This document shows positions 1 through 64,000 of a DNA stretch of 64,000 nt, in pieces. The stretch covers positions 182,166 to 246,165 of the forward strand of contig JAPLKU010000014.1 of assembly GCA_026387935.1 (NCBI GenBank). The letters are read 5' to 3'. The DNA is from Gemmatimonadota bacterium. GTDB taxonomy: Bacteria; Gemmatimonadota; Gemmatimonadetes; Gemmatimonadales; Gemmatimonadaceae. The notes beneath the pieces were generated by a model. That model worked only from the letters and a program-made list of their open reading frames with translations, was not told the origin of the DNA and searched no databases. The first letter of the stretch is position 1. Each line of letters opens with the position of its first letter. A program made the translations under genes and the position numbers.

Positions 1-2
1 CG

Positions 3-2084
3 CTGTCGAACGGCAACGCCGGTGTTGATCTGGCGTCAGTCACAGCGCAGTTCGATAGCGGTGAGCGCCTGCGCGTCACGGCAACGGCAAGTGTAGGCGA
101 TACGATTCGCGTCGCCGGAGTCGGAGAGGTCACGTGGCCCGAAGAGGGTTTTCGTATTCGACTTGATTCTCTCACCTCCAGCCTTGGCGAACACCGCTGG
201 CGGTTGACTGCCCCTGCCCACGCCTGGATCACGCCGCGGGCGACCGAGCTCGACTCGCTGGTCATGCGCAGCGATCATGGCGCCCTGGCTGCCGCATACG
301 GCTCCGTGCCAGAGACTGGCCCCATCAGTGCGTCGATGCGGATCGTTTCCCTCGGGTTTGAAGAGATTGGCTTTCTCGGATACTTCCCCGCCGACCTCTC
401 CGGAAAACTCTCGGCGTTGGCGCGCATCACGGGGACGCGCGACGCACCGTTGATCGCCGCGACCGCCACGCTGGATTCGATTCGCTCGGCGGATCGCGCG
501 CGGCCGACGCTGGCCTTCGAAGGCAACTATGCCGCTCGGAAGGCGGCGATCACACTCAACGCGACAATCGGCGGACGCCGCGTGCTCGACATCACCGGCA
601 ACGTTCCGCTCGACCTCTCGTTGCGTGAAGTCGAAGACCGCGTCATTGAAGCACCCATGGCGCTGACGCTTCGCGCCGACAGCCTCACGCTCGCCGATTT
701 CGAAGCGTTGGCGCCGAGTGTGACGGGACTCGGCGGCAGCGTGCATGGACTGGTCGATGTCGGCGGCACACTGCGCCATCCGACCGGCCGCGGCACACTG
801 AACCTCCACAACGGCGCGTTTGAACTTCCCGCGTACGGGTTCGTCGCGCGGAGCGCCGAGATGGCACTCGCACTCGCCGGCGACTCGGTGTTCGTGAAGC
901 GCCTGCGCCTGTCGGACGGCGACTCTCCGCAGGACAGCGCGGCGATCACCGGCGTGATCCGGCTGGCCGGAACCAATTGGAGCAAGTGGTTGGTCAACCT
1001 GCAGAGCACGGCATCGCGGTTTCGCGTGATTGATGACCCGCGGCTCGCGACGGCCGAAGCGAGTTGGGAGCTTGGGATCACTGGCGCCCTCGGCGAGCCG
1101 CGTCTGACCGGCGCCGTGCGGCTGCCATACGCGGTGTTCACCATCGGTCCGCAAAAGCGCGCGCGCGTTATCGGCCGGTCGGCCGGCACCAAACAGATTG
1201 TCGGCATGCCGAACGTGGATGGCGTCACGGTGACGCTTGGCAACGACGTGCGACTCAAGTCCAAGGACGCGAACGTCCAGCTGTCCGGCGACGTGGAGCT
1301 CTTTGGCGCACTCAACAGGCCCTGGATCAGCGGCGCCGTCTCGGCAACGCGCGGCACCTATCGAGTAGACTTGGGGCTGATCAAGCGAACGTTCCGCGTG
1401 GATTCCGGTTCAGTGATTCTTGAAGGCACGCCCGACATTCCTGCCGCACTCGACATTTTCACGTCGTACACGGTGCGCGGTGTCGACGACGACATTCACA
1501 TCGGTGCGCACCTGTATGGCACAACAGGAAAGCCACGACTCGACCTGACGAGCGACCAGGGCTCAGCGGTAGGACAGGGCGAGATCATCAGCTATCTGGT
1601 GTTTGGCCAGTCGAGCTTCGCGCTCGATCAGGCGCGGGCGAATCCTGGCCGCACCGCTGCGGCCGCCTTAGTTCCTTCGCTCGGCGGCGTACTCGAGGGG
1701 TTCCTGGGAACGCTGCTCCCGTTTTTCAGCACGCTGCAGGTCAACACAGTGGCGAATGACAACGCGCAAAGCACGTTCGCCAACCCGGTGGACAACCTGC
1801 TCAACAGTTTCGCTGTGACTGGCGGCCGACAGATGGGCACGGACTCGTTTTTCAGCGTGAGCGGCGGCGTGTGTCGCGGCAGCCGCGTGTCCACCACCGC
1901 GAGTTCGCCATTCTGGCTGGGGACGGCGGTCGAGTATCGTCCGAAGCGCAGCATCGGCGCGGCAATCACGATCGACCCCGGGCCGGCTCCATGCAGCCGA
2001 GTGGGTACGATCGGCGACACGTACCAGATTGGCCTCGACCTTTCGTACGAATGGAAGTTCGGCGGCGTGAAGAAGAAACCGTAG
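3..2084 (+). CDS. TamB/DUF490-family translocation and assembly module protein, C-terminal part (5' end outside window)
   Basis: Open frame continues upstream of the listed ATG to the window edge; repetitive beta-rich sequence and C-terminal region (GTPDIPAALDIFTSYTV..., GQGEIISYLVFGQSSF, DLSYEWKFGG) typical of TamB. Confidence 0.85.
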   Translation: MSNGNAGVDLASVTAQFDSGERLRVTATASVGDTIRVAGVGEVTWPEEGFRIRLDSLTSSLGEHRWRLTAPAHAWITPRATELDSLVMRSDHGALAAAYGSVPETGPISASMRIVSLGFEEIGFLGYFPADLSGKLSALARITGTRDAPLIAATATLDSIRSADRARPTLAFEGNYAARKAAITLNATIGGRRVLDITGNVPLDLSLREVEDRVIEAPMALTLRADSLTLADFEALAPSVTGLGGSVHGLVDVGGTLRHPTGRGTLNLHNGAFELPAYGFVARSAEMALALAGDSVFVKRLRLSDGDSPQDSAAITGVIRLAGTNWSKWLVNLQSTASRFRVIDDPRLATAEASWELGITGALGEPRLTGAVRLPYAVFTIGPQKRARVIGRSAGTKQIVGMPNVDGVTVTLGNDVRLKSKDANVQLSGDVELFGALNRPWISGAVSATRGTYRVDLGLIKRTFRVDSGSVILEGTPDIPAALDIFTSYTVRGVDDDIHIGAHLYGTTGKPRLDLTSDQGSAVGQGEIISYLVFGQSSFALDQARANPGRTAAAALVPSLGGVLEGFLGTLLPFFSTLQVNTVANDNAQSTFANPVDNLLNSFAVTGGRQMGTDSFFSVSGGVCRGSRVSTTASSPFWLGTAVEYRPKRSIGAAITIDPGPAPCSRVGTIGDTYQIGLDLSYEWKFGGVKKKP

Positions 2085-2109
2085 CGCCGCAGAACCCCGT
2101 CGGGCGTGG

Positions 2110-2409
2110 CTACTTCTTGGTGACTTCTTTTTCCCTGAGTACGGTCTTGGCGATGACAAAAACGACCGCCGCGACGATGACAAAATCGATGGTCGCGCCG
2201 ATCACGGGACCGTACATGAATTTGGCTTTGTTGATTTCCCAGCTCGCCTGACGCCAATCACCGCTCGGCGTGAGCATGCCGACGAACGGCATCAGGAGGC
2301 CGTCCACCACCGACTTGATGAGATCGCCAAGCTTTCCGCCAATAATGACGGCGATGGCGAGGCCAATCACGCCGTATTGCTTGAGGAAGTCAACGAATTC
2401 CTTGACCAT
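2110..2409 (-). CDS. mscL: Large-conductance mechanosensitive channel MscL, short form
   Basis: MVKEFVDFLKQYGVIGLAIAVIIGGKLGDLIKSVVDGLLMPFVG; two TM helices; 99 aa, without the usual long C-terminal helix. Confidence 0.88.
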   Translation of the reverse strand: MVKEFVDFLKQYGVIGLAIAVIIGGKLGDLIKSVVDGLLMPFVGMLTPSGDWRQASWEINKAKFMYGPVIGATIDFVIVAAVVFVIAKTVLREKEVTKK

Positions 2410-2514
2410 GGTGGGGGTCTCTCCCGGGATCGGTTATAGTGAACTACACGTGACTCATGTCATACTTATTCAACTGGCCGCTAGCTGCGCCACCCCCCAC
2501 GCAGGAGCATTGCG

Positions 2515-3147
2515 ATGAAAGCGCTGGTGACGGAGATGATTGGGACGTTTTTTCTTGTCCTCGCGGTCGGACTGAGCGTGAACCAGGGCGCCCCACTCGC
2601 GCCAATTGCAATTGGCTTCACGCTGATGGTGATGGTATATGCCGGCGGCCGGCTTTCTGGCGCGCATTACAATCCGGCGGTGTCACTCGCGGCGATGCTC
2701 CGCGGCGCGCTACCGGCGGCGAAACTCGTGCCGTACTGGAGCGCGCAGCTGGTGGGAGGCGTGCTCGCCGCCCTACTCGTCTGGAAGCTGACGGGCCGCG
2801 CATTGCATGTTGCGCCGGCAGAAGCGACTAGCATGATGAAAGCGGTGTTCGGCGAAGCCGTGGCGACCTTCGGGCTCGCCTATGTCGTATTGCACGTGGC
2901 GACCGGGCGCGGAACGGAAGGCAACAGCTATTTCGGCCTGGCAATCGGTGCGACGGTCGCAGCGTTCGCGGTCGCGTTTGGCGGAATCACTGGCGGCGCA
3001 TTCAATCCGGCAGTTGGTCTCGCACCGGCGATCGTCGAGATGATTGCCGGGCAAACCCCTTCGGCCCTCGCCTGGGTGTACGCGGTGGGGCCGTTCGCTG
3101 GCGCTGCGGCGGCGGCCTACGTCTTCAAGATGCAGGACGCGGCGTAG
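2515..3147 (+). CDS. MIP-family aquaporin
   Basis: Two NPA boxes (HYNPAVSLAAM and GGAFNPAVGLAPA), six TM segments, 210 aa. Confidence 0.92.
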   Translation: MKALVTEMIGTFFLVLAVGLSVNQGAPLAPIAIGFTLMVMVYAGGRLSGAHYNPAVSLAAMLRGALPAAKLVPYWSAQLVGGVLAALLVWKLTGRALHVAPAEATSMMKAVFGEAVATFGLAYVVLHVATGRGTEGNSYFGLAIGATVAAFAVAFGGITGGAFNPAVGLAPAIVEMIAGQTPSALAWVYAVGPFAGAAAAAYVFKMQDAA

Positions 3148-3153
3148 CCCTCT

Positions 3154-3489
3154 TCAGGACCCCAGTCCGAAGACTTCTACGAAGGTGAGCGCGTTGCCGT
3201 CCGGGTCACGGACGGTGAACTCGGTCGTCCCCCAGGGCTTGGGACCGATGTCGCCCTGCGGGTCGATCACGTCCTTGTCGCGAAACTGGCTGTAGAGCCG
3301 TCGGATTTCCGTCACTTCCACGCGGCACCCGGAGCGCTCACCGGGGGTGTCGGCGTTGGCCAAAGAGAAGTGGATTTCAATGGCGTCGCGCCTGACTCCG
3401 CCGTACGAACCGGCGTTGAAGCCAAGGCGAAAGCCGAGCACATCGACGTAGAAGTCGATGGCCCGCCTGAGGTTAGCAACCGGCAGCAT
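3154..3489 (-). CDS. VOC-family (glyoxalase/bleomycin-resistance-like) protein
   Basis: MLPVANLRRAIDFYVDVLGFRLGF...TEFTVRDPDGNALTFVEVFG; start uncertain (ORF open to 3846, overlapping cutC). Confidence 0.8.
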   Translation of the reverse strand: MLPVANLRRAIDFYVDVLGFRLGFNAGSYGGVRRDAIEIHFSLANADTPGERSGCRVEVTEIRRLYSQFRDKDVIDPQGDIGPKPWGTTEFTVRDPDGNALTFVEVFGLGS

Positions 3490-3665
3490 GGGGATGCCGC
3501 GGGTGAAGTAGGGTTCGCCCACACCGAAGGATCTGTCTTTCGCGTTTCCGGGGCAAGTCACATCTTGCTGGAGCACCCTATTCCCCCTCGCCAGCCGACC
3601 ATCCGTCGCATGCCTGTAACCCATACTCTGCTCATCGCGGCCACCCCCGCAGCGCGTGGCGGCGC

Positions 3666-4325
3666 ATGTCAATGAACACGCCGTCGCCTTCCGTTCTGGT
3701 GGAGGCGGCGGTTGACACGTTTGACGCCGCCGTACGGGCGCAGAACACTCCGACGCAGCGCATCGAGCTCTGTGGTCCACTGACTGACGGCGGCACCACT
3801 CCAAGCGCCGGCCTGATTGCGCGATGCTCGGAGATGCTGCTGACATCAGTGAACGTGTTGATTCGCCCGCGAGTCGGGAACTTCGTCTATTCGGACGACG
3901 AGATCGAGATCATGAAGAAGGACATCGTCGTTGCCAAGGAACTCGGCGTGGACGGTTTCGCCTTTGGCGTTCTGACGCCAGACGGTGACGTGGACGTACA
4001 GAAGATGGCCGAGCTCATTCATGTCGCCACGCCGCTGCGCGTGGTGTTTCATCGCGCGTTTGATCAGGTGCGGGATCAGGACGAGGCGCTGGAGCTGCTG
4101 GTCTCGCTTCAGGTGAATGGCCTGCTCACCAGCGGCGCGGCGAAAACAGCCACCGAAGGCACCGAACGCATTCGCCAGTTGGTGGAGCGGGCCGAACAGC
4201 GCATTCGCGTGATCGCGGCCGGGAGTATCACCGGCACCGATGTTCGCGCGCTGGTGGCCAACACTGGCGTCACCGCCGTGCATGGCCGCGCGTTCGAGGG
4301 GATTGCGAACGCGCTGAATGCCTGA
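3666..4325 (+). CDS. cutC: CutC family protein
   Basis: VEAAVDTFDAAVRAQ, RIELCGPLTDGGTTPSAGLI, VLIRPRVGNFVYSDDEI, VVFHRAFDQV signatures of CutC. Confidence 0.93.
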   Translation: MSMNTPSPSVLVEAAVDTFDAAVRAQNTPTQRIELCGPLTDGGTTPSAGLIARCSEMLLTSVNVLIRPRVGNFVYSDDEIEIMKKDIVVAKELGVDGFAFGVLTPDGDVDVQKMAELIHVATPLRVVFHRAFDQVRDQDEALELLVSLQVNGLLTSGAAKTATEGTERIRQLVERAEQRIRVIAAGSITGTDVRALVANTGVTAVHGRAFEGIANALNA

Positions 4326-4328
4326 GCG

Positions 4329-5255
4329 CTACCCCAGCATCGACCGAATCACAAACCCGACATTGGCCGGGCGCTCGGCGAGGCGGCGCATGTACCACTT
4401 GAACCATGAACTCCCGTACGAGATCAGCGTCTTTACGACCTGATTGTCGGCGCGGAGTCGTTTCTGTTCGCCGTCTTTGATCCCGTAGAGCATGTGCACT
4501 TCGTACTTCCCTGGCGCGACACCCAGCGCCTTCGCACGCGCAATAATGCGCCCGACAAGCGCGACGTCGTGTGTTCCAAAAATTGGCAGGCAGGTTCCCG
4601 AAGCCGCGGCCTTGAGCATGGTGTCAGCCAACTCGTAGTACGCGCGGTCGGTATCGGCTTTGCGCGGGAACGCGATATGCGGCGGTTCGGCGTAGGCGCC
4701 CTTCACCAAGCGAATCACCGGCTTCACGGTGAGCAGGTCTTGCACGTCCTTCGGAGTGCGGAAGAGATATGCCTGCATCGCGATGCCGGTATCCGGATAC
4801 TTGGCCTTCACTGAGCGATAGAGCGAGAGCGTGCGGTCGACGTACGACGAATCTTCCATGTCAATCCAGAGGAAGCTCCCGGTGGACTGCGCCTTGGCGG
4901 CGAGTTCTTCAGTGTAGTTCTGGCACATGCCCGGCTCGATATCGAGGCCGAGCTGCGTGGGCTTCACACTGACGTGGCCGGGCAGACCCTTCGCCTTGAT
5001 CTGGTCAAAGATCCAGAAATAGTGATCGCGGACGACCGTGGCTTCGTCGCGGCTCGTGATGGCTTCGCCGAGTTTGGTGAAAATCGTTCCGCGACCAGAT
5101 TTTGCGAGCTCGGCGCAGGCATTGAGCGCATCCTCAGGTGCCTCGCCCGGCATAAACCTTCGCGTCGCGCGCCGAACAAACCCCCACTTGGTGACGTGGT
5201 CGTTGAGGTAGCTGCTCTTGGCGAGTGCGAGAAAGAAACCGCGGCCGAATGGCAT
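4329..5255 (-). CDS. Proline dehydrogenase
   Basis: PRODH TIM barrel: TKLGEAITSRDEA, LSVKPTQLGLD-like (VSVKPTQLGLDIE), WIDMEDSSYVDRTL, RLVKGAYAEP; listed start 5297 probably over-extended into a repeat-like leader. Confidence 0.9.
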   Translation of the reverse strand: MPFGRGFFLALAKSSYLNDHVTKWGFVRRATRRFMPGEAPEDALNACAELAKSGRGTIFTKLGEAITSRDEATVVRDHYFWIFDQIKAKGLPGHVSVKPTQLGLDIEPGMCQNYTEELAAKAQSTGSFLWIDMEDSSYVDRTLSLYRSVKAKYPDTGIAMQAYLFRTPKDVQDLLTVKPVIRLVKGAYAEPPHIAFPRKADTDRAYYELADTMLKAAASGTCLPIFGTHDVALVGRIIARAKALGVAPGKYEVHMLYGIKDGEQKRLRADNQVVKTLISYGSSWFKWYMRRLAERPANVGFVIRSMLG

Positions 5256-5447
5256 GTGGGAAACAGTTGGTAGATGGTAATAGACAGTCGGCAGCAAGAA
5301 CCGAACAAGACCGGCGGAACGACGCTTGCCTCGACGACCTTCTTTGTTCCGATCAGCGACTTTGCGGGGCTTAATGTGAATTTGGCGAAATCCTCACCAA
5401 GAAGCGATGCGCCGGTCGCAAGTCGCGGTCGGTATGTACTCCGCAGC

Positions 5448-6923
5448 CTAGAAGACGCCGACCTTGCCCTTGACCGACGCGATCAGCTTCGCTGGGTCGT
5501 ACCCGATTCCCTGCTTGAACACGAGTTCCACTTTTCGAATATCGCTGATATTCGCCGACGGATCACCGGCAACGAGCACAAGATCGGCCTGCTTGCCGAC
5601 GGCGATGCTCCCGATGCGGTCGGCCCTGTTCAGATACGTCGCGCCATTCATCGTCGAGATCTTGATCGCCTCGAGTGGGGAGAAACCCGCCTCGACCAGC
5701 AGTTCGATCTGGTGCTGGTTGGAAAAGCCCGGAATCACACCGCCGCCGCCAGTCGGATCGGTGCCGGCGATCAGCGTGCCTCCAAGCCGCACGAAGGCGA
5801 GTTCCAGCTTCATGGCGTTCTGCAGCAACTTCACGTTCGCCGCGTTCGGATTGCGCTGTGCGCTGGCGTAGCGCTGCTCGTACTGTTCCTTGAGCACCGG
5901 CTCGAGCATCTCGAGCCCCGGTGGAATGGCGCGGCCCGCGGCGCCAGCGGCACCCGCTTCAAAAACCGTGAGCGTCGAGGTGAGCGCGACCTTGTACTTC
6001 ACAAGCTCGGCGACGAGTGACTTGAACGCGGGGTCATCCTGGCTGAGCGCGGCGATGCTCGCTTGCCCAACATTCTGTCCGGGGCATTCGTCGGGCTTCT
6101 TGTCCTTCACGAAATCGGTGGACGCAAAAAATCCGTGCTCGAGGTTGTCGATACCGAGTTCGGCCGCCTCACGGTATGTCACCGAGCAGAGATGGCCGGT
6201 GATCTTCATACCGCGCTTATGCACTTCCTCAGCAGCGGCCTTGAGCTCGTCGCGCGAGATGTGCATGTACGACTTGAACGACGTGGCGCCCATGTCGGCC
6301 CAGTAGTTCACGTGACGGCGCGCGTCGGCAACATCCTTGAGTGCGTACACCTGTCCGAGCGCGAGGCCGGGGCCTTCGAGGTAGGGTGCCGTTGCATCAA
6401 CCCAAGGCCCGGGCTTCTCGCCTTTCGCAATGGCGCGCGCGAGCGCGATTTCGCCGAAGCCATTCATGTTGCCGCCGGTGCGCATCGCCGTTACGCCACC
6501 CGCCAGGTACAGCCGCGAAAAACTCTCGGCGAGGTTGCCGTAGACGCCCGGGCCCGTGGGATAAAACAGGTGCTCGTGGACCATCACGAGGCCAGGGATC
6601 AGCGTTTTGCCGGTCCCATCCATGATCTTGGCGCCAGTGGGGGCTGGCGTGCGCGCCGCGTCGCCGACTGCGGTGATCTTGTCGCCCGTGATGATGACGG
6701 TCTGGTCGGCCCGTGCGGCGGAACCAGTACCATCGATGACCCTGACGTGGGTGAACGCGACGACGGGAGCGTCAATCGCAACGAAGGGCTGGACCGCCGT
6801 GCTGATCGTTGGGCGCTGCGCGGCCACGAGAGCAGGCAGGATCGCGGCGCCGGCGAGAACCAACCGGTGGGCGCGACTGAAACGAGCGGGGGCTTGCATG
6901 CGCCGAATATATGGGCGGCTCAA
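5448..6923 (-). CDS. Amidohydrolase family protein (secreted)
   Basis: Signal peptide; VIDGTG..., GKTLIPGLVMVHEHLFYP, TAMRTGG, ADLVLVAGDPSANI. Confidence 0.9.
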   Translation of the reverse strand: MSRPYIRRMQAPARFSRAHRLVLAGAAILPALVAAQRPTISTAVQPFVAIDAPVVAFTHVRVIDGTGSAARADQTVIITGDKITAVGDAARTPAPTGAKIMDGTGKTLIPGLVMVHEHLFYPTGPGVYGNLAESFSRLYLAGGVTAMRTGGNMNGFGEIALARAIAKGEKPGPWVDATAPYLEGPGLALGQVYALKDVADARRHVNYWADMGATSFKSYMHISRDELKAAAEEVHKRGMKITGHLCSVTYREAAELGIDNLEHGFFASTDFVKDKKPDECPGQNVGQASIAALSQDDPAFKSLVAELVKYKVALTSTLTVFEAGAAGAAGRAIPPGLEMLEPVLKEQYEQRYASAQRNPNAANVKLLQNAMKLELAFVRLGGTLIAGTDPTGGGGVIPGFSNQHQIELLVEAGFSPLEAIKISTMNGATYLNRADRIGSIAVGKQADLVLVAGDPSANISDIRKVELVFKQGIGYDPAKLIASVKGKVGVF

Positions 6924-6986
6924 TTCCGCGGCGAGCAGGCATGGTGGGTCAAGCCGCCATCCGTGCGCGCTGACGCCCTTCGCGCG

Positions 6987-7616
6987 TTACCGCTCGACGC
7001 AGTCGGTTGGCGCGACGCCCGGCTTTGGTTTCGACAATGAGAAGTTGAAGTCCGTCTCATTGGAGCAGAAAAAGAGCACCACGTCGAGTGCGGTAGACGT
7101 TTCGCCAAAGGAAAGCGGTCGCGTCGTGGTAGCCGACCCGATGCGCAGGATAGCGACGTTCGCCACTTCGGTCAGTCGCGGATCGTCCGCGCATTTGCCA
7201 AACGACGACACCTGCGTGGCCGCGTTGACGCCCGTGCGACAGATCGCGATGTACACCGGGCTCGTGCAGCTGCTGCCAACGAGCAGCAACGCCGCGCCGC
7301 CATTCGCAAACGCTGGGTACTGCGTGGGGTGATTTTCAGCAACGATCGTACTTGGCGCACAGATCGTCCCGAACGATCCGTTTGGCGGCGGCGTGGGCAC
7401 CGTGGTCGATGGGAGGCCCGTCTTCCCCGCGCTCCAGCTCGCGTTAATCCGGTACGCCGGAAATGCGATTCTGTTGTCTGTACCCGTGTTCGCTGTACCG
7501 GGGTCAGTGGTGCCGGAGGCAATGCAGCCCGCTGACGCAAGCAGGAACATCGCGGCGGCGACCTCGGTATTGCGCGTCGCGCGCGCTGCGAATGTCATCA
7601 ATCGACTCACAAACAC
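6987..7616 (-). CDS. Hypothetical lipoprotein
   Basis: Lipobox-like LLASAGC after hydrophobic N-terminus; starts directly after the acetamidase stop in the same direction. Confidence 0.6.
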   Translation of the reverse strand: MFVSRLMTFAARATRNTEVAAAMFLLASAGCIASGTTDPGTANTGTDNRIAFPAYRINASWSAGKTGLPSTTVPTPPPNGSFGTICAPSTIVAENHPTQYPAFANGGAALLLVGSSCTSPVYIAICRTGVNAATQVSSFGKCADDPRLTEVANVAILRIGSATTTRPLSFGETSTALDVVLFFCSNETDFNFSLSKPKPGVAPTDCVER

Positions 7617-8696
7617 TTATGGTCTCGCCTTCAGGTATTCCTTCGCGATCATCATGTGCACTCCAACGTTTCCGTCAACCAGCTGAGTAATGTGCAAATC
7701 GGCGGCCATGGACGCTGCCTGGTATGCCTGAATCTGCGTAATGCCCTTCGTCTCCATGAGGAACTTGACCATGTTGCCAATGGCAGTTTTCGTGGCCACG
7801 ACGAGCGACGTATCAGCGCCCATCGTGATCCAGTGCGTCGGCGTCTCGATCCGCGGCCAGTCGAACTTCAGGTCCTTGCGCACGACAACCTGAATGCGGC
7901 CCTTGAGGTTGGTCTCGAGGCCGGTCTGGTCCACTTCACCGTCGCCCTGGGTAGCGTGACCGTCTCCGAGCTCAAGGAGCGCGCCCTTGGCCCACACGGG
8001 CACGTAGAGCGTCGTACCGGCGACGAGCTCCTTGTTGTCCATGTTGCCAGCGTGCTGCGACGGCGGGTTGCTGTTCACCTTGCCCTTCTCGGCCGCCGGC
8101 GCGACACCGATGCTTCCCCAGAATGGCTTGAGCGGCACGGTGATGCCAGGCGAGATCTCGGCCGTCATCTTCTGTCGGTCCATGTAGATCACGCGCGAAC
8201 CGCCACCGCCGCCTCGGCCACCGCGTCCCGTGCTGGTGTCGCCGGGGGCGCGGCAGAGTTCGCGCACGAATCCACTACAGCCGTTGTAGCCGTACGCAAT
8301 CGGCAAGGTGATCGACAGCATCTTCACTTCGAGGACATCGCCCGAGTCGGCGCCGGTCACATAAATCGGACCGGTGAGCACGTGCCCGCCGGGGCCGCGC
8401 TGATCCTGGGGCACCGTCTGCAGGTCGCGCATCCACTGCGGGATTTCCTCGGGCTTTACGCCCATCCGCTCAAGGCCGGCAGTATTGTTCGTCATGATCG
8501 TCTCGACTTCGACGATGTCGCCCGAGTTCACCGTGATCGCGGGCTTGGCCAACGACCAGTAATAGCCCCACGCGACCGTGCTCGGCGTGGCGGGAAGCTG
8601 GTGGACCTTCTGCGCGTGTGCCGGGCTAATCGCGAGGAAACTGGCGGCAGCGCAGGCTGACCATGCAGCGACGGTGAACGCCATGGGCTTCTTCAT
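7617..8696 (-). CDS. Acetamidase/formamidase family protein, exported
   Basis: MKKPMAFTVAAWSACAAASFLAISPAHAQ signal; GHVLTGPIYVTGADSGDVLEV, CxGDGHATQGDGE-like (LGDGHATQGDGEV) motifs. Confidence 0.9.
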   Translation of the reverse strand: MKKPMAFTVAAWSACAAASFLAISPAHAQKVHQLPATPSTVAWGYYWSLAKPAITVNSGDIVEVETIMTNNTAGLERMGVKPEEIPQWMRDLQTVPQDQRGPGGHVLTGPIYVTGADSGDVLEVKMLSITLPIAYGYNGCSGFVRELCRAPGDTSTGRGGRGGGGGSRVIYMDRQKMTAEISPGITVPLKPFWGSIGVAPAAEKGKVNSNPPSQHAGNMDNKELVAGTTLYVPVWAKGALLELGDGHATQGDGEVDQTGLETNLKGRIQVVVRKDLKFDWPRIETPTHWITMGADTSLVVATKTAIGNMVKFLMETKGITQIQAYQAASMAADLHITQLVDGNVGVHMMIAKEYLKARP

Positions 8697-8815
8697 TTTT
8701 TGTTGGGCAGAGAGAGTTTGTTGAGTTTGGCGACGGCGGGAACGTCCTTGTCGGCGCCGTGCCAATTGGCGCGGAGCAGCGAGATGGCAACCGGGATCGC
8801 CATCAGGGCCCGCAT
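8693..8815 (-). CDS. Putative 40-aa ORF wedged between amidohydrolase and acetamidase genes
   Basis: ATG overlaps upstream TGA (TGATG) and its TGA overlaps the acetamidase ATG (ATGA); encodes MRALMAIPVAISLLRANWHGADKDVPAVAKLNKLSLPNKK; about 32 of 40 codons end in G/C by hand count. Confidence 0.4.
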   Translation of the reverse strand: MRALMAIPVAISLLRANWHGADKDVPAVAKLNKLSLPNKK

Positions 8816-10581
8816 CATCCGCCGTACACCGTCCGCCCACCCGTCACCGTCCGCACGATCTTGACGTCCTTGATGGTGTTCGGGTCACCATCGTGCGGAT
8901 CACGGTCGAGGATCACGAAGTCGGCGAGCTTGCCGGCGGTGATCGTGCCCTTGATGTTCTCCTCGAACGACGCATACGCCCCGTTCAGGGTGTTGATCCG
9001 AATCGCTTCGTCCACGGAAACGCGCTGGTTGAGGCCCCACGTGGTGCCGTCCCAGCCTCTGCGCGTGACCATGCCTTGGATGCCCATCAACGGGGCAAAT
9101 GGCCCAGGGCTGAAGTCCGACCCGGCCGCGGCGTGGATGCCGGCGTCGAGCATTGAGCGGAACGCCATGCTCCGCTTCATCAGGTCCTCGCCATAGAACG
9201 GGAACTTGTCGGTGTTGTAGTACGCGTACGTCGTGAAGCAGGCCGGGATCGCATCGAGCGCCTTGATGCGCCGGATGAGGTCGTCGTTGATCAGCGTGCA
9301 GTGCGTAATCTTGGGCCGGAAGTCTTTCCGCGGGAACGCCTTCTGCGCGCGCTCGACGGCAGTGAGATAACTGTCGATGGCCACGTCGCCATTGGCGTGG
9401 ATGTTCACCTGGATACCGGCGCGGTGCACCTTCTCGACCCAGGCGTCGAGGACGTCCTGCGTCTCGGTGACATTCCCCTTGTAGCCGTTCTGGCCCGGAT
9501 AGGGCGTACTCAACGCCATCGTGCGCTCGGAGAATGAGCCATCCACGGAGTGCTCCGAGGTGGCGCCGAACCTGACCCACTCGTCGCCGAAGCCGGTCTT
9601 GATACCGTTGGCGATCATCGTGTCCACCATGCCGCCCTGCGCTTCGTAACTCACGCGGTGCAGCAGATCGCCGCGCGCGCGGACGTCCTGGATGGCGGCG
9701 AGGTCGCCGCCCTCGTGGTGCACGCTGGTGAGACCGTAGCGCGCGAACTCCTTGGAGATATGCGCGATGCCATCGCGGTCGCGCTGGGCGCGTTGCTCGG
9801 GAGTGTACTGCGCTCGCGTCCCTACGCGGTTGAACGGTGCCGTAGCGCGGTCGGTCACCCGGCCATTCAGTTCCCCGCTCGCGTCCTTATCGTATGTGCC
9901 GCCGGGCACATTCGGCGTGTTCTTCGTGATGCCCGCCATCGCGAACGCTTTGCTGTTGTAGAACGACGTGTGACCGCCGCGGTGCCGAACGACCACGGGG
10001 TGCTCGGTGGACACTTTGTCGAGGTCGCTGGTATTCAGCGGGCGCTTGTCCTTGAGCTTGGTGTCGTCGTGGAAGTAGCCCTCGATCCAGGTGCCCGGCG
10101 GTGACTGCTGCGCCTTGGCCTTGAGCTTGTCGATGATGCTCTGGATGGTGACGAACTCGACCTCGAACGGGTTGCCGACCAGTACTTCATATAGAAGCGT
10201 CGTGCCGCCCGCATGGTTGTGCGTGTCAATGAAGCCGGGCACGACCGTCATGCGCGCAGCATCGATGACCTTCGTGCTTGCGTTGGCAAGATTGCGGATG
10301 TCGGCGTTGGAGCCGACCGCGAGGAAACGCCCTTCGCGTATCGCGATGGCCTCGGCGCGGGGCTGGGCCGCATCCTGTGTGAGCACGCGCGCGTTCACGA
10401 CGATCGTGTCGGCGACGACGCCCGCTCCTCGCTGGCGCATGGGAGGGAGTGGCGATCCGAGCGGCGCGCTCGGCGACGCATTGCCCATCGGCGCCTCGAG
10501 CGCTGACAACTGCTTCGCACCAAGCGAGCCGGCGACGAGCGCGCCGAGTCCGAGAAAATCCTTGCGGGTGTACTTCGACAT
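8815..10581 (-). CDS. Amidohydrolase family protein (YtcJ-like), Tat-type signal
   Basis: MSKYTRKDFLGLGALVAGSLGA; VPGFIDTHNHAGG; GIQVNIHANGDVAID; DFVILDRDPHDGDPNTIKDVKIVRTVTGGRTVYGG. Confidence 0.93.
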   Translation of the reverse strand: MSKYTRKDFLGLGALVAGSLGAKQLSALEAPMGNASPSAPLGSPLPPMRQRGAGVVADTIVVNARVLTQDAAQPRAEAIAIREGRFLAVGSNADIRNLANASTKVIDAARMTVVPGFIDTHNHAGGTTLLYEVLVGNPFEVEFVTIQSIIDKLKAKAQQSPPGTWIEGYFHDDTKLKDKRPLNTSDLDKVSTEHPVVVRHRGGHTSFYNSKAFAMAGITKNTPNVPGGTYDKDASGELNGRVTDRATAPFNRVGTRAQYTPEQRAQRDRDGIAHISKEFARYGLTSVHHEGGDLAAIQDVRARGDLLHRVSYEAQGGMVDTMIANGIKTGFGDEWVRFGATSEHSVDGSFSERTMALSTPYPGQNGYKGNVTETQDVLDAWVEKVHRAGIQVNIHANGDVAIDSYLTAVERAQKAFPRKDFRPKITHCTLINDDLIRRIKALDAIPACFTTYAYYNTDKFPFYGEDLMKRSMAFRSMLDAGIHAAAGSDFSPGPFAPLMGIQGMVTRRGWDGTTWGLNQRVSVDEAIRINTLNGAYASFEENIKGTITAGKLADFVILDRDPHDGDPNTIKDVKIVRTVTGGRTVYGG

Positions 10582-10613
10582 CGTGCGTCTCCTGGTGTAT
10601 TGGCTCGGGTAGC

Positions 10614-10710
10614 CTACTTCCTGACTTTCAGCTTGTCACGCAGTTCGGTGAACCAATTGTCCACGAGCACGAGGTCACCGGGAAACGCTTCCTGGTGGCG
10701 ACGACCGCGG
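10614..10710 (-). pseudogene. C-terminal remnant of a lost gene
   Basis: Frame reads ...RRHQEAFPGDLVLVDNWFTELRDKLKVRK* between two intact genes with no start; NWFxELRxK tail resembles C-termini of PD40-type proteins (recollection, low certainty). Confidence 0.35.
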
Positions 10711-11217
10711 TCACGGCTTCGCTGGCGGGCCCGACGGATGTTTCTCGCACACCGGCGGCTGCTCGGCGCTATAGGCGAGCGACGCAATGCGCCACTTGCC
10801 GTCGGCCTTCACAAGCGTAAATACGTCGGCTCCACAGTGCGACCAGGCGCCGTTGACGTAGAGATCGTACGGCATCCAGACCATCGCGACGCCGCCGTTC
10901 ACCATTGCCGTGGGCTTGAACCCGCGTTCGACGACGCCGTTGAGCGACGCGGTGCGCTGCGCTTCGCGCGTGCGCACACGGTAGGTGGTGACGCCGTCCT
11001 TGGTGGACGTCGGATACATCACGGCCTCCGGCACCATCAGGTCAGTGAGCGCGATCGCATCTCCGCGGGTGATGGCGGCGAGCGCGGAGTCGGCAACGAC
11101 GATCACCGCGGCGCGAGGATCGGTGGACTGCGCGCTGACCGAGTACGGAACCAAGGCCGCGAACGCTACACTCAGCCCGAGCCCGACGATTGAACTCCGC
11201 TTCGAAGGCATGTTCAT
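10711..11217 (-). CDS. DUF4440/NTF2-like secreted protein
   Basis: Signal peptide; ITRGDAIALTDLMVPEAVMYPTS...; FTLVKADGKWRIASLAYS; 168 aa. Confidence 0.7.
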   Translation of the reverse strand: MNMPSKRSSIVGLGLSVAFAALVPYSVSAQSTDPRAAVIVVADSALAAITRGDAIALTDLMVPEAVMYPTSTKDGVTTYRVRTREAQRTASLNGVVERGFKPTAMVNGGVAMVWMPYDLYVNGAWSHCGADVFTLVKADGKWRIASLAYSAEQPPVCEKHPSGPPAKP

Positions 11218-11227
11218 GGACTTGAAG

Positions 11228-12730
11228 CTAAGGCGTGGCGATCCGGTCGATCCAGCCGTCGCCCGTGTACATCCGCATCGGACGCCCGGACTCCTCAACG
11301 AATCGCACCACCTCGCCCACCACGCCACCACCCGTTGCCGCCGTGAAGCGAAACCGACCGCCGCCGAGCGGAACGAGTTCGACCGGATTGTCCACGTTCG
11401 TGCCGTTGGGCGTGATGATCACGAGCTTCTGGTTGAGCAGCACCACATGTGAATCGCCGCCGCGTCCGCGATACAGGCCCGCGAACCGTGCCCACGAATC
11501 GTCCCACGCGACCGCCGCCGGCTTCTGCGCCGTCACCTTCGCGACCGCTACGCCAACGGTGGCGATCAACTGACGTGCGATGTCGCCGGGATTGGAATCG
11601 TTGGTGTTGGTCAGGACGATGATGCCGACCTTGTCGTCGAGCTGGATGAGCGTCTGCGTCGTGTTCCCCGGATAACCGCCGCCGTGGCCCGTCCACGTCC
11701 GATTGTTGATCCGACTGATATCGTAGCCCAGGCCTGAGCCGGAGGTCCAGTTCTCCTCCACCGATCGCACGCGGTGCATTTCACGCCACGATCCGCTGCT
11801 CACCACCTGTGCGCCGCCACGTGCACCGCGGCGGAAGTTGGCAGAAACGAACCTGGCCATGTCGGCCAGAGTAGACGTCACGCCGGTGGCGGCCGCCATT
11901 CCGTGTGCGTCAACGAAGGGCAGCGTTTCGCGCGTGCCGTCGGGCATCCGCCGCCCGTAGGGCACGGTGAGGCCGCTGACATTCTTGTCCACGCTTGACG
12001 ACGCCATTCCGATCGGCTGGAAGATGTTGCGAGCAACGTAATCGGCCCACTTCTGCCCGCTCACCTGCTCGATGACCATGCCGGCCACGGAGTAGGCGAG
12101 GTTGGAGTACTTCCAGCGCACCGACGGCGCGAACGCAGCCTTGCGGTCGGCGTAGAGGCGCTTGAGCTGCTCCTCTGTCGGGAAGTCGAATGACACCCAG
12201 TGGTCACCCGCTTCACGCTGGAGTCCCGAACTGTGGGACAGCAGCTGTTCGATCGTGATCTGCCCGTCGTCATCGCCCGCCGGCGCGGCCTTGAACCAGG
12301 GGAGGTATTTCTCGACGGGATCATCGAGGTGCAGCTTCCCTTCTTCCCGCAGCTGCATGATGGCGATGGCCGTGAACAGCTTGCTGTGTGATGCCATACG
12401 GAACTTCGTTTCGGGCGACATCGGGATCTTCGCCTTGACGTCCGCGAAACCGAACCCCTTCGCCCACACGAGTTGCTGGTCGCTCACCACGCCGACGACG
12501 ACGCCGGGAAGCCCACGATACGCAAGCTGCCCTTCCATCCACGCCGAAAAGAGGCGTTCGGCGCCGAGGACGTCGGCGTTCGCAGCGACGTTCGCGCTCG
12601 GAGTCGCTGGCGCGGGCGCCTGCGCCCGCGCGCCACTCGCCGGCCACGCGGTTGCGACGACAGCGGTGAGGATGACGACGCGAATGCGCGACGCGCTGCA
12701 CCCGCAGCGGAAACGATGGAAGATCGGCAC
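11228..12730 (-). CDS. Serine hydrolase, class C beta-lactamase-like
   Basis: SHSK motif (FRMASHSKLFTAIAIMQLREEGKL, S-x-x-K), YSN (WKYSNLAYSVAG), HGGGYPG. Confidence 0.92.
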   Translation of the reverse strand: MPIFHRFRCGCSASRIRVVILTAVVATAWPASGARAQAPAPATPSANVAANADVLGAERLFSAWMEGQLAYRGLPGVVVGVVSDQQLVWAKGFGFADVKAKIPMSPETKFRMASHSKLFTAIAIMQLREEGKLHLDDPVEKYLPWFKAAPAGDDDGQITIEQLLSHSSGLQREAGDHWVSFDFPTEEQLKRLYADRKAAFAPSVRWKYSNLAYSVAGMVIEQVSGQKWADYVARNIFQPIGMASSSVDKNVSGLTVPYGRRMPDGTRETLPFVDAHGMAAATGVTSTLADMARFVSANFRRGARGGAQVVSSGSWREMHRVRSVEENWTSGSGLGYDISRINNRTWTGHGGGYPGNTTQTLIQLDDKVGIIVLTNTNDSNPGDIARQLIATVGVAVAKVTAQKPAAVAWDDSWARFAGLYRGRGGDSHVVLLNQKLVIITPNGTNVDNPVELVPLGGGRFRFTAATGGGVVGEVVRFVEESGRPMRMYTGDGWIDRIATP

Positions 12731-12816
12731 GGTAGCTCCGAATTCGAGGGTATTGACCAGCGACTAGCTTCGCGCCGATTGCGCTCTGGGGCAAGACCGC
12801 CGAGTTTCCCAGCACC

Positions 12817-14235
12817 ATGACACCCAACCGACTCGCCTCAGCGGCCATCATTGCCGCGGTAATCCTTGCCGCCGCCTGTTCTTCCCCGACGTATGATCTG
12901 GTCATCGCCAACGGCCGCGTGATGGATCCGGAGTCGGGTCTCGATGCCGTTCGCCACGTTGGCATCACTGGCGGGAAGATCGTCGCGATCTCCGAGGGCA
13001 CGCTCAAGGGGACGCGCGTCGTCGACGCGACGGGCCTCGTCGTCGCGCCGGGGTTCATCGACCTCCACGAACACGGGCAGAACGAAGAGTCATACGGCCT
13101 GATGGTGCGGGACGGCGTGACGTCCGCGCTCGAGATCGAAGTCGGTACCGGCGACATCGCCAAGTGGTACGCCGAACGCGAGAAGGGGCAGATCGTCAAC
13201 TACGGCGCGAGCATCGGCCACATCAAGGCACGGATGCAGGTGCTGCACGACCCGGGCACCGCGCTACTCCCGGCCGGTGTGGGAGGGAGCGGCATCGCGT
13301 CAGACGCGCAGCAGACCGAAATGGAGGCGATCCTCCGCCGTGGGCTCGCCGAGGGGGCTGTGGCGGTGGGGTTCGGCAGCGCGTACACGCCAGGCGCGAA
13401 CATGGCGGAGATCGAACGGATGTTTCGCGTGGCCGGCGGCGGCGCCTCCGCACACATCCATATGCGCGGCGGCATCGCAGGGCTCGATTCGACGATCGCG
13501 GCGGCGAAAGCCGCTGGTGCGAAGCTCCACTTCGTGCACATCAACTCGAGCGCCGACACGCTGCTGCCTGCGTTTCTTGAGCATATCAAGGCAGCGCGCG
13601 ACGCGGGCCAGGATGTGACGACCGAGGCGTACCCGTATGGCGACGGGATGACGGAGATCACGTCGGCGCTATTCGACGATTGGCGCACCTGGCCCGACGC
13701 GCGTTTCCCGTTGCACCAACTGGTGTCCACCGGGGCGCGGCTCACCCGCAAGACGTTTGGCGAGGCGCGCGCGAAGGGCGGAACGGTGATTATCCACGGC
13801 CGCAGCGAAGACCAGACGCGGATGGCGATCCTGAGCCCGCTCACGATGATTGCGAGCGACGGCTACATCGAGAACGGACGTGGCCATCCGCGCACATCCG
13901 GCAGCTTCTCCAAGGTGCTCGGCAAGTACGTGCGCGAAGAGAAGGCGCTACCGCTCATGGACGCGCTCCGCAAGATGACGTTGATGCCCGCGCAGCGGCT
14001 CGAGGCGCGCGTTCCGGCGATGGTGCAGAAAGGGCGTGTGCGTGCCGGTGCTGACGCTGACCTCACCGTCTTCGACCCCGCGACGGTGATCGACCACTCG
14101 ACCTACGAGGACGCGACGATTCCATCGGCGGGAGTTCCGTACGTGATCGTTGGCGGCCAACTGGTCGTGGACGGCGGGAAGCTCACCGCCGCACGGCCTG
14201 GGCGCGCGATTCGGGCGCCGCGTCAAACGAAGTAA
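12817..14235 (+). CDS. D-aminoacylase/dihydroorotase-type amidohydrolase, lipoprotein-like
   Basis: LAAACSS lipobox; VVAPGFIDLHEHGQ; TTEAYPYGDGMT; ENGRGHPRTSGSFSKVLGKYVREEKALPL. Confidence 0.9.
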   Translation: MTPNRLASAAIIAAVILAAACSSPTYDLVIANGRVMDPESGLDAVRHVGITGGKIVAISEGTLKGTRVVDATGLVVAPGFIDLHEHGQNEESYGLMVRDGVTSALEIEVGTGDIAKWYAEREKGQIVNYGASIGHIKARMQVLHDPGTALLPAGVGGSGIASDAQQTEMEAILRRGLAEGAVAVGFGSAYTPGANMAEIERMFRVAGGGASAHIHMRGGIAGLDSTIAAAKAAGAKLHFVHINSSADTLLPAFLEHIKAARDAGQDVTTEAYPYGDGMTEITSALFDDWRTWPDARFPLHQLVSTGARLTRKTFGEARAKGGTVIIHGRSEDQTRMAILSPLTMIASDGYIENGRGHPRTSGSFSKVLGKYVREEKALPLMDALRKMTLMPAQRLEARVPAMVQKGRVRAGADADLTVFDPATVIDHSTYEDATIPSAGVPYVIVGGQLVVDGGKLTAARPGRAIRAPRQTK

Positions 14236-14315
14236 GGCGGGACGCCCCAGCGGCTGATTTCGGTTGCGCGGCAGGGCATATTCCGTCGCCCTCCACTCCG
14301 AGCCGCCACCGCACG

Positions 14316-16643
14316 ATGCACGCCACTCAGTGGTCAATTAAGTCCCGTTTCGCAGCCGCCGTACTCTGTACGGCGCTGTCCGCCAGCGCTGGCGCGCAGA
14401 ATCCGGTCGTCCTTGACGGCCCGCCGGCCCCCGTCGCCCCCGCGGTCATCACGCGCGATGCGAAGGGCCAGGCTACGATCCGTGCGATCAAGCTCACGGC
14501 GCCCCTCAAGCTCGATGGCGTGCTCGACGAAGAGGTGTACAAGCGCGAGAAGCCGTTCGACGGGCTGATTCAGGTTGCGCCCGACTTCGGGAAGCCCGCG
14601 ACCGAGCGCAGCGACATTTGGGTGATGTACGACGACAAAAACGTCTATGTCACCTGTCGCTGTTATGACAAAGCACCGCCGGACCAGTGGATCGTCAACG
14701 AATTGCGTCGCGACACCGGCGGCCTCCGCAACAACGAGCACTTCGGCGTGCTCTTCGACACCTATTACGACCGGCGCAGCGGCTTTGCCTTTTACTCCAA
14801 TCCGCTCGGCGCCCGCGCGGACTACTCCGTGGTGGACGAAGGCGGATCAAACACGGACTGGAATCCGGTGTGGACGTCAAAGGCGGGGCGCTTTGATGGC
14901 GGGTGGACGATCGAGATGGCCATCCCGTTCAAGTCGCTCCGCTACGTCGCCGGAACGAATCAGATGTGGGGCATCCAGATGCGCCGATCCATTCGGCACA
15001 AGAACGAATGGGACTATCTCACGCCGGTGCCGCGCATCATGGCCGGCCCGCAGGCGCTGAACAAGGTGTCGGCTGGCGGAACGCTGGTGGGTCTCGACCT
15101 TCCGGCAGCCGGAGCGAACATCGAACTGAAGCCGTACGTCGTCTCACGCGTGACGACGGACAAGGTGCGCAAGCCCCCCATCAATGATGCAGTTGGCAGT
15201 GATGTCGGCGGCGACATCAAGTACGCGGTCACGCCAAACCTTACCGCCGACCTCACGCTTCGCACCGACTTCGCCCAGGTGGAGATCGACGAGCAACAGG
15301 TCAATCTCACCCGGTTCAGCCTCTTTTTCCCGGAAAAACGCGACTTCTTTCTCGAGGGGCGCGGCATCTTTGACTTTGCGCGAGGCGGCACCGGCGCATT
15401 CACCGGCGGCAGCACGTCGTCGGATACGCCGAACCTCTTCTACTCACGGCGCATCGGACTCAACAACGGCGCCGTGATTCCGATTACCGTTGGCGGCCGG
15501 CTCACCGGAAAGGTCGGCCCCTGGGCGATTGGTCTCATGAACATCGAGACCGCCAACGACGCGGCATCCGCGACCAAGGCGACGAATTTCAGTGTCCTCC
15601 GTCTCAAGCGTGACGTCCTGAGTCGCAGTGCGATCGGCGTCATGGTCACCGACCGCTCCGTGGCGGCGTCAGGAAAGGGATCGAACGTCGCGTACGGTGC
15701 GGACGGTTCGTTTCTCCTCTCGCAGGCACTGACCGTCGGCACGTATTGGGCACAGACGGCCACCACGGGAGTTAGCGGCGACAATCAGAGCTATCAGGGG
15801 CGCGTCGACTACAGCGTGGACCTCTACGGCGCGCAGGCCGAATTCCTTTCCGTGGGAAAGAACTTCGATCCGCAGGTGGGGTTCAAGCGGCGATCGGATT
15901 TCAATCGGTCGTTCGGCTCGCTACGGTACAGCCCGCGCCCCACGAGCCTCCCGAATGTGCGGAAATTCACGTACAGTGCGTCAGGCGCGTATGTCGAGAA
16001 TGGCGGGGGATCGGTGGATGCGCGCACTCTTGCCGGTCATTTCAGCACGGAGTTCGCGAGCAGCGACTTGTTCAACATTGACGTGACGCACGATTACGAG
16101 TTCCTGCGTCAACCTTTTACGCCGTCAGGGGCACCCTTGGCCATTGCGCCCGGCAACTACACGTTCTCCAGTGCCTCGATTGCATACACGTTCGGCGCGC
16201 AACGGGCCGCATCGGGAACCGTCACGCTGCAGGGCGGCGAATACTACGACGGCACTATTCGGAGCGTGACATTCGGCCCGGGTAGCACCTTCTCGCCGGC
16301 CCGCATCGCCATTCTGCAGCGGCTTGCGCTGGAACCGACGTTCACGATCACCAGCGTCGACCGACCGAAGGGCTCGTTCACCACTCGGCTCGTGCGCACG
16401 CGCGTGGACTACGGTTTCTCCCCGCTGATGTTCGCCAGCGCGCTCCTGCAGTACAGCTCGGCCGATCGCGCGTTCAGCACGAACCTGCGCTTCCGCTGGG
16501 AATACGCGCCGGGCAGCGAGCTCTTCCTGGTTTACACCGACGAACGCGATACGACGGACGACCGGTTCGCGACGGCGACGACGGTGCGCGGACTCAAGAA
16601 CCGTGCGTTCGTCATCAAGATCAATCGCCTGTTCAGGTACTAG
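14316..16643 (+). CDS. DUF5916 / carbohydrate-binding family 9-like domain outer-membrane-associated protein
   Basis: LDGVLDEEVYKREKPFDGLIQ; NEHFGVLFDTYYDRRSGFAFYSNPLGARAD; SLFFPEKRDFFLEG; beta-barrel-like C-terminus ending F. Confidence 0.88.
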   Translation: MHATQWSIKSRFAAAVLCTALSASAGAQNPVVLDGPPAPVAPAVITRDAKGQATIRAIKLTAPLKLDGVLDEEVYKREKPFDGLIQVAPDFGKPATERSDIWVMYDDKNVYVTCRCYDKAPPDQWIVNELRRDTGGLRNNEHFGVLFDTYYDRRSGFAFYSNPLGARADYSVVDEGGSNTDWNPVWTSKAGRFDGGWTIEMAIPFKSLRYVAGTNQMWGIQMRRSIRHKNEWDYLTPVPRIMAGPQALNKVSAGGTLVGLDLPAAGANIELKPYVVSRVTTDKVRKPPINDAVGSDVGGDIKYAVTPNLTADLTLRTDFAQVEIDEQQVNLTRFSLFFPEKRDFFLEGRGIFDFARGGTGAFTGGSTSSDTPNLFYSRRIGLNNGAVIPITVGGRLTGKVGPWAIGLMNIETANDAASATKATNFSVLRLKRDVLSRSAIGVMVTDRSVAASGKGSNVAYGADGSFLLSQALTVGTYWAQTATTGVSGDNQSYQGRVDYSVDLYGAQAEFLSVGKNFDPQVGFKRRSDFNRSFGSLRYSPRPTSLPNVRKFTYSASGAYVENGGGSVDARTLAGHFSTEFASSDLFNIDVTHDYEFLRQPFTPSGAPLAIAPGNYTFSSASIAYTFGAQRAASGTVTLQGGEYYDGTIRSVTFGPGSTFSPARIAILQRLALEPTFTITSVDRPKGSFTTRLVRTRVDYGFSPLMFASALLQYSSADRAFSTNLRFRWEYAPGSELFLVYTDERDTTDDRFATATTVRGLKNRAFVIKINRLFRY

Positions 16644-17899
16644 GCCGCGAGCTCCTTCAGCGCCTTCACGAACGCGTCGAGCTCCTTCGTGGAGGTGTAC
16701 ACCTGCGGACTCACGCGCACGCCGAGCGCGCCGGGGTTACCGATCGCCACGGTGAAAATCTTGTACTTGTCGAACAGCGCACCGGCGAGGTCGGCGGGTT
16801 TCATTCCCTGCACGCCGACGTTCGCGATGCCGCACGAGCGCGCGGGATCGGTGGGCGTGTTCAGCACGATCTTCCCGTAGCCGCGCACCTTGCTCGTCCA
16901 GTATTGCTGGATGAACCGGAGTCGCGCTTCCTTGCGCGCGCTCCCGATCATGTCGTGGAACGCGATCGCATTCTCGATGCCGAGGTCGGTATGGCAGGGG
17001 TGCGTGCCGGTGTGGTTCAGTTTCATGATGTCGGTGGCCGCAGTGCCTTCGTCACCGTACACGGGCCATAGGCCCGCGATCCGGTCCTTGCGCACATAGA
17101 GAAATCCCGCGCCGAGCGGCGTCGAGAGCCATTTGTGCAGCGACGTACCGTAATAGTCACAGCCGAGGTCGGGGAGCTTGAACTCGAAATGGGCGAAGGC
17201 GTGGGCGCCGTCCACCATCACCTGCACCCCGCGCGCATGCGCCATGTCGCACACGGCGCGCACCGGAAGAATCTGCCCGGTGATGTTCACCATGTGCGGC
17301 ATCAGTAAAAGACGCGTTTTTGGCGTGATGGCGTTGGCGTACACCTGCACCACCTCGGCATCCGATTTCGGGTCGGTCGGAATGTCGATGAACTTGTTGA
17401 CCATGCCGAAGCGTCGCGCCTGCAACTTGAACATGTCGATCATGGCGCCGTAGTCGTGGTTGGCCATGAGCGCTTCGTCGCCCGCCTTCCAGTCGAAGCC
17501 GGCAATCACGGTGTCGAGTGACTCAGTCGTGTTCCGGGTGATGACGAGTTCGTCAGGCGAGCAGCCCGCCATCGCGGCGAGCTTCGTGCGCACGCGCAGC
17601 TTGTCGCTCACACGCACGGTGCGCATGTAGCGGGACCCTTCGAGATTGATGGCGCGCACATGATTGACGAACGCCGTGAGCACCTCTTCCGGCTGGAAGC
17701 AGTAGTAGCCGTTCTCGAGATTGATGTAGTCGGGCTTCAGCTTGAACTTCGTCCGGATCGTCGCCCAGAACTTCTCGTCCTCGGCGAGCGCAGCGGCGGG
17801 CACATGCGCATGGCGCGCGAACAGCGTGTTGAGGTCAGGGCCGAAGGCCATCGCGGCGGCGCCGCCGCCGACGGTGCGAACGAAATCACGCTTGTTCAT
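16640..17899 (-). CDS. Class V aminotransferase-fold PLP-dependent enzyme, Tat-type signal
   Basis: MNKRDFVRTVGGGAAAMAFG; TRNTTESLD; VMVDGAHAFAHFEFKLPDLGCDYYGTSLHKWLSTPLGAGFLYVR. Confidence 0.92.
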   Translation of the reverse strand: MNKRDFVRTVGGGAAAMAFGPDLNTLFARHAHVPAAALAEDEKFWATIRTKFKLKPDYINLENGYYCFQPEEVLTAFVNHVRAINLEGSRYMRTVRVSDKLRVRTKLAAMAGCSPDELVITRNTTESLDTVIAGFDWKAGDEALMANHDYGAMIDMFKLQARRFGMVNKFIDIPTDPKSDAEVVQVYANAITPKTRLLLMPHMVNITGQILPVRAVCDMAHARGVQVMVDGAHAFAHFEFKLPDLGCDYYGTSLHKWLSTPLGAGFLYVRKDRIAGLWPVYGDEGTAATDIMKLNHTGTHPCHTDLGIENAIAFHDMIGSARKEARLRFIQQYWTSKVRGYGKIVLNTPTDPARSCGIANVGVQGMKPADLAGALFDKYKIFTVAIGNPGALGVRVSPQVYTSTKELDAFVKALKELAA

Positions 17900-17923
17900 T
17901 GAGAGCTCCTTGTTGGACGAACA

Positions 17924-18066
17924 CTAGGCTTTTGGCTGGATCGGCGCCATGACGGCACCGGCGGGATCCTGAATGATGGCACAGTCTCCGTACGACCCCA
18001 TCAAGGCATCGTTTTCGGACACGCTCAACTAGACCAGCCGATGGCACCGAACTTGAGATCGGACAT
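17924..18066 (-). pseudogene. Degenerate VOC/glyoxalase-family gene with internal deletion
   Basis: Reverse strand gives MSDLKFGAIGWSS* and then, in another frame, SENDALMGSYGDCAIIQDPAGAVMAPIQPKA*, i.e. the first and last segments of a VOC protein without the middle. Confidence 0.7.
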
Positions 18067-18077
18067 CTTCGCGCTTC

Positions 18078-19655
18078 CTACTTCTCGAAACGCTTGAAGA
18101 ACGAATCCTTCAGGTACGCCGGTCGCGTGGCGCGATTGGCCACTTCAGTCACGAGCGCGATATACGCGCGCTGGAATCCGGCCGCGGCCTGCATGTCCAC
18201 GTGCTGCTTCAAGTCGTCGCCCACGTGGTGATAGCGATTGGCGCGGAAATCGAGCACCGCCTTGTGCTCCGGCGTATCGCGCCCGAATCCAACCTTTAGC
18301 GAGAGCGCCGGAATCCCGCGAAGAATGAAGCTGTACTGATCGCTCCGCACAAACCGATTTTCTTCCGGTTCTGGGTCGGTGATCACTTCCACGCCCGCCG
18401 CGGCGCCCGCTCGACGGGCGTCGTCCGCGAGGTCAGATTCTTCGAGCCCGTTTACCATGAGCTTCGTGAACGGGATGATGGGGAGGAACATGTCCGTGTT
18501 GAGATCAGCGGCGATCTGCTTGACAGGCACTGTTGGGTGCGCGGCGAAATAGCGCGAGCCGAGGAGTCCCTTCTCCTCGCCGGTCACCGCGGTGAAGAGC
18601 ACCGAGCGTTTGAGCTTGGTACCCTGCTCTTTCATCACGCGCGCCACATCCATGAGTAGCGCGGTGCCCGACGCATTGTCCATGGCGCCATTGAAGATGC
18701 TGTCGCCGTTTTCGGGCCGACCGACGCCGACATGGTCGAGATGCGCCGTCAGCACGACGTATTCGTCCTTGAGCTTCGGATCGGTTCCCGGCAGCAGTCC
18801 CACCACGTTCTGCGAAACGATCGGCGTGTCCGTGAGTTTTGCTGTTGAGCGAATGTGAACACTCAACTCGAATGTGGGCAGCGGCAGGCCGCTGTCCGCC
18901 TTGGTCGAGAGATCGGCAAATCGCACCGGCGCGCCGGCGAAGAGCAGCGCCTCGGCGCGCGCGCCGTTCACCTGCACGGACAGGGTATTGCCCCCCTGGG
19001 GATCGAGCGCGTGCTCGGCGAGCGCCATGGTCGGAGCGCCACGGTTGCGCGCGGCGCGCACGAATGTGCTGTCCGGCGCCCGCGCTGCACTAAACGTGAT
19101 CATCCCAACCGCGCCCTTCGCCTGAAAGGTTTTCCATGCCGCATTGCGCGAGTGCGAGAGCACCGGACCCGGAATCCCTTTCGGTGCGCCGGCAATGAAC
19201 GCGACCACCTTCCCCTTCAGATCGAGCTTCGAGAGGTCATCGTGCCCGAACTCGGGAAGGTCGAGCCCGTAGCCGGCGAAGACAATCGTCGCGTCGACCT
19301 TGGGTGCCAGCTGCGCACGATAGGTGAATGTGGCATCCTCGCCGAGCATGAGCTTCTGCTCCTTGCCGCCTCGGACGATTGCCAGCGATGACTTCGACTC
19401 ATCGAGCGTACGAACCACAAACGCGACCGGCTGGATGTAACCGCCCACACCGGCCGGCTTGAGTCCGGCGGCTTTGAACGCAGCGGCGATGTAGTCGGCA
19501 GCTTTCTTGTGTTCCGGACTGCCCGTGTTGCGGCCGCGCATGGAATCATCCGCGAGCGCCTTGATGTCGCCCCACCAGCGCTCGGCCTGGGCGTTGGCCA
19601 CCACCGGCGCAGCGAAGGCGAGCATTCCAATCAGGGCAGCGTGTGCGAAGCGCAT
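18078..19655 (-). CDS. M28-family peptidase, exported
   Basis: VVLTAHLDHVGVG; GAMDNASGTALLMDVARVM; TGEEKGLLGSRYFA; signal peptide MRFAHAALIGMLAFAAPVVANAQ. Confidence 0.92.
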   Translation of the reverse strand: MRFAHAALIGMLAFAAPVVANAQAERWWGDIKALADDSMRGRNTGSPEHKKAADYIAAAFKAAGLKPAGVGGYIQPVAFVVRTLDESKSSLAIVRGGKEQKLMLGEDATFTYRAQLAPKVDATIVFAGYGLDLPEFGHDDLSKLDLKGKVVAFIAGAPKGIPGPVLSHSRNAAWKTFQAKGAVGMITFSAARAPDSTFVRAARNRGAPTMALAEHALDPQGGNTLSVQVNGARAEALLFAGAPVRFADLSTKADSGLPLPTFELSVHIRSTAKLTDTPIVSQNVVGLLPGTDPKLKDEYVVLTAHLDHVGVGRPENGDSIFNGAMDNASGTALLMDVARVMKEQGTKLKRSVLFTAVTGEEKGLLGSRYFAAHPTVPVKQIAADLNTDMFLPIIPFTKLMVNGLEESDLADDARRAGAAAGVEVITDPEPEENRFVRSDQYSFILRGIPALSLKVGFGRDTPEHKAVLDFRANRYHHVGDDLKQHVDMQAAAGFQRAYIALVTEVANRATRPAYLKDSFFKRFEK

Positions 19656-19732
19656 GGCGATAGGACCGTGCAGAGGAGAGGGTGGGGCTGAATGGGGAAC
19701 GACTGGTCGACGCGGGCCGTGACTTCTCCGCT

Positions 19733-21388
19733 TCAACCCGGCTTAATCGCGCGCCCTGTGCGCTGCGCACTGCGCTGCCCGTCCCTGAGCGCCACGACGC
19801 CATTGACGATCACGACATTGATGCCCAGGGGATAACTGAACGGTTGCTCGTAGGTGGCCGTGTCGGCAATTTTCGCGGCGTCAAACACGACGACGTCAGC
19901 CGCCTGACCGACGAGCAACCGCCCACGGTCGTTCAGGCCTACGCGCGAGGCCGGCAGGGCGGTCATTTTATGGATCGCCTGCTCGAGCGTAAGCGCTTTC
20001 CGTTCACGCACGTACTTCGCGATCACGCGCGGAAACGATCCGGCGCCGCGCGGATGCGGACTGCCCCGGCGGGTGGGGCCATCAATCGCGAACGACCCGC
20101 CGTCGCTGCAGACCATGCCGAACTGATGCGCGAGAATGCGGTCGAGGTTTTCTTCGCTCATGGCGAAGCCGACCATGCCGACGCTGCCATTGTTGCGCTG
20201 CAACATGGCCACGCTCAGGTCATAGGGATCTGCGCCAATGCTCTTCGCGTACGCGCCGAGCCGCTTCCCTTCGGCCGGCTTGTCCTGCGCGGCACGCGCG
20301 CTGGCGATGAGCACATTGTCCCATCCGCCAATGAGATCCGCTTTACCGATGGCTTCCGCGCGAATGCGCAGTGCACTGCCCTGCGCCGTGAGCTTGGCGA
20401 GGAACGCGGCCGTACCGCCGTCCTTGCTCCACACCGGGAAGAGATTACTCAGCCCGGTCTGGTAGGCGATGTACGGATAGCGATCGAATGCCGCGTCAAT
20501 ACCGGCCTTGCGCGCATCCATGATGCGCGCGAATGCGGCGTCGAGCTTGTTCCAGTTGCGTGGCCCCTGCGTCTTGAGATGCGACACCTGCAAGCGGCAT
20601 TTCGCCCCGCGTGCCACGGCAATGGATTCGTCGATGGCATCGAGGAGCTGGTCGTCCTCGTTACGCATATGCGTTGCGTACGGAAGATTGCGCCCCGCGA
20701 GCGGCTTGCAGAGGTCGATCAGCTCGCCGAGTGGAGCGAAGGCGCCCGGTGTGTATTCGAGTCCGCTCGATGCGCCGCAGGCACCCTGCGCGAGGGCTTG
20801 CTGCACCATCGCAACCATGCGCGCCATCTCGGTTGGCGTCGCCGGGCGGTCATCTTCGCCAACAACGGCAGCGCGCACCGATCCCAGTCCGATCATCGAC
20901 GCGATGTTGACACTCGGCTGCACCTTGTTGATCGCGTCGAATACCGCCCCGAAAGACTGCGCGCTCTCCTCGCCGGGCTCGGCACCGCTCGTGCGAGCGC
21001 GTGCACGAGGGGCGCGCGAACTGCCGTCCTGCCCTACGACGATTGTGGTGAGCCCCTGGCGAATCAGTGTTTCCTGGCGCGGATCTTCTTCGAGGTTGCC
21101 GTCGCCATGTGAGTGGATGTCGATGAATCCCGGCGCGACGGCGAGTCCGCGCGCGTCGATTTCTTCCGTTCCGCGCTCGGCGAGGTTCCGGCCGATGGCG
21201 GTGATGCGCCCGGCCGTCATCGCGACGTCGAGCTCGACGCCAGCAGCGCCGGAGCCGTCGAACACCGTGCCGCCGCGGATGATCAGGTCGCTGGCGGCGC
21301 GTTTGCGTACGAGTGGCGCGGCGCAAGCGGCAAGCATCGCCGCGGTGGAGGTGGCGACGAACTGCCGGCGATCGGGGTGCAATGTCAT
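19733..21388 (-). CDS. N-acyl-D-amino-acid deacylase / D-aminoacylase family
   Basis: Tat-type MTLHPDRRQFVATSTAAMLAACAAP; LAVAPGFIDIHSHGDGNLEEDPR; MVCSDGGSFAIDGPTRRGSPHPRGAGSFPRVIAKYVRERKALTLEQAIHKMT. Confidence 0.93.
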   Translation of the reverse strand: MTLHPDRRQFVATSTAAMLAACAAPLVRKRAASDLIIRGGTVFDGSGAAGVELDVAMTAGRITAIGRNLAERGTEEIDARGLAVAPGFIDIHSHGDGNLEEDPRQETLIRQGLTTIVVGQDGSSRAPRARARTSGAEPGEESAQSFGAVFDAINKVQPSVNIASMIGLGSVRAAVVGEDDRPATPTEMARMVAMVQQALAQGACGASSGLEYTPGAFAPLGELIDLCKPLAGRNLPYATHMRNEDDQLLDAIDESIAVARGAKCRLQVSHLKTQGPRNWNKLDAAFARIMDARKAGIDAAFDRYPYIAYQTGLSNLFPVWSKDGGTAAFLAKLTAQGSALRIRAEAIGKADLIGGWDNVLIASARAAQDKPAEGKRLGAYAKSIGADPYDLSVAMLQRNNGSVGMVGFAMSEENLDRILAHQFGMVCSDGGSFAIDGPTRRGSPHPRGAGSFPRVIAKYVRERKALTLEQAIHKMTALPASRVGLNDRGRLLVGQAADVVVFDAAKIADTATYEQPFSYPLGINVVIVNGVVALRDGQRSAQRTGRAIKPG

Positions 21389-24045
21389 TTCTTGATGATC
21401 TCCGCGACCCAGATGTCGCTCTGGCGGTCTTCGATCGAAAAGTAGAATCGCTTGCCGTCGGTGTGGAAGTCGGCACGGTTGGACGGGCGCTGTGGATCGG
21501 TAAAACGGACGAGCAAGCGCGGCCGGCCGCCGGCGACTGGAATCGACCACAACTCGGCACGGCCCTGGGCGTCGCGGCTCTTGAAGGCGATCGTGCCAGG
21601 ATCGATCCAGGCGGTTTCCGTGGCCTTCGGGTCTTCCGGGGCCGACTTGTAGATGACGCGCGCTGGCCCGCTATCCGGCGAGACGAGCGACACGCTGCCA
21701 TCCAGCATGCTGACCGCCAGCAGACGCCCGTCGGGCGACCAGTGAGGTCTCCCACCCCCTGGGAGCCGCATGATCGGCTTGCTCCACTTCCCATCCGCGG
21801 CACGACGGACCGCGTACGCTCCGCGGGCACTGTCGGCCGCCAGGTCAGTGAAGGCGATCGCGCGACCGTCCGGCGACCACTCGGGAAAACTCTCCTGCGA
21901 CGGTGTCGCCGTCACGAACTCCACCGCCCCACCGGCGAGCGGCTTGATCTCGATATCCCGTGAACCCGTGCGAAACGAGTGATACGCGACGAACCGCCCG
22001 TCCGGCGAGAGGCTCGGCGCAAACTCATCAAACGGTTCGGACGTCAACCGTTCGGGCGTTGCCGCCACGCCGCCGCTGAGCGCAATCCGGTAGATGTCCG
22101 CGTTGCCGTTGCGATCCGAGTCGTACAGCAGCCACTTCCCGTCGCGCGACACTTTCATCGACTCGACGATCTGGCTTCCCGAAGTGACCTGCACAGCCGC
22201 GTCGACGGTGACGGGCGCACCAGTGGGAATGGGCAGGGACCATCCATTCGACTTGGCCGAGTACACGGAATACGTTATGCGCTGCCCATCGCCCGATAAC
22301 GACAGCGACTGTACGCCGGCGCCGACGGTCACGCGCTGCGGGGCGCCATCCGGCCGGCCGCTCGACCCGATGCCAACCACGTAGACGTCACGCGGTGTGT
22401 CCCGGTTTGAAACGAAGTAGAGTCGGCGGCTATCGGGCGCCCACTCCGGGCTCTGGTTGAGTGTTTTGCCGTCGGTCACCTCAGCGACTTCGCCCCCTTC
22501 GGATCGGACGACGACGATCGCGCTTGGCGCGATGTTGCCGAAAGTGCCCGACCGCCCGGCCTCGGAGTTCCCGGATACGAACGCAATCAGCTTGCCATCG
22601 GGCGACCACGCAGCCGAATGGGCGTCGAAACGGCGTGCGACGCCGCGTTGCTGCTGCCCGGTCGCGTCGGCGACGAGCAGTGAATCCCCGCGCGTGAACG
22701 CGACCTGTCGGCCGTCGGGTGACCACGCAGCGCTGGTCACGTTCCGATCGGTCGACGCAATAATCGCTCGCGCAGCGCCACCCAGCGCGGGCGCCATGGA
22801 AACCCCAGCCTGGGTGATGAACAGCAGCTGCGTCCCATCCGGCGACCAGCGCGGGCGTCCCTCGATGCTTGTCGAGTCGTCCGACAGCGGAAAAGTGCGC
22901 CCGCCGGCCACGGGGCGAATGAAGATCCGCATCCGCTGCGAGTTGCCTGCCACATACGCCACGAGCTTTCCATCGGGCGATAGCGCCGGGTCAATTTCCA
23001 GCCCCGGCTCGGTCGTGAACTGTTGTTGCCGGCCGATCTCTTCGCGGGCGCCGTCGGTACGCAGCATGCGGGTTGCGGCGAAGATCACGACCGCCGCCAC
23101 GACACCACCGACGATCCACAGCCTGCGTTTCGGCGCGACCACGGGAGCGAGGCGCGCCGCCGTCGGCGCCATTCCGGCACTCGGCGTCGCGAGCGGCTCG
23201 AGCACGGCGAGCAGATCGTCCGCACTCTGCCAACGATCGGCCGGCCGCTTCTCGAGGCACTTCATTACCGTCTGTTCGAGCGCGCCGGAGAGCGCCGGAC
23301 GGTACTTCGAAACCGGATCAGGCTGCTCGGTGACATGCGCAGCCAGCACCTGCTGCGGTGTCACGCCGTCGAACGGCGTTCGGCCGGTCAGCAATTCGTA
23401 CGCGACGACTCCTACGGCGTAGATGTCCGCGCGCTGGTCGACGTTTGGATCGGCCGTCGCCTGCTCCGGCGACATGTACGCCGGCGTGCCGAGCGCAACG
23501 CCGAGCGTCGTGACCTTGTTGTCACCGGTCGCCTCACTCACGGCGCGCGCGACGCCAAAGTCGGTCACGAGCGCGTGCCGACCCGACATCATGATGTTGT
23601 CGGGCTTTATGTCGCGATGCACCACGCCTTTCGCGTGCGCGTACGCCAGTGCATCCACGAGCTCCACGAGTATTCGCACCGCTTCGCCAACCGGGAGCTC
23701 GTGCTCGCGCGCGAGCCGCTGCCTCAGCGATTGACCATCCACAAACGGCATCACGAAGTAGAGCAGCCCGGCCGCTTCGCCCGAATCGAGAAGCGGCAGG
23801 ATGTTGGGATGCTGAAGCTGCGCGGCGATCTCGATCTCGCGCAGGAATCGCGCAACGCCTACCGAGGCCGACAACTCCTCCTTGAGCACCTTGATCGCAA
23901 CCTTTCGGTGGTGCTTGACGTCTTCTGCGAGGTAGACGGTCGCCATGCCGCCGGCGCCGATCTCGCGGTCAATACGGTACCGGTCGGAGAGCGCCGCGAC
24001 GAGCCCGGCGGGCGGTGGTGCGGTCACCGCCCCTCCTTGTACCAC
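21385..24045 (-). CDS. Serine/threonine protein kinase with C-terminal TolB/PD40 repeats
   Basis: IGAGGMATVYLAEDVKHHRKVAIKVL; GVVHRDIKPDNIMM; VTDFGVARA; single TM (LWIVGGVVAAVVIFAATRM); repeated WSPDGR units. Confidence 0.95.
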   Translation of the reverse strand: MVQGGAVTAPPPAGLVAALSDRYRIDREIGAGGMATVYLAEDVKHHRKVAIKVLKEELSASVGVARFLREIEIAAQLQHPNILPLLDSGEAAGLLYFVMPFVDGQSLRQRLAREHELPVGEAVRILVELVDALAYAHAKGVVHRDIKPDNIMMSGRHALVTDFGVARAVSEATGDNKVTTLGVALGTPAYMSPEQATADPNVDQRADIYAVGVVAYELLTGRTPFDGVTPQQVLAAHVTEQPDPVSKYRPALSGALEQTVMKCLEKRPADRWQSADDLLAVLEPLATPSAGMAPTAARLAPVVAPKRRLWIVGGVVAAVVIFAATRMLRTDGAREEIGRQQQFTTEPGLEIDPALSPDGKLVAYVAGNSQRMRIFIRPVAGGRTFPLSDDSTSIEGRPRWSPDGTQLLFITQAGVSMAPALGGAARAIIASTDRNVTSAAWSPDGRQVAFTRGDSLLVADATGQQQRGVARRFDAHSAAWSPDGKLIAFVSGNSEAGRSGTFGNIAPSAIVVVRSEGGEVAEVTDGKTLNQSPEWAPDSRRLYFVSNRDTPRDVYVVGIGSSGRPDGAPQRVTVGAGVQSLSLSGDGQRITYSVYSAKSNGWSLPIPTGAPVTVDAAVQVTSGSQIVESMKVSRDGKWLLYDSDRNGNADIYRIALSGGVAATPERLTSEPFDEFAPSLSPDGRFVAYHSFRTGSRDIEIKPLAGGAVEFVTATPSQESFPEWSPDGRAIAFTDLAADSARGAYAVRRAADGKWSKPIMRLPGGGRPHWSPDGRLLAVSMLDGSVSLVSPDSGPARVIYKSAPEDPKATETAWIDPGTIAFKSRDAQGRAELWSIPVAGGRPRLLVRFTDPQRPSNRADFHTDGKRFYFSIEDRQSDIWVAEIIKK

Positions 24046-24479
24046 TCGGAGGCCGGGCGGGTCACTACAGGAACGGCCGAGTCGCCGCCGATCGCGCTGG
24101 ACAAGACGTTTCGCAGAGGCGTGCGGAACGCCACCGCCTGGAGGTCCTCGATGAAATGCTGCTCGCTGGAGTCGCTCCGATAGTAGCAGTCGGTGCTGTT
24201 GGCGACGTACTGCATCGCCACATCGATTGCCATGGCACTCGCCTCCTCGCCGCCCGCCAGTCCCCCCACGCCGTCGGCGACCATTGCCACGGCGGCGAGT
24301 CGCTCGCTGCTCAGGGCCTTGAGATGCTCAGGCGACAGGCTGGTGGACCAGACATCCGCGCGTTTGTGAATCGCGGCGATCAGGAACTGGTCCTGATTGT
24401 TGGGCCGCACCTTTCCCTGGTGGGTGAGGCCAAACGTGTCAATCTCGTCGTCGAGCGGTTTGCGATCCGGGTCTGGCAT
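24024..24479 (-). CDS. Truncated PP2C-type protein phosphatase (N-terminal half only)
   Basis: FGLTHQGKVRPNNQDQFLIA and VAMVADGVGGLAGGEEAS, then ends within ~150 aa, overlapping the kinase start codon. Confidence 0.75.
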   Translation of the reverse strand: MPDPDRKPLDDEIDTFGLTHQGKVRPNNQDQFLIAAIHKRADVWSTSLSPEHLKALSSERLAAVAMVADGVGGLAGGEEASAMAIDVAMQYVANSTDCYYRSDSSEQHFIEDLQAVAFRTPLRNVLSSAIGGDSAVPVVTRPASEWYKEGR

Positions 24480-24604
24480 ATTCACCGCAAAGGTGGGCGA
24501 AGGCAGAGAGCTGCACGCCCCAAAGCTGCCGCCCGCGGCGAAGGGCCGCAACTATAGACAATGCGGCGCCGCCTGCGGATACTGTTGCGCAGGAGGAAAC
24601 ACCC

Positions 24605-26524
24605 ATGAGTCGCATTCGCGCGCTGGCCGCCCTGCTTGTCCTTCCCCTGTACGCCGTGACGGCGCCGCTAGCTGCGCCGAAGCCCGCGGCGCAGAGGACC
24701 GTGATGCCGTTCGAGGTCACCGAGGCATCCGCCGGCGACCTCCAGCGCGCGATGACCGCAGGCCAGGTCACATCAACGCAACTCGTGGATTCGTACCTCG
24801 CGCGCATCGCGGCGTACGATCACGCCGGACCTTCGATCAACGCGATGCTCCGGCTCAACTCCCGTGCGAGGGCCGAGGCCGTTGCGCTTGACGCTGAACG
24901 AAAGGCCGGCAAGGTGCGCGGCCCCATGCACGGCATTCCCATCGTGCTCAAAGACAACTACGACACGAAGGACATGATTACAAGCGCCGGTTCGCTCGCG
25001 CTGGCGAATCACCGGCCGAAGAGCGACGCGTTTGTTGTTGCCAAACTGCGTGAGGCCGGTGCGATCATCATCGGCAAGACGAACCTGCATGAACTCGCAT
25101 CGGGGATCACCTCGATCAGTTCGCTCGGCGGGCAGACGTTGAATCCGTACGACCTCTCCCGCTGCCCAGGTGGCTCGAGTGGCGGCACGGGCGCGGCCGT
25201 GACAGCGAGTTTTGCGCCGATTGGCTGGGGAACGGACACCTGCGGCTCGATTCGCATTCCAGCTGCGTTTGCGTCGCTCTTCGGGCTCCGCCCCACGCAG
25301 GGGCTCTACAGTCGCGATGGCATCGTACCGCTCTCGTTCACGCAGGACACGCCCGGGCCGCTCGCGCGTACCGTTTCAGATCTCGCACTCGGGCTCGATA
25401 TCACCGCAGGCGCGGACCCGAATGATCCGCAAACCCAACTGTCCGCGCGCCGACCGAAAGTGTCGTTCCGCGATTCACTCCGCGCCGACGCGCTGCGCGG
25501 CGCACGCATCGGCATCTTCCGCCCATACTTCCGCGACGCCGAAGCCGACATCGCCGACACCGTGCGCTCGGCAATCAACGCCATGCGCGCGCTTGGCGCG
25601 ACCGTAGTCGAAGTCAACATGCCCGATTTCGATGAGGCGATTTCCGGGAGCCGTGCGATCCTGCTTGACACGCGCTTTGATCTCATCGACTACCTGAACC
25701 GTCCAGGTGATGCGCCGGTGAAGAACCTGCGCGAAATCATCGACAAGGGATTGTTCGATCGTCAGCTCGAGGCGCGGCACAGGTCGGCGGACACTGCGCA
25801 GTCGCGCACGTCGGAGGGACACACGCGCATGCTCGCGCGCCAGGCGCAGCTTCGCGCGCGGATGATCGCGTTCATGGACAGCCTCAAGCTTGACGCGATC
25901 GCATACCCCAGCATCGGTCAGCGGCCAGTGCTCGTTGGCGCGCCACAGCTCGCTTCGAACTGCGCGCTGTCTTCGCAGTCGGGGTTGCCGGCGATCGCGA
26001 TGCCGGCCGGCTTCACCTCCGATGGTCTACCCACCGCACTCGAACTGCTCGGGCGCCCGTGGGCAGACGTGCGGCTCGTGGCCTTTGCGTTTGCGTATGA
26101 GCAGGGCGGTCGTCGTCGCCGCACGCCGCCGTCCACACCGCCGCTCGTAAACGGGAAGGCCCCTGCACTGGTGACGTTCACGGTGAACGCCGGACCGGTA
26201 GCGAGCACCGCGAGTGGCCAGTTCACGTTCAATCAGACGACGAGCGAACTCAGCTATAGGATGCGGGTGACTGGCGCGAGGGCTGCGACCGTTCAGGCAG
26301 TGGTCGTGCGGCGGGCGGATGCGGCGGGGGTTGGTGCAACGGCACTCGGACAGCGCCGAGTGATCAACCGCGCACTTGGACCTGGCATGGCGTCAGGCAC
26401 CGGCACAATCCGCCTGCTTGGCGACGATCTCACCGCGTTTCTCGCCGGGCGGCTCTCACTCGCGGTGTTTGGAGATTCGGGCGCCGATCCGATCGCCGAG
26501 GTGCAGATCAGCGCGCCGAGGTGA
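24605..26524 (+). CDS. Amidase-signature enzyme with C-terminal CHRD-like domain
   Basis: GPMHGIPIVLKDNYDTKDM, CPGGSSGGTGAAVTASFAPIGWGTDTCGSIRIPAA; C-terminal LVTFTVNAGPVASTASGQFTFNQTTSELSYRMRVTGARA; AGGAGGAAAC leader (RBS) upstream. Confidence 0.92.
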   Translation: MSRIRALAALLVLPLYAVTAPLAAPKPAAQRTVMPFEVTEASAGDLQRAMTAGQVTSTQLVDSYLARIAAYDHAGPSINAMLRLNSRARAEAVALDAERKAGKVRGPMHGIPIVLKDNYDTKDMITSAGSLALANHRPKSDAFVVAKLREAGAIIIGKTNLHELASGITSISSLGGQTLNPYDLSRCPGGSSGGTGAAVTASFAPIGWGTDTCGSIRIPAAFASLFGLRPTQGLYSRDGIVPLSFTQDTPGPLARTVSDLALGLDITAGADPNDPQTQLSARRPKVSFRDSLRADALRGARIGIFRPYFRDAEADIADTVRSAINAMRALGATVVEVNMPDFDEAISGSRAILLDTRFDLIDYLNRPGDAPVKNLREIIDKGLFDRQLEARHRSADTAQSRTSEGHTRMLARQAQLRARMIAFMDSLKLDAIAYPSIGQRPVLVGAPQLASNCALSSQSGLPAIAMPAGFTSDGLPTALELLGRPWADVRLVAFAFAYEQGGRRRRTPPSTPPLVNGKAPALVTFTVNAGPVASTASGQFTFNQTTSELSYRMRVTGARAATVQAVVVRRADAAGVGATALGQRRVINRALGPGMASGTGTIRLLGDDLTAFLAGRLSLAVFGDSGADPIAEVQISAPR

Positions 26525-26605
26525 TTGGCAGCCATCTGCGAGCGATCACACCGGCCGCGAGTTGCATAACCCAGGCGGCTCTCATTCGCCGCACCCCTCG
26601 AGTGG

Positions 26606-27721
26606 TCATGGTTGTCGCTTGAAAATCGGGGAGCCGTTCAGTTCCAGATCCATCAGGCGCAAGGATGCGATGCGAATCCCATCCAGCGCGAGCTTCATGG
26701 CGTAGCCATTGAGCGACCCGCGCTGATCATAGGAGAAAATGCGCCGGTACACGCCCGCCGGCACGCGCAGCGTCCATTCTTCCACAATCCAGTGTCCAGT
26801 CGGCAGCTGCCGGAACCGCAACGTGCCGCCCGATTCGGCGCCGTCGAAGGCTGGTGGCAGGTTCACGTAGCGGAATCCAAGGCCACGCGGCTCGAGTGTC
26901 TCACGATCGAACCAGAGCGTGCCTTCGATATCCACGACGCCAATCCGAAACTCTGAAGAGCGGAAGTGCAGGCCGGTCCAGCCGGGCTGTCCAACCGGGG
27001 CCGGGTCGAACGAGAAACAGCGCCGCGCCAGAAAATCACGAGACGCCAGCGTGGCGGCGCTGGGCGTGTGATAGAGCACACCCTGCTCGCTCTCAATTAC
27101 GAATCCCGCCTTTCGCGAACTGTCCGCTGAAATCGACGGCATCATCGGCGCCTCAAGCGCGATGGCCTCAAGCGAATCCGACCGAAACACGGTGTCGCGC
27201 AGGTTCTTGTCCAGTCGCCGCTCCGTGCGCAGCCAAGTCCCTGAAAACGAACGGGCATCGGCGGCCATTTCCACGGTGGCCAACACAATCAAGAACTGCG
27301 ACCAGGTGTAGCCGAGTGATCCTGCGTCCTCGGACATGTTGCACTGCTCGCCGGAACGCACCGTCACAGACGGCAGCCGCGGCGCATCTCGACTGATGCG
27401 GATCTTCATTCGATGGTCGCGCCCGGGCTCGACGACTACGTCGCGCACGGTCTCCGGCAGACTGCCCAACCGCAACACCGTGACCGTGTACTTCCCAGGA
27501 TGGGGCACCGGCAACACAAAATCGCCGCGCGCGGTAGTCAGCTCGCGTCCTGCAATCGCCCCTGCGGAGTCGGCCGCCGTGACAATCGCTGCCCGCGCAG
27601 GCGTTTGATCATCCGTGAGCACCACGTTCCCAAACAGACGTTGTGCGTGTGCGCGTGCAGGCACGAACCCGGCACCGACCAGCACCATGAGAATGATCCG
27701 GATTCGCGCAGCGCGGATCAT
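26606..27721 (-). CDS. Carboxypeptidase-regulatory-like domain protein
   Basis: LFGNVVLTDDQTPARAAIVTAADSAG...GDFVLPVPHPGKYTVTVLRLGSLP; overlaps neighbouring paralog by 4 nt. Confidence 0.75.
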   Translation of the reverse strand: MIRAARIRIILMVLVGAGFVPARAHAQRLFGNVVLTDDQTPARAAIVTAADSAGAIAGRELTTARGDFVLPVPHPGKYTVTVLRLGSLPETVRDVVVEPGRDHRMKIRISRDAPRLPSVTVRSGEQCNMSEDAGSLGYTWSQFLIVLATVEMAADARSFSGTWLRTERRLDKNLRDTVFRSDSLEAIALEAPMMPSISADSSRKAGFVIESEQGVLYHTPSAATLASRDFLARRCFSFDPAPVGQPGWTGLHFRSSEFRIGVVDIEGTLWFDRETLEPRGLGFRYVNLPPAFDGAESGGTLRFRQLPTGHWIVEEWTLRVPAGVYRRIFSYDQRGSLNGYAMKLALDGIRIASLRLMDLELNGSPIFKRQP

Positions 27722-29214
27722 TCCGGCTTGCGCGGCGCGTCCGCCAGTTCGAGGGCGAGCGCCGTCAACCCACGCCCCGCACCTACCGGAATCGTGAGCA
27801 CCTGACTGGCCAGCAGTCCGTTCGACGCGCGCACCGAAAGCTCAACGTTGTCGGGCACACAGCCGATCGCCCAGTTGCCCTTTTCGTCGGCGACGGTGTT
27901 CAGCCTCGCCGCATCGCTGCTCGCCGCGGGTGCCCAACTCACCGTCACGGCCGCTCCGGACTCGCGCCCGCCCCCGCCTCCGCGAATGGATCCCGACAGC
28001 GTGAGCCCGGCCCGGAACGCGGCGCCACAAGCCGATGGCATCGACGGCTTCACGCCGTTCAAGCCATCACTGGCAGTCAGGCCCGGATCGGCGCCGTAAA
28101 GCGGTGTCGTTCCCCTCCGCGCCTTCGTGATTTCGCCGCCGACCACGGTCATGGCTTCCACGACGCTGATCTCACTGCCGCCGCCACCCGGCACCGCCCC
28201 ACCGCCACGAGAGCGGCGCACCAGTTTCGGTGCGCGAATCGCCCATCGGGCCACCAGCCAGTGCCCCGTCGCCACGCGTATGAACTCGACGAAGCCGCCC
28301 ACTTCCGGCACGTTGATGTCGTTCGGCAGGTTGGTGTACTTGAAGTCCAGCAGCCGCAGTTCGGACGACGCCCGGTCAATCCACACGGTGCCTTCAATAT
28401 CGCGAATCCAACTCCGGTCTTCCGTCGGCCGGAACGCAATGCCAACCCACTGCGGGTGCGCCCGCGACGGCGGGTCAATGCGAAAGCAATGCGTCGAGGC
28501 GAACTGATTGGAGAGCAGCGCCGCTGCGTCCGGTGCGCGGAACACCCGCTCGCGTTCTTCGTCAATCACATAGCCGTCATTGGCGAGCGAATCGGCGCTC
28601 GCACTGACAAATGGCCGGTCGGTGGCTCCAGTCCGCGCGTTGACGACGCGCCCCGTCACCCGCTGGGTCCGCCGCACCATCTCGAACCGGAACACCTGCC
28701 AGTCCACATCGAGCAACCGCGTTCCCGAACTGAGCTGCGTGGCCGTGAGCGCCGTCCGTGCGTCCTCCCAGAGCTGGGCAATCACGCGTCCCACGTCCTC
28801 TGTGGTGCCGCAGACGTTGTCGCTCTTCACGGTGACCGCCGAGAGCATGACGGCCTCGGCATTGAGCACCGCGCGCACTCCGAAGAGGCCATCCGCAGGA
28901 ACAGCCATCGTGCCGAGTACGGTCGGCCGGAATCCCACGCGCAGGAGGCGTACGGTGTACGTGCCCGCCCCGACACGGAGATCGAAATCGCCGTTGTCGC
29001 CAGAGAGTGTCCGCGCCGCGACGATCCCCTTCTCGTCCGTCGCGACAACGATGATGCCCGGAGCGCGAGTCGTGCTATCGGGCTGCAGCACGACGCCACG
29101 AACGGCCTGTGCCTGCAGCACACCGGCACAGGCAACGGCGGACAGCAGCGCGGCAAGGAGCCCCGCGCACCGAACTGTAATCGTCCCGTCCGCCGCGCAC
29201 CGTCTACGGTCCAC
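27718..29214 (-). CDS. Carboxypeptidase-regulatory-like domain protein (paralog); start uncertain
   Basis: VRGVVLQPDSTTRAPGIIVVATDEKG...GTYTVRLLRVGFRPTVLGTM; shares FRPTEDRSWIRDIEGTVWIDR / ATGHWLVARWAIR architecture with the neighbour. Confidence 0.75.
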   Translation of the reverse strand: MDRRRCAADGTITVRCAGLLAALLSAVACAGVLQAQAVRGVVLQPDSTTRAPGIIVVATDEKGIVAARTLSGDNGDFDLRVGAGTYTVRLLRVGFRPTVLGTMAVPADGLFGVRAVLNAEAVMLSAVTVKSDNVCGTTEDVGRVIAQLWEDARTALTATQLSSGTRLLDVDWQVFRFEMVRRTQRVTGRVVNARTGATDRPFVSASADSLANDGYVIDEERERVFRAPDAAALLSNQFASTHCFRIDPPSRAHPQWVGIAFRPTEDRSWIRDIEGTVWIDRASSELRLLDFKYTNLPNDINVPEVGGFVEFIRVATGHWLVARWAIRAPKLVRRSRGGGAVPGGGGSEISVVEAMTVVGGEITKARRGTTPLYGADPGLTASDGLNGVKPSMPSACGAAFRAGLTLSGSIRGGGGGRESGAAVTVSWAPAASSDAARLNTVADEKGNWAIGCVPDNVELSVRASNGLLASQVLTIPVGAGRGLTALALELADAPRKPE

Positions 29215-29248
29215 CGTCCACTCGCTTTTGTCTGTCCCTGAGTAAGCG

Positions 29249-30343
29249 CTACGGCGCTATCACTGCCTTAATTACGTCCCGCCGCTCCACCGCCGCCAGC
29301 GCATCGCCCGCTTCCTCAAGCGTGTACCGTCTCGTCACCGCGCCCGCCCATGGCAACGCGCGTCCCTGATCGGCAAGCACCGCGACCGCGCGGTACACGT
29401 GCGAGAAGTCGCACCCCCAGCAGCCGCGAATCTCGACATGCTTCTTGTTCACGTGGCGATGCGGATTCACCGGCACATCGCCACCGTCGGTGTACTGCCC
29501 CGCGATCACGACGCGGCCACCATCACGCACCAGATCGAGGGACTGCGCGAACGCACGAGGATCGCCCGCTGCCTCGATGACGATATCCACGCCACGCCCG
29601 TGCGTGACCGCGCGCACCGCATCCACGCGCTGCTCATGCGGCATGTCGAGGTCGAAGGTGTGCGTCGCGCCCATCGTGGTCGCGAACGCGAGCCGGTCCT
29701 TCGGTGCCCCGATCACAATCACGGGCCCAGCACCTGACAACTTTGCGAGCGCCGCGGCGGCGATACCAACTGGCCCGGCGCCGAGGACCGCCACCGAGCT
29801 GCCGAGCTTGACCTCGCCGCGCTCGATCGCATGGATACTCGTGACCAGTCCGCAGCCGCCGGCAATGAACAGCGCCGGATCAACGCCCTTGGGAAAGCGC
29901 AGGAGCTTGACACCGGGCTTCATCCAGATGTGATCGGCCCAGCCACCGAGCGGGCCATCGGCCACCCCATACGTGATGCCGTAGACCTTTCGCTTCGCGC
30001 AGCGCGTCGTCTGCTTCGTGACCAGGCACTCGTAACACTTACCACAGGTTTCGTGCACGTCGAGGAAGGTGACCATGTCGCCTTCCTTGAACGGCTCGCC
30101 ATGCACGTCGCGCAGGTCGCCACGCAGTGCGGCAATCTCACCGACGGACACATGCCCCGGTATGATCGGGTAGGGCACGCCGGCAAGCCGTCCATGATGC
30201 AAGTGCACATCGGTGCCACAGACTTCGGAAAACCTGGTGCGCAGCATGGCGCTGCCATTCTCGAGGTTGGGCCATGGGAGCTCGCGCAGCTCAATTGGAG
30301 CGCGGGGCGCGGTCATGACGGCAGCGCGGACGACGTCAGTCAT
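29249..30343 (-). CDS. Zinc-dependent medium-chain alcohol dehydrogenase
   Basis: EVCGTDVHLHHGRLAGVPYPIIPGHVSVGEI; CGKCYECLVTKQTTRC zinc site; VAVLGAGPVGIAAAALAK. Confidence 0.93.
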   Translation of the reverse strand: MTDVVRAAVMTAPRAPIELRELPWPNLENGSAMLRTRFSEVCGTDVHLHHGRLAGVPYPIIPGHVSVGEIAALRGDLRDVHGEPFKEGDMVTFLDVHETCGKCYECLVTKQTTRCAKRKVYGITYGVADGPLGGWADHIWMKPGVKLLRFPKGVDPALFIAGGCGLVTSIHAIERGEVKLGSSVAVLGAGPVGIAAAALAKLSGAGPVIVIGAPKDRLAFATTMGATHTFDLDMPHEQRVDAVRAVTHGRGVDIVIEAAGDPRAFAQSLDLVRDGGRVVIAGQYTDGGDVPVNPHRHVNKKHVEIRGCWGCDFSHVYRAVAVLADQGRALPWAGAVTRRYTLEEAGDALAAVERRDVIKAVIAP

Positions 30344-30442
30344 TCTTCTCGTGCGGTTGAACGCGGTTGATCGTGGTGGGGGATGCTGCTCGCAAGGCGC
30401 GCCGAACGACCGGTGGAGGAGGTGGAGGAATGCGGCGCCGAG

Positions 30443-31012
30443 CTATTTCGCCTTGCGCCGGAAGTCCTTCAGCCAAATCACGAACAATCCACAGTTGGCG
30501 TCACTCTGCAAGGTGCCGCCGAGTTCAAGGGGAATGCTCGACGGTCCATTGTAGAACTCAATTGCGGCGATGTCGTCCGGCTTGATTGCCTTGAGATCGA
30601 ATCCTGGCGGCAAACGCACGTCGTTGAGGGCGAGACCAATGATGCAGAGCTGACTCGCCACACTGCCCACCATGCTCATGCGCGTGCCGCGATTGCCGAC
30701 GATCGCGACGTTGCCACTGCCGATGTCGCGAATGTCGCCGCCGCTCACGCGCGCGAGCAGTTGCGGCGTATGCGGGGGATTGATGACCTCAATGTCCTTG
30801 GCCGTGAGAAACTTCCCTGTGCCCCGGATCCGGCTCCGGCGAAGGAATGGCTCCGGCAGGTTCTCGGCAGCTTCCTTGATCGTCGCACTCGGCAACTTCT
30901 GCGCGGTGTCGCGCCGGGTCGTCGTATCCGTTCGTGGTGGCTGCGCCTGCGCGCCAACCGCATCACGTGCGGCGCACAGCAGGGCTGCAAGGAACAGCAC
31001 GCGTCGCATCAT
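30443..31012 (-). CDS. Stand-alone TonB-dependent-receptor plug-like protein
   Basis: LTAKDIEVINPPHTPQLLARVSGGDIRDIG...DIAAIEFYNGPSSIPLELGGTLQSDANCGLFVIWL; 189 aa, no barrel. Confidence 0.65.
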   Translation of the reverse strand: MMRRVLFLAALLCAARDAVGAQAQPPRTDTTTRRDTAQKLPSATIKEAAENLPEPFLRRSRIRGTGKFLTAKDIEVINPPHTPQLLARVSGGDIRDIGSGNVAIVGNRGTRMSMVGSVASQLCIIGLALNDVRLPPGFDLKAIKPDDIAAIEFYNGPSSIPLELGGTLQSDANCGLFVIWLKDFRRKAK

Positions 31013-31581
31013 TGGGCACCACCCGTGGTATTGCGCAGGGGAGACCGCTTTCCTTCATTGACCCACAGCACGATCAGCCCGCAGCCGGCGTCAGCAGCAG
31101 ACGTGCCGCCGAACTCCGGCGGAATGGTCGCGGGCCCGCGATAGAACTCGAGGGCAATGATGTCCGTCGGGTGCACAGATGCCATATCGAAGCCAGGCGG
31201 AACACGCACGTCGTTGACGGCGAGCCCAACGAGACACAACTCGTTCTCGACACTCGCCATCGGATTGCTGCGCGAACCACGGCTGCCCACAATCGCCGTC
31301 TGCCCGCCGCCGATGTCGCGGATGTTCCCACCACTCACGCGCGCGAGAAGCTGCGCCGTATTGGCTGCCTTGAAGGCGGCGACTTCCTTCGTCGGAAGAA
31401 ATCGGCCGCCACCTTTGATTTTACTGCGCCGCAGATACGACTCCGGCAGTTGCTCGGCCGAATCCTTGACCGTCGAGTTCGACATCCCTTGCGCGGTATC
31501 TCGCGGCGATGCCTGCGCACTCGTCGCCAGCGGCGCGAGTAAAGCGAAGGTCACCGCAACGGTCAGCGCGCGAAGCATCAT
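31009..31581 (-). CDS. Stand-alone TonB-dependent-receptor plug-like protein (paralog)
   Basis: LPTKEVAAFKAANTAQLLARVSGGNIRDIGGG...DIIALEFYRGPATIPPEFGGTSAADAGCGLIVLWV; clear paralog of adjacent ORF. Confidence 0.65.
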   Translation of the reverse strand: MMLRALTVAVTFALLAPLATSAQASPRDTAQGMSNSTVKDSAEQLPESYLRRSKIKGGGRFLPTKEVAAFKAANTAQLLARVSGGNIRDIGGGQTAIVGSRGSRSNPMASVENELCLVGLAVNDVRVPPGFDMASVHPTDIIALEFYRGPATIPPEFGGTSAADAGCGLIVLWVNEGKRSPLRNTTGGAQ

Positions 31582-32942
31582 CGCTCCTGGTAGGCGGCGT
31601 CAGCGAGGAGCACGGCGTGCAGCAGGGTGTTGACGCCGTTTTCGATGTCCTTTGGCGTAGAGTACTCCTTTGGCGAGTGACTGATCCCTCCGACGCTCGG
31701 AATGAAGATCATTCCCATCGGGCCGATGCGCGCCATGTTCTGCGCGTCGTGCCCCGCCCCGCTCGGCATCAGCTTCGTGGTAAATCCAAGCGCCTTGGCC
31801 GCCTGGCCGATGAACCCGCGTACCTGCGGGTCACTGAGGGCTGCCTTGTGATCGGTTGACGACGTCCGAAAGGTGAACGTGGTGCCATTCATCTTTCCAA
31901 TGCGCGCGGCTTCGTCGCGAATCTCGGTCATGAGTTGCCCAAGCTTGTCGCTATCCAGATCGCGAAGCTCGACGGTGCATTCCACCCGACCAGGCACGAC
32001 GTTGGTAGCTCCGGGAAAGGCCTGAATACGCCCAACCGTGCCTACCTGCCGGCCCGGCTTCACCGTCACAATTCGGTTCACCGCCTGCACCAGGCGCGAC
32101 GCGGCGAGCAGCGCGTCATGCCGCTCGGCCATCGCCGTCGTCCCAGCGTGATTGGCAAAGCCGTCGACGGTCACATCGGCGCGAATGATGGCGACGATCC
32201 CTTCGACGATGCCGATGTTGAGCTTTTCCTTGTCGAGGTTGCCGCCCTGCTCGATGTGCAGCTCGATGTAGCAGGCCACGTCGCCGGTCTTTCGGCGAGC
32301 CGAATCGAGTTTGGTGGGATCTCCGCCGAGGAAGATGATGCCCTCACGAATCGTCTTGCCGCTCACGCTCACGCCAGCGAGTTCCTGCGCCGTCATGGTA
32401 TCGGTCGCCGCGTGGCTGCCGTAGAGCCCGCCTTCTTCGTTCTGCCAGCAGACCACGTCAATCGGATGGCGCGTGGTGACACCGGCTTCGCCGAGTGTGC
32501 GAGCCACTTCGATGGCGCCGAGCGTTCCAACATCGCCGTCGTAGTTGCCGCCTTCGGGCACTGAGTCAATGTGCGAGCCGATGACAATCGGCTTGAGACC
32601 TGCCTGCTTCCCCGCGCGTTTGCCCCAGATGTTGCCGGCCGTGTCCACCGACACTTCGAGCTTGGCTTCGCGCATCAGCCTCATGACGAGCGCGCGGCCT
32701 TCCTTGTCGAACTCCGAATAGGCGACTCGTGACACCCCACCCTGTGGATTCTTGCCGAACTGCGAGAGCTCGGTGAGATGTCCGTTGATGCGGGCGGCGT
32801 TGATTCGGAGCGCAGACTGCGCTTGGCCGGGCGCCGCGGCCATCGCGTCGAGGTCGGTTGCAGCAGCGCCGGCCATCGCGCCTGTAGCGGCAGCCCCGCC
32901 GGCAGCGATGGAGGCAGATCGGATGAATGAGCGTCGGTTCAT
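31578..32942 (-). CDS. M20-family Zn hydrolase (allantoate amidohydrolase/hydantoinase-carbamoylase type), Tat-type signal
   Basis: MNRRSFIRSASIAAGGAAATG; VIGSHIDSVPEGGNYDGDVGTLGAIEVARTL; VCWQNEEGGLYGSHAATD; ELHIEQGGNLDKE. Confidence 0.93.
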   Translation of the reverse strand: MNRRSFIRSASIAAGGAAATGAMAGAAATDLDAMAAAPGQAQSALRINAARINGHLTELSQFGKNPQGGVSRVAYSEFDKEGRALVMRLMREAKLEVSVDTAGNIWGKRAGKQAGLKPIVIGSHIDSVPEGGNYDGDVGTLGAIEVARTLGEAGVTTRHPIDVVCWQNEEGGLYGSHAATDTMTAQELAGVSVSGKTIREGIIFLGGDPTKLDSARRKTGDVACYIELHIEQGGNLDKEKLNIGIVEGIVAIIRADVTVDGFANHAGTTAMAERHDALLAASRLVQAVNRIVTVKPGRQVGTVGRIQAFPGATNVVPGRVECTVELRDLDSDKLGQLMTEIRDEAARIGKMNGTTFTFRTSSTDHKAALSDPQVRGFIGQAAKALGFTTKLMPSGAGHDAQNMARIGPMGMIFIPSVGGISHSPKEYSTPKDIENGVNTLLHAVLLADAAYQER

Positions 32943-33038
32943 CAGGGGAAGATGGCATGGTCGAGGCCCCCGCGCACCCGGTGTCGAGGGGTTACCGGCG
33001 ATGGAACAGCCCGATGGCAATCCCTTAGTTTTCCCTTC

Positions 33039-34457
33039 GTGATTGTCAAACGCTTTTTCGACGCAAAGCTCGCCCAGACGAGCTATCTGATCGCCTGCGG
33101 AAAAGTGGGTGTCGCGGTCGTCGTTGACCCCATTCGCGATGTGGACGAATACATCCGGGTGGCGGCCGCCGAGCAGGTGCGTATCACGCACGTCACCGAA
33201 ACGCACATCCACGCCGACTTCGTGTCCGGTGCGCGCGATCTCGCGAAACGGACTGGCGCCCAGTTGTTGCTCTCCGATGAAGGCGACGCGAACTGGCAGT
33301 ACGCCTACGCCGAGGCCGATGGCGCGACGCTTGTGAAGGACGGCTACGAGTTCATGGTCGGCAACGTGCGGCTTCGCGTGGTGCACACGCCTGGTCACAC
33401 GCCGGAGCACATCGCGTTCGTCATCACGGACATGGCAGCGGCCGACGAGCCAATTAGCATTGCGACTGGTGATTTTGTCTTTGTCGGAGATGTCGGGCGC
33501 CCCGATCTGCTCGAACGAGCCGCGAAGGTGAAGGGCACGATGGAATCGTCGGCACGCGCGCTCTTCGCATCGCTGCAGAAGTTCAAGCAGTACCCCGATT
33601 GGATGCAGATCTGGCCCGGCCATGGCGCTGGCTCGGCCTGCGGCAAAGGCCTTTCTGCAGTGCCGCACAGCACGGTGGGCTACGAGAAGCGATTCAACTG
33701 GGCGTTTGGCATCACCGACGAGGACACCTTCGTACACGCGGTGCTCGAAGGACAGCCGGAACCGCCGAACTATTTCGCGCAGATGAAGCGCATCAACAAG
33801 GAAGGCCCTGCCCCGTTCGATTCCGCACACTGCCCACCGACGGTCGGCCTCGCGGAACTGCGTACCGCGCTCGCCAACGGCACTCCGGTGGTGGACACAC
33901 GCCGCGCCGACGAATTCGCCAAGCGGCACGTCACCGGCACCATCAACATTCCGCTCAATCGCAGCTTCAACACCTGGGCTGGCGCGCTACTGCCTTTCGA
34001 TCGCGAGTTTCTCCTCATCGCGGACCACTCAACCGCCGCAGAAGCCGTGCGCGAACTGGCGATGGTGGGCCTCGATCGCGTCGCGGGCACGATGCCGACG
34101 AACGTCATTGTCGAATGGGTGATGGCCGGCGGCACCGTCGAAACAGTCCGCCAGATTTCGGCCACCGATCTCGCGGCCCACATCGCGAGTGGTGATGCTG
34201 CCGTGATCGACGTACGCGGCGCGGCGGAGTGGAACGAGGGCCACATTGCCGGCGCGCCGAATATTCCGCTGGCCTTTCTCCCGGATCGCCTCGCCGAACT
34301 TCCTCAGGTGAAGACGCTCGTGCTGCAGTGCAAGGGTGGCGGCCGATCATCCATCGCGTCGAGCCTGCTGCTCGCGCGTGGGCTCAGGGTCGCAAATCTC
34401 GTGGGCGGGTTTGACGCGTGGGAAGCCGCAGGGCTGCCGGTGCAGAAACCGGATTAG
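33039..34457 (+). CDS. MBL-fold persulfide dioxygenase-like protein with two rhodanese domains
   Basis: GTG start VIVKRFFDAKLAQTSYLIACG; VTETHIHADFVSGARDL; HTPGHTPEHIAF; first rhodanese without catalytic Cys, second with LVLQCKGGGRSSIA. Confidence 0.9.
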   Translation: MIVKRFFDAKLAQTSYLIACGKVGVAVVVDPIRDVDEYIRVAAAEQVRITHVTETHIHADFVSGARDLAKRTGAQLLLSDEGDANWQYAYAEADGATLVKDGYEFMVGNVRLRVVHTPGHTPEHIAFVITDMAAADEPISIATGDFVFVGDVGRPDLLERAAKVKGTMESSARALFASLQKFKQYPDWMQIWPGHGAGSACGKGLSAVPHSTVGYEKRFNWAFGITDEDTFVHAVLEGQPEPPNYFAQMKRINKEGPAPFDSAHCPPTVGLAELRTALANGTPVVDTRRADEFAKRHVTGTINIPLNRSFNTWAGALLPFDREFLLIADHSTAAEAVRELAMVGLDRVAGTMPTNVIVEWVMAGGTVETVRQISATDLAAHIASGDAAVIDVRGAAEWNEGHIAGAPNIPLAFLPDRLAELPQVKTLVLQCKGGGRSSIASSLLLARGLRVANLVGGFDAWEAAGLPVQKPD

Positions 34458-34460
34458 CCC

Positions 34461-35957
34461 CTACGGGCGCCGCGGCAGGCACGAGGGCACGCGATACGCC
34501 CCGATCTTTGTCGAGTAGCTCGCCGCACCCTTCTTGATGTAGTCGCCGACATACCAGAACGTGCAGTCGTCGCTCGGATCCATCGCCAGCGATGTGTAGT
34601 CTTCCCAGCGAAGCGTAGCGGCCTGAGCGGCCTCGCCTTCGACGAGCACTGACTCGCGAAAACCGAGCGTGCCCTTGGGGTCGCTCGGCAGGCGTGCGGC
34701 AAATCGCTGCCCCGCGTAACTCGGCGCGCCACCGAACGAATAGCCCATCGCGATGTTGCCCGATGCGTCCATGCCGATGCTCCCCATCCAACGGAATCTG
34801 CTGTCGGGTGCGTAGGTGCCCTGCTCCACCAGGACCGGCTTGCGACGACTGTCGAGCTGAAACTCATACCAGCGAACGCCACCGCCGCCGTCAGTGGAGT
34901 TCACCGAGTGAAGGGCGACGATTGATTCCACCTTCCCGATGCGCCGGTACACCACGCGATTCATGAGCTTGTCGCCCTGCGCGTCCAGCCGCCGCGAGGT
35001 GTCGGGCTGCGGAACGCAACTCGTCAGCTGTCCATCGCAGAGGTAGTGATAGGGCGCCACGGGAATCTTCGTCGGGCCGCTGAACTTCGTGTTCGCCGGC
35101 GTGTCCCAATCCACATGGAAAGTCCAGTAATAGATGCCATCGTCCTGGAACACTTTCTTGAGCTGGGTTCCGCCGGCAGCAAACACCAGGTTCGGCGCAC
35201 CGGCAGGCGGCACGTTGAACCCGTCGATGTCGGCTGGATTGAAGAAGTTCACATCCTTCACAATCACACACTGTTCAGTAGCGCTCAGGCCTTGAAGCAT
35301 GCGGGCACGATCGGCCACGCACGCGTGCTTCTCGATGAGGTCATCGCTCGTACTCGTGCCGACGTAGTAGCCGTCGGGCCACACCGCGAGGCGCGGATAG
35401 TCAGGAAAGAGTGGACGCTTGAATTGGTAACGGTAATACGGGCCGAGCGGGTCCGGACTGACACTCACCGCATAGCACACTGAGTACGGCCCAGTGGAAT
35501 CATTCGCCGGCCGGCGGAAAATCGGCATGACCACTACCCAACGGTCGGCGAGCTGGTCGTACTTCACCACCGCGTCGCCGTTATTGCGCAGCTCGCACTC
35601 GCCGCCAAACCCGGCAAAGAGTGAATTCGTTGGCGCCGAACCCAGCACCACGCGCCCGGTGGAGTCGTACCGACTCCCCTTCTTCGTGAACACCGCGTAG
35701 CGCGAGTTCACAATCTGGAAAATGTGATCGCGGCCCACGGCCAATGCGTTGTCCGATGGATTGCGCAGCGGCTGCGGCGACGGCGCACCCGGGAACCCAA
35801 CACCGAGCCCGTCGAACGACGCTACGGCGTCGAGCGGCGGCCGCGTGCCCTGCGCGCGCTGCTCAACCTGCTGCGCGTCGGCCGCTCCCACAAACACCAC
35901 GCCCACGCACGCGGCCCTGAACAGCACCGCGGCGTGGGCGAATGTCGACGTGCGCAC
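34461..35957 (-). CDS. Hypothetical secreted protein
   Basis: 498-aa ORF with signal peptide, high coding quality, tyrosine/aspartate-rich secreted composition. Confidence 0.75.
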   Translation of the reverse strand: MRTSTFAHAAVLFRAACVGVVFVGAADAQQVEQRAQGTRPPLDAVASFDGLGVGFPGAPSPQPLRNPSDNALAVGRDHIFQIVNSRYAVFTKKGSRYDSTGRVVLGSAPTNSLFAGFGGECELRNNGDAVVKYDQLADRWVVVMPIFRRPANDSTGPYSVCYAVSVSPDPLGPYYRYQFKRPLFPDYPRLAVWPDGYYVGTSTSDDLIEKHACVADRARMLQGLSATEQCVIVKDVNFFNPADIDGFNVPPAGAPNLVFAAGGTQLKKVFQDDGIYYWTFHVDWDTPANTKFSGPTKIPVAPYHYLCDGQLTSCVPQPDTSRRLDAQGDKLMNRVVYRRIGKVESIVALHSVNSTDGGGGVRWYEFQLDSRRKPVLVEQGTYAPDSRFRWMGSIGMDASGNIAMGYSFGGAPSYAGQRFAARLPSDPKGTLGFRESVLVEGEAAQAATLRWEDYTSLAMDPSDDCTFWYVGDYIKKGAASYSTKIGAYRVPSCLPRRP

Positions 35958-35985
35958 GATGGCGCCCGCGTGGTGTTCTCTCTGT

Positions 35986-36936
35986 TTACTTCTGCGCCGC
36001 CAGGAAACCCTGAATCATCTTCGCGGCCATTTCTACCTTCATGTCAAAGGCGCGCTTGCCGAGCGCGACGGACGACTTCCGCGCGTCGCCCGTGATGCCG
36101 TTGTTCACGCGCGGCCAAGCGGCAGCGGCCACCGAATCGCGCGGCTGGCCGGGGCATGTTGCATAGCTGCCAAGCGCCGTGGCGACCAGCGACGGGCGCA
36201 CCCAACCCTTGTCGAGTCCGAGGTACATCATCTCCGACGTATCCGGAATGCCGGCATGTGAGCTGCAGGGCAGCCCCTCGGCCAGCAGTTCCATGTCGAA
36301 CCGTTCCTGCGCCGGAGCGTAGGCGTCCTTCACGTAATAGATGTGTGCTCCCTTCGCTGCGAATTCCGACTCCAGCTCCTTTGCCAGGGAGTCGAGCTGC
36401 TGCTGTCCGCCGCCGTGGTCACCCATCAGCATGACGTTCTTGAAACCCTGCTGGACAAGCTGCCGCGCGATTTCGCGGTTGATCGCCATGAACGTCGGGC
36501 CGGTAAGGCCGATCGTGCCCGGGAGATCGGGGCTCGAGTTGTTCGTCGAATATGCCAGGATCGGCGCCACAATCGCATTGCCGAGCTTCTCAGCGAGCGC
36601 CTTGCCCATCGCGCGCGCCATGAGCGTGTGACCGCCGTTCACGTTCTGCGGACCGCGCGTCTCGGTGCCGCCATTGTAGACCAATGCAGTCGTCTTGCCG
36701 AGTTCGTTGATGGCGCGCTTCACCTCGGGCCACGTCATCATCTCGAGCTCAACAAGGTTGGTGGTGTTCGGCAGTGCGACGCCCGTCGCGGGAACCGCTG
36801 GGCCGCCACGACCACGGCCGCCGCCGCGACCACCACGACCTGCGGCGCTATCACCAGCGGCGCGACCACCGCCGCCTTGAGCGAGTGCCGTGGTTGCTGT
36901 CACGAGAAGCAGTGCTGCAAGTGTCCGAAAACGCAT
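35986..36936 (-). CDS. Creatininase-family-like secreted protein
   Basis: MTWPEVKRAINELGKTTALVYNGGTETRGPQNVNGGHTLMARAM; MLMGDHGGGQQQLDSLA; signal peptide. Confidence 0.82.
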   Translation of the reverse strand: MRFRTLAALLLVTATTALAQGGGGRAAGDSAAGRGGRGGGRGRGGPAVPATGVALPNTTNLVELEMMTWPEVKRAINELGKTTALVYNGGTETRGPQNVNGGHTLMARAMGKALAEKLGNAIVAPILAYSTNNSSPDLPGTIGLTGPTFMAINREIARQLVQQGFKNVMLMGDHGGGQQQLDSLAKELESEFAAKGAHIYYVKDAYAPAQERFDMELLAEGLPCSSHAGIPDTSEMMYLGLDKGWVRPSLVATALGSYATCPGQPRDSVAAAAWPRVNNGITGDARKSSVALGKRAFDMKVEMAAKMIQGFLAAQK

Positions 36937-37065
36937 GGGGGGAATCTCCTTTGTGTGGTTCAGTTGTCGTGCAGTTGTCGTGCAGTTGACAATCGGTTAG
37001 CAATCTCCGCGCATCTCCGCCGTACCGATCAGCGAACCTCCGCGGTTCCGCTGTTTTTGTCGCCG

Positions 37066-39768
37066 TTACGGAATCGGCCGCTTCGCCACCGGTGCGTTCT
37101 TCACATAGATGTCGAACCATGCCAGCCACCGCGCCCACTGGTCGAGGTCGCTCGCATACGCGCCAACCGAGTGGTCTTCGTACGGATACTCAAACAACAC
37201 CGCGTTCTTTCCGAGCCCCTGCATCACGGCGAACATCCGCTGTGAGGAAATGATCGACGTGCCCGTGTTCTGGTCTTCCCAGTTGTGATACATCAGCAAC
37301 GGCGTCACGATCTTGTCGGCCCGAAGCATCGGCGACATGTCAAGGTACGTGTCTCGTGCCTGGAAGAAGTTGCGGCGCTCGCTCTGGAAGCCGAACAGCG
37401 TCAGCGTGCGGTTGTACATGCCGTCGCCGGCAATAGCGCCCTTGAAATTCGGCATCAGCGAAATGGCATTCAGCGTACTGAACGCGCCGTAGCTGTGCCC
37501 GCCAATTCCCAGGCGGTCGCGGTCCACGTATCCCGCCTCGACCACCGCGTCGATCACCGCGTCGAGATTCTCGCGGAGGTCGCGCGTGTAGTTGTCGTTC
37601 ATCTTCCCCGAATCGCCGTAAATCGGAATATCGGGTTCGATGTAGGCGTACCCCCCTGCGACCCAGAGCTGCATGGAAGACGCCGGGCGCGCCGACGGCA
37701 CTTCAGGGAAGGCGTTGATGTTCGTGCCGACCTTCGACTGCTCGTACTGCTGCTGCGACGAGTACTCGCGAGGATAGAACCAGACCACGCCCGGAAGGCG
37801 ATTGCCGGGCGTCCAGTCGCGCGGAAGCGAAACGTTCACCCAAAACTTGTTGCCGTCGCGCGCGCGCGAAATCTGGAATCGTTTGAATATCGCGCCCGAG
37901 ACTTCGGGGCCGACGTCCACGTTCGCCGTCAGTTTCTTTGTCGTACCGGCGGCGACGTCCTTCACCCACACGTCGCGAATCACCGTTGGCGACTCGTGCG
38001 TGTAAAGGAACGCCGAGTAGTCATCGTCGAGTGGGCCGACGAACGTGTCGTAGGCATTCGCCGGGCTATCGAAGAGGCGCGTGCGCATGCCGGTTTCGAT
38101 GTCGAGCTTGTCGGCCCACGGACGCGGCGCCTGTGTGCTCCAGTTCGCGCCAGGTGCGCGACTGCCCTGCACGGCGGCGGTCTTTCCATCCTTGCCGAGC
38201 ACGACGAATCCCTTGCCGCCAATCGCGCGTGTCACCAGAGCGCCACCCGTCGAGTCACCACCGCCACCGCCACCGCCACCGCCGCGACCACCACCGCCGC
38301 CTGCCGACAGCGTGATGCCGCGGCCAAGGCTCAGACGCTTGTTGTCGGCGAGGCGAACCGCGAAGACCGTGCCGCTATCCGCGGCGAAGAGAGTTTTCTG
38401 GTCAGTGCCGTAGACAATCGCACCGAGCTGAGGACTGCCTTCGTAGATGACCTTCTTGTCGCTGGAACCAAAGGGCGGAAGCCAGTTCACGTACTGCACG
38501 CTCGTCGGCAGCGGACGGGCCGGCGCGGCGGCGGGAGCGCCTGCACCGCCACCTCGACCGCCACGGCCACCACGGCCCGCGCCGGCCGGCGCGCCGGTCG
38601 GCGCGCCGCCTGCTGCAGGCGCACCAAACACTGACTGCACATACACGAGGCCGGGACCAACCGGGTTCCACGCCACATTGCGCATGCCCGTGTCACTGGC
38701 CGTCTGCACCGGCCCGCCGCGGCCGCCACCCGGGGTGTCGCCGCCGTCATCGTTCGCACCCTCACGCAGGCGCGTGGTCGCGAGCGTTGCAAGCGTCTTG
38801 CCATTCGAATCCCACAGCTCGCGCACCGAGCCGAACGAACTCACCTGCACGATGTACGAGAACGGCTCCGTCATCGACGTCACCGTGAAGTACTGCGCAT
38901 CGTGCGATGCCTCCACGGCGCGGATCATCCGCGGCTCACCGATTTTCTTCACTGTCTTCTTGGCAATGTCGATCACGGCGAGCTGGCCCGTCGTGTGGTA
39001 CTTGAGCAGCGCCTTGTCGTGCGAGTCCAGGAGCAGGCTCCAGTACACCGGCGTCGGCACGGCACGCGAGTTCGTCGCGCGCACGGTCGGGCCGTCCTCG
39101 ATGCCGCCCGGACCATGGGTGGGCACGGCGCCGCGGCCATCGGGAATAACCACAACCACAAGCGACTTGCCGTCAGCGCTGAACTCGAGGGTCGTGACAA
39201 ACGTCGCCAGCAGCGGAGCCTTGGCGACCTGCGTCAGCTTCCCCGTCGCCACATCGGCGAGGTAGGGGTACGAGGCGTCGTCGAAGTTCGCGATAAACGC
39301 GACCGATTTTCCGTCGGGCGACCAGGTCTGAGCGCCAATGGTCGCACCCTTCGGCGCGTCGATGGTCTTCGTGGCGCCCGTCTTCGGGTTCACCAGCGAG
39401 AGCGTCGTGGCCGTTTCGACGGTGAGCGCGCGCGAACGATTCGCCTTGGTGTCGATGGCGACGCCACCGAGATAGATGTGCGTCTTGCCGTACGCCTGAA
39501 TGTCGCCGCGCGTCGGGCCCACGGCGCGCACATACCACGAGCGGTCGGCGTTCGGCTGATTGAAAGAGATGTCGACGCGGGGAGCCATGATCATCCGCTC
39601 GATGTTCGCCGGCGGCTTCACGTACGTCTCGGACTTCAGGAGTTCCTGCGGATTCCAGCCGCTGCTGCCGGAATTACCCTGCGCTGAAATCACTGACAGC
39701 GGCGCGGCGAGGAGCGAAGCAGCGACTGCGGAACCAATCGCGGCGACTACGAAACGGCGTGCGGACAT
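37066..39768 (-). CDS. Prolyl oligopeptidase-family (S9) peptidase with Gly-rich inserts
   Basis: DRDRLGIGGHSYGAFSTLNAISL (GxSxG), PLLMYHNWEDQNTGTSIISSQRMF, FEYPYEDHSVG; beta-propeller N-terminus. Confidence 0.92.
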   Translation of the reverse strand: MSARRFVVAAIGSAVAASLLAAPLSVISAQGNSGSSGWNPQELLKSETYVKPPANIERMIMAPRVDISFNQPNADRSWYVRAVGPTRGDIQAYGKTHIYLGGVAIDTKANRSRALTVETATTLSLVNPKTGATKTIDAPKGATIGAQTWSPDGKSVAFIANFDDASYPYLADVATGKLTQVAKAPLLATFVTTLEFSADGKSLVVVVIPDGRGAVPTHGPGGIEDGPTVRATNSRAVPTPVYWSLLLDSHDKALLKYHTTGQLAVIDIAKKTVKKIGEPRMIRAVEASHDAQYFTVTSMTEPFSYIVQVSSFGSVRELWDSNGKTLATLATTRLREGANDDGGDTPGGGRGGPVQTASDTGMRNVAWNPVGPGLVYVQSVFGAPAAGGAPTGAPAGAGRGGRGGRGGGAGAPAAAPARPLPTSVQYVNWLPPFGSSDKKVIYEGSPQLGAIVYGTDQKTLFAADSGTVFAVRLADNKRLSLGRGITLSAGGGGGRGGGGGGGGGDSTGGALVTRAIGGKGFVVLGKDGKTAAVQGSRAPGANWSTQAPRPWADKLDIETGMRTRLFDSPANAYDTFVGPLDDDYSAFLYTHESPTVIRDVWVKDVAAGTTKKLTANVDVGPEVSGAIFKRFQISRARDGNKFWVNVSLPRDWTPGNRLPGVVWFYPREYSSQQQYEQSKVGTNINAFPEVPSARPASSMQLWVAGGYAYIEPDIPIYGDSGKMNDNYTRDLRENLDAVIDAVVEAGYVDRDRLGIGGHSYGAFSTLNAISLMPNFKGAIAGDGMYNRTLTLFGFQSERRNFFQARDTYLDMSPMLRADKIVTPLLMYHNWEDQNTGTSIISSQRMFAVMQGLGKNAVLFEYPYEDHSVGAYASDLDQWARWLAWFDIYVKNAPVAKRPIP

Positions 39769-40055
39769 ACGGACTCCGGCGGGAGGGGTGCGGACAACCT
39801 TTAAAGAATACGCCGCACCAACAACGCAGCGCGAGGGCCTTCCGTTGGCCCTTGGCCTGCGATTTCCCGTGCGGAGCCCCGGGCGCCGCGCGCCCCGGAC
39901 GGTCCTGCCTCACAGCTATCCGGGCGCCTCCAGCTACCACCCGCCGCTCACGGACATCCTGACGTTGAGGTCAGGAGTGAACTGCCGCACTACATTGGGA
40001 GACGTTCGAGACCGAAATACTTGCACACGAGCAGCCTCCCCCCGGAGTCATCGCC

Positions 40056-43000
40056 ATGCGCCGCAATCAGATCCGCTGGACAGCCATTTCCGCTTTTTCC
40101 CTGCTGGCCGTCGGGGTTGCTGCGCAGGGCAATCCGCGGCCGGGTGCTGCAGTCCCGCGAGTATTAAACGCCGCGCCGACACTGACGGATTCGACGTTCA
40201 GCGGCCTCTCCTACCGCAACATCGGGCCGGCCAACATGTCGGGCCGCATGAGCGATGTCGAAGGCATCGCCGGTGATCCAAGCACGGTGTATCTCTCGGC
40301 GGCCTCGGGCGGCGTGTGGAAGACCACCGACGCGGGCGTCACCTGGAAGCCGCTCTTCGACAAACAGCCGGTGCAGTCCATCGGCGACATGGCGGTCGAC
40401 CCGACCAACCCCGACGTGATCTATGTCGGCACCGGCGAGGCGAACGTCCGCAATTCGGTGTCGTTCGGCAACGGCGTCTACAAGTCCACCGACGGCGGCA
40501 AAACCTGGAAACACCTCGGGCTCGGCGACACGCGCCACATCTCACGCATCGTCATCAACCCGCTCGACACGAAGAAGGTGTACGTCGCCGCCATCGGGCA
40601 TGCGTTTGGCCCCAATGAAGAGCGCGGCGTCTTCATGAGCGAAGACGCGGGCGATACGTGGAAGAAAGTGCTGTACATCGACAACGTGCACGGCGCATCC
40701 GACATCGACATTGATCCGAAGAATCCAAACCTGCTCTACGCCGGCATGTGGCTCTTCGACCGCAAACAGTGGACCTTCACCTCTGGTGACGAAAAGGGCG
40801 GCATCTACCGTTCGACCGATGGCGGCAAGACCTGGACGAAGGCGACGAAGGGCTTGCCCAAACTCATCGGGCGCATCGGCATCAAAGTCGCGCCGTCGTC
40901 GCCAAACATCGTATACGCCGTGGCTGAAACGCGCGAAGGGTATGTGTTCAAGTCCACCGACAACGGCGAGACCTGGACCAAAACGAGCGACAACGCGCAC
41001 ACGCTCGGCCGCGGCTTCTACTATGCCGACCTGCGCGTGGACCCGACGAATGAGAATCGCGTGTACACGCTTGGCATGTCGTTCACCCAGTCCATTGACG
41101 GCGGCTCCACCTTCAAGCCCATGACGGGAAACTTCCACGGCGACCACCAGACGATGTGGATCGACCCGAAGAATCCGCGCCGCATGTTCATGGGCGACGA
41201 TGGTGGCATGAACGTGACGTACGACCAGGGCGGCGCGTGGAAGTGGTTTCCAAATCTTCCCGTGGGACAGTTTTACCAGATCAGCTACGACATGCGTGAG
41301 CCGTTCTACTCTGTGTCGGGCGGATTGCAGGACAACGGCATGTGGGTGGGGCCGAGCCGTTCGCGCGGGAGCAACATCCTCTCGGAGAGCTGGCGGTTCA
41401 TCCAGGGCGGCGACGGCTACTACGCCGTTTCGCACCCGGACGATCCCGACCTGTTCCTGTCGGACCTGCAAGCCGGCGGCATCGTCGCGACGAATCTCCG
41501 CACGTTCGAGCAGCGCGAGGCGAGCCCGCAGGTGAAGCGCATGGACGGCTATCCGGCCGACTCGAACAAGATCCGCTTCAACTGGAACGCGCCCATCGTG
41601 AAGTCGCCACACGACGGCAAAGTCGTGTACTTCGCGGGCAACATCGTCTTCCGCACCACGGACTGGGGCCGCACCTGGACGCCGATTTCGCCCGATCTTT
41701 CGAAGAACGACAAGTCGAAACAGGGTGATGCAGGCGGCCCAGTGCTCAAGGAGAACACGGTGGCCGAGTATTACGGCAACGTGTATTCGCTCGAGGAATC
41801 GCCGGTGAAGAAGGGCGTCATCTGGGCGGGCACCGATGACGGCAACGTTCAGGTGACGCAGGACGACGGAAAGACGTGGGTAAACGTCGCGGCCAACATT
41901 CCCGGCATCGGACCCAACGCGGTGATCTCTGCCGTCGAGCCGTCGCACAAGGATGCGGGCACGGCATACGTCGGCATCGAGCGTCGCATGATGGACGATT
42001 TCAAACCCTACGTGTTCAAGACGACCGATTTCGGCAAGACGTGGACGAACATCGCCGGGAATATCACGGCGAACGCGTACGTGCAGGTGGTGCGCGAAGA
42101 TCCAAAGAACAACAACCTCGTGTACGTCGGCACTGAACTCGGCCTGTTCGTGAACTGGAACGGCGGCACGGGAGACTGGACCAAGCTCCACCTCGGCAAC
42201 CTGCCGAATGTGGCCGTCCACGAGGTGCGTGTGCACCCCCGCGACAACGATTTGATCGTTGCCACGCATGGGCGCGCGATCTGGATTCTGGACGACGCGA
42301 CTCCCATCCAGCAGATGACCACGCAGATCGCGGCCAGCGCAGCGCACCTGTTTGCGCCGCGCACGGCCACGCGGTTCAACACCGGCGGCGGCGAGTGGAG
42401 TTGGGGGAGCCAGGCGTTCAAGGGCAAGAACGCCGACTACGGCGCCGCAATCACCTACTGGATGAAGGACAAACCGGCGGCGGATTCACTCGTCAAGGTG
42501 GAGATCCTCCAGGGCGGCACGGTGATCCGCACACTCAAGAAGCCGTCGGCGGCGGCGGGATTCAATCGCGTCACGTGGGATCTGCGCTTCGACGCTCCGA
42601 AAGTACTGAGCGACATGCCGGCCGACTCGTCGGAGCCGGGCGACTGGCGTTCGCGACCGGCGGGCCCACAGGCACTTCCCGGCGCGTATGCGGTGCGACT
42701 CACAGTGAACGGTCAGGCGCAGGAACAACCCCTCTCAATCCGGATTGACCCGTCGTCGGGCATCGCGCTCGCCACACTCCAGACGCAGTTCGATCAGGCG
42801 CAGCGGCTCAACGCCGTGATTGCCAACCTGATTGACAGCGAACGCAATCTCGTGGCATTCAAGGGTCAGGTTGATGAGCGGGCGAAGTCCGGCACGGAAA
42901 TGCGCGGCGATGCGGCGAAAGCACTTGTGCAGGCCGCCAGCGAAGAAATCGGGAAGCTCGACTCCGTTCGTCTTCAGGTCACGCGGCCGCGTCTCGACAA

Positions 43001-43253
43001 AGTGCCGTTCTACTCGGAAGGACCGCGGCCGCTGGAACGTGCGATGAACCTGATGGGATCAATCGACAGCGGGCTGAACCCGACGATCCCCGGCCAGCTC
43101 GAGTACGCGGGCGACGTGCGCCGCGATGCGCAGACGGTAATCGACATGGTGGAGAAACAGGTCGAAGCAACGGTAAAGCGGATCAACCCGTTGCTTCAGG
43201 CGCTTGGGCTTCCGGCGCTGCTGCCACCGCCGAAGAAGACAAGCGCGATGTAG
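40056..43253 (+). CDS. Sortilin/BNR-repeat beta-propeller protein (VPS10/glycosyl-hydrolase-like)
   Basis: GVWKTTDAGVTWKPLF, GVYKSTDGGKTWKHLGL, GIYRSTDGGKTWTKATKGLP repeats; signal peptide; 1065 aa. Confidence 0.92.
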   Translation: MRRNQIRWTAISAFSLLAVGVAAQGNPRPGAAVPRVLNAAPTLTDSTFSGLSYRNIGPANMSGRMSDVEGIAGDPSTVYLSAASGGVWKTTDAGVTWKPLFDKQPVQSIGDMAVDPTNPDVIYVGTGEANVRNSVSFGNGVYKSTDGGKTWKHLGLGDTRHISRIVINPLDTKKVYVAAIGHAFGPNEERGVFMSEDAGDTWKKVLYIDNVHGASDIDIDPKNPNLLYAGMWLFDRKQWTFTSGDEKGGIYRSTDGGKTWTKATKGLPKLIGRIGIKVAPSSPNIVYAVAETREGYVFKSTDNGETWTKTSDNAHTLGRGFYYADLRVDPTNENRVYTLGMSFTQSIDGGSTFKPMTGNFHGDHQTMWIDPKNPRRMFMGDDGGMNVTYDQGGAWKWFPNLPVGQFYQISYDMREPFYSVSGGLQDNGMWVGPSRSRGSNILSESWRFIQGGDGYYAVSHPDDPDLFLSDLQAGGIVATNLRTFEQREASPQVKRMDGYPADSNKIRFNWNAPIVKSPHDGKVVYFAGNIVFRTTDWGRTWTPISPDLSKNDKSKQGDAGGPVLKENTVAEYYGNVYSLEESPVKKGVIWAGTDDGNVQVTQDDGKTWVNVAANIPGIGPNAVISAVEPSHKDAGTAYVGIERRMMDDFKPYVFKTTDFGKTWTNIAGNITANAYVQVVREDPKNNNLVYVGTELGLFVNWNGGTGDWTKLHLGNLPNVAVHEVRVHPRDNDLIVATHGRAIWILDDATPIQQMTTQIAASAAHLFAPRTATRFNTGGGEWSWGSQAFKGKNADYGAAITYWMKDKPAADSLVKVEILQGGTVIRTLKKPSAAAGFNRVTWDLRFDAPKVLSDMPADSSEPGDWRSRPAGPQALPGAYAVRLTVNGQAQEQPLSIRIDPSSGIALATLQTQFDQAQRLNAVIANLIDSERNLVAFKGQVDERAKSGTEMRGDAAKALVQAASEEIGKLDSVRLQVTRPRLDKVPFYSEGPRPLERAMNLMGSIDSGLNPTIPGQLEYAGDVRRDAQTVIDMVEKQVEATVKRINPLLQALGLPALLPPPKKTSAM

Positions 43254-43267
43254 GCGGTTGGTTAGCG

Positions 43268-44440
43268 TCACCCGCCCCACACCTCACCGCACAGCCGCAG
43301 GAAATTCCCGCCCATGATCTTCTCCACTCGGGCGCTCGTGTGCTTGCGCGCGAGCAGCTTGTCAGCGATCAGCTCCATCCGCCGCGGTGAGTTGAGGTCG
43401 GTCACGAACATTGGCACTTTGGGATCCTCGCCGGGCGCCGCAATGCCTTTTGCCTGACGACCGGCGACAAAGTCGCCGTGAATCTTCATGTACTCCGCAT
43501 TCACCACATGCGGCGTGGTGGAAAGATCGCTCCCGATGCCGACATGGTCTTCGCCCGCCACGTTGACCGCGTGCTCGATGTGCTTGATCAAGTCGTCACT
43601 CGTGGGCGCGGGTCCCATCGTGAGAAAGGGCATCAGATAGATGCCCACCACCCCGCCCTTCTCCGCCAATTTCCTGAGCGTCGCGTCCGGCTTGCTGCGC
43701 GGACGATCGGCGATCGCGCGACAGGCGGAATGACTGATCGCAATGGGTCCCTTTGAGGCAGCGATCGCGTCTTCGGTGCTGCGAATTCCGGTGTGGCCGG
43801 TATCCACGATGATGCGCTTCGCGTTCAACTCGGCCACGAGTTCGCGCCCAAACGCAGTCAGTCCACCGTTCTCCGGCTGCAGGCAGCCGTCGCCGACCAG
43901 GTTGCGCACGTTGTAGGTGAGCTGAATGATGCGGAGCCCGAACGCGTGATAGAGCGCCACCCGCGACAGATCATCGCCGATCGAGACCGTATCCTGAAAA
44001 CCATAGATCAACCCGAATTTTTTCGCCGCCTTCGCCGCGCGCAGGTCGGCCACGCTCCGGATATTCGTGAGCACGTCGCGGTGCGCGCGCAGGTCGCGCT
44101 CCCACTTCGCAATGTCGCGAAATACTTCCTCGGGATTCTGCCCGCCGACAGTGAGGTTGACGGCCGTGATCCCCGAAGCGGCCGCGTTGCGGAGGTTCTC
44201 CGGCGACAACTGATCGAACTTGATTGGCGTGTTGAACGGGCCGGGACTGGCGAGAAAATCGAGCACCATCGCGGCGCCGTATCCGGGCCAGTCGGACCGG
44301 CCCGCCGCCCCGCTCGCCCGCGTGTTGCCGGCTGACCCCTCACCGAGTCGAACGGAGCCACCGGTCATCGCCGGCGCCAAGGCGGCGGCGAGGGCACGCT
44401 TGCTGAATTCGCGGCGTGAGACTGACTTGACACTCGACAC
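43268..44440 (-). CDS. Membrane dipeptidase (M19, renal dipeptidase family), Tat-type signal
   Basis: SRREFSKRALAAALAPAMTGG; IIVDTGHTGIRSTEDAI; PIAISHSACRAI; DHVGIGSDLS. Confidence 0.9.
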   Translation of the reverse strand: MSSVKSVSRREFSKRALAAALAPAMTGGSVRLGEGSAGNTRASGAAGRSDWPGYGAAMVLDFLASPGPFNTPIKFDQLSPENLRNAAASGITAVNLTVGGQNPEEVFRDIAKWERDLRAHRDVLTNIRSVADLRAAKAAKKFGLIYGFQDTVSIGDDLSRVALYHAFGLRIIQLTYNVRNLVGDGCLQPENGGLTAFGRELVAELNAKRIIVDTGHTGIRSTEDAIAASKGPIAISHSACRAIADRPRSKPDATLRKLAEKGGVVGIYLMPFLTMGPAPTSDDLIKHIEHAVNVAGEDHVGIGSDLSTTPHVVNAEYMKIHGDFVAGRQAKGIAAPGEDPKVPMFVTDLNSPRRMELIADKLLARKHTSARVEKIMGGNFLRLCGEVWGG

Positions 44441-44524
44441 GTTTGGCTCCGACTCAAAAGGGGCTCATCTCCAGCGGTCGCCTCACTGGATGCGTAGAAG
44501 AAATATGACGATATTGCGCTTCTT

Positions 44525-46984
44525 ATGATTGTTCTTCCACTTCTGTTCTTAGTGCAGGCCCAGTCGCTTGACCAGGCCCGGCTCGATTCCGTCGCGTCGA
44601 TGCGCGCCGCTGCACGCGTAGCGGTCACGTCCGCGCCAACGTATTCCGGCGTGGCCAGTCAGACGACGATTGAGACGCCGCGCCTTACCGGGCGGCCCGT
44701 GATTGACGGAATCCTGAACGATGTCCAATGGACGCAAGCGGCGCGTCTGACGGGTTTTTCCCAGTACAACCCGGTCGACGGAAAGCCGGCCGAAGACTCG
44801 ACGGTCGCCTTTGTCTGGTACGCTGACGACGCGATCTACTTCGGCGTGCGCGCCTATGCGCCGCCAGGCACGGTACATGGGACATTGGCGGATCGGGACA
44901 AGATTACCAACGACGATCACATCCAGTTCATCCTCGACACCTACAACGACAACCGCCGGGCCTTCGTTTTCGCGGTCAACCCGCTCGGCATCCAGAGTGA
45001 CGGCGTGCGCAGCGAGGGTAATACCGCCAGCCGAATGATGATGATGATGGGTGGAGGTGGAGGCGGAGGTGGAGGTGCAGGTGGCAGCGGGGTTTCGCGG
45101 CTCAACCTCACCAACGCCGACCTCAGCCAGGACATGATCTGGGAGTCGAAAGGACGGATCACCGATTTTGGCTACGAGGTTGAGGTCCGCATTCCGTTCA
45201 AGGCGGTTCGGTTTCTGCCGAATACGCACGCGTGGGGCATCAACGTCGTGCGCAATACGCAGCGGAACAACTTCCAGGACAGCTGGGCTCCGGTTCGCCG
45301 CGGCAACACGTCGATCCTGGTACAGTCGGGACGGCTAAATGCCATCCACGACCTCAAGCGCGGGCTTGTCCTTGATGTCACACCGGTCGTCACGTCGCTC
45401 ACGAGCGGTGCGCCAACGCCGATTCCCGGCACGACAACCAATTATTTCAACTACACCAGCCAGCAGCGGTTCGGCGGCGACGTGCGGTGGGGCCTCACGC
45501 CAAACCTGACGCTGAACGGAACCATGCGACCGGATTTTTCCCAGGTCGAGGCAGACGCGGGCCAGATTCCCGGGGACGTGCGGTTCTCACTGTTCTTCCC
45601 GGAACTGCGCCCGTTCTTCGTGGAGGGTGGCGAGAACTTCGACGCCCCACAGCAGCTGGTCTACACCCGTAACATCGTCCAGCCGGTGGCCGCCACAAAA
45701 CTTACCGGCAAGGTCGGATCGACCGATATCGCCGTCCTTTCCGCCATGGACGGCCGCGAGTACAGCGCGAGCCAAACGCAGAACCCATTGTTCAACGTAT
45801 TGCGCCTTCGGCGCGACATGGGTGCGCAGTCGACGATGGGCTTTGTGCTCACCGACCGGCATGAGGGAAACAATTTCAATCGAGTGGGCGCCGTAGACGG
45901 GCGGTTCGTTTTCCGGTCCGTATATGCGTTGGCCTTCCAGGCTGGCGCCAGCCAGACCGATACCGGGAGCGGCCCGAACTTCGGCCGCTTGTGGGATGCC
46001 AGCCTCGACCGTTCGGGCCGGGCCTACGGATTCCGCAACTCGCTCAAGGGACTCTCGCGGGAGTTCGGCTCGCGCGTGGGCTTCGTGAACCGAACAAATG
46101 TGGTGGACTACAACGGCAACCAGCGGTACTCCTGGTTCGGAGCACGCGGGTCGCGGGTCGAGCAGGTCATGTATTCGCTGAACGCGTCGAGCATCTGGAA
46201 CTACTCCGATTTCTTCCGCGGTGCTGTGCCTCTCGAAATGCGGGGGTCACTCTCGGCCACGGCACAGCTGCGCGGCGGCTGGAGCGTCAGCGTCACTCCA
46301 TCGCTCACGTCGGACCGTTTCGATTCGACGTCGTACGCGAGCTACTATCTCGCGCGGCCCCATGGTGCGACCACCGATACGGTGAAATTCCGGCCCGGAC
46401 CCACGGTGACCTCCCTCCAGTGGCAGGGGCGTATCTCGACACCGCAGTTCTCCAAGTTCGCGGCGAATGTCAGTTCGACGTACGGAACGGACGCCGAGTA
46501 CCTCGAGTCCGCGGTTGCCACGCGCTTCGATGTGAGCGCCAATCTCGATCTCCGGCCCACGTCGAGCATTCGGGCAACTCTGACGATGCTCCACCAGGAG
46601 TTTCGCCGCGAGCGTGACAAGAGCGCGATCCTGATGACCAACATTCCGCGCCTCCGGGTCGAGTACCAGCTCACGCGGACGCTGCTGGCGCGTTTTGTCG
46701 GCCAGTACGAGAACCGGACTCGCGACGCCTATCGCGACCCCGTGACCAACGCGCCCATCCTGTTCAAGAGCTCGACCGGCACCTATTCAGCCACGTCGCG
46801 GACGATCACGAACAACATGCGAGCCGACTGGCTGATTGCGTACCTGCCGAGCCCGGGCCGCGTGATCTATGTGGGCTACGGCGCGAGCCTCAAGCAGACG
46901 GATCCGTTCTCGTTCAGCGATCGTCCCGAGCGCACCAGCGACGGATTGTTCGTGAAGCTCAGCTACCAGTTCCGAGTGCAGTAG
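44525..46984 (+). CDS. DUF5916 / CBM9-like domain protein (paralog of 14316-16643)
   Basis: GRPVIDGILNDVQWTQAARLTGFSQYNPVDGKPAEDSTVAFVWYADDAIYFGVRAY; SLFFPELRPFFVEGGENF; contains M5G9 low-complexity insert. Confidence 0.88.
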   Translation: MIVLPLLFLVQAQSLDQARLDSVASMRAAARVAVTSAPTYSGVASQTTIETPRLTGRPVIDGILNDVQWTQAARLTGFSQYNPVDGKPAEDSTVAFVWYADDAIYFGVRAYAPPGTVHGTLADRDKITNDDHIQFILDTYNDNRRAFVFAVNPLGIQSDGVRSEGNTASRMMMMMGGGGGGGGGAGGSGVSRLNLTNADLSQDMIWESKGRITDFGYEVEVRIPFKAVRFLPNTHAWGINVVRNTQRNNFQDSWAPVRRGNTSILVQSGRLNAIHDLKRGLVLDVTPVVTSLTSGAPTPIPGTTTNYFNYTSQQRFGGDVRWGLTPNLTLNGTMRPDFSQVEADAGQIPGDVRFSLFFPELRPFFVEGGENFDAPQQLVYTRNIVQPVAATKLTGKVGSTDIAVLSAMDGREYSASQTQNPLFNVLRLRRDMGAQSTMGFVLTDRHEGNNFNRVGAVDGRFVFRSVYALAFQAGASQTDTGSGPNFGRLWDASLDRSGRAYGFRNSLKGLSREFGSRVGFVNRTNVVDYNGNQRYSWFGARGSRVEQVMYSLNASSIWNYSDFFRGAVPLEMRGSLSATAQLRGGWSVSVTPSLTSDRFDSTSYASYYLARPHGATTDTVKFRPGPTVTSLQWQGRISTPQFSKFAANVSSTYGTDAEYLESAVATRFDVSANLDLRPTSSIRATLTMLHQEFRRERDKSAILMTNIPRLRVEYQLTRTLLARFVGQYENRTRDAYRDPVTNAPILFKSSTGTYSATSRTITNNMRADWLIAYLPSPGRVIYVGYGASLKQTDPFSFSDRPERTSDGLFVKLSYQFRVQ

Positions 46985-47023
46985 CCGCGCGGCCAGCGCC
47001 GGCACCGCAGCGCCCGGGCGCGA

Positions 47024-47797
47024 TCAGGCTTTCCGAAACCACGGCACGAACGCGCTGGTCGTGCGCTGGTACTCGCGGTACGCGTCGCCCTTGCTCTTCA
47101 CCGCGTACTCCTCGGTCAACGGAATGCCGGTGACCTTGAAGAGGAAGTAGAGCATGAGCAGCGGGCAGGCGATGGTAATCCAGCCCCAGGGCGAGCCGAG
47201 TGCGACCAGGAAGAACCCCCACCAGACGAGCGACTCGAAGAAGTAGTTCGGGTGCCGCGAGTAACGCCACAGCCCCACCTGGCAAACCTTGCCGCGGCTC
47301 GACGGATCGCGCTTGAACGCCTGCATCTGCAGGTCGGCGAGCGCTTCACCGAGCAGGGCAATGGCAGCCAATGCGAGCCCGGCGATTTCCACGAGCCGGA
47401 GTTCCGGCGCCGCGTTGTACGACGCAAAGACGAACGGCAGCGAAAACACGACCACCAGCATCGCCTGCAATTCGAAGAACACGAGGAACCGGCCCGCGCC
47501 CGGCCAGCGCTGGCGCAGCGTCTGGTAGCGCGCGTCCTCCGCCGGGTGGTGCCCCACGACGCGCACGAGAATGTAGGTGCCGAGTCGCAGGCTCCACGCA
47601 ACGCCGACCGCCGCAACAGCCCACTTCCGCAGTGGCAACCCCGGAGCCAGCCAGGCGTAGGTCGGCGCGAGAATGGCCACGCCATACGAAAACGCCACAT
47701 CGAGCAGTCCATAGTTCTTGATGCGCACACTGATCGCCCAGGTCACCGCGAAGTACGTAACGGCAATCGCGAACCCGATGCCAAGGAGCCCGATCAT
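47024..47797 (-). CDS. DUF1295 / steroid 5-alpha-reductase-like membrane protein
   Basis: MIGLLGIGFAIAVTYFAVTWAISVRIKNYGLLDVAFSYGVAILA; GLWRYSRHPNYFFESLVWWGFFL. Confidence 0.92.
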   Translation of the reverse strand: MIGLLGIGFAIAVTYFAVTWAISVRIKNYGLLDVAFSYGVAILAPTYAWLAPGLPLRKWAVAAVGVAWSLRLGTYILVRVVGHHPAEDARYQTLRQRWPGAGRFLVFFELQAMLVVVFSLPFVFASYNAAPELRLVEIAGLALAAIALLGEALADLQMQAFKRDPSSRGKVCQVGLWRYSRHPNYFFESLVWWGFFLVALGSPWGWITIACPLLMLYFLFKVTGIPLTEEYAVKSKGDAYREYQRTTSAFVPWFRKA

Positions 47798-48309
47798 GAT
47801 TCCCCTGGCGCAGTTGCGCGCGCCAGTGCGCGTAGCGCCGGGCGGACGGAGAAATAGACGGCACCGGCGATGATCGGGGCGACCAGGCACCAGACCGCGA
47901 TGCCCTGCACCGCCACCAGCCCGAAGTCAGCGAAGAACTTTCCAGTGTCGGCACGGAACCGCTCAATCAGCATCGGGATTGACAGCGGCAGATGCGGTTG
48001 CCGAAAGAGCGTCTCACCGGCGCGGTAGAACGGAATCAGCGCGAGCAGCTGCAAAGGGTACGCGACGTAGTTGACCAGCTGGATGATCGGCTGGTTGAGT
48101 CCCAGCCGGACGGCTGCCAAACCACAGAGGATCGTCGTTGCACCAAGAATCGGAAACACGCCGAGCACCAGCCCAAGCGCAATCGTCAATGAAATCTTTT
48201 CGGGCGTGATGCCCTGACGCAGCTGATTGACGAGCGGCGTGACCACGCGCCGCGTCCAGACCGAATGGGCCGGAGCGAGGAGCGTGGCAGCGGCTTCGGA
48301 ATCACTCAT
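47794..48309 (-). CDS. DUF2062 membrane protein
   Basis: GITPEKISLTIALGLVLGVFPILGATTILCGLAAVRLGLNQPIIQLVNYVAYPLQL. Confidence 0.88.
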   Translation of the reverse strand: MSDSEAAATLLAPAHSVWTRRVVTPLVNQLRQGITPEKISLTIALGLVLGVFPILGATTILCGLAAVRLGLNQPIIQLVNYVAYPLQLLALIPFYRAGETLFRQPHLPLSIPMLIERFRADTGKFFADFGLVAVQGIAVWCLVAPIIAGAVYFSVRPALRALARATAPGES

Positions 48310-48321
48310 CGCTGGTTGCGT

Positions 48322-49635
48322 CTACCACTCCTGATGAAGCGCGCGGTTGTTCGGCCGTGTGTACACCGCCTGCACCACACTGATGTTGCGGCTGGCAAAG
48401 GCGGCTTCGCAGTACTGAAGGTAGTAGTTCCACTTCCGGATGAACCGCTCGTCGAAGCCCAGCGACCGAACGGCGGGCAGCTGCGCATTGAAGTTTTCCC
48501 ACCACGCATGGAGCGTGCGGGCATAGCTGGAGCCGATATCCTCGAGGTCGTGCAGAAAGAGGTCACCCGTCCGACTGAGCGCTTCGTTCACGCGGCCGAC
48601 GCTGAGCAGCAGCGAACCCGGGAAGATGTGCTTCTGAATCCAATCGACGCCGCGCTTCAGTTCGGCGTGGCGTGAGTCCGGGACCGTGATGTACTGCACG
48701 CCCACGAGACCGCCGGGCTTGAGCACGGCATGAATCTTCGCGAAGTAGGTCTCGAGGTATCGGTCGCCAATGGCTTCCATCATCTCGATGGACACCACCT
48801 TCTCGAACTGCCCTTCGAGCAGGCGGTAGTCACGCAACTGCACGTCAACGCGGTCCGTCAGACCTGCGTTGAACACGCGCTCCTTGGCGAAGATGTACTG
48901 TTGCTCCGAAATGGTCACGGTCGTGACGCGGCAACGGTAGTGCTTGGCCGCATGGCAGGCAAAGCCGCCCCAGCCGCTGCCGATTTCGAGCACATGGTCG
49001 CTCGCCTGAATGTGCAGCTTTCGGCAAAGGGCCTCGTACTTCGCCACCTGCGCCAACTCGAGCGACTGTTCTGGCGCCGTGAAGTAGGCGCTGGAATAGG
49101 TCATCGTGCGGTCGAGCCAGAGTCGGTAGAACTCGTTGCCGAGGTCGTAGTGCTCGGCGATGTTGCGCCGGCTCGTGGCCATGCTGTTCGGGCGCAGCTG
49201 GTGCAGCACGCGGTTGTACGACTTGAGCAGGTTCAACGCGAGGCTGCGCGCCTTCGAACCCGACATCGCCGGCGAGTTCTCCACGTTAAGGACTGCCCAC
49301 GCGATGACGTTGGAAATGCTATCCGTTTCCCAGTCGCCGTCTACGTAGCTCTCGCCAAAGCCCACATCGCCGAAGAGCACGCACTTCTGGAAGAACGCGG
49401 GGTTGAGCACGCGGATGTGCGCGCTGGTGGCAGCGCCCGGCGTGCCAATCACCATCGTCGCACCGTCCGGGAGGTCGAGCCGCAGGCAGCCGGCCGTCAT
49501 TTTACGGAGCGAGTCGAGCACGATTCGCTGGTACAACCCGCCGGCTGCAACGGCGCTGCTCGCCGCGCTGCTCGGTTTGGTCGGTTGCGCCGCGACGCCG
49601 AACGAGGTGGAGTGGGCAGATGTGGATTCAGTCAT
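48322..49635 (-). CDS. Cyclopropane-fatty-acyl-phospholipid synthase family SAM methyltransferase
   Basis: NIAEHYDLGNEFYRLWLDRTMTYSSAYF; VLEIGSGWGGFACHAAKHY; EKVVSIEMMEAIGDRYLETYFAKIHAVLKPGG. Confidence 0.95.
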   Translation of the reverse strand: MTESTSAHSTSFGVAAQPTKPSSAASSAVAAGGLYQRIVLDSLRKMTAGCLRLDLPDGATMVIGTPGAATSAHIRVLNPAFFQKCVLFGDVGFGESYVDGDWETDSISNVIAWAVLNVENSPAMSGSKARSLALNLLKSYNRVLHQLRPNSMATSRRNIAEHYDLGNEFYRLWLDRTMTYSSAYFTAPEQSLELAQVAKYEALCRKLHIQASDHVLEIGSGWGGFACHAAKHYRCRVTTVTISEQQYIFAKERVFNAGLTDRVDVQLRDYRLLEGQFEKVVSIEMMEAIGDRYLETYFAKIHAVLKPGGLVGVQYITVPDSRHAELKRGVDWIQKHIFPGSLLLSVGRVNEALSRTGDLFLHDLEDIGSSYARTLHAWWENFNAQLPAVRSLGFDERFIRKWNYYLQYCEAAFASRNISVVQAVYTRPNNRALHQEW

Positions 49636-50435
49636 GATGCCGTTCGGGAAATGGATGCGTGTGGCCTGAGGACGCCGCGTTGCAGACTGGCGTTGGCTTC
49701 CTTGCGATGCCAGGGAATGCGCTTCAGCCAGAGCAGCGCCGCGTGCGCGTGGATCAGGCCGATCACCTTGAGCGTGATGAGCGGGTACTTCAGCGTGAAC
49801 CAGGCGAGGCGCGCAGCCGTGAGCGGCTCGCGCCGGCCGGTGAGTGACGTGAGCAGGACACGATCGCTGCCGTCGCGGTCATCAATGTGAATGTCGAGAC
49901 GCTCATCCGGAACGCGAAGCTTGAACTCGAATGCCAGGTTCAGGTCGAAGAACGGCGAGACGTAGAAGTGTTTTGGCGTCAGGCGCCGAAACTGGCCGTC
50001 GCCGGCGCGTTCATCGATCAGGTAGGGTTTGAGTTCGCCGTACGTGTTGCCGACTTCGGCGATCGCGTAGAGCGGCCGGCCCTCCGCGTCGGAGCAGAAG
50101 TAGAACGAGACCGGATTGAACACGTGCCCGAGCACGCGCGGCAGCGTCACGAGCAGCATGCGGCCGCCCGCCGGAAACTCGATTCCCTGCGCGGCCAGCC
50201 ACCCGATCACCTGGTCTTTGACGCTCGTCGTCTCGCGTCCGGGCAACGTCAGGTGATCCCGGTCGCGAAAGGCGTACAGATTGGCGCGGTTGCGACTGAA
50301 GAACGGAATGCGCGCGGCCACGGCGTCGATCTCGTCGAGATCCAGCGCGAACATGAAGATGCGATACCGGAAGTGGTGCACCTTCGGCGCGAGCCGATGA
50401 TGCATCACTCGGCACTCGTACAGGCAGGAGTTCAT
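49632..50435 (-). CDS. DUF1365 protein
   Basis: MNSCLYECRVMHHRLAPKVHHFRYRIFMFALDLDEID; RVLGHVFNPVSFYFC; LTPKHFYVSPFFDLN. Confidence 0.93.
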   Translation of the reverse strand: MNSCLYECRVMHHRLAPKVHHFRYRIFMFALDLDEIDAVAARIPFFSRNRANLYAFRDRDHLTLPGRETTSVKDQVIGWLAAQGIEFPAGGRMLLVTLPRVLGHVFNPVSFYFCSDAEGRPLYAIAEVGNTYGELKPYLIDERAGDGQFRRLTPKHFYVSPFFDLNLAFEFKLRVPDERLDIHIDDRDGSDRVLLTSLTGRREPLTAARLAWFTLKYPLITLKVIGLIHAHAALLWLKRIPWHRKEANASLQRGVLRPHASISRTAS

Positions 50436-51706
50436 GCCCAGATCGCCTCGCCGGTAACGGCGCGGGCGCATTCAAGCGCGCTGGTGAATCCGTCCTCGTG
50501 GAAGCCGTACTTGAACCACGCCCCGGCGTAGTACGTCGCCTGCTCCGGACTGATCCGGTTGAGCTGCGGCAGCTCGCGTTGCGCCGCGACCGCCGCGGTG
50601 TCGAAGAGCGGATGCTCGTACTCGATACGGCGCAGAACTTTCTCCGGCGCCACACGGTCGTGGCAATTGAGCGACACGAAATAGTCCTCGCGCTCCGACA
50701 CGCCTTGCAGGCTGTTCATCCAGTAGTGAATAGTCGGCCGCTCAGTGCCGTCCGTCATCGGATCGATTCGGTAGTTCCAGCTCGCCCAGCACAGGCGCGT
50801 ACGCGGCATGAACGACGGATCGGTGTGCAGCGTCGCCGTGTTCGGCTGGTACCTGAAGGCGCCAAGCAACCGCGACTCGGTATCCGTCGGGTCGGCCAGC
50901 AGCGCGAGCGCCTGATCGCCATGACAGGCGAGGATGACTTTGTCAAAGTCGCGCACTCGGCCGGCTGCGTCGGTGACCATGGCGCGACTTCCGCGCCGCT
51001 CCACGCGCACGGCCCTGTTCCACAGTTGAACGCGGTCGCCGAATGGTGCGGTAATCTTCTTGACGTAGGACTGCGCGCCGCCCACAACGGTATACCACTG
51101 ATGCTGCGTGCGCATGCCGAGGAACCCGTGATTGTGCCAGAAGCGAATCAGCGTCATGGCGGGAAAGTCGAGCATCCGGTCCGGGGGCGTACTCCACACG
51201 GAGGCGCTCATCGGCACGAGGTAGCGCTGCAACATGTCATCGCCGTACCCGCGTTCCTTGACGTACTGGCCAAGCGTATGTCCCGCCCAACGCGGGTCAT
51301 CGAGCGCGCCGACCGCCTCGTCGTTGAAGCGATTGATGGCCATCAGCATGCGCCAGTGCCGCAGGCTGAGCAGGTTGCACCGCTGCCCGAATAGCTGACC
51401 CAGACTGCTCCCGTTGTACTCGAGGCCGCTGGGCGTATGCTGCACGCTGAACGACATCTCGGTGGGCTTGGTCTGCACGTCCAGTTCGCGGAACAGCCGC
51501 GTGAGGTTCGGATACGTGACATGGTTGAACACCATGAACCCCGTATCGATCGGCACGGCGCGGCCCTGCTCGTTGACCGTGATCGTGTTGGTGTGGCCGC
51601 CGACGTAGTCGTTCTGCTCGTAGAGCGTCAGGTCAAACCGCTCGTGCAAGAAATGCGCACAGCCAAGTCCAGCGACCCCCGTGCCGATGATGGCGAGGGT
51701 CTTCAC
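50432..51706 (-). CDS. FAD-dependent oxidoreductase (amine-oxidase fold, NAD(P)-binding)
   Basis: MKTLAIIGTGVAGLGCAHFLHERFDLTLYEQNDYVGGHTNTI; AWFKYGFHEDGFTSALECA. Confidence 0.95.
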   Translation of the reverse strand: MKTLAIIGTGVAGLGCAHFLHERFDLTLYEQNDYVGGHTNTITVNEQGRAVPIDTGFMVFNHVTYPNLTRLFRELDVQTKPTEMSFSVQHTPSGLEYNGSSLGQLFGQRCNLLSLRHWRMLMAINRFNDEAVGALDDPRWAGHTLGQYVKERGYGDDMLQRYLVPMSASVWSTPPDRMLDFPAMTLIRFWHNHGFLGMRTQHQWYTVVGGAQSYVKKITAPFGDRVQLWNRAVRVERRGSRAMVTDAAGRVRDFDKVILACHGDQALALLADPTDTESRLLGAFRYQPNTATLHTDPSFMPRTRLCWASWNYRIDPMTDGTERPTIHYWMNSLQGVSEREDYFVSLNCHDRVAPEKVLRRIEYEHPLFDTAAVAAQRELPQLNRISPEQATYYAGAWFKYGFHEDGFTSALECARAVTGEAIWA

Positions 51707-52686
51707 TGCGCGGCTCGTACGGCCTGCGCCTCATCGTACACGCTTCGTGGAACCGATTTCAGGTTCCAGATCAACCCGGTCCAGGACAACGCCTTCAGTG
51801 CGTAGTAGGTCGGATCAAACTCCCACCAGTAGAAGCCCTGACGGGCGGCACCCATGAAACGGTGGTGGTTGTTGTGCCAGCCTTCTCCCAGCGTGATGAG
51901 CGCCAGCACGAAACTGTTCCGGCTGTCGTCGCCGGTGTTGAAACGCCGCCGCCCCATGACATGTGCGAGCGAGTTGATGAAGAAGGTTCCGTGTAGCAGC
52001 ACCGCCGTGCTGACAAAGAACCCCCAGACGAACAGCTGACCGCCCGACGTACCCAGACCGGGTGCGACGGAACCAAGCAGCGCACCGACCCCGTAGAGCA
52101 GTGCGCCGAATAGTGCAGGCACGATGAGATCGAAGCGGTTGAGGAAGACGAGTTCAGGGTACTTCGCCAGATCGCGAACGGCATCATAGTCAGTAGGGAA
52201 ATTGCGGCTGCTGGTCATCCAGCCGATGTGGGACCACCAAAATCCGGTCAAGCCCGGTGAATGCACGTCGTGATCAGTATCGGCGTGCTTGTGATGATGG
52301 CGGTGGACCGCCGCCCACCAGAGCGGGCCCCGCTGCACTGACGTATTTCCGAGAACCGCAAACGCGAACTGCGTCCAGCGTGCGGTGCGAAATGTCCGAT
52401 GCGAGAAGTACCGGTGATAGAATGCCGTTATCGCGAACATCCGCACCCAATACAGCGCCGTGGCCACGACCACCGCCGTCCAACTCCAGCCCACCCACAC
52501 CAGGCCAACACAACCCAGGTGCAGAAAGACAAACGGAAGGCAGCGGCGCCACTCGAACCGGTCGGGCCGCTCACGCACGACCTGCGCCCCTTCCGGGAAG
52601 TAGTCAGAGTCGAACCACTGACGCATCGTCACCAGAGCGCGGTGCAGAGGATGGCTGCCAGCGACAGGAACGGTGGAGGTCGACAT
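51703..52686 (-). CDS. Acyl-CoA/acyl-lipid fatty acid desaturase
   Basis: Three His boxes HRYFSH, HRHHHKHAD, HNNHHRF; TM segments. Confidence 0.94.
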   Translation of the reverse strand: MSTSTVPVAGSHPLHRALVTMRQWFDSDYFPEGAQVVRERPDRFEWRRCLPFVFLHLGCVGLVWVGWSWTAVVVATALYWVRMFAITAFYHRYFSHRTFRTARWTQFAFAVLGNTSVQRGPLWWAAVHRHHHKHADTDHDVHSPGLTGFWWSHIGWMTSSRNFPTDYDAVRDLAKYPELVFLNRFDLIVPALFGALLYGVGALLGSVAPGLGTSGGQLFVWGFFVSTAVLLHGTFFINSLAHVMGRRRFNTGDDSRNSFVLALITLGEGWHNNHHRFMGAARQGFYWWEFDPTYYALKALSWTGLIWNLKSVPRSVYDEAQAVRAAQ

Positions 52687-52712
52687 CTGCGGTCGGGGCG
52701 GGAGGGGACGAT

Positions 52713-53333
52713 CTAGCGGGACGCGTGCACAGCAGCCGGTATGCGAGCAGGCACGCCGGTCGGCAAAACGGTTCCCGCGTGCGACTCGAGCGAGTCGAGT
52801 GTGGCCGCAAGCCCTGCAGCCGCGCCGGCGGTAAACCGGCCGTCAGTGCGCCAGAGAATCCTACCGTCGCGCGCCACCAGAAAGGTGCTGATCCGATCTT
52901 CCGTCGCGATGGCCAACGCCTTTTTGAACGGCGACTTGTCGATGTAGAGCGTGATCGTTGCTTCACGGGTCGCGCGCTCGGGGATACCCCGCGACATGCC
53001 GCCGTCAATGAAGCCCCGCATGAACCGGTACGTCTTGTTCAAAGTGGGCAGCTCATACACGCGCACGTGGCGGGCTGGAGTAGCCACCTCGCGCAAAAAC
53101 GGAAGCCAAGTATCAACGTCATTCTGCTGTTCCCGCCGAAAGGCGACCAGGACGATGTTGTAGTCGCCCTCAAAGTCGGTAGGAAGCGTGAACCTCCGGC
53201 CCTCGAGGTTGCTCCCCTCAACGCGCGGAAACTGCCGAATGGAATCAACCATGGAGGTCTGCGGAATTTCGGCAAAATACGTTCGCTCTGGGCCGAGTCC
53301 GAACACAAGCAGCAGGGCGGCTATGGTATTCAT
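52713..53333 (-). CDS. Hypothetical protein with thioredoxin-like character
   Basis: FEGDYNIVLVAFRREQQNDVDTWLPFLRE...ISTFLVARDGRILWRTDGRFT; resembles thioredoxin-fold order without CxxC. Confidence 0.65.
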   Translation of the reverse strand: MNTIAALLLVFGLGPERTYFAEIPQTSMVDSIRQFPRVEGSNLEGRRFTLPTDFEGDYNIVLVAFRREQQNDVDTWLPFLREVATPARHVRVYELPTLNKTYRFMRGFIDGGMSRGIPERATREATITLYIDKSPFKKALAIATEDRISTFLVARDGRILWRTDGRFTAGAAAGLAATLDSLESHAGTVLPTGVPARIPAAVHASR

Positions 53334-53377
53334 TGGTCAGCTCGGCCAGAAAAGTCGATGTAGCGTGTGAAACTACG

Positions 53378-53421
53378 CCCTCAGCGGTGACCGGAAAACA
53401 GCGTCCGGTCACCGCCGAGGG
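53378..53421. terminator. Strong stem-loop downstream of the fasciclin gene
   Basis: CCCTCaGCGGTGACCGGA-aaacagcg-TCCGGTCACCGCcGAGGG, 17 paired bases plus one mismatch; no clear T-tract. Confidence 0.6.
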
Positions 53422-53437
53422 CCAGGGAGCTAATGCA

Positions 53438-53962
53438 CTACTTCGCGGCCGGCGGCATCACCACCGCGTCGATCACGTGAATCACGCCATTCGAGGCGGC
53501 CACGTCGGCGATCACCACCTGTGCACCGTTCACATACACCTTACCGCCCTTCACCTGGATGTCGAGCGCCGCGCCGTTCAGCGTGGCCGGCTTCGCGCCG
53601 TTGCCCTTGATCACGTCAGCAGCCATCACCTTGCCCGACACGACATGGTAGGTCAGGATGGAGGCGAGCTTCTTCGGGTCCTTGAGCAGCGCGTCAATCG
53701 TGCCGGCCGGGAGCTTTGCGAAGGCCGCGTCGGTCGGGGCGAACACGGTGAACGGGCCCGCTCCCTGCAGCGCACCAACGAGGTCGGCAGCCTTGAGGGC
53801 CGTGACCAGCGTCTTGAACGAACCGTTCGCGATCGCGACGTCCACGATCGTGTTGCTCTTGCTCATGTTGTCGTGTTTTTCAGCGGTCATCTGTGCACTT
53901 CCGGTGGTGGAGTTGAGGAGCAGGCCCGCGAGCGAAAGAACTACCATCTTCGTGCTGATCAT
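53438..53962 (-). CDS. Fasciclin-domain secreted protein
   Basis: [54 protein letters not shown]...[13 protein letters not shown]. Confidence 0.93.
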
Positions 53963-54017
53963 CCGATTCGTCCTCGAGTGTTGTTGTGGCTTTGTCCAGC
54001 GTGTGAGCATGAGTATC

Positions 54018-54096
54018 GCTAGACAACTTACGTTTGTCAAGAGGTTGTCCATGTCTATATCTTGACAATGCGTAGACAATCAATAGATTTGACCAA
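54018..54096. promoter_or_regulatory. Divergent promoter/operator with 11-bp-spaced TNNACA half-sites
   Basis: TAGACA 54020(+), TTGACA 54035-54040(-), TGGACA 54046-54051(-), TTGACA 54062-54067(+), TAGACA 54073-54078(+); pairs at 11 bp; -35/-10 candidates on both strands. Confidence 0.6.
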
Positions 54097-55053
54097 ATGG
54101 ATGAAACACTCCTTGAACCTGCAGGACTGCCCGGCGCTGAACACCCAATTGCCGTGGTGGCCGAGCGCACGGGCCTCTCCCGCGACGTCCTGCGGGTGTG
54201 GGAACGGCGCTATTCGGCGGTTGCGCCAACCCGGACCCCGGGCGGCCAGCGCCTCTATTCTGACGCCGATGTCGCCCGCTTTCGTCTGCTCGCCGCCGCA
54301 ACGAAGCACGGACGGAGCATCAGCATGGTGGCCGGTCTCCCCACGGCCGAGCTTGAACGCCTTGTGGCCGAAGACGAGGCGGCCCGCCCAGCTGCCGCGC
54401 CCGTCCCACTCGCCGATGCCCACGCCGAACGTGTTTTACTTGCCCTGGAGCACACCCGGGCGCTCGACGGCACCAGCCTCGACCGCGTGATGCGTCGCGC
54501 CATCGCCCAGTTCGGCCTGTCGGCATTTCTCGAAGACATCGTGCCTCACTTGATGCACAGAATTGGCGACGAATGGCGTGGCGAACGGCTCACCATTGCA
54601 CAAGAACACCTCGCGTCGGCCGCCGTCGTCGCCATCATCCTCGAATCCATTCGCGCCGTTCCCGAAGCACCGGATGCGCCGCGCCTGCTCGTCACGACTC
54701 CGTCCGGCGAACGCCACGCCGTAGGCGCGGCACTCGCGGCTGCCGCCGCCGCCATTGATGGGTGGACGGTGATCTATCTCGGCGTCGACGTTCCCGCGGC
54801 TGACATCGCGACGGCCGCTGCGACCACCGGCGTCCGCGCCGTGGCACTGAGCGTGGTCTACGCCGACGATCCCGCGCAAATCTCAAGGGAACTGCATGCC
54901 TTGCGTGCGAAGCTCGCGCCCAACGTTCCTCTCCTTGTCGGCGGCGTCGCTGCGATGCTGATGTCAGCGGAACTGGAGCAACCTGGCATGGTCCTCTGCG
55001 GAAGTATCGCCGAGATGCGCGCGGTACTCGCGCGCGAGGCGATCGCCGCGTGA
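54097..55053 (+). CDS. MerR-family regulator with cobalamin-binding domain (CarH/LitR-type photoreceptor)
   Basis: HTH VAERTGLSRDVLRVWERRYSAVAPTRTPGGQRLYSDADVARF; WRGERLTIAQEH (W-x9-EH); GERHAVGA (ExHxxG); TVIYLGVDVPAADI Rossmann-like domain. Confidence 0.92.
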   Translation: MDETLLEPAGLPGAEHPIAVVAERTGLSRDVLRVWERRYSAVAPTRTPGGQRLYSDADVARFRLLAAATKHGRSISMVAGLPTAELERLVAEDEAARPAAAPVPLADAHAERVLLALEHTRALDGTSLDRVMRRAIAQFGLSAFLEDIVPHLMHRIGDEWRGERLTIAQEHLASAAVVAIILESIRAVPEAPDAPRLLVTTPSGERHAVGAALAAAAAAIDGWTVIYLGVDVPAADIATAAATTGVRAVALSVVYADDPAQISRELHALRAKLAPNVPLLVGGVAAMLMSAELEQPGMVLCGSIAEMRAVLAREAIAA

Positions 55054-55517
55054 CGCACCGACTCGCGCGAACCACTGTGTTGCCCGGGACCGTCAGTCAG
55101 GTGTTCGAGTTCTTCAAGAACCCACGCAATCTCGAAGCGATCACGCCTCCCTGGCTTGGGTTCCGGATTCTCTCCACGAGCGACGAGACGGTGCGTGAAG
55201 GCACGCGCATCCGGTATAGGCTGCGCCTTTTCGGGATTCCGCTCGCGTGGGAATCGCGCATTACCGAATATGCAGGCGATTCGCACTTCGCCGATGAGCA
55301 GGTGACCGGCCCCTATGCACTCTGGTACCACCGCCACCTCTTCCGTCAGTTGCCGGAGGGCGTCGAAATGACCGATGACGTCGAGTATCGCCTGCCGTTC
55401 GGTCCGCTCGGACGGCTCGTGCACTGGCTCGTTGTCCGTCACCAACTCCGCGCCATCTTTGACTATCGCACGGCTGCGATCGCCCAACGTTTCCCCACCA
55501 CGAGGCCCGTCACATGA
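55050..55517 (+). CDS. SRPBCC-family protein
   Basis: TTVLPGTVSQVFEFFKNPRNLEAITPPWLGFRIL...DDVEYRLPFGPLGRLVH; overlaps regulator by 4 nt. Confidence 0.88.
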   Translation: MTHRLARTTVLPGTVSQVFEFFKNPRNLEAITPPWLGFRILSTSDETVREGTRIRYRLRLFGIPLAWESRITEYAGDSHFADEQVTGPYALWYHRHLFRQLPEGVEMTDDVEYRLPFGPLGRLVHWLVVRHQLRAIFDYRTAAIAQRFPTTRPVT

Positions 55518-55912
55518 ACACCCTGTCGTTCCTGAAGAGCTTCGCCGCCACCGGCGCGACGATGTTTGCGCTCGACATGGTCTGGCTCGGTGTGGTGGCG
55601 AAAGGGCTGTACGCGCGCGAAATGGGCTCGTTGCTCCGACCCGATGTGAAATGGGTGCCGGCCCTGCTCTTCTACATTCTGTATGTGGCGGCAGTGGTCG
55701 TGTTTGTCGTGATCCCCGCCGCAGAGCGAAAGTCGCTCGCGCGCGCACTCGGGTTCGGTGCGTTTTTCGGGCTCGCGGCGTACGCGACCTACGACCTGAC
55801 GAGCCTCGCGCTCATTCGGGATTTCCCTGTGCTCATCGTGATCGTTGACCTCGCCTGGGGCATGGTGCTCACGACCATCGCGTCGGGCGCAGGGTACGCG
55901 GTAACGCGGTAG
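55514..55912 (+). CDS. DUF2177 membrane protein
   Basis: TMFALDMVWLGVVAKGLYAREMGSLLRPDVKWVPALLFYILYVAAVVVFVV...YATYDLTSLALIRDFPVLIVIVDLAWGMVLT. Confidence 0.92.
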   Translation: MNTLSFLKSFAATGATMFALDMVWLGVVAKGLYAREMGSLLRPDVKWVPALLFYILYVAAVVVFVVIPAAERKSLARALGFGAFFGLAAYATYDLTSLALIRDFPVLIVIVDLAWGMVLTTIASGAGYAVTR

Positions 55913-56127
55913 CCGTCGTCAGGGACGGGTCTCGGCGCTATCGCGGGTGGCGGACAACTCCCGGATGAATCGGATGTCTCCGTCGCAGAAACTCTGTGGG
56001 AATTTGTGCCATACGCAGCAGGCGCGATCGGTGGTGGCAGTTCCCCAGTCAGTTGTCGTGGCGGTATCCGGTCCTTGTCCGCGCCATCCGGCAGTTGTCC
56101 GGGCCATCGATAGAGCCGAGACCCCGG

Positions 56128-57609
56128 CTACCGCGGGAACGGGCTCGCGAATCGAATGTCGTTGAGGAATGTCTGATCCGTCAGCGTAGCGAGGAACGCC
56201 ACCAGGGCGGCGCGTTCGGCGGCGGTCAGATTCAGGCGCTGCGGCTGCCCGCCGCGCCCGCCCACCAACCGCGGATCGAGCCCCGGGTTGGGCTGGACAC
56301 CGGAATCATAGAAGGCCACGACCTGGTCGAGCGACGTGAAACGACCGTCGTGCATGTAGCGCCCACGCACGGCGACGTTGCGCAGTGAAGGCACTTTGAA
56401 CGTGCCTCCCCCGGCACCGACATCCGTGATGGTTGCATCGAGACCGGTGTTGTGGATGTCGTCGGCGCTCAACGCGACTGTGGTGTGGCAGCGCGCACAG
56501 TTCGGGCCAAAGAGCGCGAACCCCTGCTGCTCCTGCGGCGTGAATACCGTCGCCGTCCCGCCGGTCGCGGTCAATGCTTGATCGAACTTGGCGCCGCCGG
56601 AAACCAGGGAGCGCACGAATTGCGCCACCGCGAGCGCAATCCGCTCTCTGGTGATCGTCGACGTCCCGAACGCAGCAGTGAATAACGCAGGATAGTAAGC
56701 CGTTAAGGCCAGCTTCTTCTCCAGCAGATCGAGCGTCATGCCCATTTCGACCGTGTCCTGAATGGGCCGCAGCACCTGATCCTCAAGAGTGACTGCGCGT
56801 TCGTCCCAGAAGAACCGGCCGCGCGCGTAATACCGTGCATTGGCGAGCGACATCGAGTGGCGGCCGGTGAAGCCGCCCTTGAAGCCGCCGCTCAGGCGGG
56901 CCGTGTCGGCAAAACCGCGCGATTGCACGTGACACGATGCGCAGGCCTGCGCGTCGTTGGCGGAAAGTCGTTTGTCATAGAACAGCACGCGCCCGAGCGC
57001 TGCGCCGGCGTTGGTGACGGGATTGCTGGCCGGCGTGTTGTCGAAGGCGTTCGCGCCCCCAAGGCCCCCGCCACCGCCGGGCGGCCCGCCCGCTGCACGG
57101 AAGTGCGCCGGCACATTGCCGTCGGCGTCGGAATACTTAAGTGAAGGATCGAGCGTGGGTGTTGCGAGGCCGGCCGCGAACGCAATGACGTCGAACGCAT
57201 CTGTCGCCGTCGCTCCCGCGCCGTCTGTTGCCGTGATCGTGACCGATACGAGGCCCGTGGTCGCCGGGGTGCCACTCAACTTCCCGGCAGCCGCCACCAA
57301 ACCGTTGGCTGCCGGCACAAGCGTGACCGTGTACGTGAGCCCCTTCCCCGCGACGTCCTTGAAGGTGGTGTTGCCGCGCGTAGCGTCGTAACTGAACACC
57401 GTACCTACGGTCGCAGCCTGCGACGGGTTGTGCGTGGCGAGTGTGACCGGGCCAGCCGCCGGCGTGGTGCCGGTCGTGGTGCCGGTCGTGGTGCCAGTGC
57501 CTTTCGGGGCCGTGGCGGCCGGCGTCGAATCCGACGAGCCGGCGCAACTGGCGCAGCAGACCAAGCCTGCGAGTGCGGCGACAGAGCGTATGAAGGTGTG
57601 TGTGCGCAT
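56128..57609 (-). CDS. Di-heme cytochrome c peroxidase/MauG-type lipoprotein with Ig-like N-terminal domain
   Basis: Lipobox region LVCCASC; two CxxCH (ACASCHVQSRGF, NCARCHTTVAL); VPSLRNVAVRGRYMHDGRFTSLDQVVAFYDSG. Confidence 0.92.
   Translation of the reverse strand: MRTHTFIRSVAALAGLVCCASCAGSSDSTPAATAPKGTGTTTGTTTGTTPAAGPVTLATHNPSQAATVGTVFSYDATRGNTTFKDVAGKGLTYTVTLVPAANGLVAAAGKLSGTPATTGLVSVTITATDGAGATATDAFDVIAFAAGLATPTLDPSLKYSDADGNVPAHFRAAGGPPGGGGGLGGANAFDNTPASNPVTNAGAALGRVLFYDKRLSANDAQACASCHVQSRGFADTARLSGGFKGGFTGRHSMSLANARYYARGRFFWDERAVTLEDQVLRPIQDTVEMGMTLDLLEKKLALTAYYPALFTAAFGTSTITRERIALAVAQFVRSLVSGGAKFDQALTATGGTATVFTPQEQQGFALFGPNCARCHTTVALSADDIHNTGLDATITDVGAGGGTFKVPSLRNVAVRGRYMHDGRFTSLDQVVAFYDSGVQPNPGLDPRLVGGRGGQPQRLNLTAAERAALVAFLATLTDQTFLNDIRFASPFPR
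57463..57502 (+). repeat. 12-bp tandem repeat (gtgccggtcgtg) x ~3 inside the cytochrome c peroxidase gene
   Basis: tggtgccggtcgtggtgccggtcgtggtgccagtgcc encodes the GTTTGTTTGTTP linker. Confidence 0.75.
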
Positions 57610-57735
57610 GGTTATTGGTGTGACGTTGTAATTCGGCGAGCGTTAATTGGTCGTGCCATCGGGGGTGACAAACGCGCATATTCTTGTGATATCCATCACG
57701 TAGCCAGCCAGTCCGTACCCAATAGAGAGATCGCC

Positions 57736-59877
57736 ATGATTCGCCTTTCCGTGCCCTTTTCGCGCTCCATGCCCGTGGGGCAACTGTTGGTGGCTGCAGG
57801 GCTCGCGTTGGCCCCGAGTTCGGGCGCCACGGCCCAGACGCTCGGCGGCCCCGTTCCGCCGCGCGCCGTGCGCCGCGACATCCCGATGACGAATGCGATT
57901 CGCCGCGCCTTTGGCGCCGGCACGCGCGACTCGACGGGCAAGCCAGGGCGCAACTACTGGCAGCTCAAGACCGACTACACGATCGCCGTGCGCCTTGACC
58001 CCGCCACATCGCGGCTCACTGGTTCGGAGACGATCACGCTCGCGAACAACAGTCCCGACACGCTACGCGCGATTGGCCTGCGTCTGCCGATGAATCACTT
58101 CCTGTTCAATGTTCCGCGCGCGGCGCCCTGGGTACCGGCAGAGGAAACGGACGGCATGGTGGTCACGAGGATCACGATGAACGGACAACACGTTGCGCTC
58201 ACTCCACCAGCGAACGCGCAGGGTGGCGGCCGCGGCGGCCCGCAGCAGGCGCCGATCACCGAGCCATTCCTTGCCGGCGCGAAGTCCACGCTGGCGCGCA
58301 TCACACTGACCACGCCGTTGCTGCCGCATGCGAGCGCACAGTTGCTCGTCGAATGGAACCACAAGGTTCCGGGCGGCGAAACGGGCGCCAACCATCGCAT
58401 GACGCAGCGCTGGGCCGACACACTCTATCAACCCACGCAGTGGTTCCCGCGCGTGGCCGTGTACGACGACCTTCGCGGCTGGGACTCCGAGCTCTACCTC
58501 GGCCCATCCGAGTTTTACAATGATTTCGGCAAGTACGATGTGAGCATCACTGTTCCCGCCGGCTGGATTGTGAGCGGCACGGGCGAACTCATGAATCCCG
58601 AGCAGGTGCTCACCGCCAAGGCGCGCGCCGCGCTCGCGACGGTAACCGCGAACGCCGGCATCACCACGATTGTCGGGCCAGATGAAGTGGGCCCGGGTGC
58701 CGCGACGGCACCGGGCACGACGCTCACCTGGCACAAGATCGCCGAGAACGTGAACGATTTCGCGTGGGCTACGGCGAAGCAGTATGTGTGGCAGGCGACG
58801 CGCGCGAACATTCCGGGCAAGGGCTTCGTGCCGGTGCACATGGTGTATCTGCCGGGCCGCGCGCAGTCATATGCCAACGCGGGTCCGCTCGCGAGCCACG
58901 CGCTCGAGTTCTACTCCAAGCTCTATTTCCCGTATTCGTTCCCGCAGCTCACGCTGCAGGACGGGCCGAGCGCAGGCATGGAGTACCCGATGGTGATCAA
59001 CTCCAATCAGGGGGCGGCCGACCACGAGACGTTCCACCAGTGGGCGCCGATGACGGTGAGCAACAACGAGACGTGGTACGGATGGATGGACGAGGGTTTC
59101 AATCAATACGCCAACGTCCTCTCCGGTGCCGACCGTGCGGGCACAGCGCCCAATCTCAACGGACTCGGTCAGTCATACGGCCGCACCGCCGGTAGCGAAG
59201 CGGAACCGCCGATGATGTGGAACGCGAACTACGCGGGCCCGGAGTTCTACCGCATTCAGACCTACGCCAAAGCGCCACTCATGCTCTCGATGCTTGGCGG
59301 CGTTGTCGGCGACAGTGCCGCGCAGCGCGCGCAGCGCGACTGGGGCAAGGCGTGGAGCTGGAAGCATCCGTCGCCGTGGGATTACATGTTCTTCATGAAC
59401 AACGCACTCAAGCAGGATCTGGGCTGGTTCTGGTATTCGTGGCTCTTCTCCACCGAGAGCGTCGATGGCTCAGTGGCGGGAATGAAGTCGGCGAATGGCA
59501 AGACGACCGTGACGCTGAAGCAGGACGGGCAGATGCCGTCGCCCGTGGTGCTGCAGGTGAAGTTCGCGACCAGCGGACCGGCGCTCAAACCAATGAAGAA
59601 CGCCGTGATGGTTGATGCAACAACGGCGATGGTCACGTGGCCGGTGGACGTCTGGTTCGCCGGTGCGCGCAGCTACGACGCCGTACTCGACTTCGGCGGC
59701 CGAGCGGTGGAGTCAGTGACGTTCGATCCGTGCGGACGGTTTCCGGATCGCGACCCGAGCGACAACACGTGGCCGCGAGTTGCGCCGGCGGCTGATGCGG
59801 CGGCACAGGGCGGTGGTCGCGGCGGTCGTGGCGGACAGAATCAGGCTGCGTGGCCGGGTTTCTGTACCGGGAAGTAA
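57736..59877 (+). CDS. M1-family metallopeptidase
   Basis: GPSAGMEYP; HETFHQW with Glu 18 residues later (HExxH-x18-E); signal peptide. Confidence 0.93.
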   Translation: MIRLSVPFSRSMPVGQLLVAAGLALAPSSGATAQTLGGPVPPRAVRRDIPMTNAIRRAFGAGTRDSTGKPGRNYWQLKTDYTIAVRLDPATSRLTGSETITLANNSPDTLRAIGLRLPMNHFLFNVPRAAPWVPAEETDGMVVTRITMNGQHVALTPPANAQGGGRGGPQQAPITEPFLAGAKSTLARITLTTPLLPHASAQLLVEWNHKVPGGETGANHRMTQRWADTLYQPTQWFPRVAVYDDLRGWDSELYLGPSEFYNDFGKYDVSITVPAGWIVSGTGELMNPEQVLTAKARAALATVTANAGITTIVGPDEVGPGAATAPGTTLTWHKIAENVNDFAWATAKQYVWQATRANIPGKGFVPVHMVYLPGRAQSYANAGPLASHALEFYSKLYFPYSFPQLTLQDGPSAGMEYPMVINSNQGAADHETFHQWAPMTVSNNETWYGWMDEGFNQYANVLSGADRAGTAPNLNGLGQSYGRTAGSEAEPPMMWNANYAGPEFYRIQTYAKAPLMLSMLGGVVGDSAAQRAQRDWGKAWSWKHPSPWDYMFFMNNALKQDLGWFWYSWLFSTESVDGSVAGMKSANGKTTVTLKQDGQMPSPVVLQVKFATSGPALKPMKNAVMVDATTAMVTWPVDVWFAGARSYDAVLDFGGRAVESVTFDPCGRFPDRDPSDNTWPRVAPAADAAAQGGGRGGRGGQNQAAWPGFCTGK

Positions 59878-60440
59878 TGGCGAGTCCTATTGCAGAGCCA
59901 GCGTTCGAGGTCGTCAGCCGTCACGATGGCTTTGAACTCCGTCAGTATCAACCGTATGTCGTTGCTGAGACGCGAGTCGAAGGAGAATACCGACCGAGCC
60001 TCAGTCAGGGCTTTCGTCGACTTGCCGGCTATATCTTTGGCGGCAACCAGTCGCAGACCAAGCTCGCGATGACCGCGCCGGTAGCTGCCCAGCGTGGCAG
60101 CGAGAAAATTGCGATGACCGCGCCGGTCTCGTCGCGACAGGAGGCCGGGAGTTGGGTGGTCACTTTTGCGATGCCGGCGGGCTCACGGCTCGATACGCTG
60201 CCGTTGCCCAACGACCCGCAGGTGACGCTGCATTTAGTACCGGCGCGGCGAGTTGCGGCCCTGCGCTTCCGGGGCTGGGCAACAGCCAACGACTTTCAGC
60301 AGAAGACGGCCGAGCTACTCGCCGCGCTCCCGAGCGCGGGTCTGCAGCCGATGGGGGTTCCGACCATCGCCCAGTACAACCCGCCGTGGACACTGCCCTT
60401 CTTGCGCCGCAACGAGATTCTGATCGAAGTCGCCGACTAG
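59877..60440 (+). CDS. SOUL family heme-binding protein
   Basis: FEVVSRHDGFELRQYQPYVVAETRVEG...FRRLAGYIFGGNQSQTKLAMTAPVAAQ...KIAMTAPVSS; TAATG coupling to upstream stop. Confidence 0.93.
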   Translation: MASPIAEPAFEVVSRHDGFELRQYQPYVVAETRVEGEYRPSLSQGFRRLAGYIFGGNQSQTKLAMTAPVAAQRGSEKIAMTAPVSSRQEAGSWVVTFAMPAGSRLDTLPLPNDPQVTLHLVPARRVAALRFRGWATANDFQQKTAELLAALPSAGLQPMGVPTIAQYNPPWTLPFLRRNEILIEVAD

Positions 60441-60493
60441 TTCCTCGCTACCGAACTCGGCAACCACTTCGCTCGGAGATCTGACCAATCGTC

Positions 60494-62239
60494 ATGCGTA
60501 CCCCTCTGATTTCCGCCCTCCTGCTGTCGCTGTCGCCGACATTCGTCGCGCCGCTCCACGCGCAACGTCCAACCGACGCGGAGATCCGTACGCGAGCCGC
60601 CGAGTACCTCTCGAGGCTCGAACGTTTGGGCTACTCGGGTGGCGCGCTGGTCGTCCGCGGCGGGACCACGGTGTTCATGCAAAGCGTTGGCATGGCCGAT
60701 CGCGCTGCCGCGATCAGAGCCGACGCGAACACCGTGTACAGTCTCGGGTCGATTACCAAGCAGTTTACCGCTGCCGCGATCCTGCGCCTCGAAGAGCAGG
60801 GCAAACTGCGCACGACTGATTCGCTCGCGCGATTTTTTCCTCACGCGCCGATCGATAAGCGCGCCATCACACTGCATCACCTGCTCACGCACACCGCCGG
60901 GTTTCGGTCGGACTACTCGCCGAGTGACTACGAAGCGACAACGCGCGACGAGTATGTGAAGCGCATGTTCGACGCGCCGCTACGCACGAAGCCAGGCGCG
61001 GCGCACTTCTATGCGAACGCCGGCTACTCGCTGCTTGCCGCGATTGTGGAAATCGTCACACAACAAGACTACGAGGACGCGCTGTCTACGCTCGTGCTCA
61101 CACCCGCTGGCATGCTCGCAACCGGATACAAGCGCCCCGCGTGGCCTGCGCAGCGCATCGCGCACGGAACGCAGAACGGCAAAGACTGGGGCACGATTCT
61201 CGAACGCATCAACACGCCCGGCGCGCCGTATTGGGAGCTACGCGGCAATGGCGGCCTGCACACGACGCTCGGCGATATCGCGAAGTGGGACGCCGCACTG
61301 AGTTCATCGCGCGTGTTCACCGATTCCAGTCGCCGCAAATTCATGACGGGATACGTGAACGAGGGGCCCGCCGGATTGTCGAAGTACGCCTATGGGTGGG
61401 CCGTGTCGCACACATCGCGAGGAACTACGCTGGTGCAGCACAACGGTGGCAACGGTGTGTATGTCGCCGAACTGCTGCGATTTGTCGATGACAGTGTCAC
61501 GGTCTTCATGACCTCGACGAATTCCGAAATGACGGCGACGCCCGCGGTATGGGTGCTCTCGCGAATCGCGTTGGGTCAGTCGTACACCTTGCCACCGGCA
61601 CGCGTGGCGGTCGCGGCGACTGTGCAAACGTCGGTTGCTGGCCGCTATGTGTTGAGCGACGGCAGTCAACTCAACGTGACGGCCGCGAACGGCAAACTGT
61701 TTGCCGAAGCGATCGGACAGCAGGCGTTTCAACTGGTTGCCACTGGTGACACGGCGAGCAGTGCGAAGAGCGCCGAGTACAACACGCAGTCGCGCGCCAT
61801 CGTCGAACGCCTTGTGCGGGGCGATATTGGACTGCTACGTCACGCGCTCGGGCCGGGCGCCGACGACTCGGCAACCGTTGCTCAACAAGAGGCGCAGCTG
61901 CTGGCCTACCGCAAGGAGACGTTCGGCGAATTCAAATCCATTGACGTACTTGGCACCGCGCCGAGCCCCGAAGGCGCACTGCGCACAACGGTGCGCGTGA
62001 ACTATGCGCGTGGCGGCGCGACCAATCTGTATACGTGGGATCGCGACGGCACCATCATGGATATTGGTGCACGGCCCTATCAGCCGGTTCAACTAGCGGC
62101 GGCCCTCGACGGCGACCTGCACACCGTGGATGAACGCGCGGGCAGCGGCGCGCGATTCCGAGACGTGAATGGAGCGCTGGCCGCGATCACGCCGCGTGGC
62201 GCGATCCTGCTCAAGCGGGCCGCGAAGCCTCTGCAGTAA
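60494..62239 (+). CDS. Serine hydrolase, class C beta-lactamase-like
   Basis: YSLGSITKQFTAAAILRLEEQGKL (SxxK), YANAGYSLLAAIVE (YxN), VQHNGGNGVY. Confidence 0.93.
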   Translation: MRTPLISALLLSLSPTFVAPLHAQRPTDAEIRTRAAEYLSRLERLGYSGGALVVRGGTTVFMQSVGMADRAAAIRADANTVYSLGSITKQFTAAAILRLEEQGKLRTTDSLARFFPHAPIDKRAITLHHLLTHTAGFRSDYSPSDYEATTRDEYVKRMFDAPLRTKPGAAHFYANAGYSLLAAIVEIVTQQDYEDALSTLVLTPAGMLATGYKRPAWPAQRIAHGTQNGKDWGTILERINTPGAPYWELRGNGGLHTTLGDIAKWDAALSSSRVFTDSSRRKFMTGYVNEGPAGLSKYAYGWAVSHTSRGTTLVQHNGGNGVYVAELLRFVDDSVTVFMTSTNSEMTATPAVWVLSRIALGQSYTLPPARVAVAATVQTSVAGRYVLSDGSQLNVTAANGKLFAEAIGQQAFQLVATGDTASSAKSAEYNTQSRAIVERLVRGDIGLLRHALGPGADDSATVAQQEAQLLAYRKETFGEFKSIDVLGTAPSPEGALRTTVRVNYARGGATNLYTWDRDGTIMDIGARPYQPVQLAAALDGDLHTVDERAGSGARFRDVNGALAAITPRGAILLKRAAKPLQ

Positions 62240-62308
62240 ATCCGGCAAGGACAGGCCGTCGAGGCCCTGTCGATCGGGGACCTGCGGCAAGGAGAAATGG
62301 GCGCTTGG

Positions 62309-63514
62309 CTACGGCCGTCGCACGTCGATGGTCATTCCTGTCATGCCGAGACCGGCCGCCGTGTTCTGCACACCGGGGCCGGGCGTCCGCACGGCGCGGA
62401 ACGCCGCGCTCTTGTGCACGACGATCTGCCCGCCGTTGACTTCGAAGGCGAGCTCCGTCTGCGGCGAGCGGCTCCACCCGTCGAGCGCGCGCAGGAACGC
62501 CCAGGGCGCGAAGATGTTCGCCGGTGCGAGCACGGTGGCGCTGTCGCCCGTCGCGAGCACGACCGGCGTCTTGCCCTGACGCGGGGTGAGCCCGCGCGTG
62601 GTGAGGTCGAACGCATCACCGTCGCCCATCAGGTGCATCACGATGCCAGTGGCGGACCGGCCGTTCCGCCGCGACGCGCGTGCGTCGAAGATGGTGACGC
62701 CCGAGGCGCCGACCGTGCGCACGGCCTGTCCGTCCACGACGAGCGCGGTGTTCTCGTCAATGCCGAACGCGAGATCGAACGTGCCGAGGTCGAGCAGCGC
62801 GACGAGCAACCGGCCGAACCGGCCGCGTGACAGGAAGTGCTGGTCGGCGAGCGCCGTGGGAAAGAGTCCGAGTCCCTGCGAAACGTTGAACGCGCTGGTG
62901 GTGTCGTCCGGGTCCTGCGTCGCGCTGTCGGCGAGCCGTCGCACGCCGCGCGTGAATGCGATGGGACTGGTGCCGTTGGCGATCATCGGATCGCTCATGA
63001 TGGCGGCCCCGGCGCTCGACCCTGACACCACGGCGCCGTCACGCCACCGCTGCATCAGTGCCTCGTACGCGGGCGTGGACTTGCCTTGCGGGCGGAACGC
63101 GGCGGTGACGCGCGACTGCACACCGCCGATGAAGAAGAACCCCGAGCAGCTGCGCAGTTGCGCAACCACGGCAGGATCACGGGCGGTCTCCGGCCGTGCG
63201 ACCGAGATCAGCACGCCTTTCGCCGTACCCGGGCCACCGAACCGATTGAAATTGGCGACCGGGCCGGCCATCGCCGAGTCGGGTGTGGCACCAGCGGTCG
63301 GGATCACGCAGAACGGACCGGAGCCGACCCGCGCCTCGAGGATCGTGCGGTACACGGCCTCGTTGTTCGCGTTGAGCGCACCACCGACGATCACCAAGCG
63401 ACCCGGCTTGGAGTTCGCCTGCCGTGCGGCGAGTGATGCTGGCGCACAGAGGGCGGCGACCGCAGCGGCGGCGGCGATTGCAGCACGACGATTCATTCGA
63501 AATCGTGAAGGCAT
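62309..63514 (-). CDS. Cyanophycinase-like S51 peptidase (type 1 glutamine amidotransferase-like), exported
   Basis: GRLVIVGGALNANNEAVYRTIL; CSGFFFIGGVQSRVTAAFRP; AVVSGSSAGAAIMSD; LALIDENTA-like FGIDENTALVVDG. Confidence 0.92.
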   Translation of the reverse strand: MPSRFRMNRRAAIAAAAAVAALCAPASLAARQANSKPGRLVIVGGALNANNEAVYRTILEARVGSGPFCVIPTAGATPDSAMAGPVANFNRFGGPGTAKGVLISVARPETARDPAVVAQLRSCSGFFFIGGVQSRVTAAFRPQGKSTPAYEALMQRWRDGAVVSGSSAGAAIMSDPMIANGTSPIAFTRGVRRLADSATQDPDDTTSAFNVSQGLGLFPTALADQHFLSRGRFGRLLVALLDLGTFDLAFGIDENTALVVDGQAVRTVGASGVTIFDARASRRNGRSATGIVMHLMGDGDAFDLTTRGLTPRQGKTPVVLATGDSATVLAPANIFAPWAFLRALDGWSRSPQTELAFEVNGGQIVVHKSAAFRAVRTPGPGVQNTAAGLGMTGMTIDVRRP

Positions 63515-63634
63515 GTCAGTGATTGCGCGGGCGTGAGGATCGGCAGCGAGGCGGGAGATGCATCGCGAAGGCAATCATGCATGTTGGCAGCCGGCGCGGA
63601 TAGCCTTCGGCGGTTCGACCGCTTAGCCATCGGG

Positions 63635-64000
63635 ACGTTCCCCCTGAAAAGGCGGGCAGGTCAAAACTAGAGCAGGTTCGCTGCTTCGGGTCCTCCCCAT
63701 TCTTCAGCGGAGGCAGGACGATGAAGCGGTCGAAGTTCAGCGAAGAACAGATTACCTACGCGCTACGGCAGGTCGAGGGCGGCACCCCGGTCGGTGATGT
63801 GTGCCGGCAGCCGGGGGTCAGTGAGGCGACGTTCTACGTGTGGAAGAAGAAGTACGCGCATCTGGGCGTAACCGAGCTCCGGCAGCTGCGCCAGCTCGAG
63901 GAGGAAAATCATCGCCTCAAGCGCGTGGTCGCGGATCTGTCGCTCGACAAGCACATCCTGCAGGAGACCCTCCGAAAAAACCGCTAACGCCGACGCTACG
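63635..64000 (+). mobile_element. IS3-family insertion sequence, partial (left end approximate, right side outside window)
   Basis: OrfA plus preceding terminal-like sequence CCCCCTGAAAAGGCGGGCAGGTCAAAACTAGAGCAGG; boundary inferred only. Confidence 0.75.
63721..63987 (+). CDS. IS3-family transposase OrfA (HTH)
   Basis: MKRSKFSEEQITYALRQVEGGTPVGDVCRQPGVSEATFYVWKKKYAHLGVTELRQLRQLEEENHRLKRVVADLSLDKHILQETLRKNR. Confidence 0.95.
   Translation: MKRSKFSEEQITYALRQVEGGTPVGDVCRQPGVSEATFYVWKKKYAHLGVTELRQLRQLEEENHRLKRVVADLSLDKHILQETLRKNR

Follow-up and report, generated by a model that had tools for sequence, protein, structure and literature searches.

A putative CarH operator shared by carH and a divergent fasciclin-led gene cluster in a Gemmatimonadota bacterium

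AdoCbl-bound CarH is known to bind 11-bp DNA repeats in the dark and to leave them in the light (PMC9304148, PMC8156234). The published repeat, 5′-nnnnTnnACAn-3′, lies over the −35 or −10 element (PMC9304148), and the operators known for CarH either line up three or four repeats in tandem, all facing the same way, or combine degenerate repeats with one or two full ones. The locus described here, part of a window of 64,000 nt (the whole stretch of Gemmatimonadota DNA that was analyzed), instead carries two repeats in each direction. The Thermus thermophilus operator consists of three tandem 11-bp repeats (nAnnTnnACAn), one of which covers the −35 element. The two loci have in common the 11-bp period, the TNNACA core, the −35 overlap, and a MerR-B12 regulator with the Wx9EH motif, whereas the window differs in having two repeats in each of two directions, two promoters, a phased third site, and a cluster without a carotenoid gene. 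In Bacillus megaterium, the −35 or −10 element is covered by four repeats in tandem or by three with an additional degenerate one. These operators share with ours the TNNACA 11-bp repeats covering promoter elements but run in one direction and have more tandem repeats.

Myxobacterial CarH/CarA operators, which include the divergent crtI-carH regions of Sorangiineae with their one full and two or three degenerate repeats (PMC9304148), resemble our locus in their plastic design, in their use in a divergent region beside carH, and in being able to work with fewer than three full repeats. Their targets, however, are carotenoid genes, and conserved head-to-head pairs at a fixed 26–27 bp have not been reported for them. 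Class II LitR of Pseudomonas recognizes TGTACA-N12-TGTACA, with one site over the −35 element and a second between the transcription start and the start codon (PMC9758184); it shares with our locus the two sites per promoter, the second lying downstream of the transcription start (like O3 below), but differs in its 18 bp spacing, its independence of B12, and its action through a LOV protein. Similar outputs (fasciclin and fatty-acid-modifying enzymes) are found in the RpoE-ChrR photo-oxidative regulons of Alphaproteobacteria (RSP_1409, furan fatty acid genes), although these are under sigma/anti-sigma control by singlet oxygen rather than a B12 photoreceptor. Among the open-licence papers searched, we found none on CarH in Gemmatimonadota, on CarH operators there, or on CarH together with fasciclin, an earlier description elsewhere being possible.

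The operator region of the window lies between carH and a divergent operon led by a fasciclin gene (Table 1). Six TNNACA matches fall within nt. 54018–54096, with a seventh (O3) just outside on the reverse strand. Two pairs of these matches, O1 and O2, both show an 11-bp period and stand head to head over two divergent, perfect TTGACA −35 boxes; as in described CarH operators, 11-bp repeats with a TnnACA core overlap promoter elements. The first-pass annotation of this DNA had placed the motifs at positions that proved exact on re-reading of the sequence, and we agree with its assignment of both TTGACA elements as divergent −35 boxes with the −10 hexamers and spacers listed in Table 1. Its count of five half-sites was upheld only in part: both 11-bp pairs are conserved, whereas the proposed fifth site, TAGACA at nt. 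54020, is matched in none of the other 31 regions of the alignment (1/32), and the conserved O3 had been missed. The TAGACA between O2 and O1 was also set aside as an operator half-site, being out of register and having a counterpart in only a few close relatives (L004).

Table 1. Sites and genes of the carH–fasciclin divergent region, in window coordinates.
Feature	Position (nt.)	Strand	Remarks
O1 pair TTGACA-N5-TAGACA	54062–54078	+	TTGACA (54062–54067) is the carH −35 box; TAGACA (54073–54078) in promoter spacer
O2 pair TGGACA-N5-TTGACA	54035–54051	-	TTGACA (54040–54035) is the fasciclin operon −35; TGGACA (54051–54046) 11 bp upstream of it
O3, third site TGGACA	53993–53998	-	42 bp downstream of divergent −35; ~+7 to +12 of the fasciclin transcript (predicted transcription start)
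−10 element GATACT, divergent promoter	54012–54017	-	17-bp spacer; identical GATACT at same spacing in ortholog L005
−10 element TAGATT, carH promoter	54084–54089	+	16-bp spacer; 7 nt before carH ATG
TAGACA of the first-pass annotation	54020–54025	+	Probably a chance match
Extra TAGACA between O2 and O1	54052–54057	-	Out of 11-bp register
CarH-type MerR/B12-binding regulator (carH)	54097–55053	+	Pfam MerR_1, B12-binding, B12-binding_2
SRPBCC-like (Polyketide_cyc) and DUF2177 genes	55050–55912	+	Start codons overlap preceding gene; carH operon; syntenic in congeners
Fasciclin (FAS1) protein, first gene of divergent operon	53438–53962	-	ATG at 53962; PF02469, E = 2e-40
Remaining divergent cluster	47024–53333	-	206-aa protein, fatty acid desaturase, FAD amine-oxidase-like, DUF1365, CMAS/cyclopropane synthase-like, DUF2062, DUF1295

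The protein encoded next to the repeats scored above the cut-offs of PF13411, PF02607, and PF02310, giving it the N-terminal MerR domain and the C-terminal four-helix-bundle and B12-binding domains that CarH requires. Its best solved relative was Thermus CarH (5c8d, E = 3e-29), to which it comes very close in its recognition helix and wing (GLSRDVLRVWERRY...RTPGGQRLYS). The Wx9EH motif is present (W160, E170, H171), and 46 of the 47 orthologs in the alignment retain its Trp, Glu, and His; the cobalamin motifs (ExHxxG...SxV...GG, here GERHAVG, SVV, and VGG) are present as well, the lower axial His again occurring in 46/47. At the position beside the motif Trp, where Thermus CarH has His132, the residue that forms the bis-His adduct of the light state, the window protein carries Arg and 28 of the 47 orthologs carry His; this position does not belong to either of the two motifs by which CarH is defined (PMC8156234). 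With the NCBIfam CarH model NF052513, the protein reached 133.5 bits against an equivalog cut-off of 400, this still being its best-scoring NCBIfam family. Judged by these profiles, the window protein is a CarH homolog, but not an equivalog by the NF052513 model. Its named relatives are Gemmatimonadota MAGs, and the best match for its clade (described below) lies within Gemmatimonadota.

The Arg at the bis-His position bears on whether light is the signal at all. The regulator could bind the same sites as a B12-dependent or other-signal repressor that senses apo and holo states with no real light response, for which there are precedents in family members that are not light sensors themselves: CarA, which works without B12 (PMC8156234), and class II LitR, which signals via a LOV protein (PMC9758184). 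We consider this improbable, given that almost all orthologs preserve Wx9EH, the motif that defines CarH as an AdoCbl photosensor, and that the target genes resemble photo-oxidative stress genes. The sequence also leaves room for control by another MerR-type protein.

We gathered CarH homologs from 61 relatives and 181 family genomes and read the strand-oriented upstream DNA of 75 of them. In these regions, the spacing between TNNACA sites on the same strand peaked at 11 bp (forward 32 and reverse 48, the averages per spacing being 1.5 and 3.5), and reverse-to-forward offsets peaked at 27 bp (41) and 26 bp (15). Strict pairs were found on the forward strand in 32 regions, on the reverse strand in 39, and on both in 23, where shuffling led us to expect 0.21, 0.18, and 0, the shuffles preserving single-base composition only and the related genomes not being independent. 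A 16-position score for both head-to-head pairs reached at least 14 in 32 of the 75 regions, while the best of 222 shuffled regions scored 12. Among these 32 best regions, the two TTGACA elements were 27 bp apart in 22, 26 bp in nine, and 25 bp in one, and the strict forward 11-bp partner (O1) was present in 23. As a whole-genome control, we counted 13 matches to the full divergent pattern in the 181 genomes, all 13 directly upstream of carH, against none for the reversed pattern; it occurs once in the window's own genome. This control, together with the conservation of the partner half-sites in at least 14 genera of two families, guards against the limits of composition-only shuffles and kinship. 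A lone TNNACA-N5-TNNACA pair, by comparison, means little and was rejected as evidence, since its 23 matches in the own genome did not exceed the 30 of the reversed control.

The two head-to-head pairs are not a chance arrangement. The first-pass annotation had proposed that they form CarH-type operators, with 11-bp TnnACA repeats placed on two divergent −35 boxes; a search for the 11-bp spacing at orthologous regulators strongly favors that reading, both in the 32 of 75 regions scoring at least 14/16 and in the 13/13 genome matches at carH; the adjoining gene is indeed of the CarH type. DNA-level BLAST with the intergenic region returned almost no matches (one other match was a second operator in the G161 genome, described below), indicating that the sites are kept and the remaining spacer is not. 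Outside Gemmatimonadota, 11-bp repeats were present upstream of CarH but without the peak at 26–27 bp. A simpler account would be that TTGACA is conserved only as the −35 box of two sigma-A promoters and that the other TNNACA matches are incidental, as both boxes are perfect and stand 16–17 bp from −10-like hexamers. We hold this to be highly improbable, because sigma-A needs no TNNACA at the places where the partners stand, 11 bp from each box, in the promoter spacer in one case and upstream of the −35 in the other, and yet they are conserved; the third site is located past the divergent −10 element, on its downstream side.

This third site recurs across the group. A further TNNACA on the reverse strand was found 42–44 bp from the divergent −35 element in 21 of the 32 regions and at 31–33 bp in nine, where other offsets averaged 0.12. 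On the forward side, the only offset with conserved sites is 11, and on the reverse side O3 lies at 31–33/42–44; no third tandem repeat was conserved among the full repeats in either direction in these 32 regions, leaving two full repeats per direction. At ~10.5 bp per turn, the 42 bp between O2 and O3 correspond to 4.0 turns (distances of 42–44 and 31–33 bp from the −35 half-site amount to four and three turns), while the 26–27 bp between O1 and O2 correspond to about 2.5–2.6 turns. As O3 stands a whole number of turns from the −35 half-site, O2 and O3 would lie on one face of the helix, and at 27 bp (about 2.6 turns) O1 and O2 would lie on opposite faces. Helical arithmetic of this kind points to separate CarH oligomers on O1 and O2, bound from opposite faces, and, from the shared face, to cooperation between O2 and O3.

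Alternatively, a single CarH tetramer may bridge both promoters (O1, and O2 with O3) by wrapping or bending the DNA. The exact retention of the 26–27 bp spacing is what one spanning complex would predict, and the Thermus tetramer uses only three of its four DNA-binding domains (PMC9304148). Known tetramers, however, bind one face of the DNA, and about 2.6 turns put the two pairs on opposite sides of the helix, so we regard bridging as unlikely and favor separate oligomers.

Counted from the first T of the −35 box, the start codon chosen for carH comes 33–37 nt later in 24 of the 32 regions, at exactly 35 nt in 15 of them, and three more regions have an alternative in-frame carH start within the same range. 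Given that the start codon sits where transcription should begin, the carH mRNA is probably leaderless in the window (nt. 54084–54099) and in most orthologs.

On the divergent side, a FAS1-like ORF faces carH in most of the 32 regions, and three other genomes (G003, G005, and G176) preserve the order of the whole cluster. The close spacing of its genes suggests that the cluster is co-transcribed. It includes a 206-aa protein (nt. 52713–53333, reverse strand) with no Pfam or NCBIfam match, which is conserved with the cluster in relatives. At four loci with the same operator (L013, L034, L038, and L052), a small membrane protein of ~72–85 aa (MKKLDVVAAxLLVxGGxNWGLVG), and not fasciclin, is the product of the divergent gene. 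Beyond the carH operon lies an adjoining gene for an MbnH/MauG-like di-haem cytochrome c peroxidase (nt. 56128–57609, reverse strand).

The operator is located at this lipid-modification/fasciclin cluster and not at carotenoid genes. Strict repeat pairs with TTGACA occur only at this locus in the own genome, whose single phytoene/squalene synthase gene is on another contig (C18), with no strict repeat pair nearby. In relatives, 19 of 29 matches to the stringent pattern TTGACAN5TNGACA lie at carH by their coordinates. The G161 genome has a second divergent operator before an FAD amine-oxidase-like gene ~7 kb from carH (L121 ~8855–8898; G161:C25:12852–12898), and in G057 a repeat pair precedes the ATG of a fatty acid desaturase gene by 35 bp (L122 ~7564–7580; G057:C4:552563–552579). 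Both genes are homologs of window cluster genes, which argues that the operator goes with its target genes when the cluster splits. The G057 desaturase has the same leaderless-looking design as carH.

The nature of these targets makes a photo-protective role of the divergent operon in the envelope likely by analogy. Fasciclin proteins are members of alphaproteobacterial singlet-oxygen regulons (RSP_1409, PMC7074977; an Azospirillum fasciclin, as cited in PMC10949492), as are furan fatty acid genes (PMC6852236), and in Vibrio blue light induces a gene for cyclopropane synthase (PMC5241685).

We propose, with a probability of roughly 0.85, that one CarH operator-promoter region is shared by two divergent units, including carH itself, both of which would be repressed in the dark and released in the light. 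In the dark, AdoCbl-bound CarH, whose binding is predicted by homology, would sit on the repeats over both promoters and block sigma-A RNA polymerase at the carH operon (autorepression) as well as at the fasciclin/desaturase/FAD-oxidase/DUF1365/CMAS/DUF1295 operon. Light would cleave AdoCbl, CarH would leave the DNA, and both units would be expressed, their products probably protecting or remodeling the envelope against photo-oxidation. Counting against this proposal are the two repeats per direction, the Arg at the bis-His position, and the missed NCBIfam cut-off. We would give even odds to the more specific version, a bidirectional CarH light switch of undescribed geometry in which opposite-face pairs at a fixed 26–27 bp and a phased third site gate a leaderless, self-repressing carH and a fasciclin/membrane-lipid operon rather than carotenoid genes. 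Light control of this kind would extend the reach of B12 photoreceptors to Gemmatimonadota and to a non-carotenoid output, fasciclin together with enzymes that modify fatty acids, which is known elsewhere from the singlet-oxygen regulons under sigma-E/ChrR. The fixed spacing of the sites offers a ready test of CarH oligomer occupancy at two opposed promoters, and compact divergent promoters under green-light control would be useful genetic parts.

Maximum-likelihood analysis of 77 proteins placed the window CarH in a clade of 25 rows (support 100/99), of which 23 of the 24 with upstream DNA show the divergent architecture; the remaining one has a pair on the forward strand and a single site on the reverse strand. 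In 12 rows of a separate, 14-row clade there is an inverted repeat (TTGACA-N11-TGTCNA) in the −35/−10 spacer and not the 11-bp direct repeats. The G176 genome belongs to the genus of this inverted-repeat clade, yet it pairs a window-clade CarH with a direct-repeat operator, indicating that the operator type tracks the protein and not the species. The inverted-repeat clade allows one to ask how one repressor family shifts between direct-repeat and classical MerR-like sites. Its members come mostly from one genus (g47; L056, L059–L064, L067, L069, and L071), and their site resembles a classical MerR site. A further clade of CarH paralogs (genus g13; L042, L044–L047, L054, and L055) is preceded by upstream DNA without a recognizable repeat operator.
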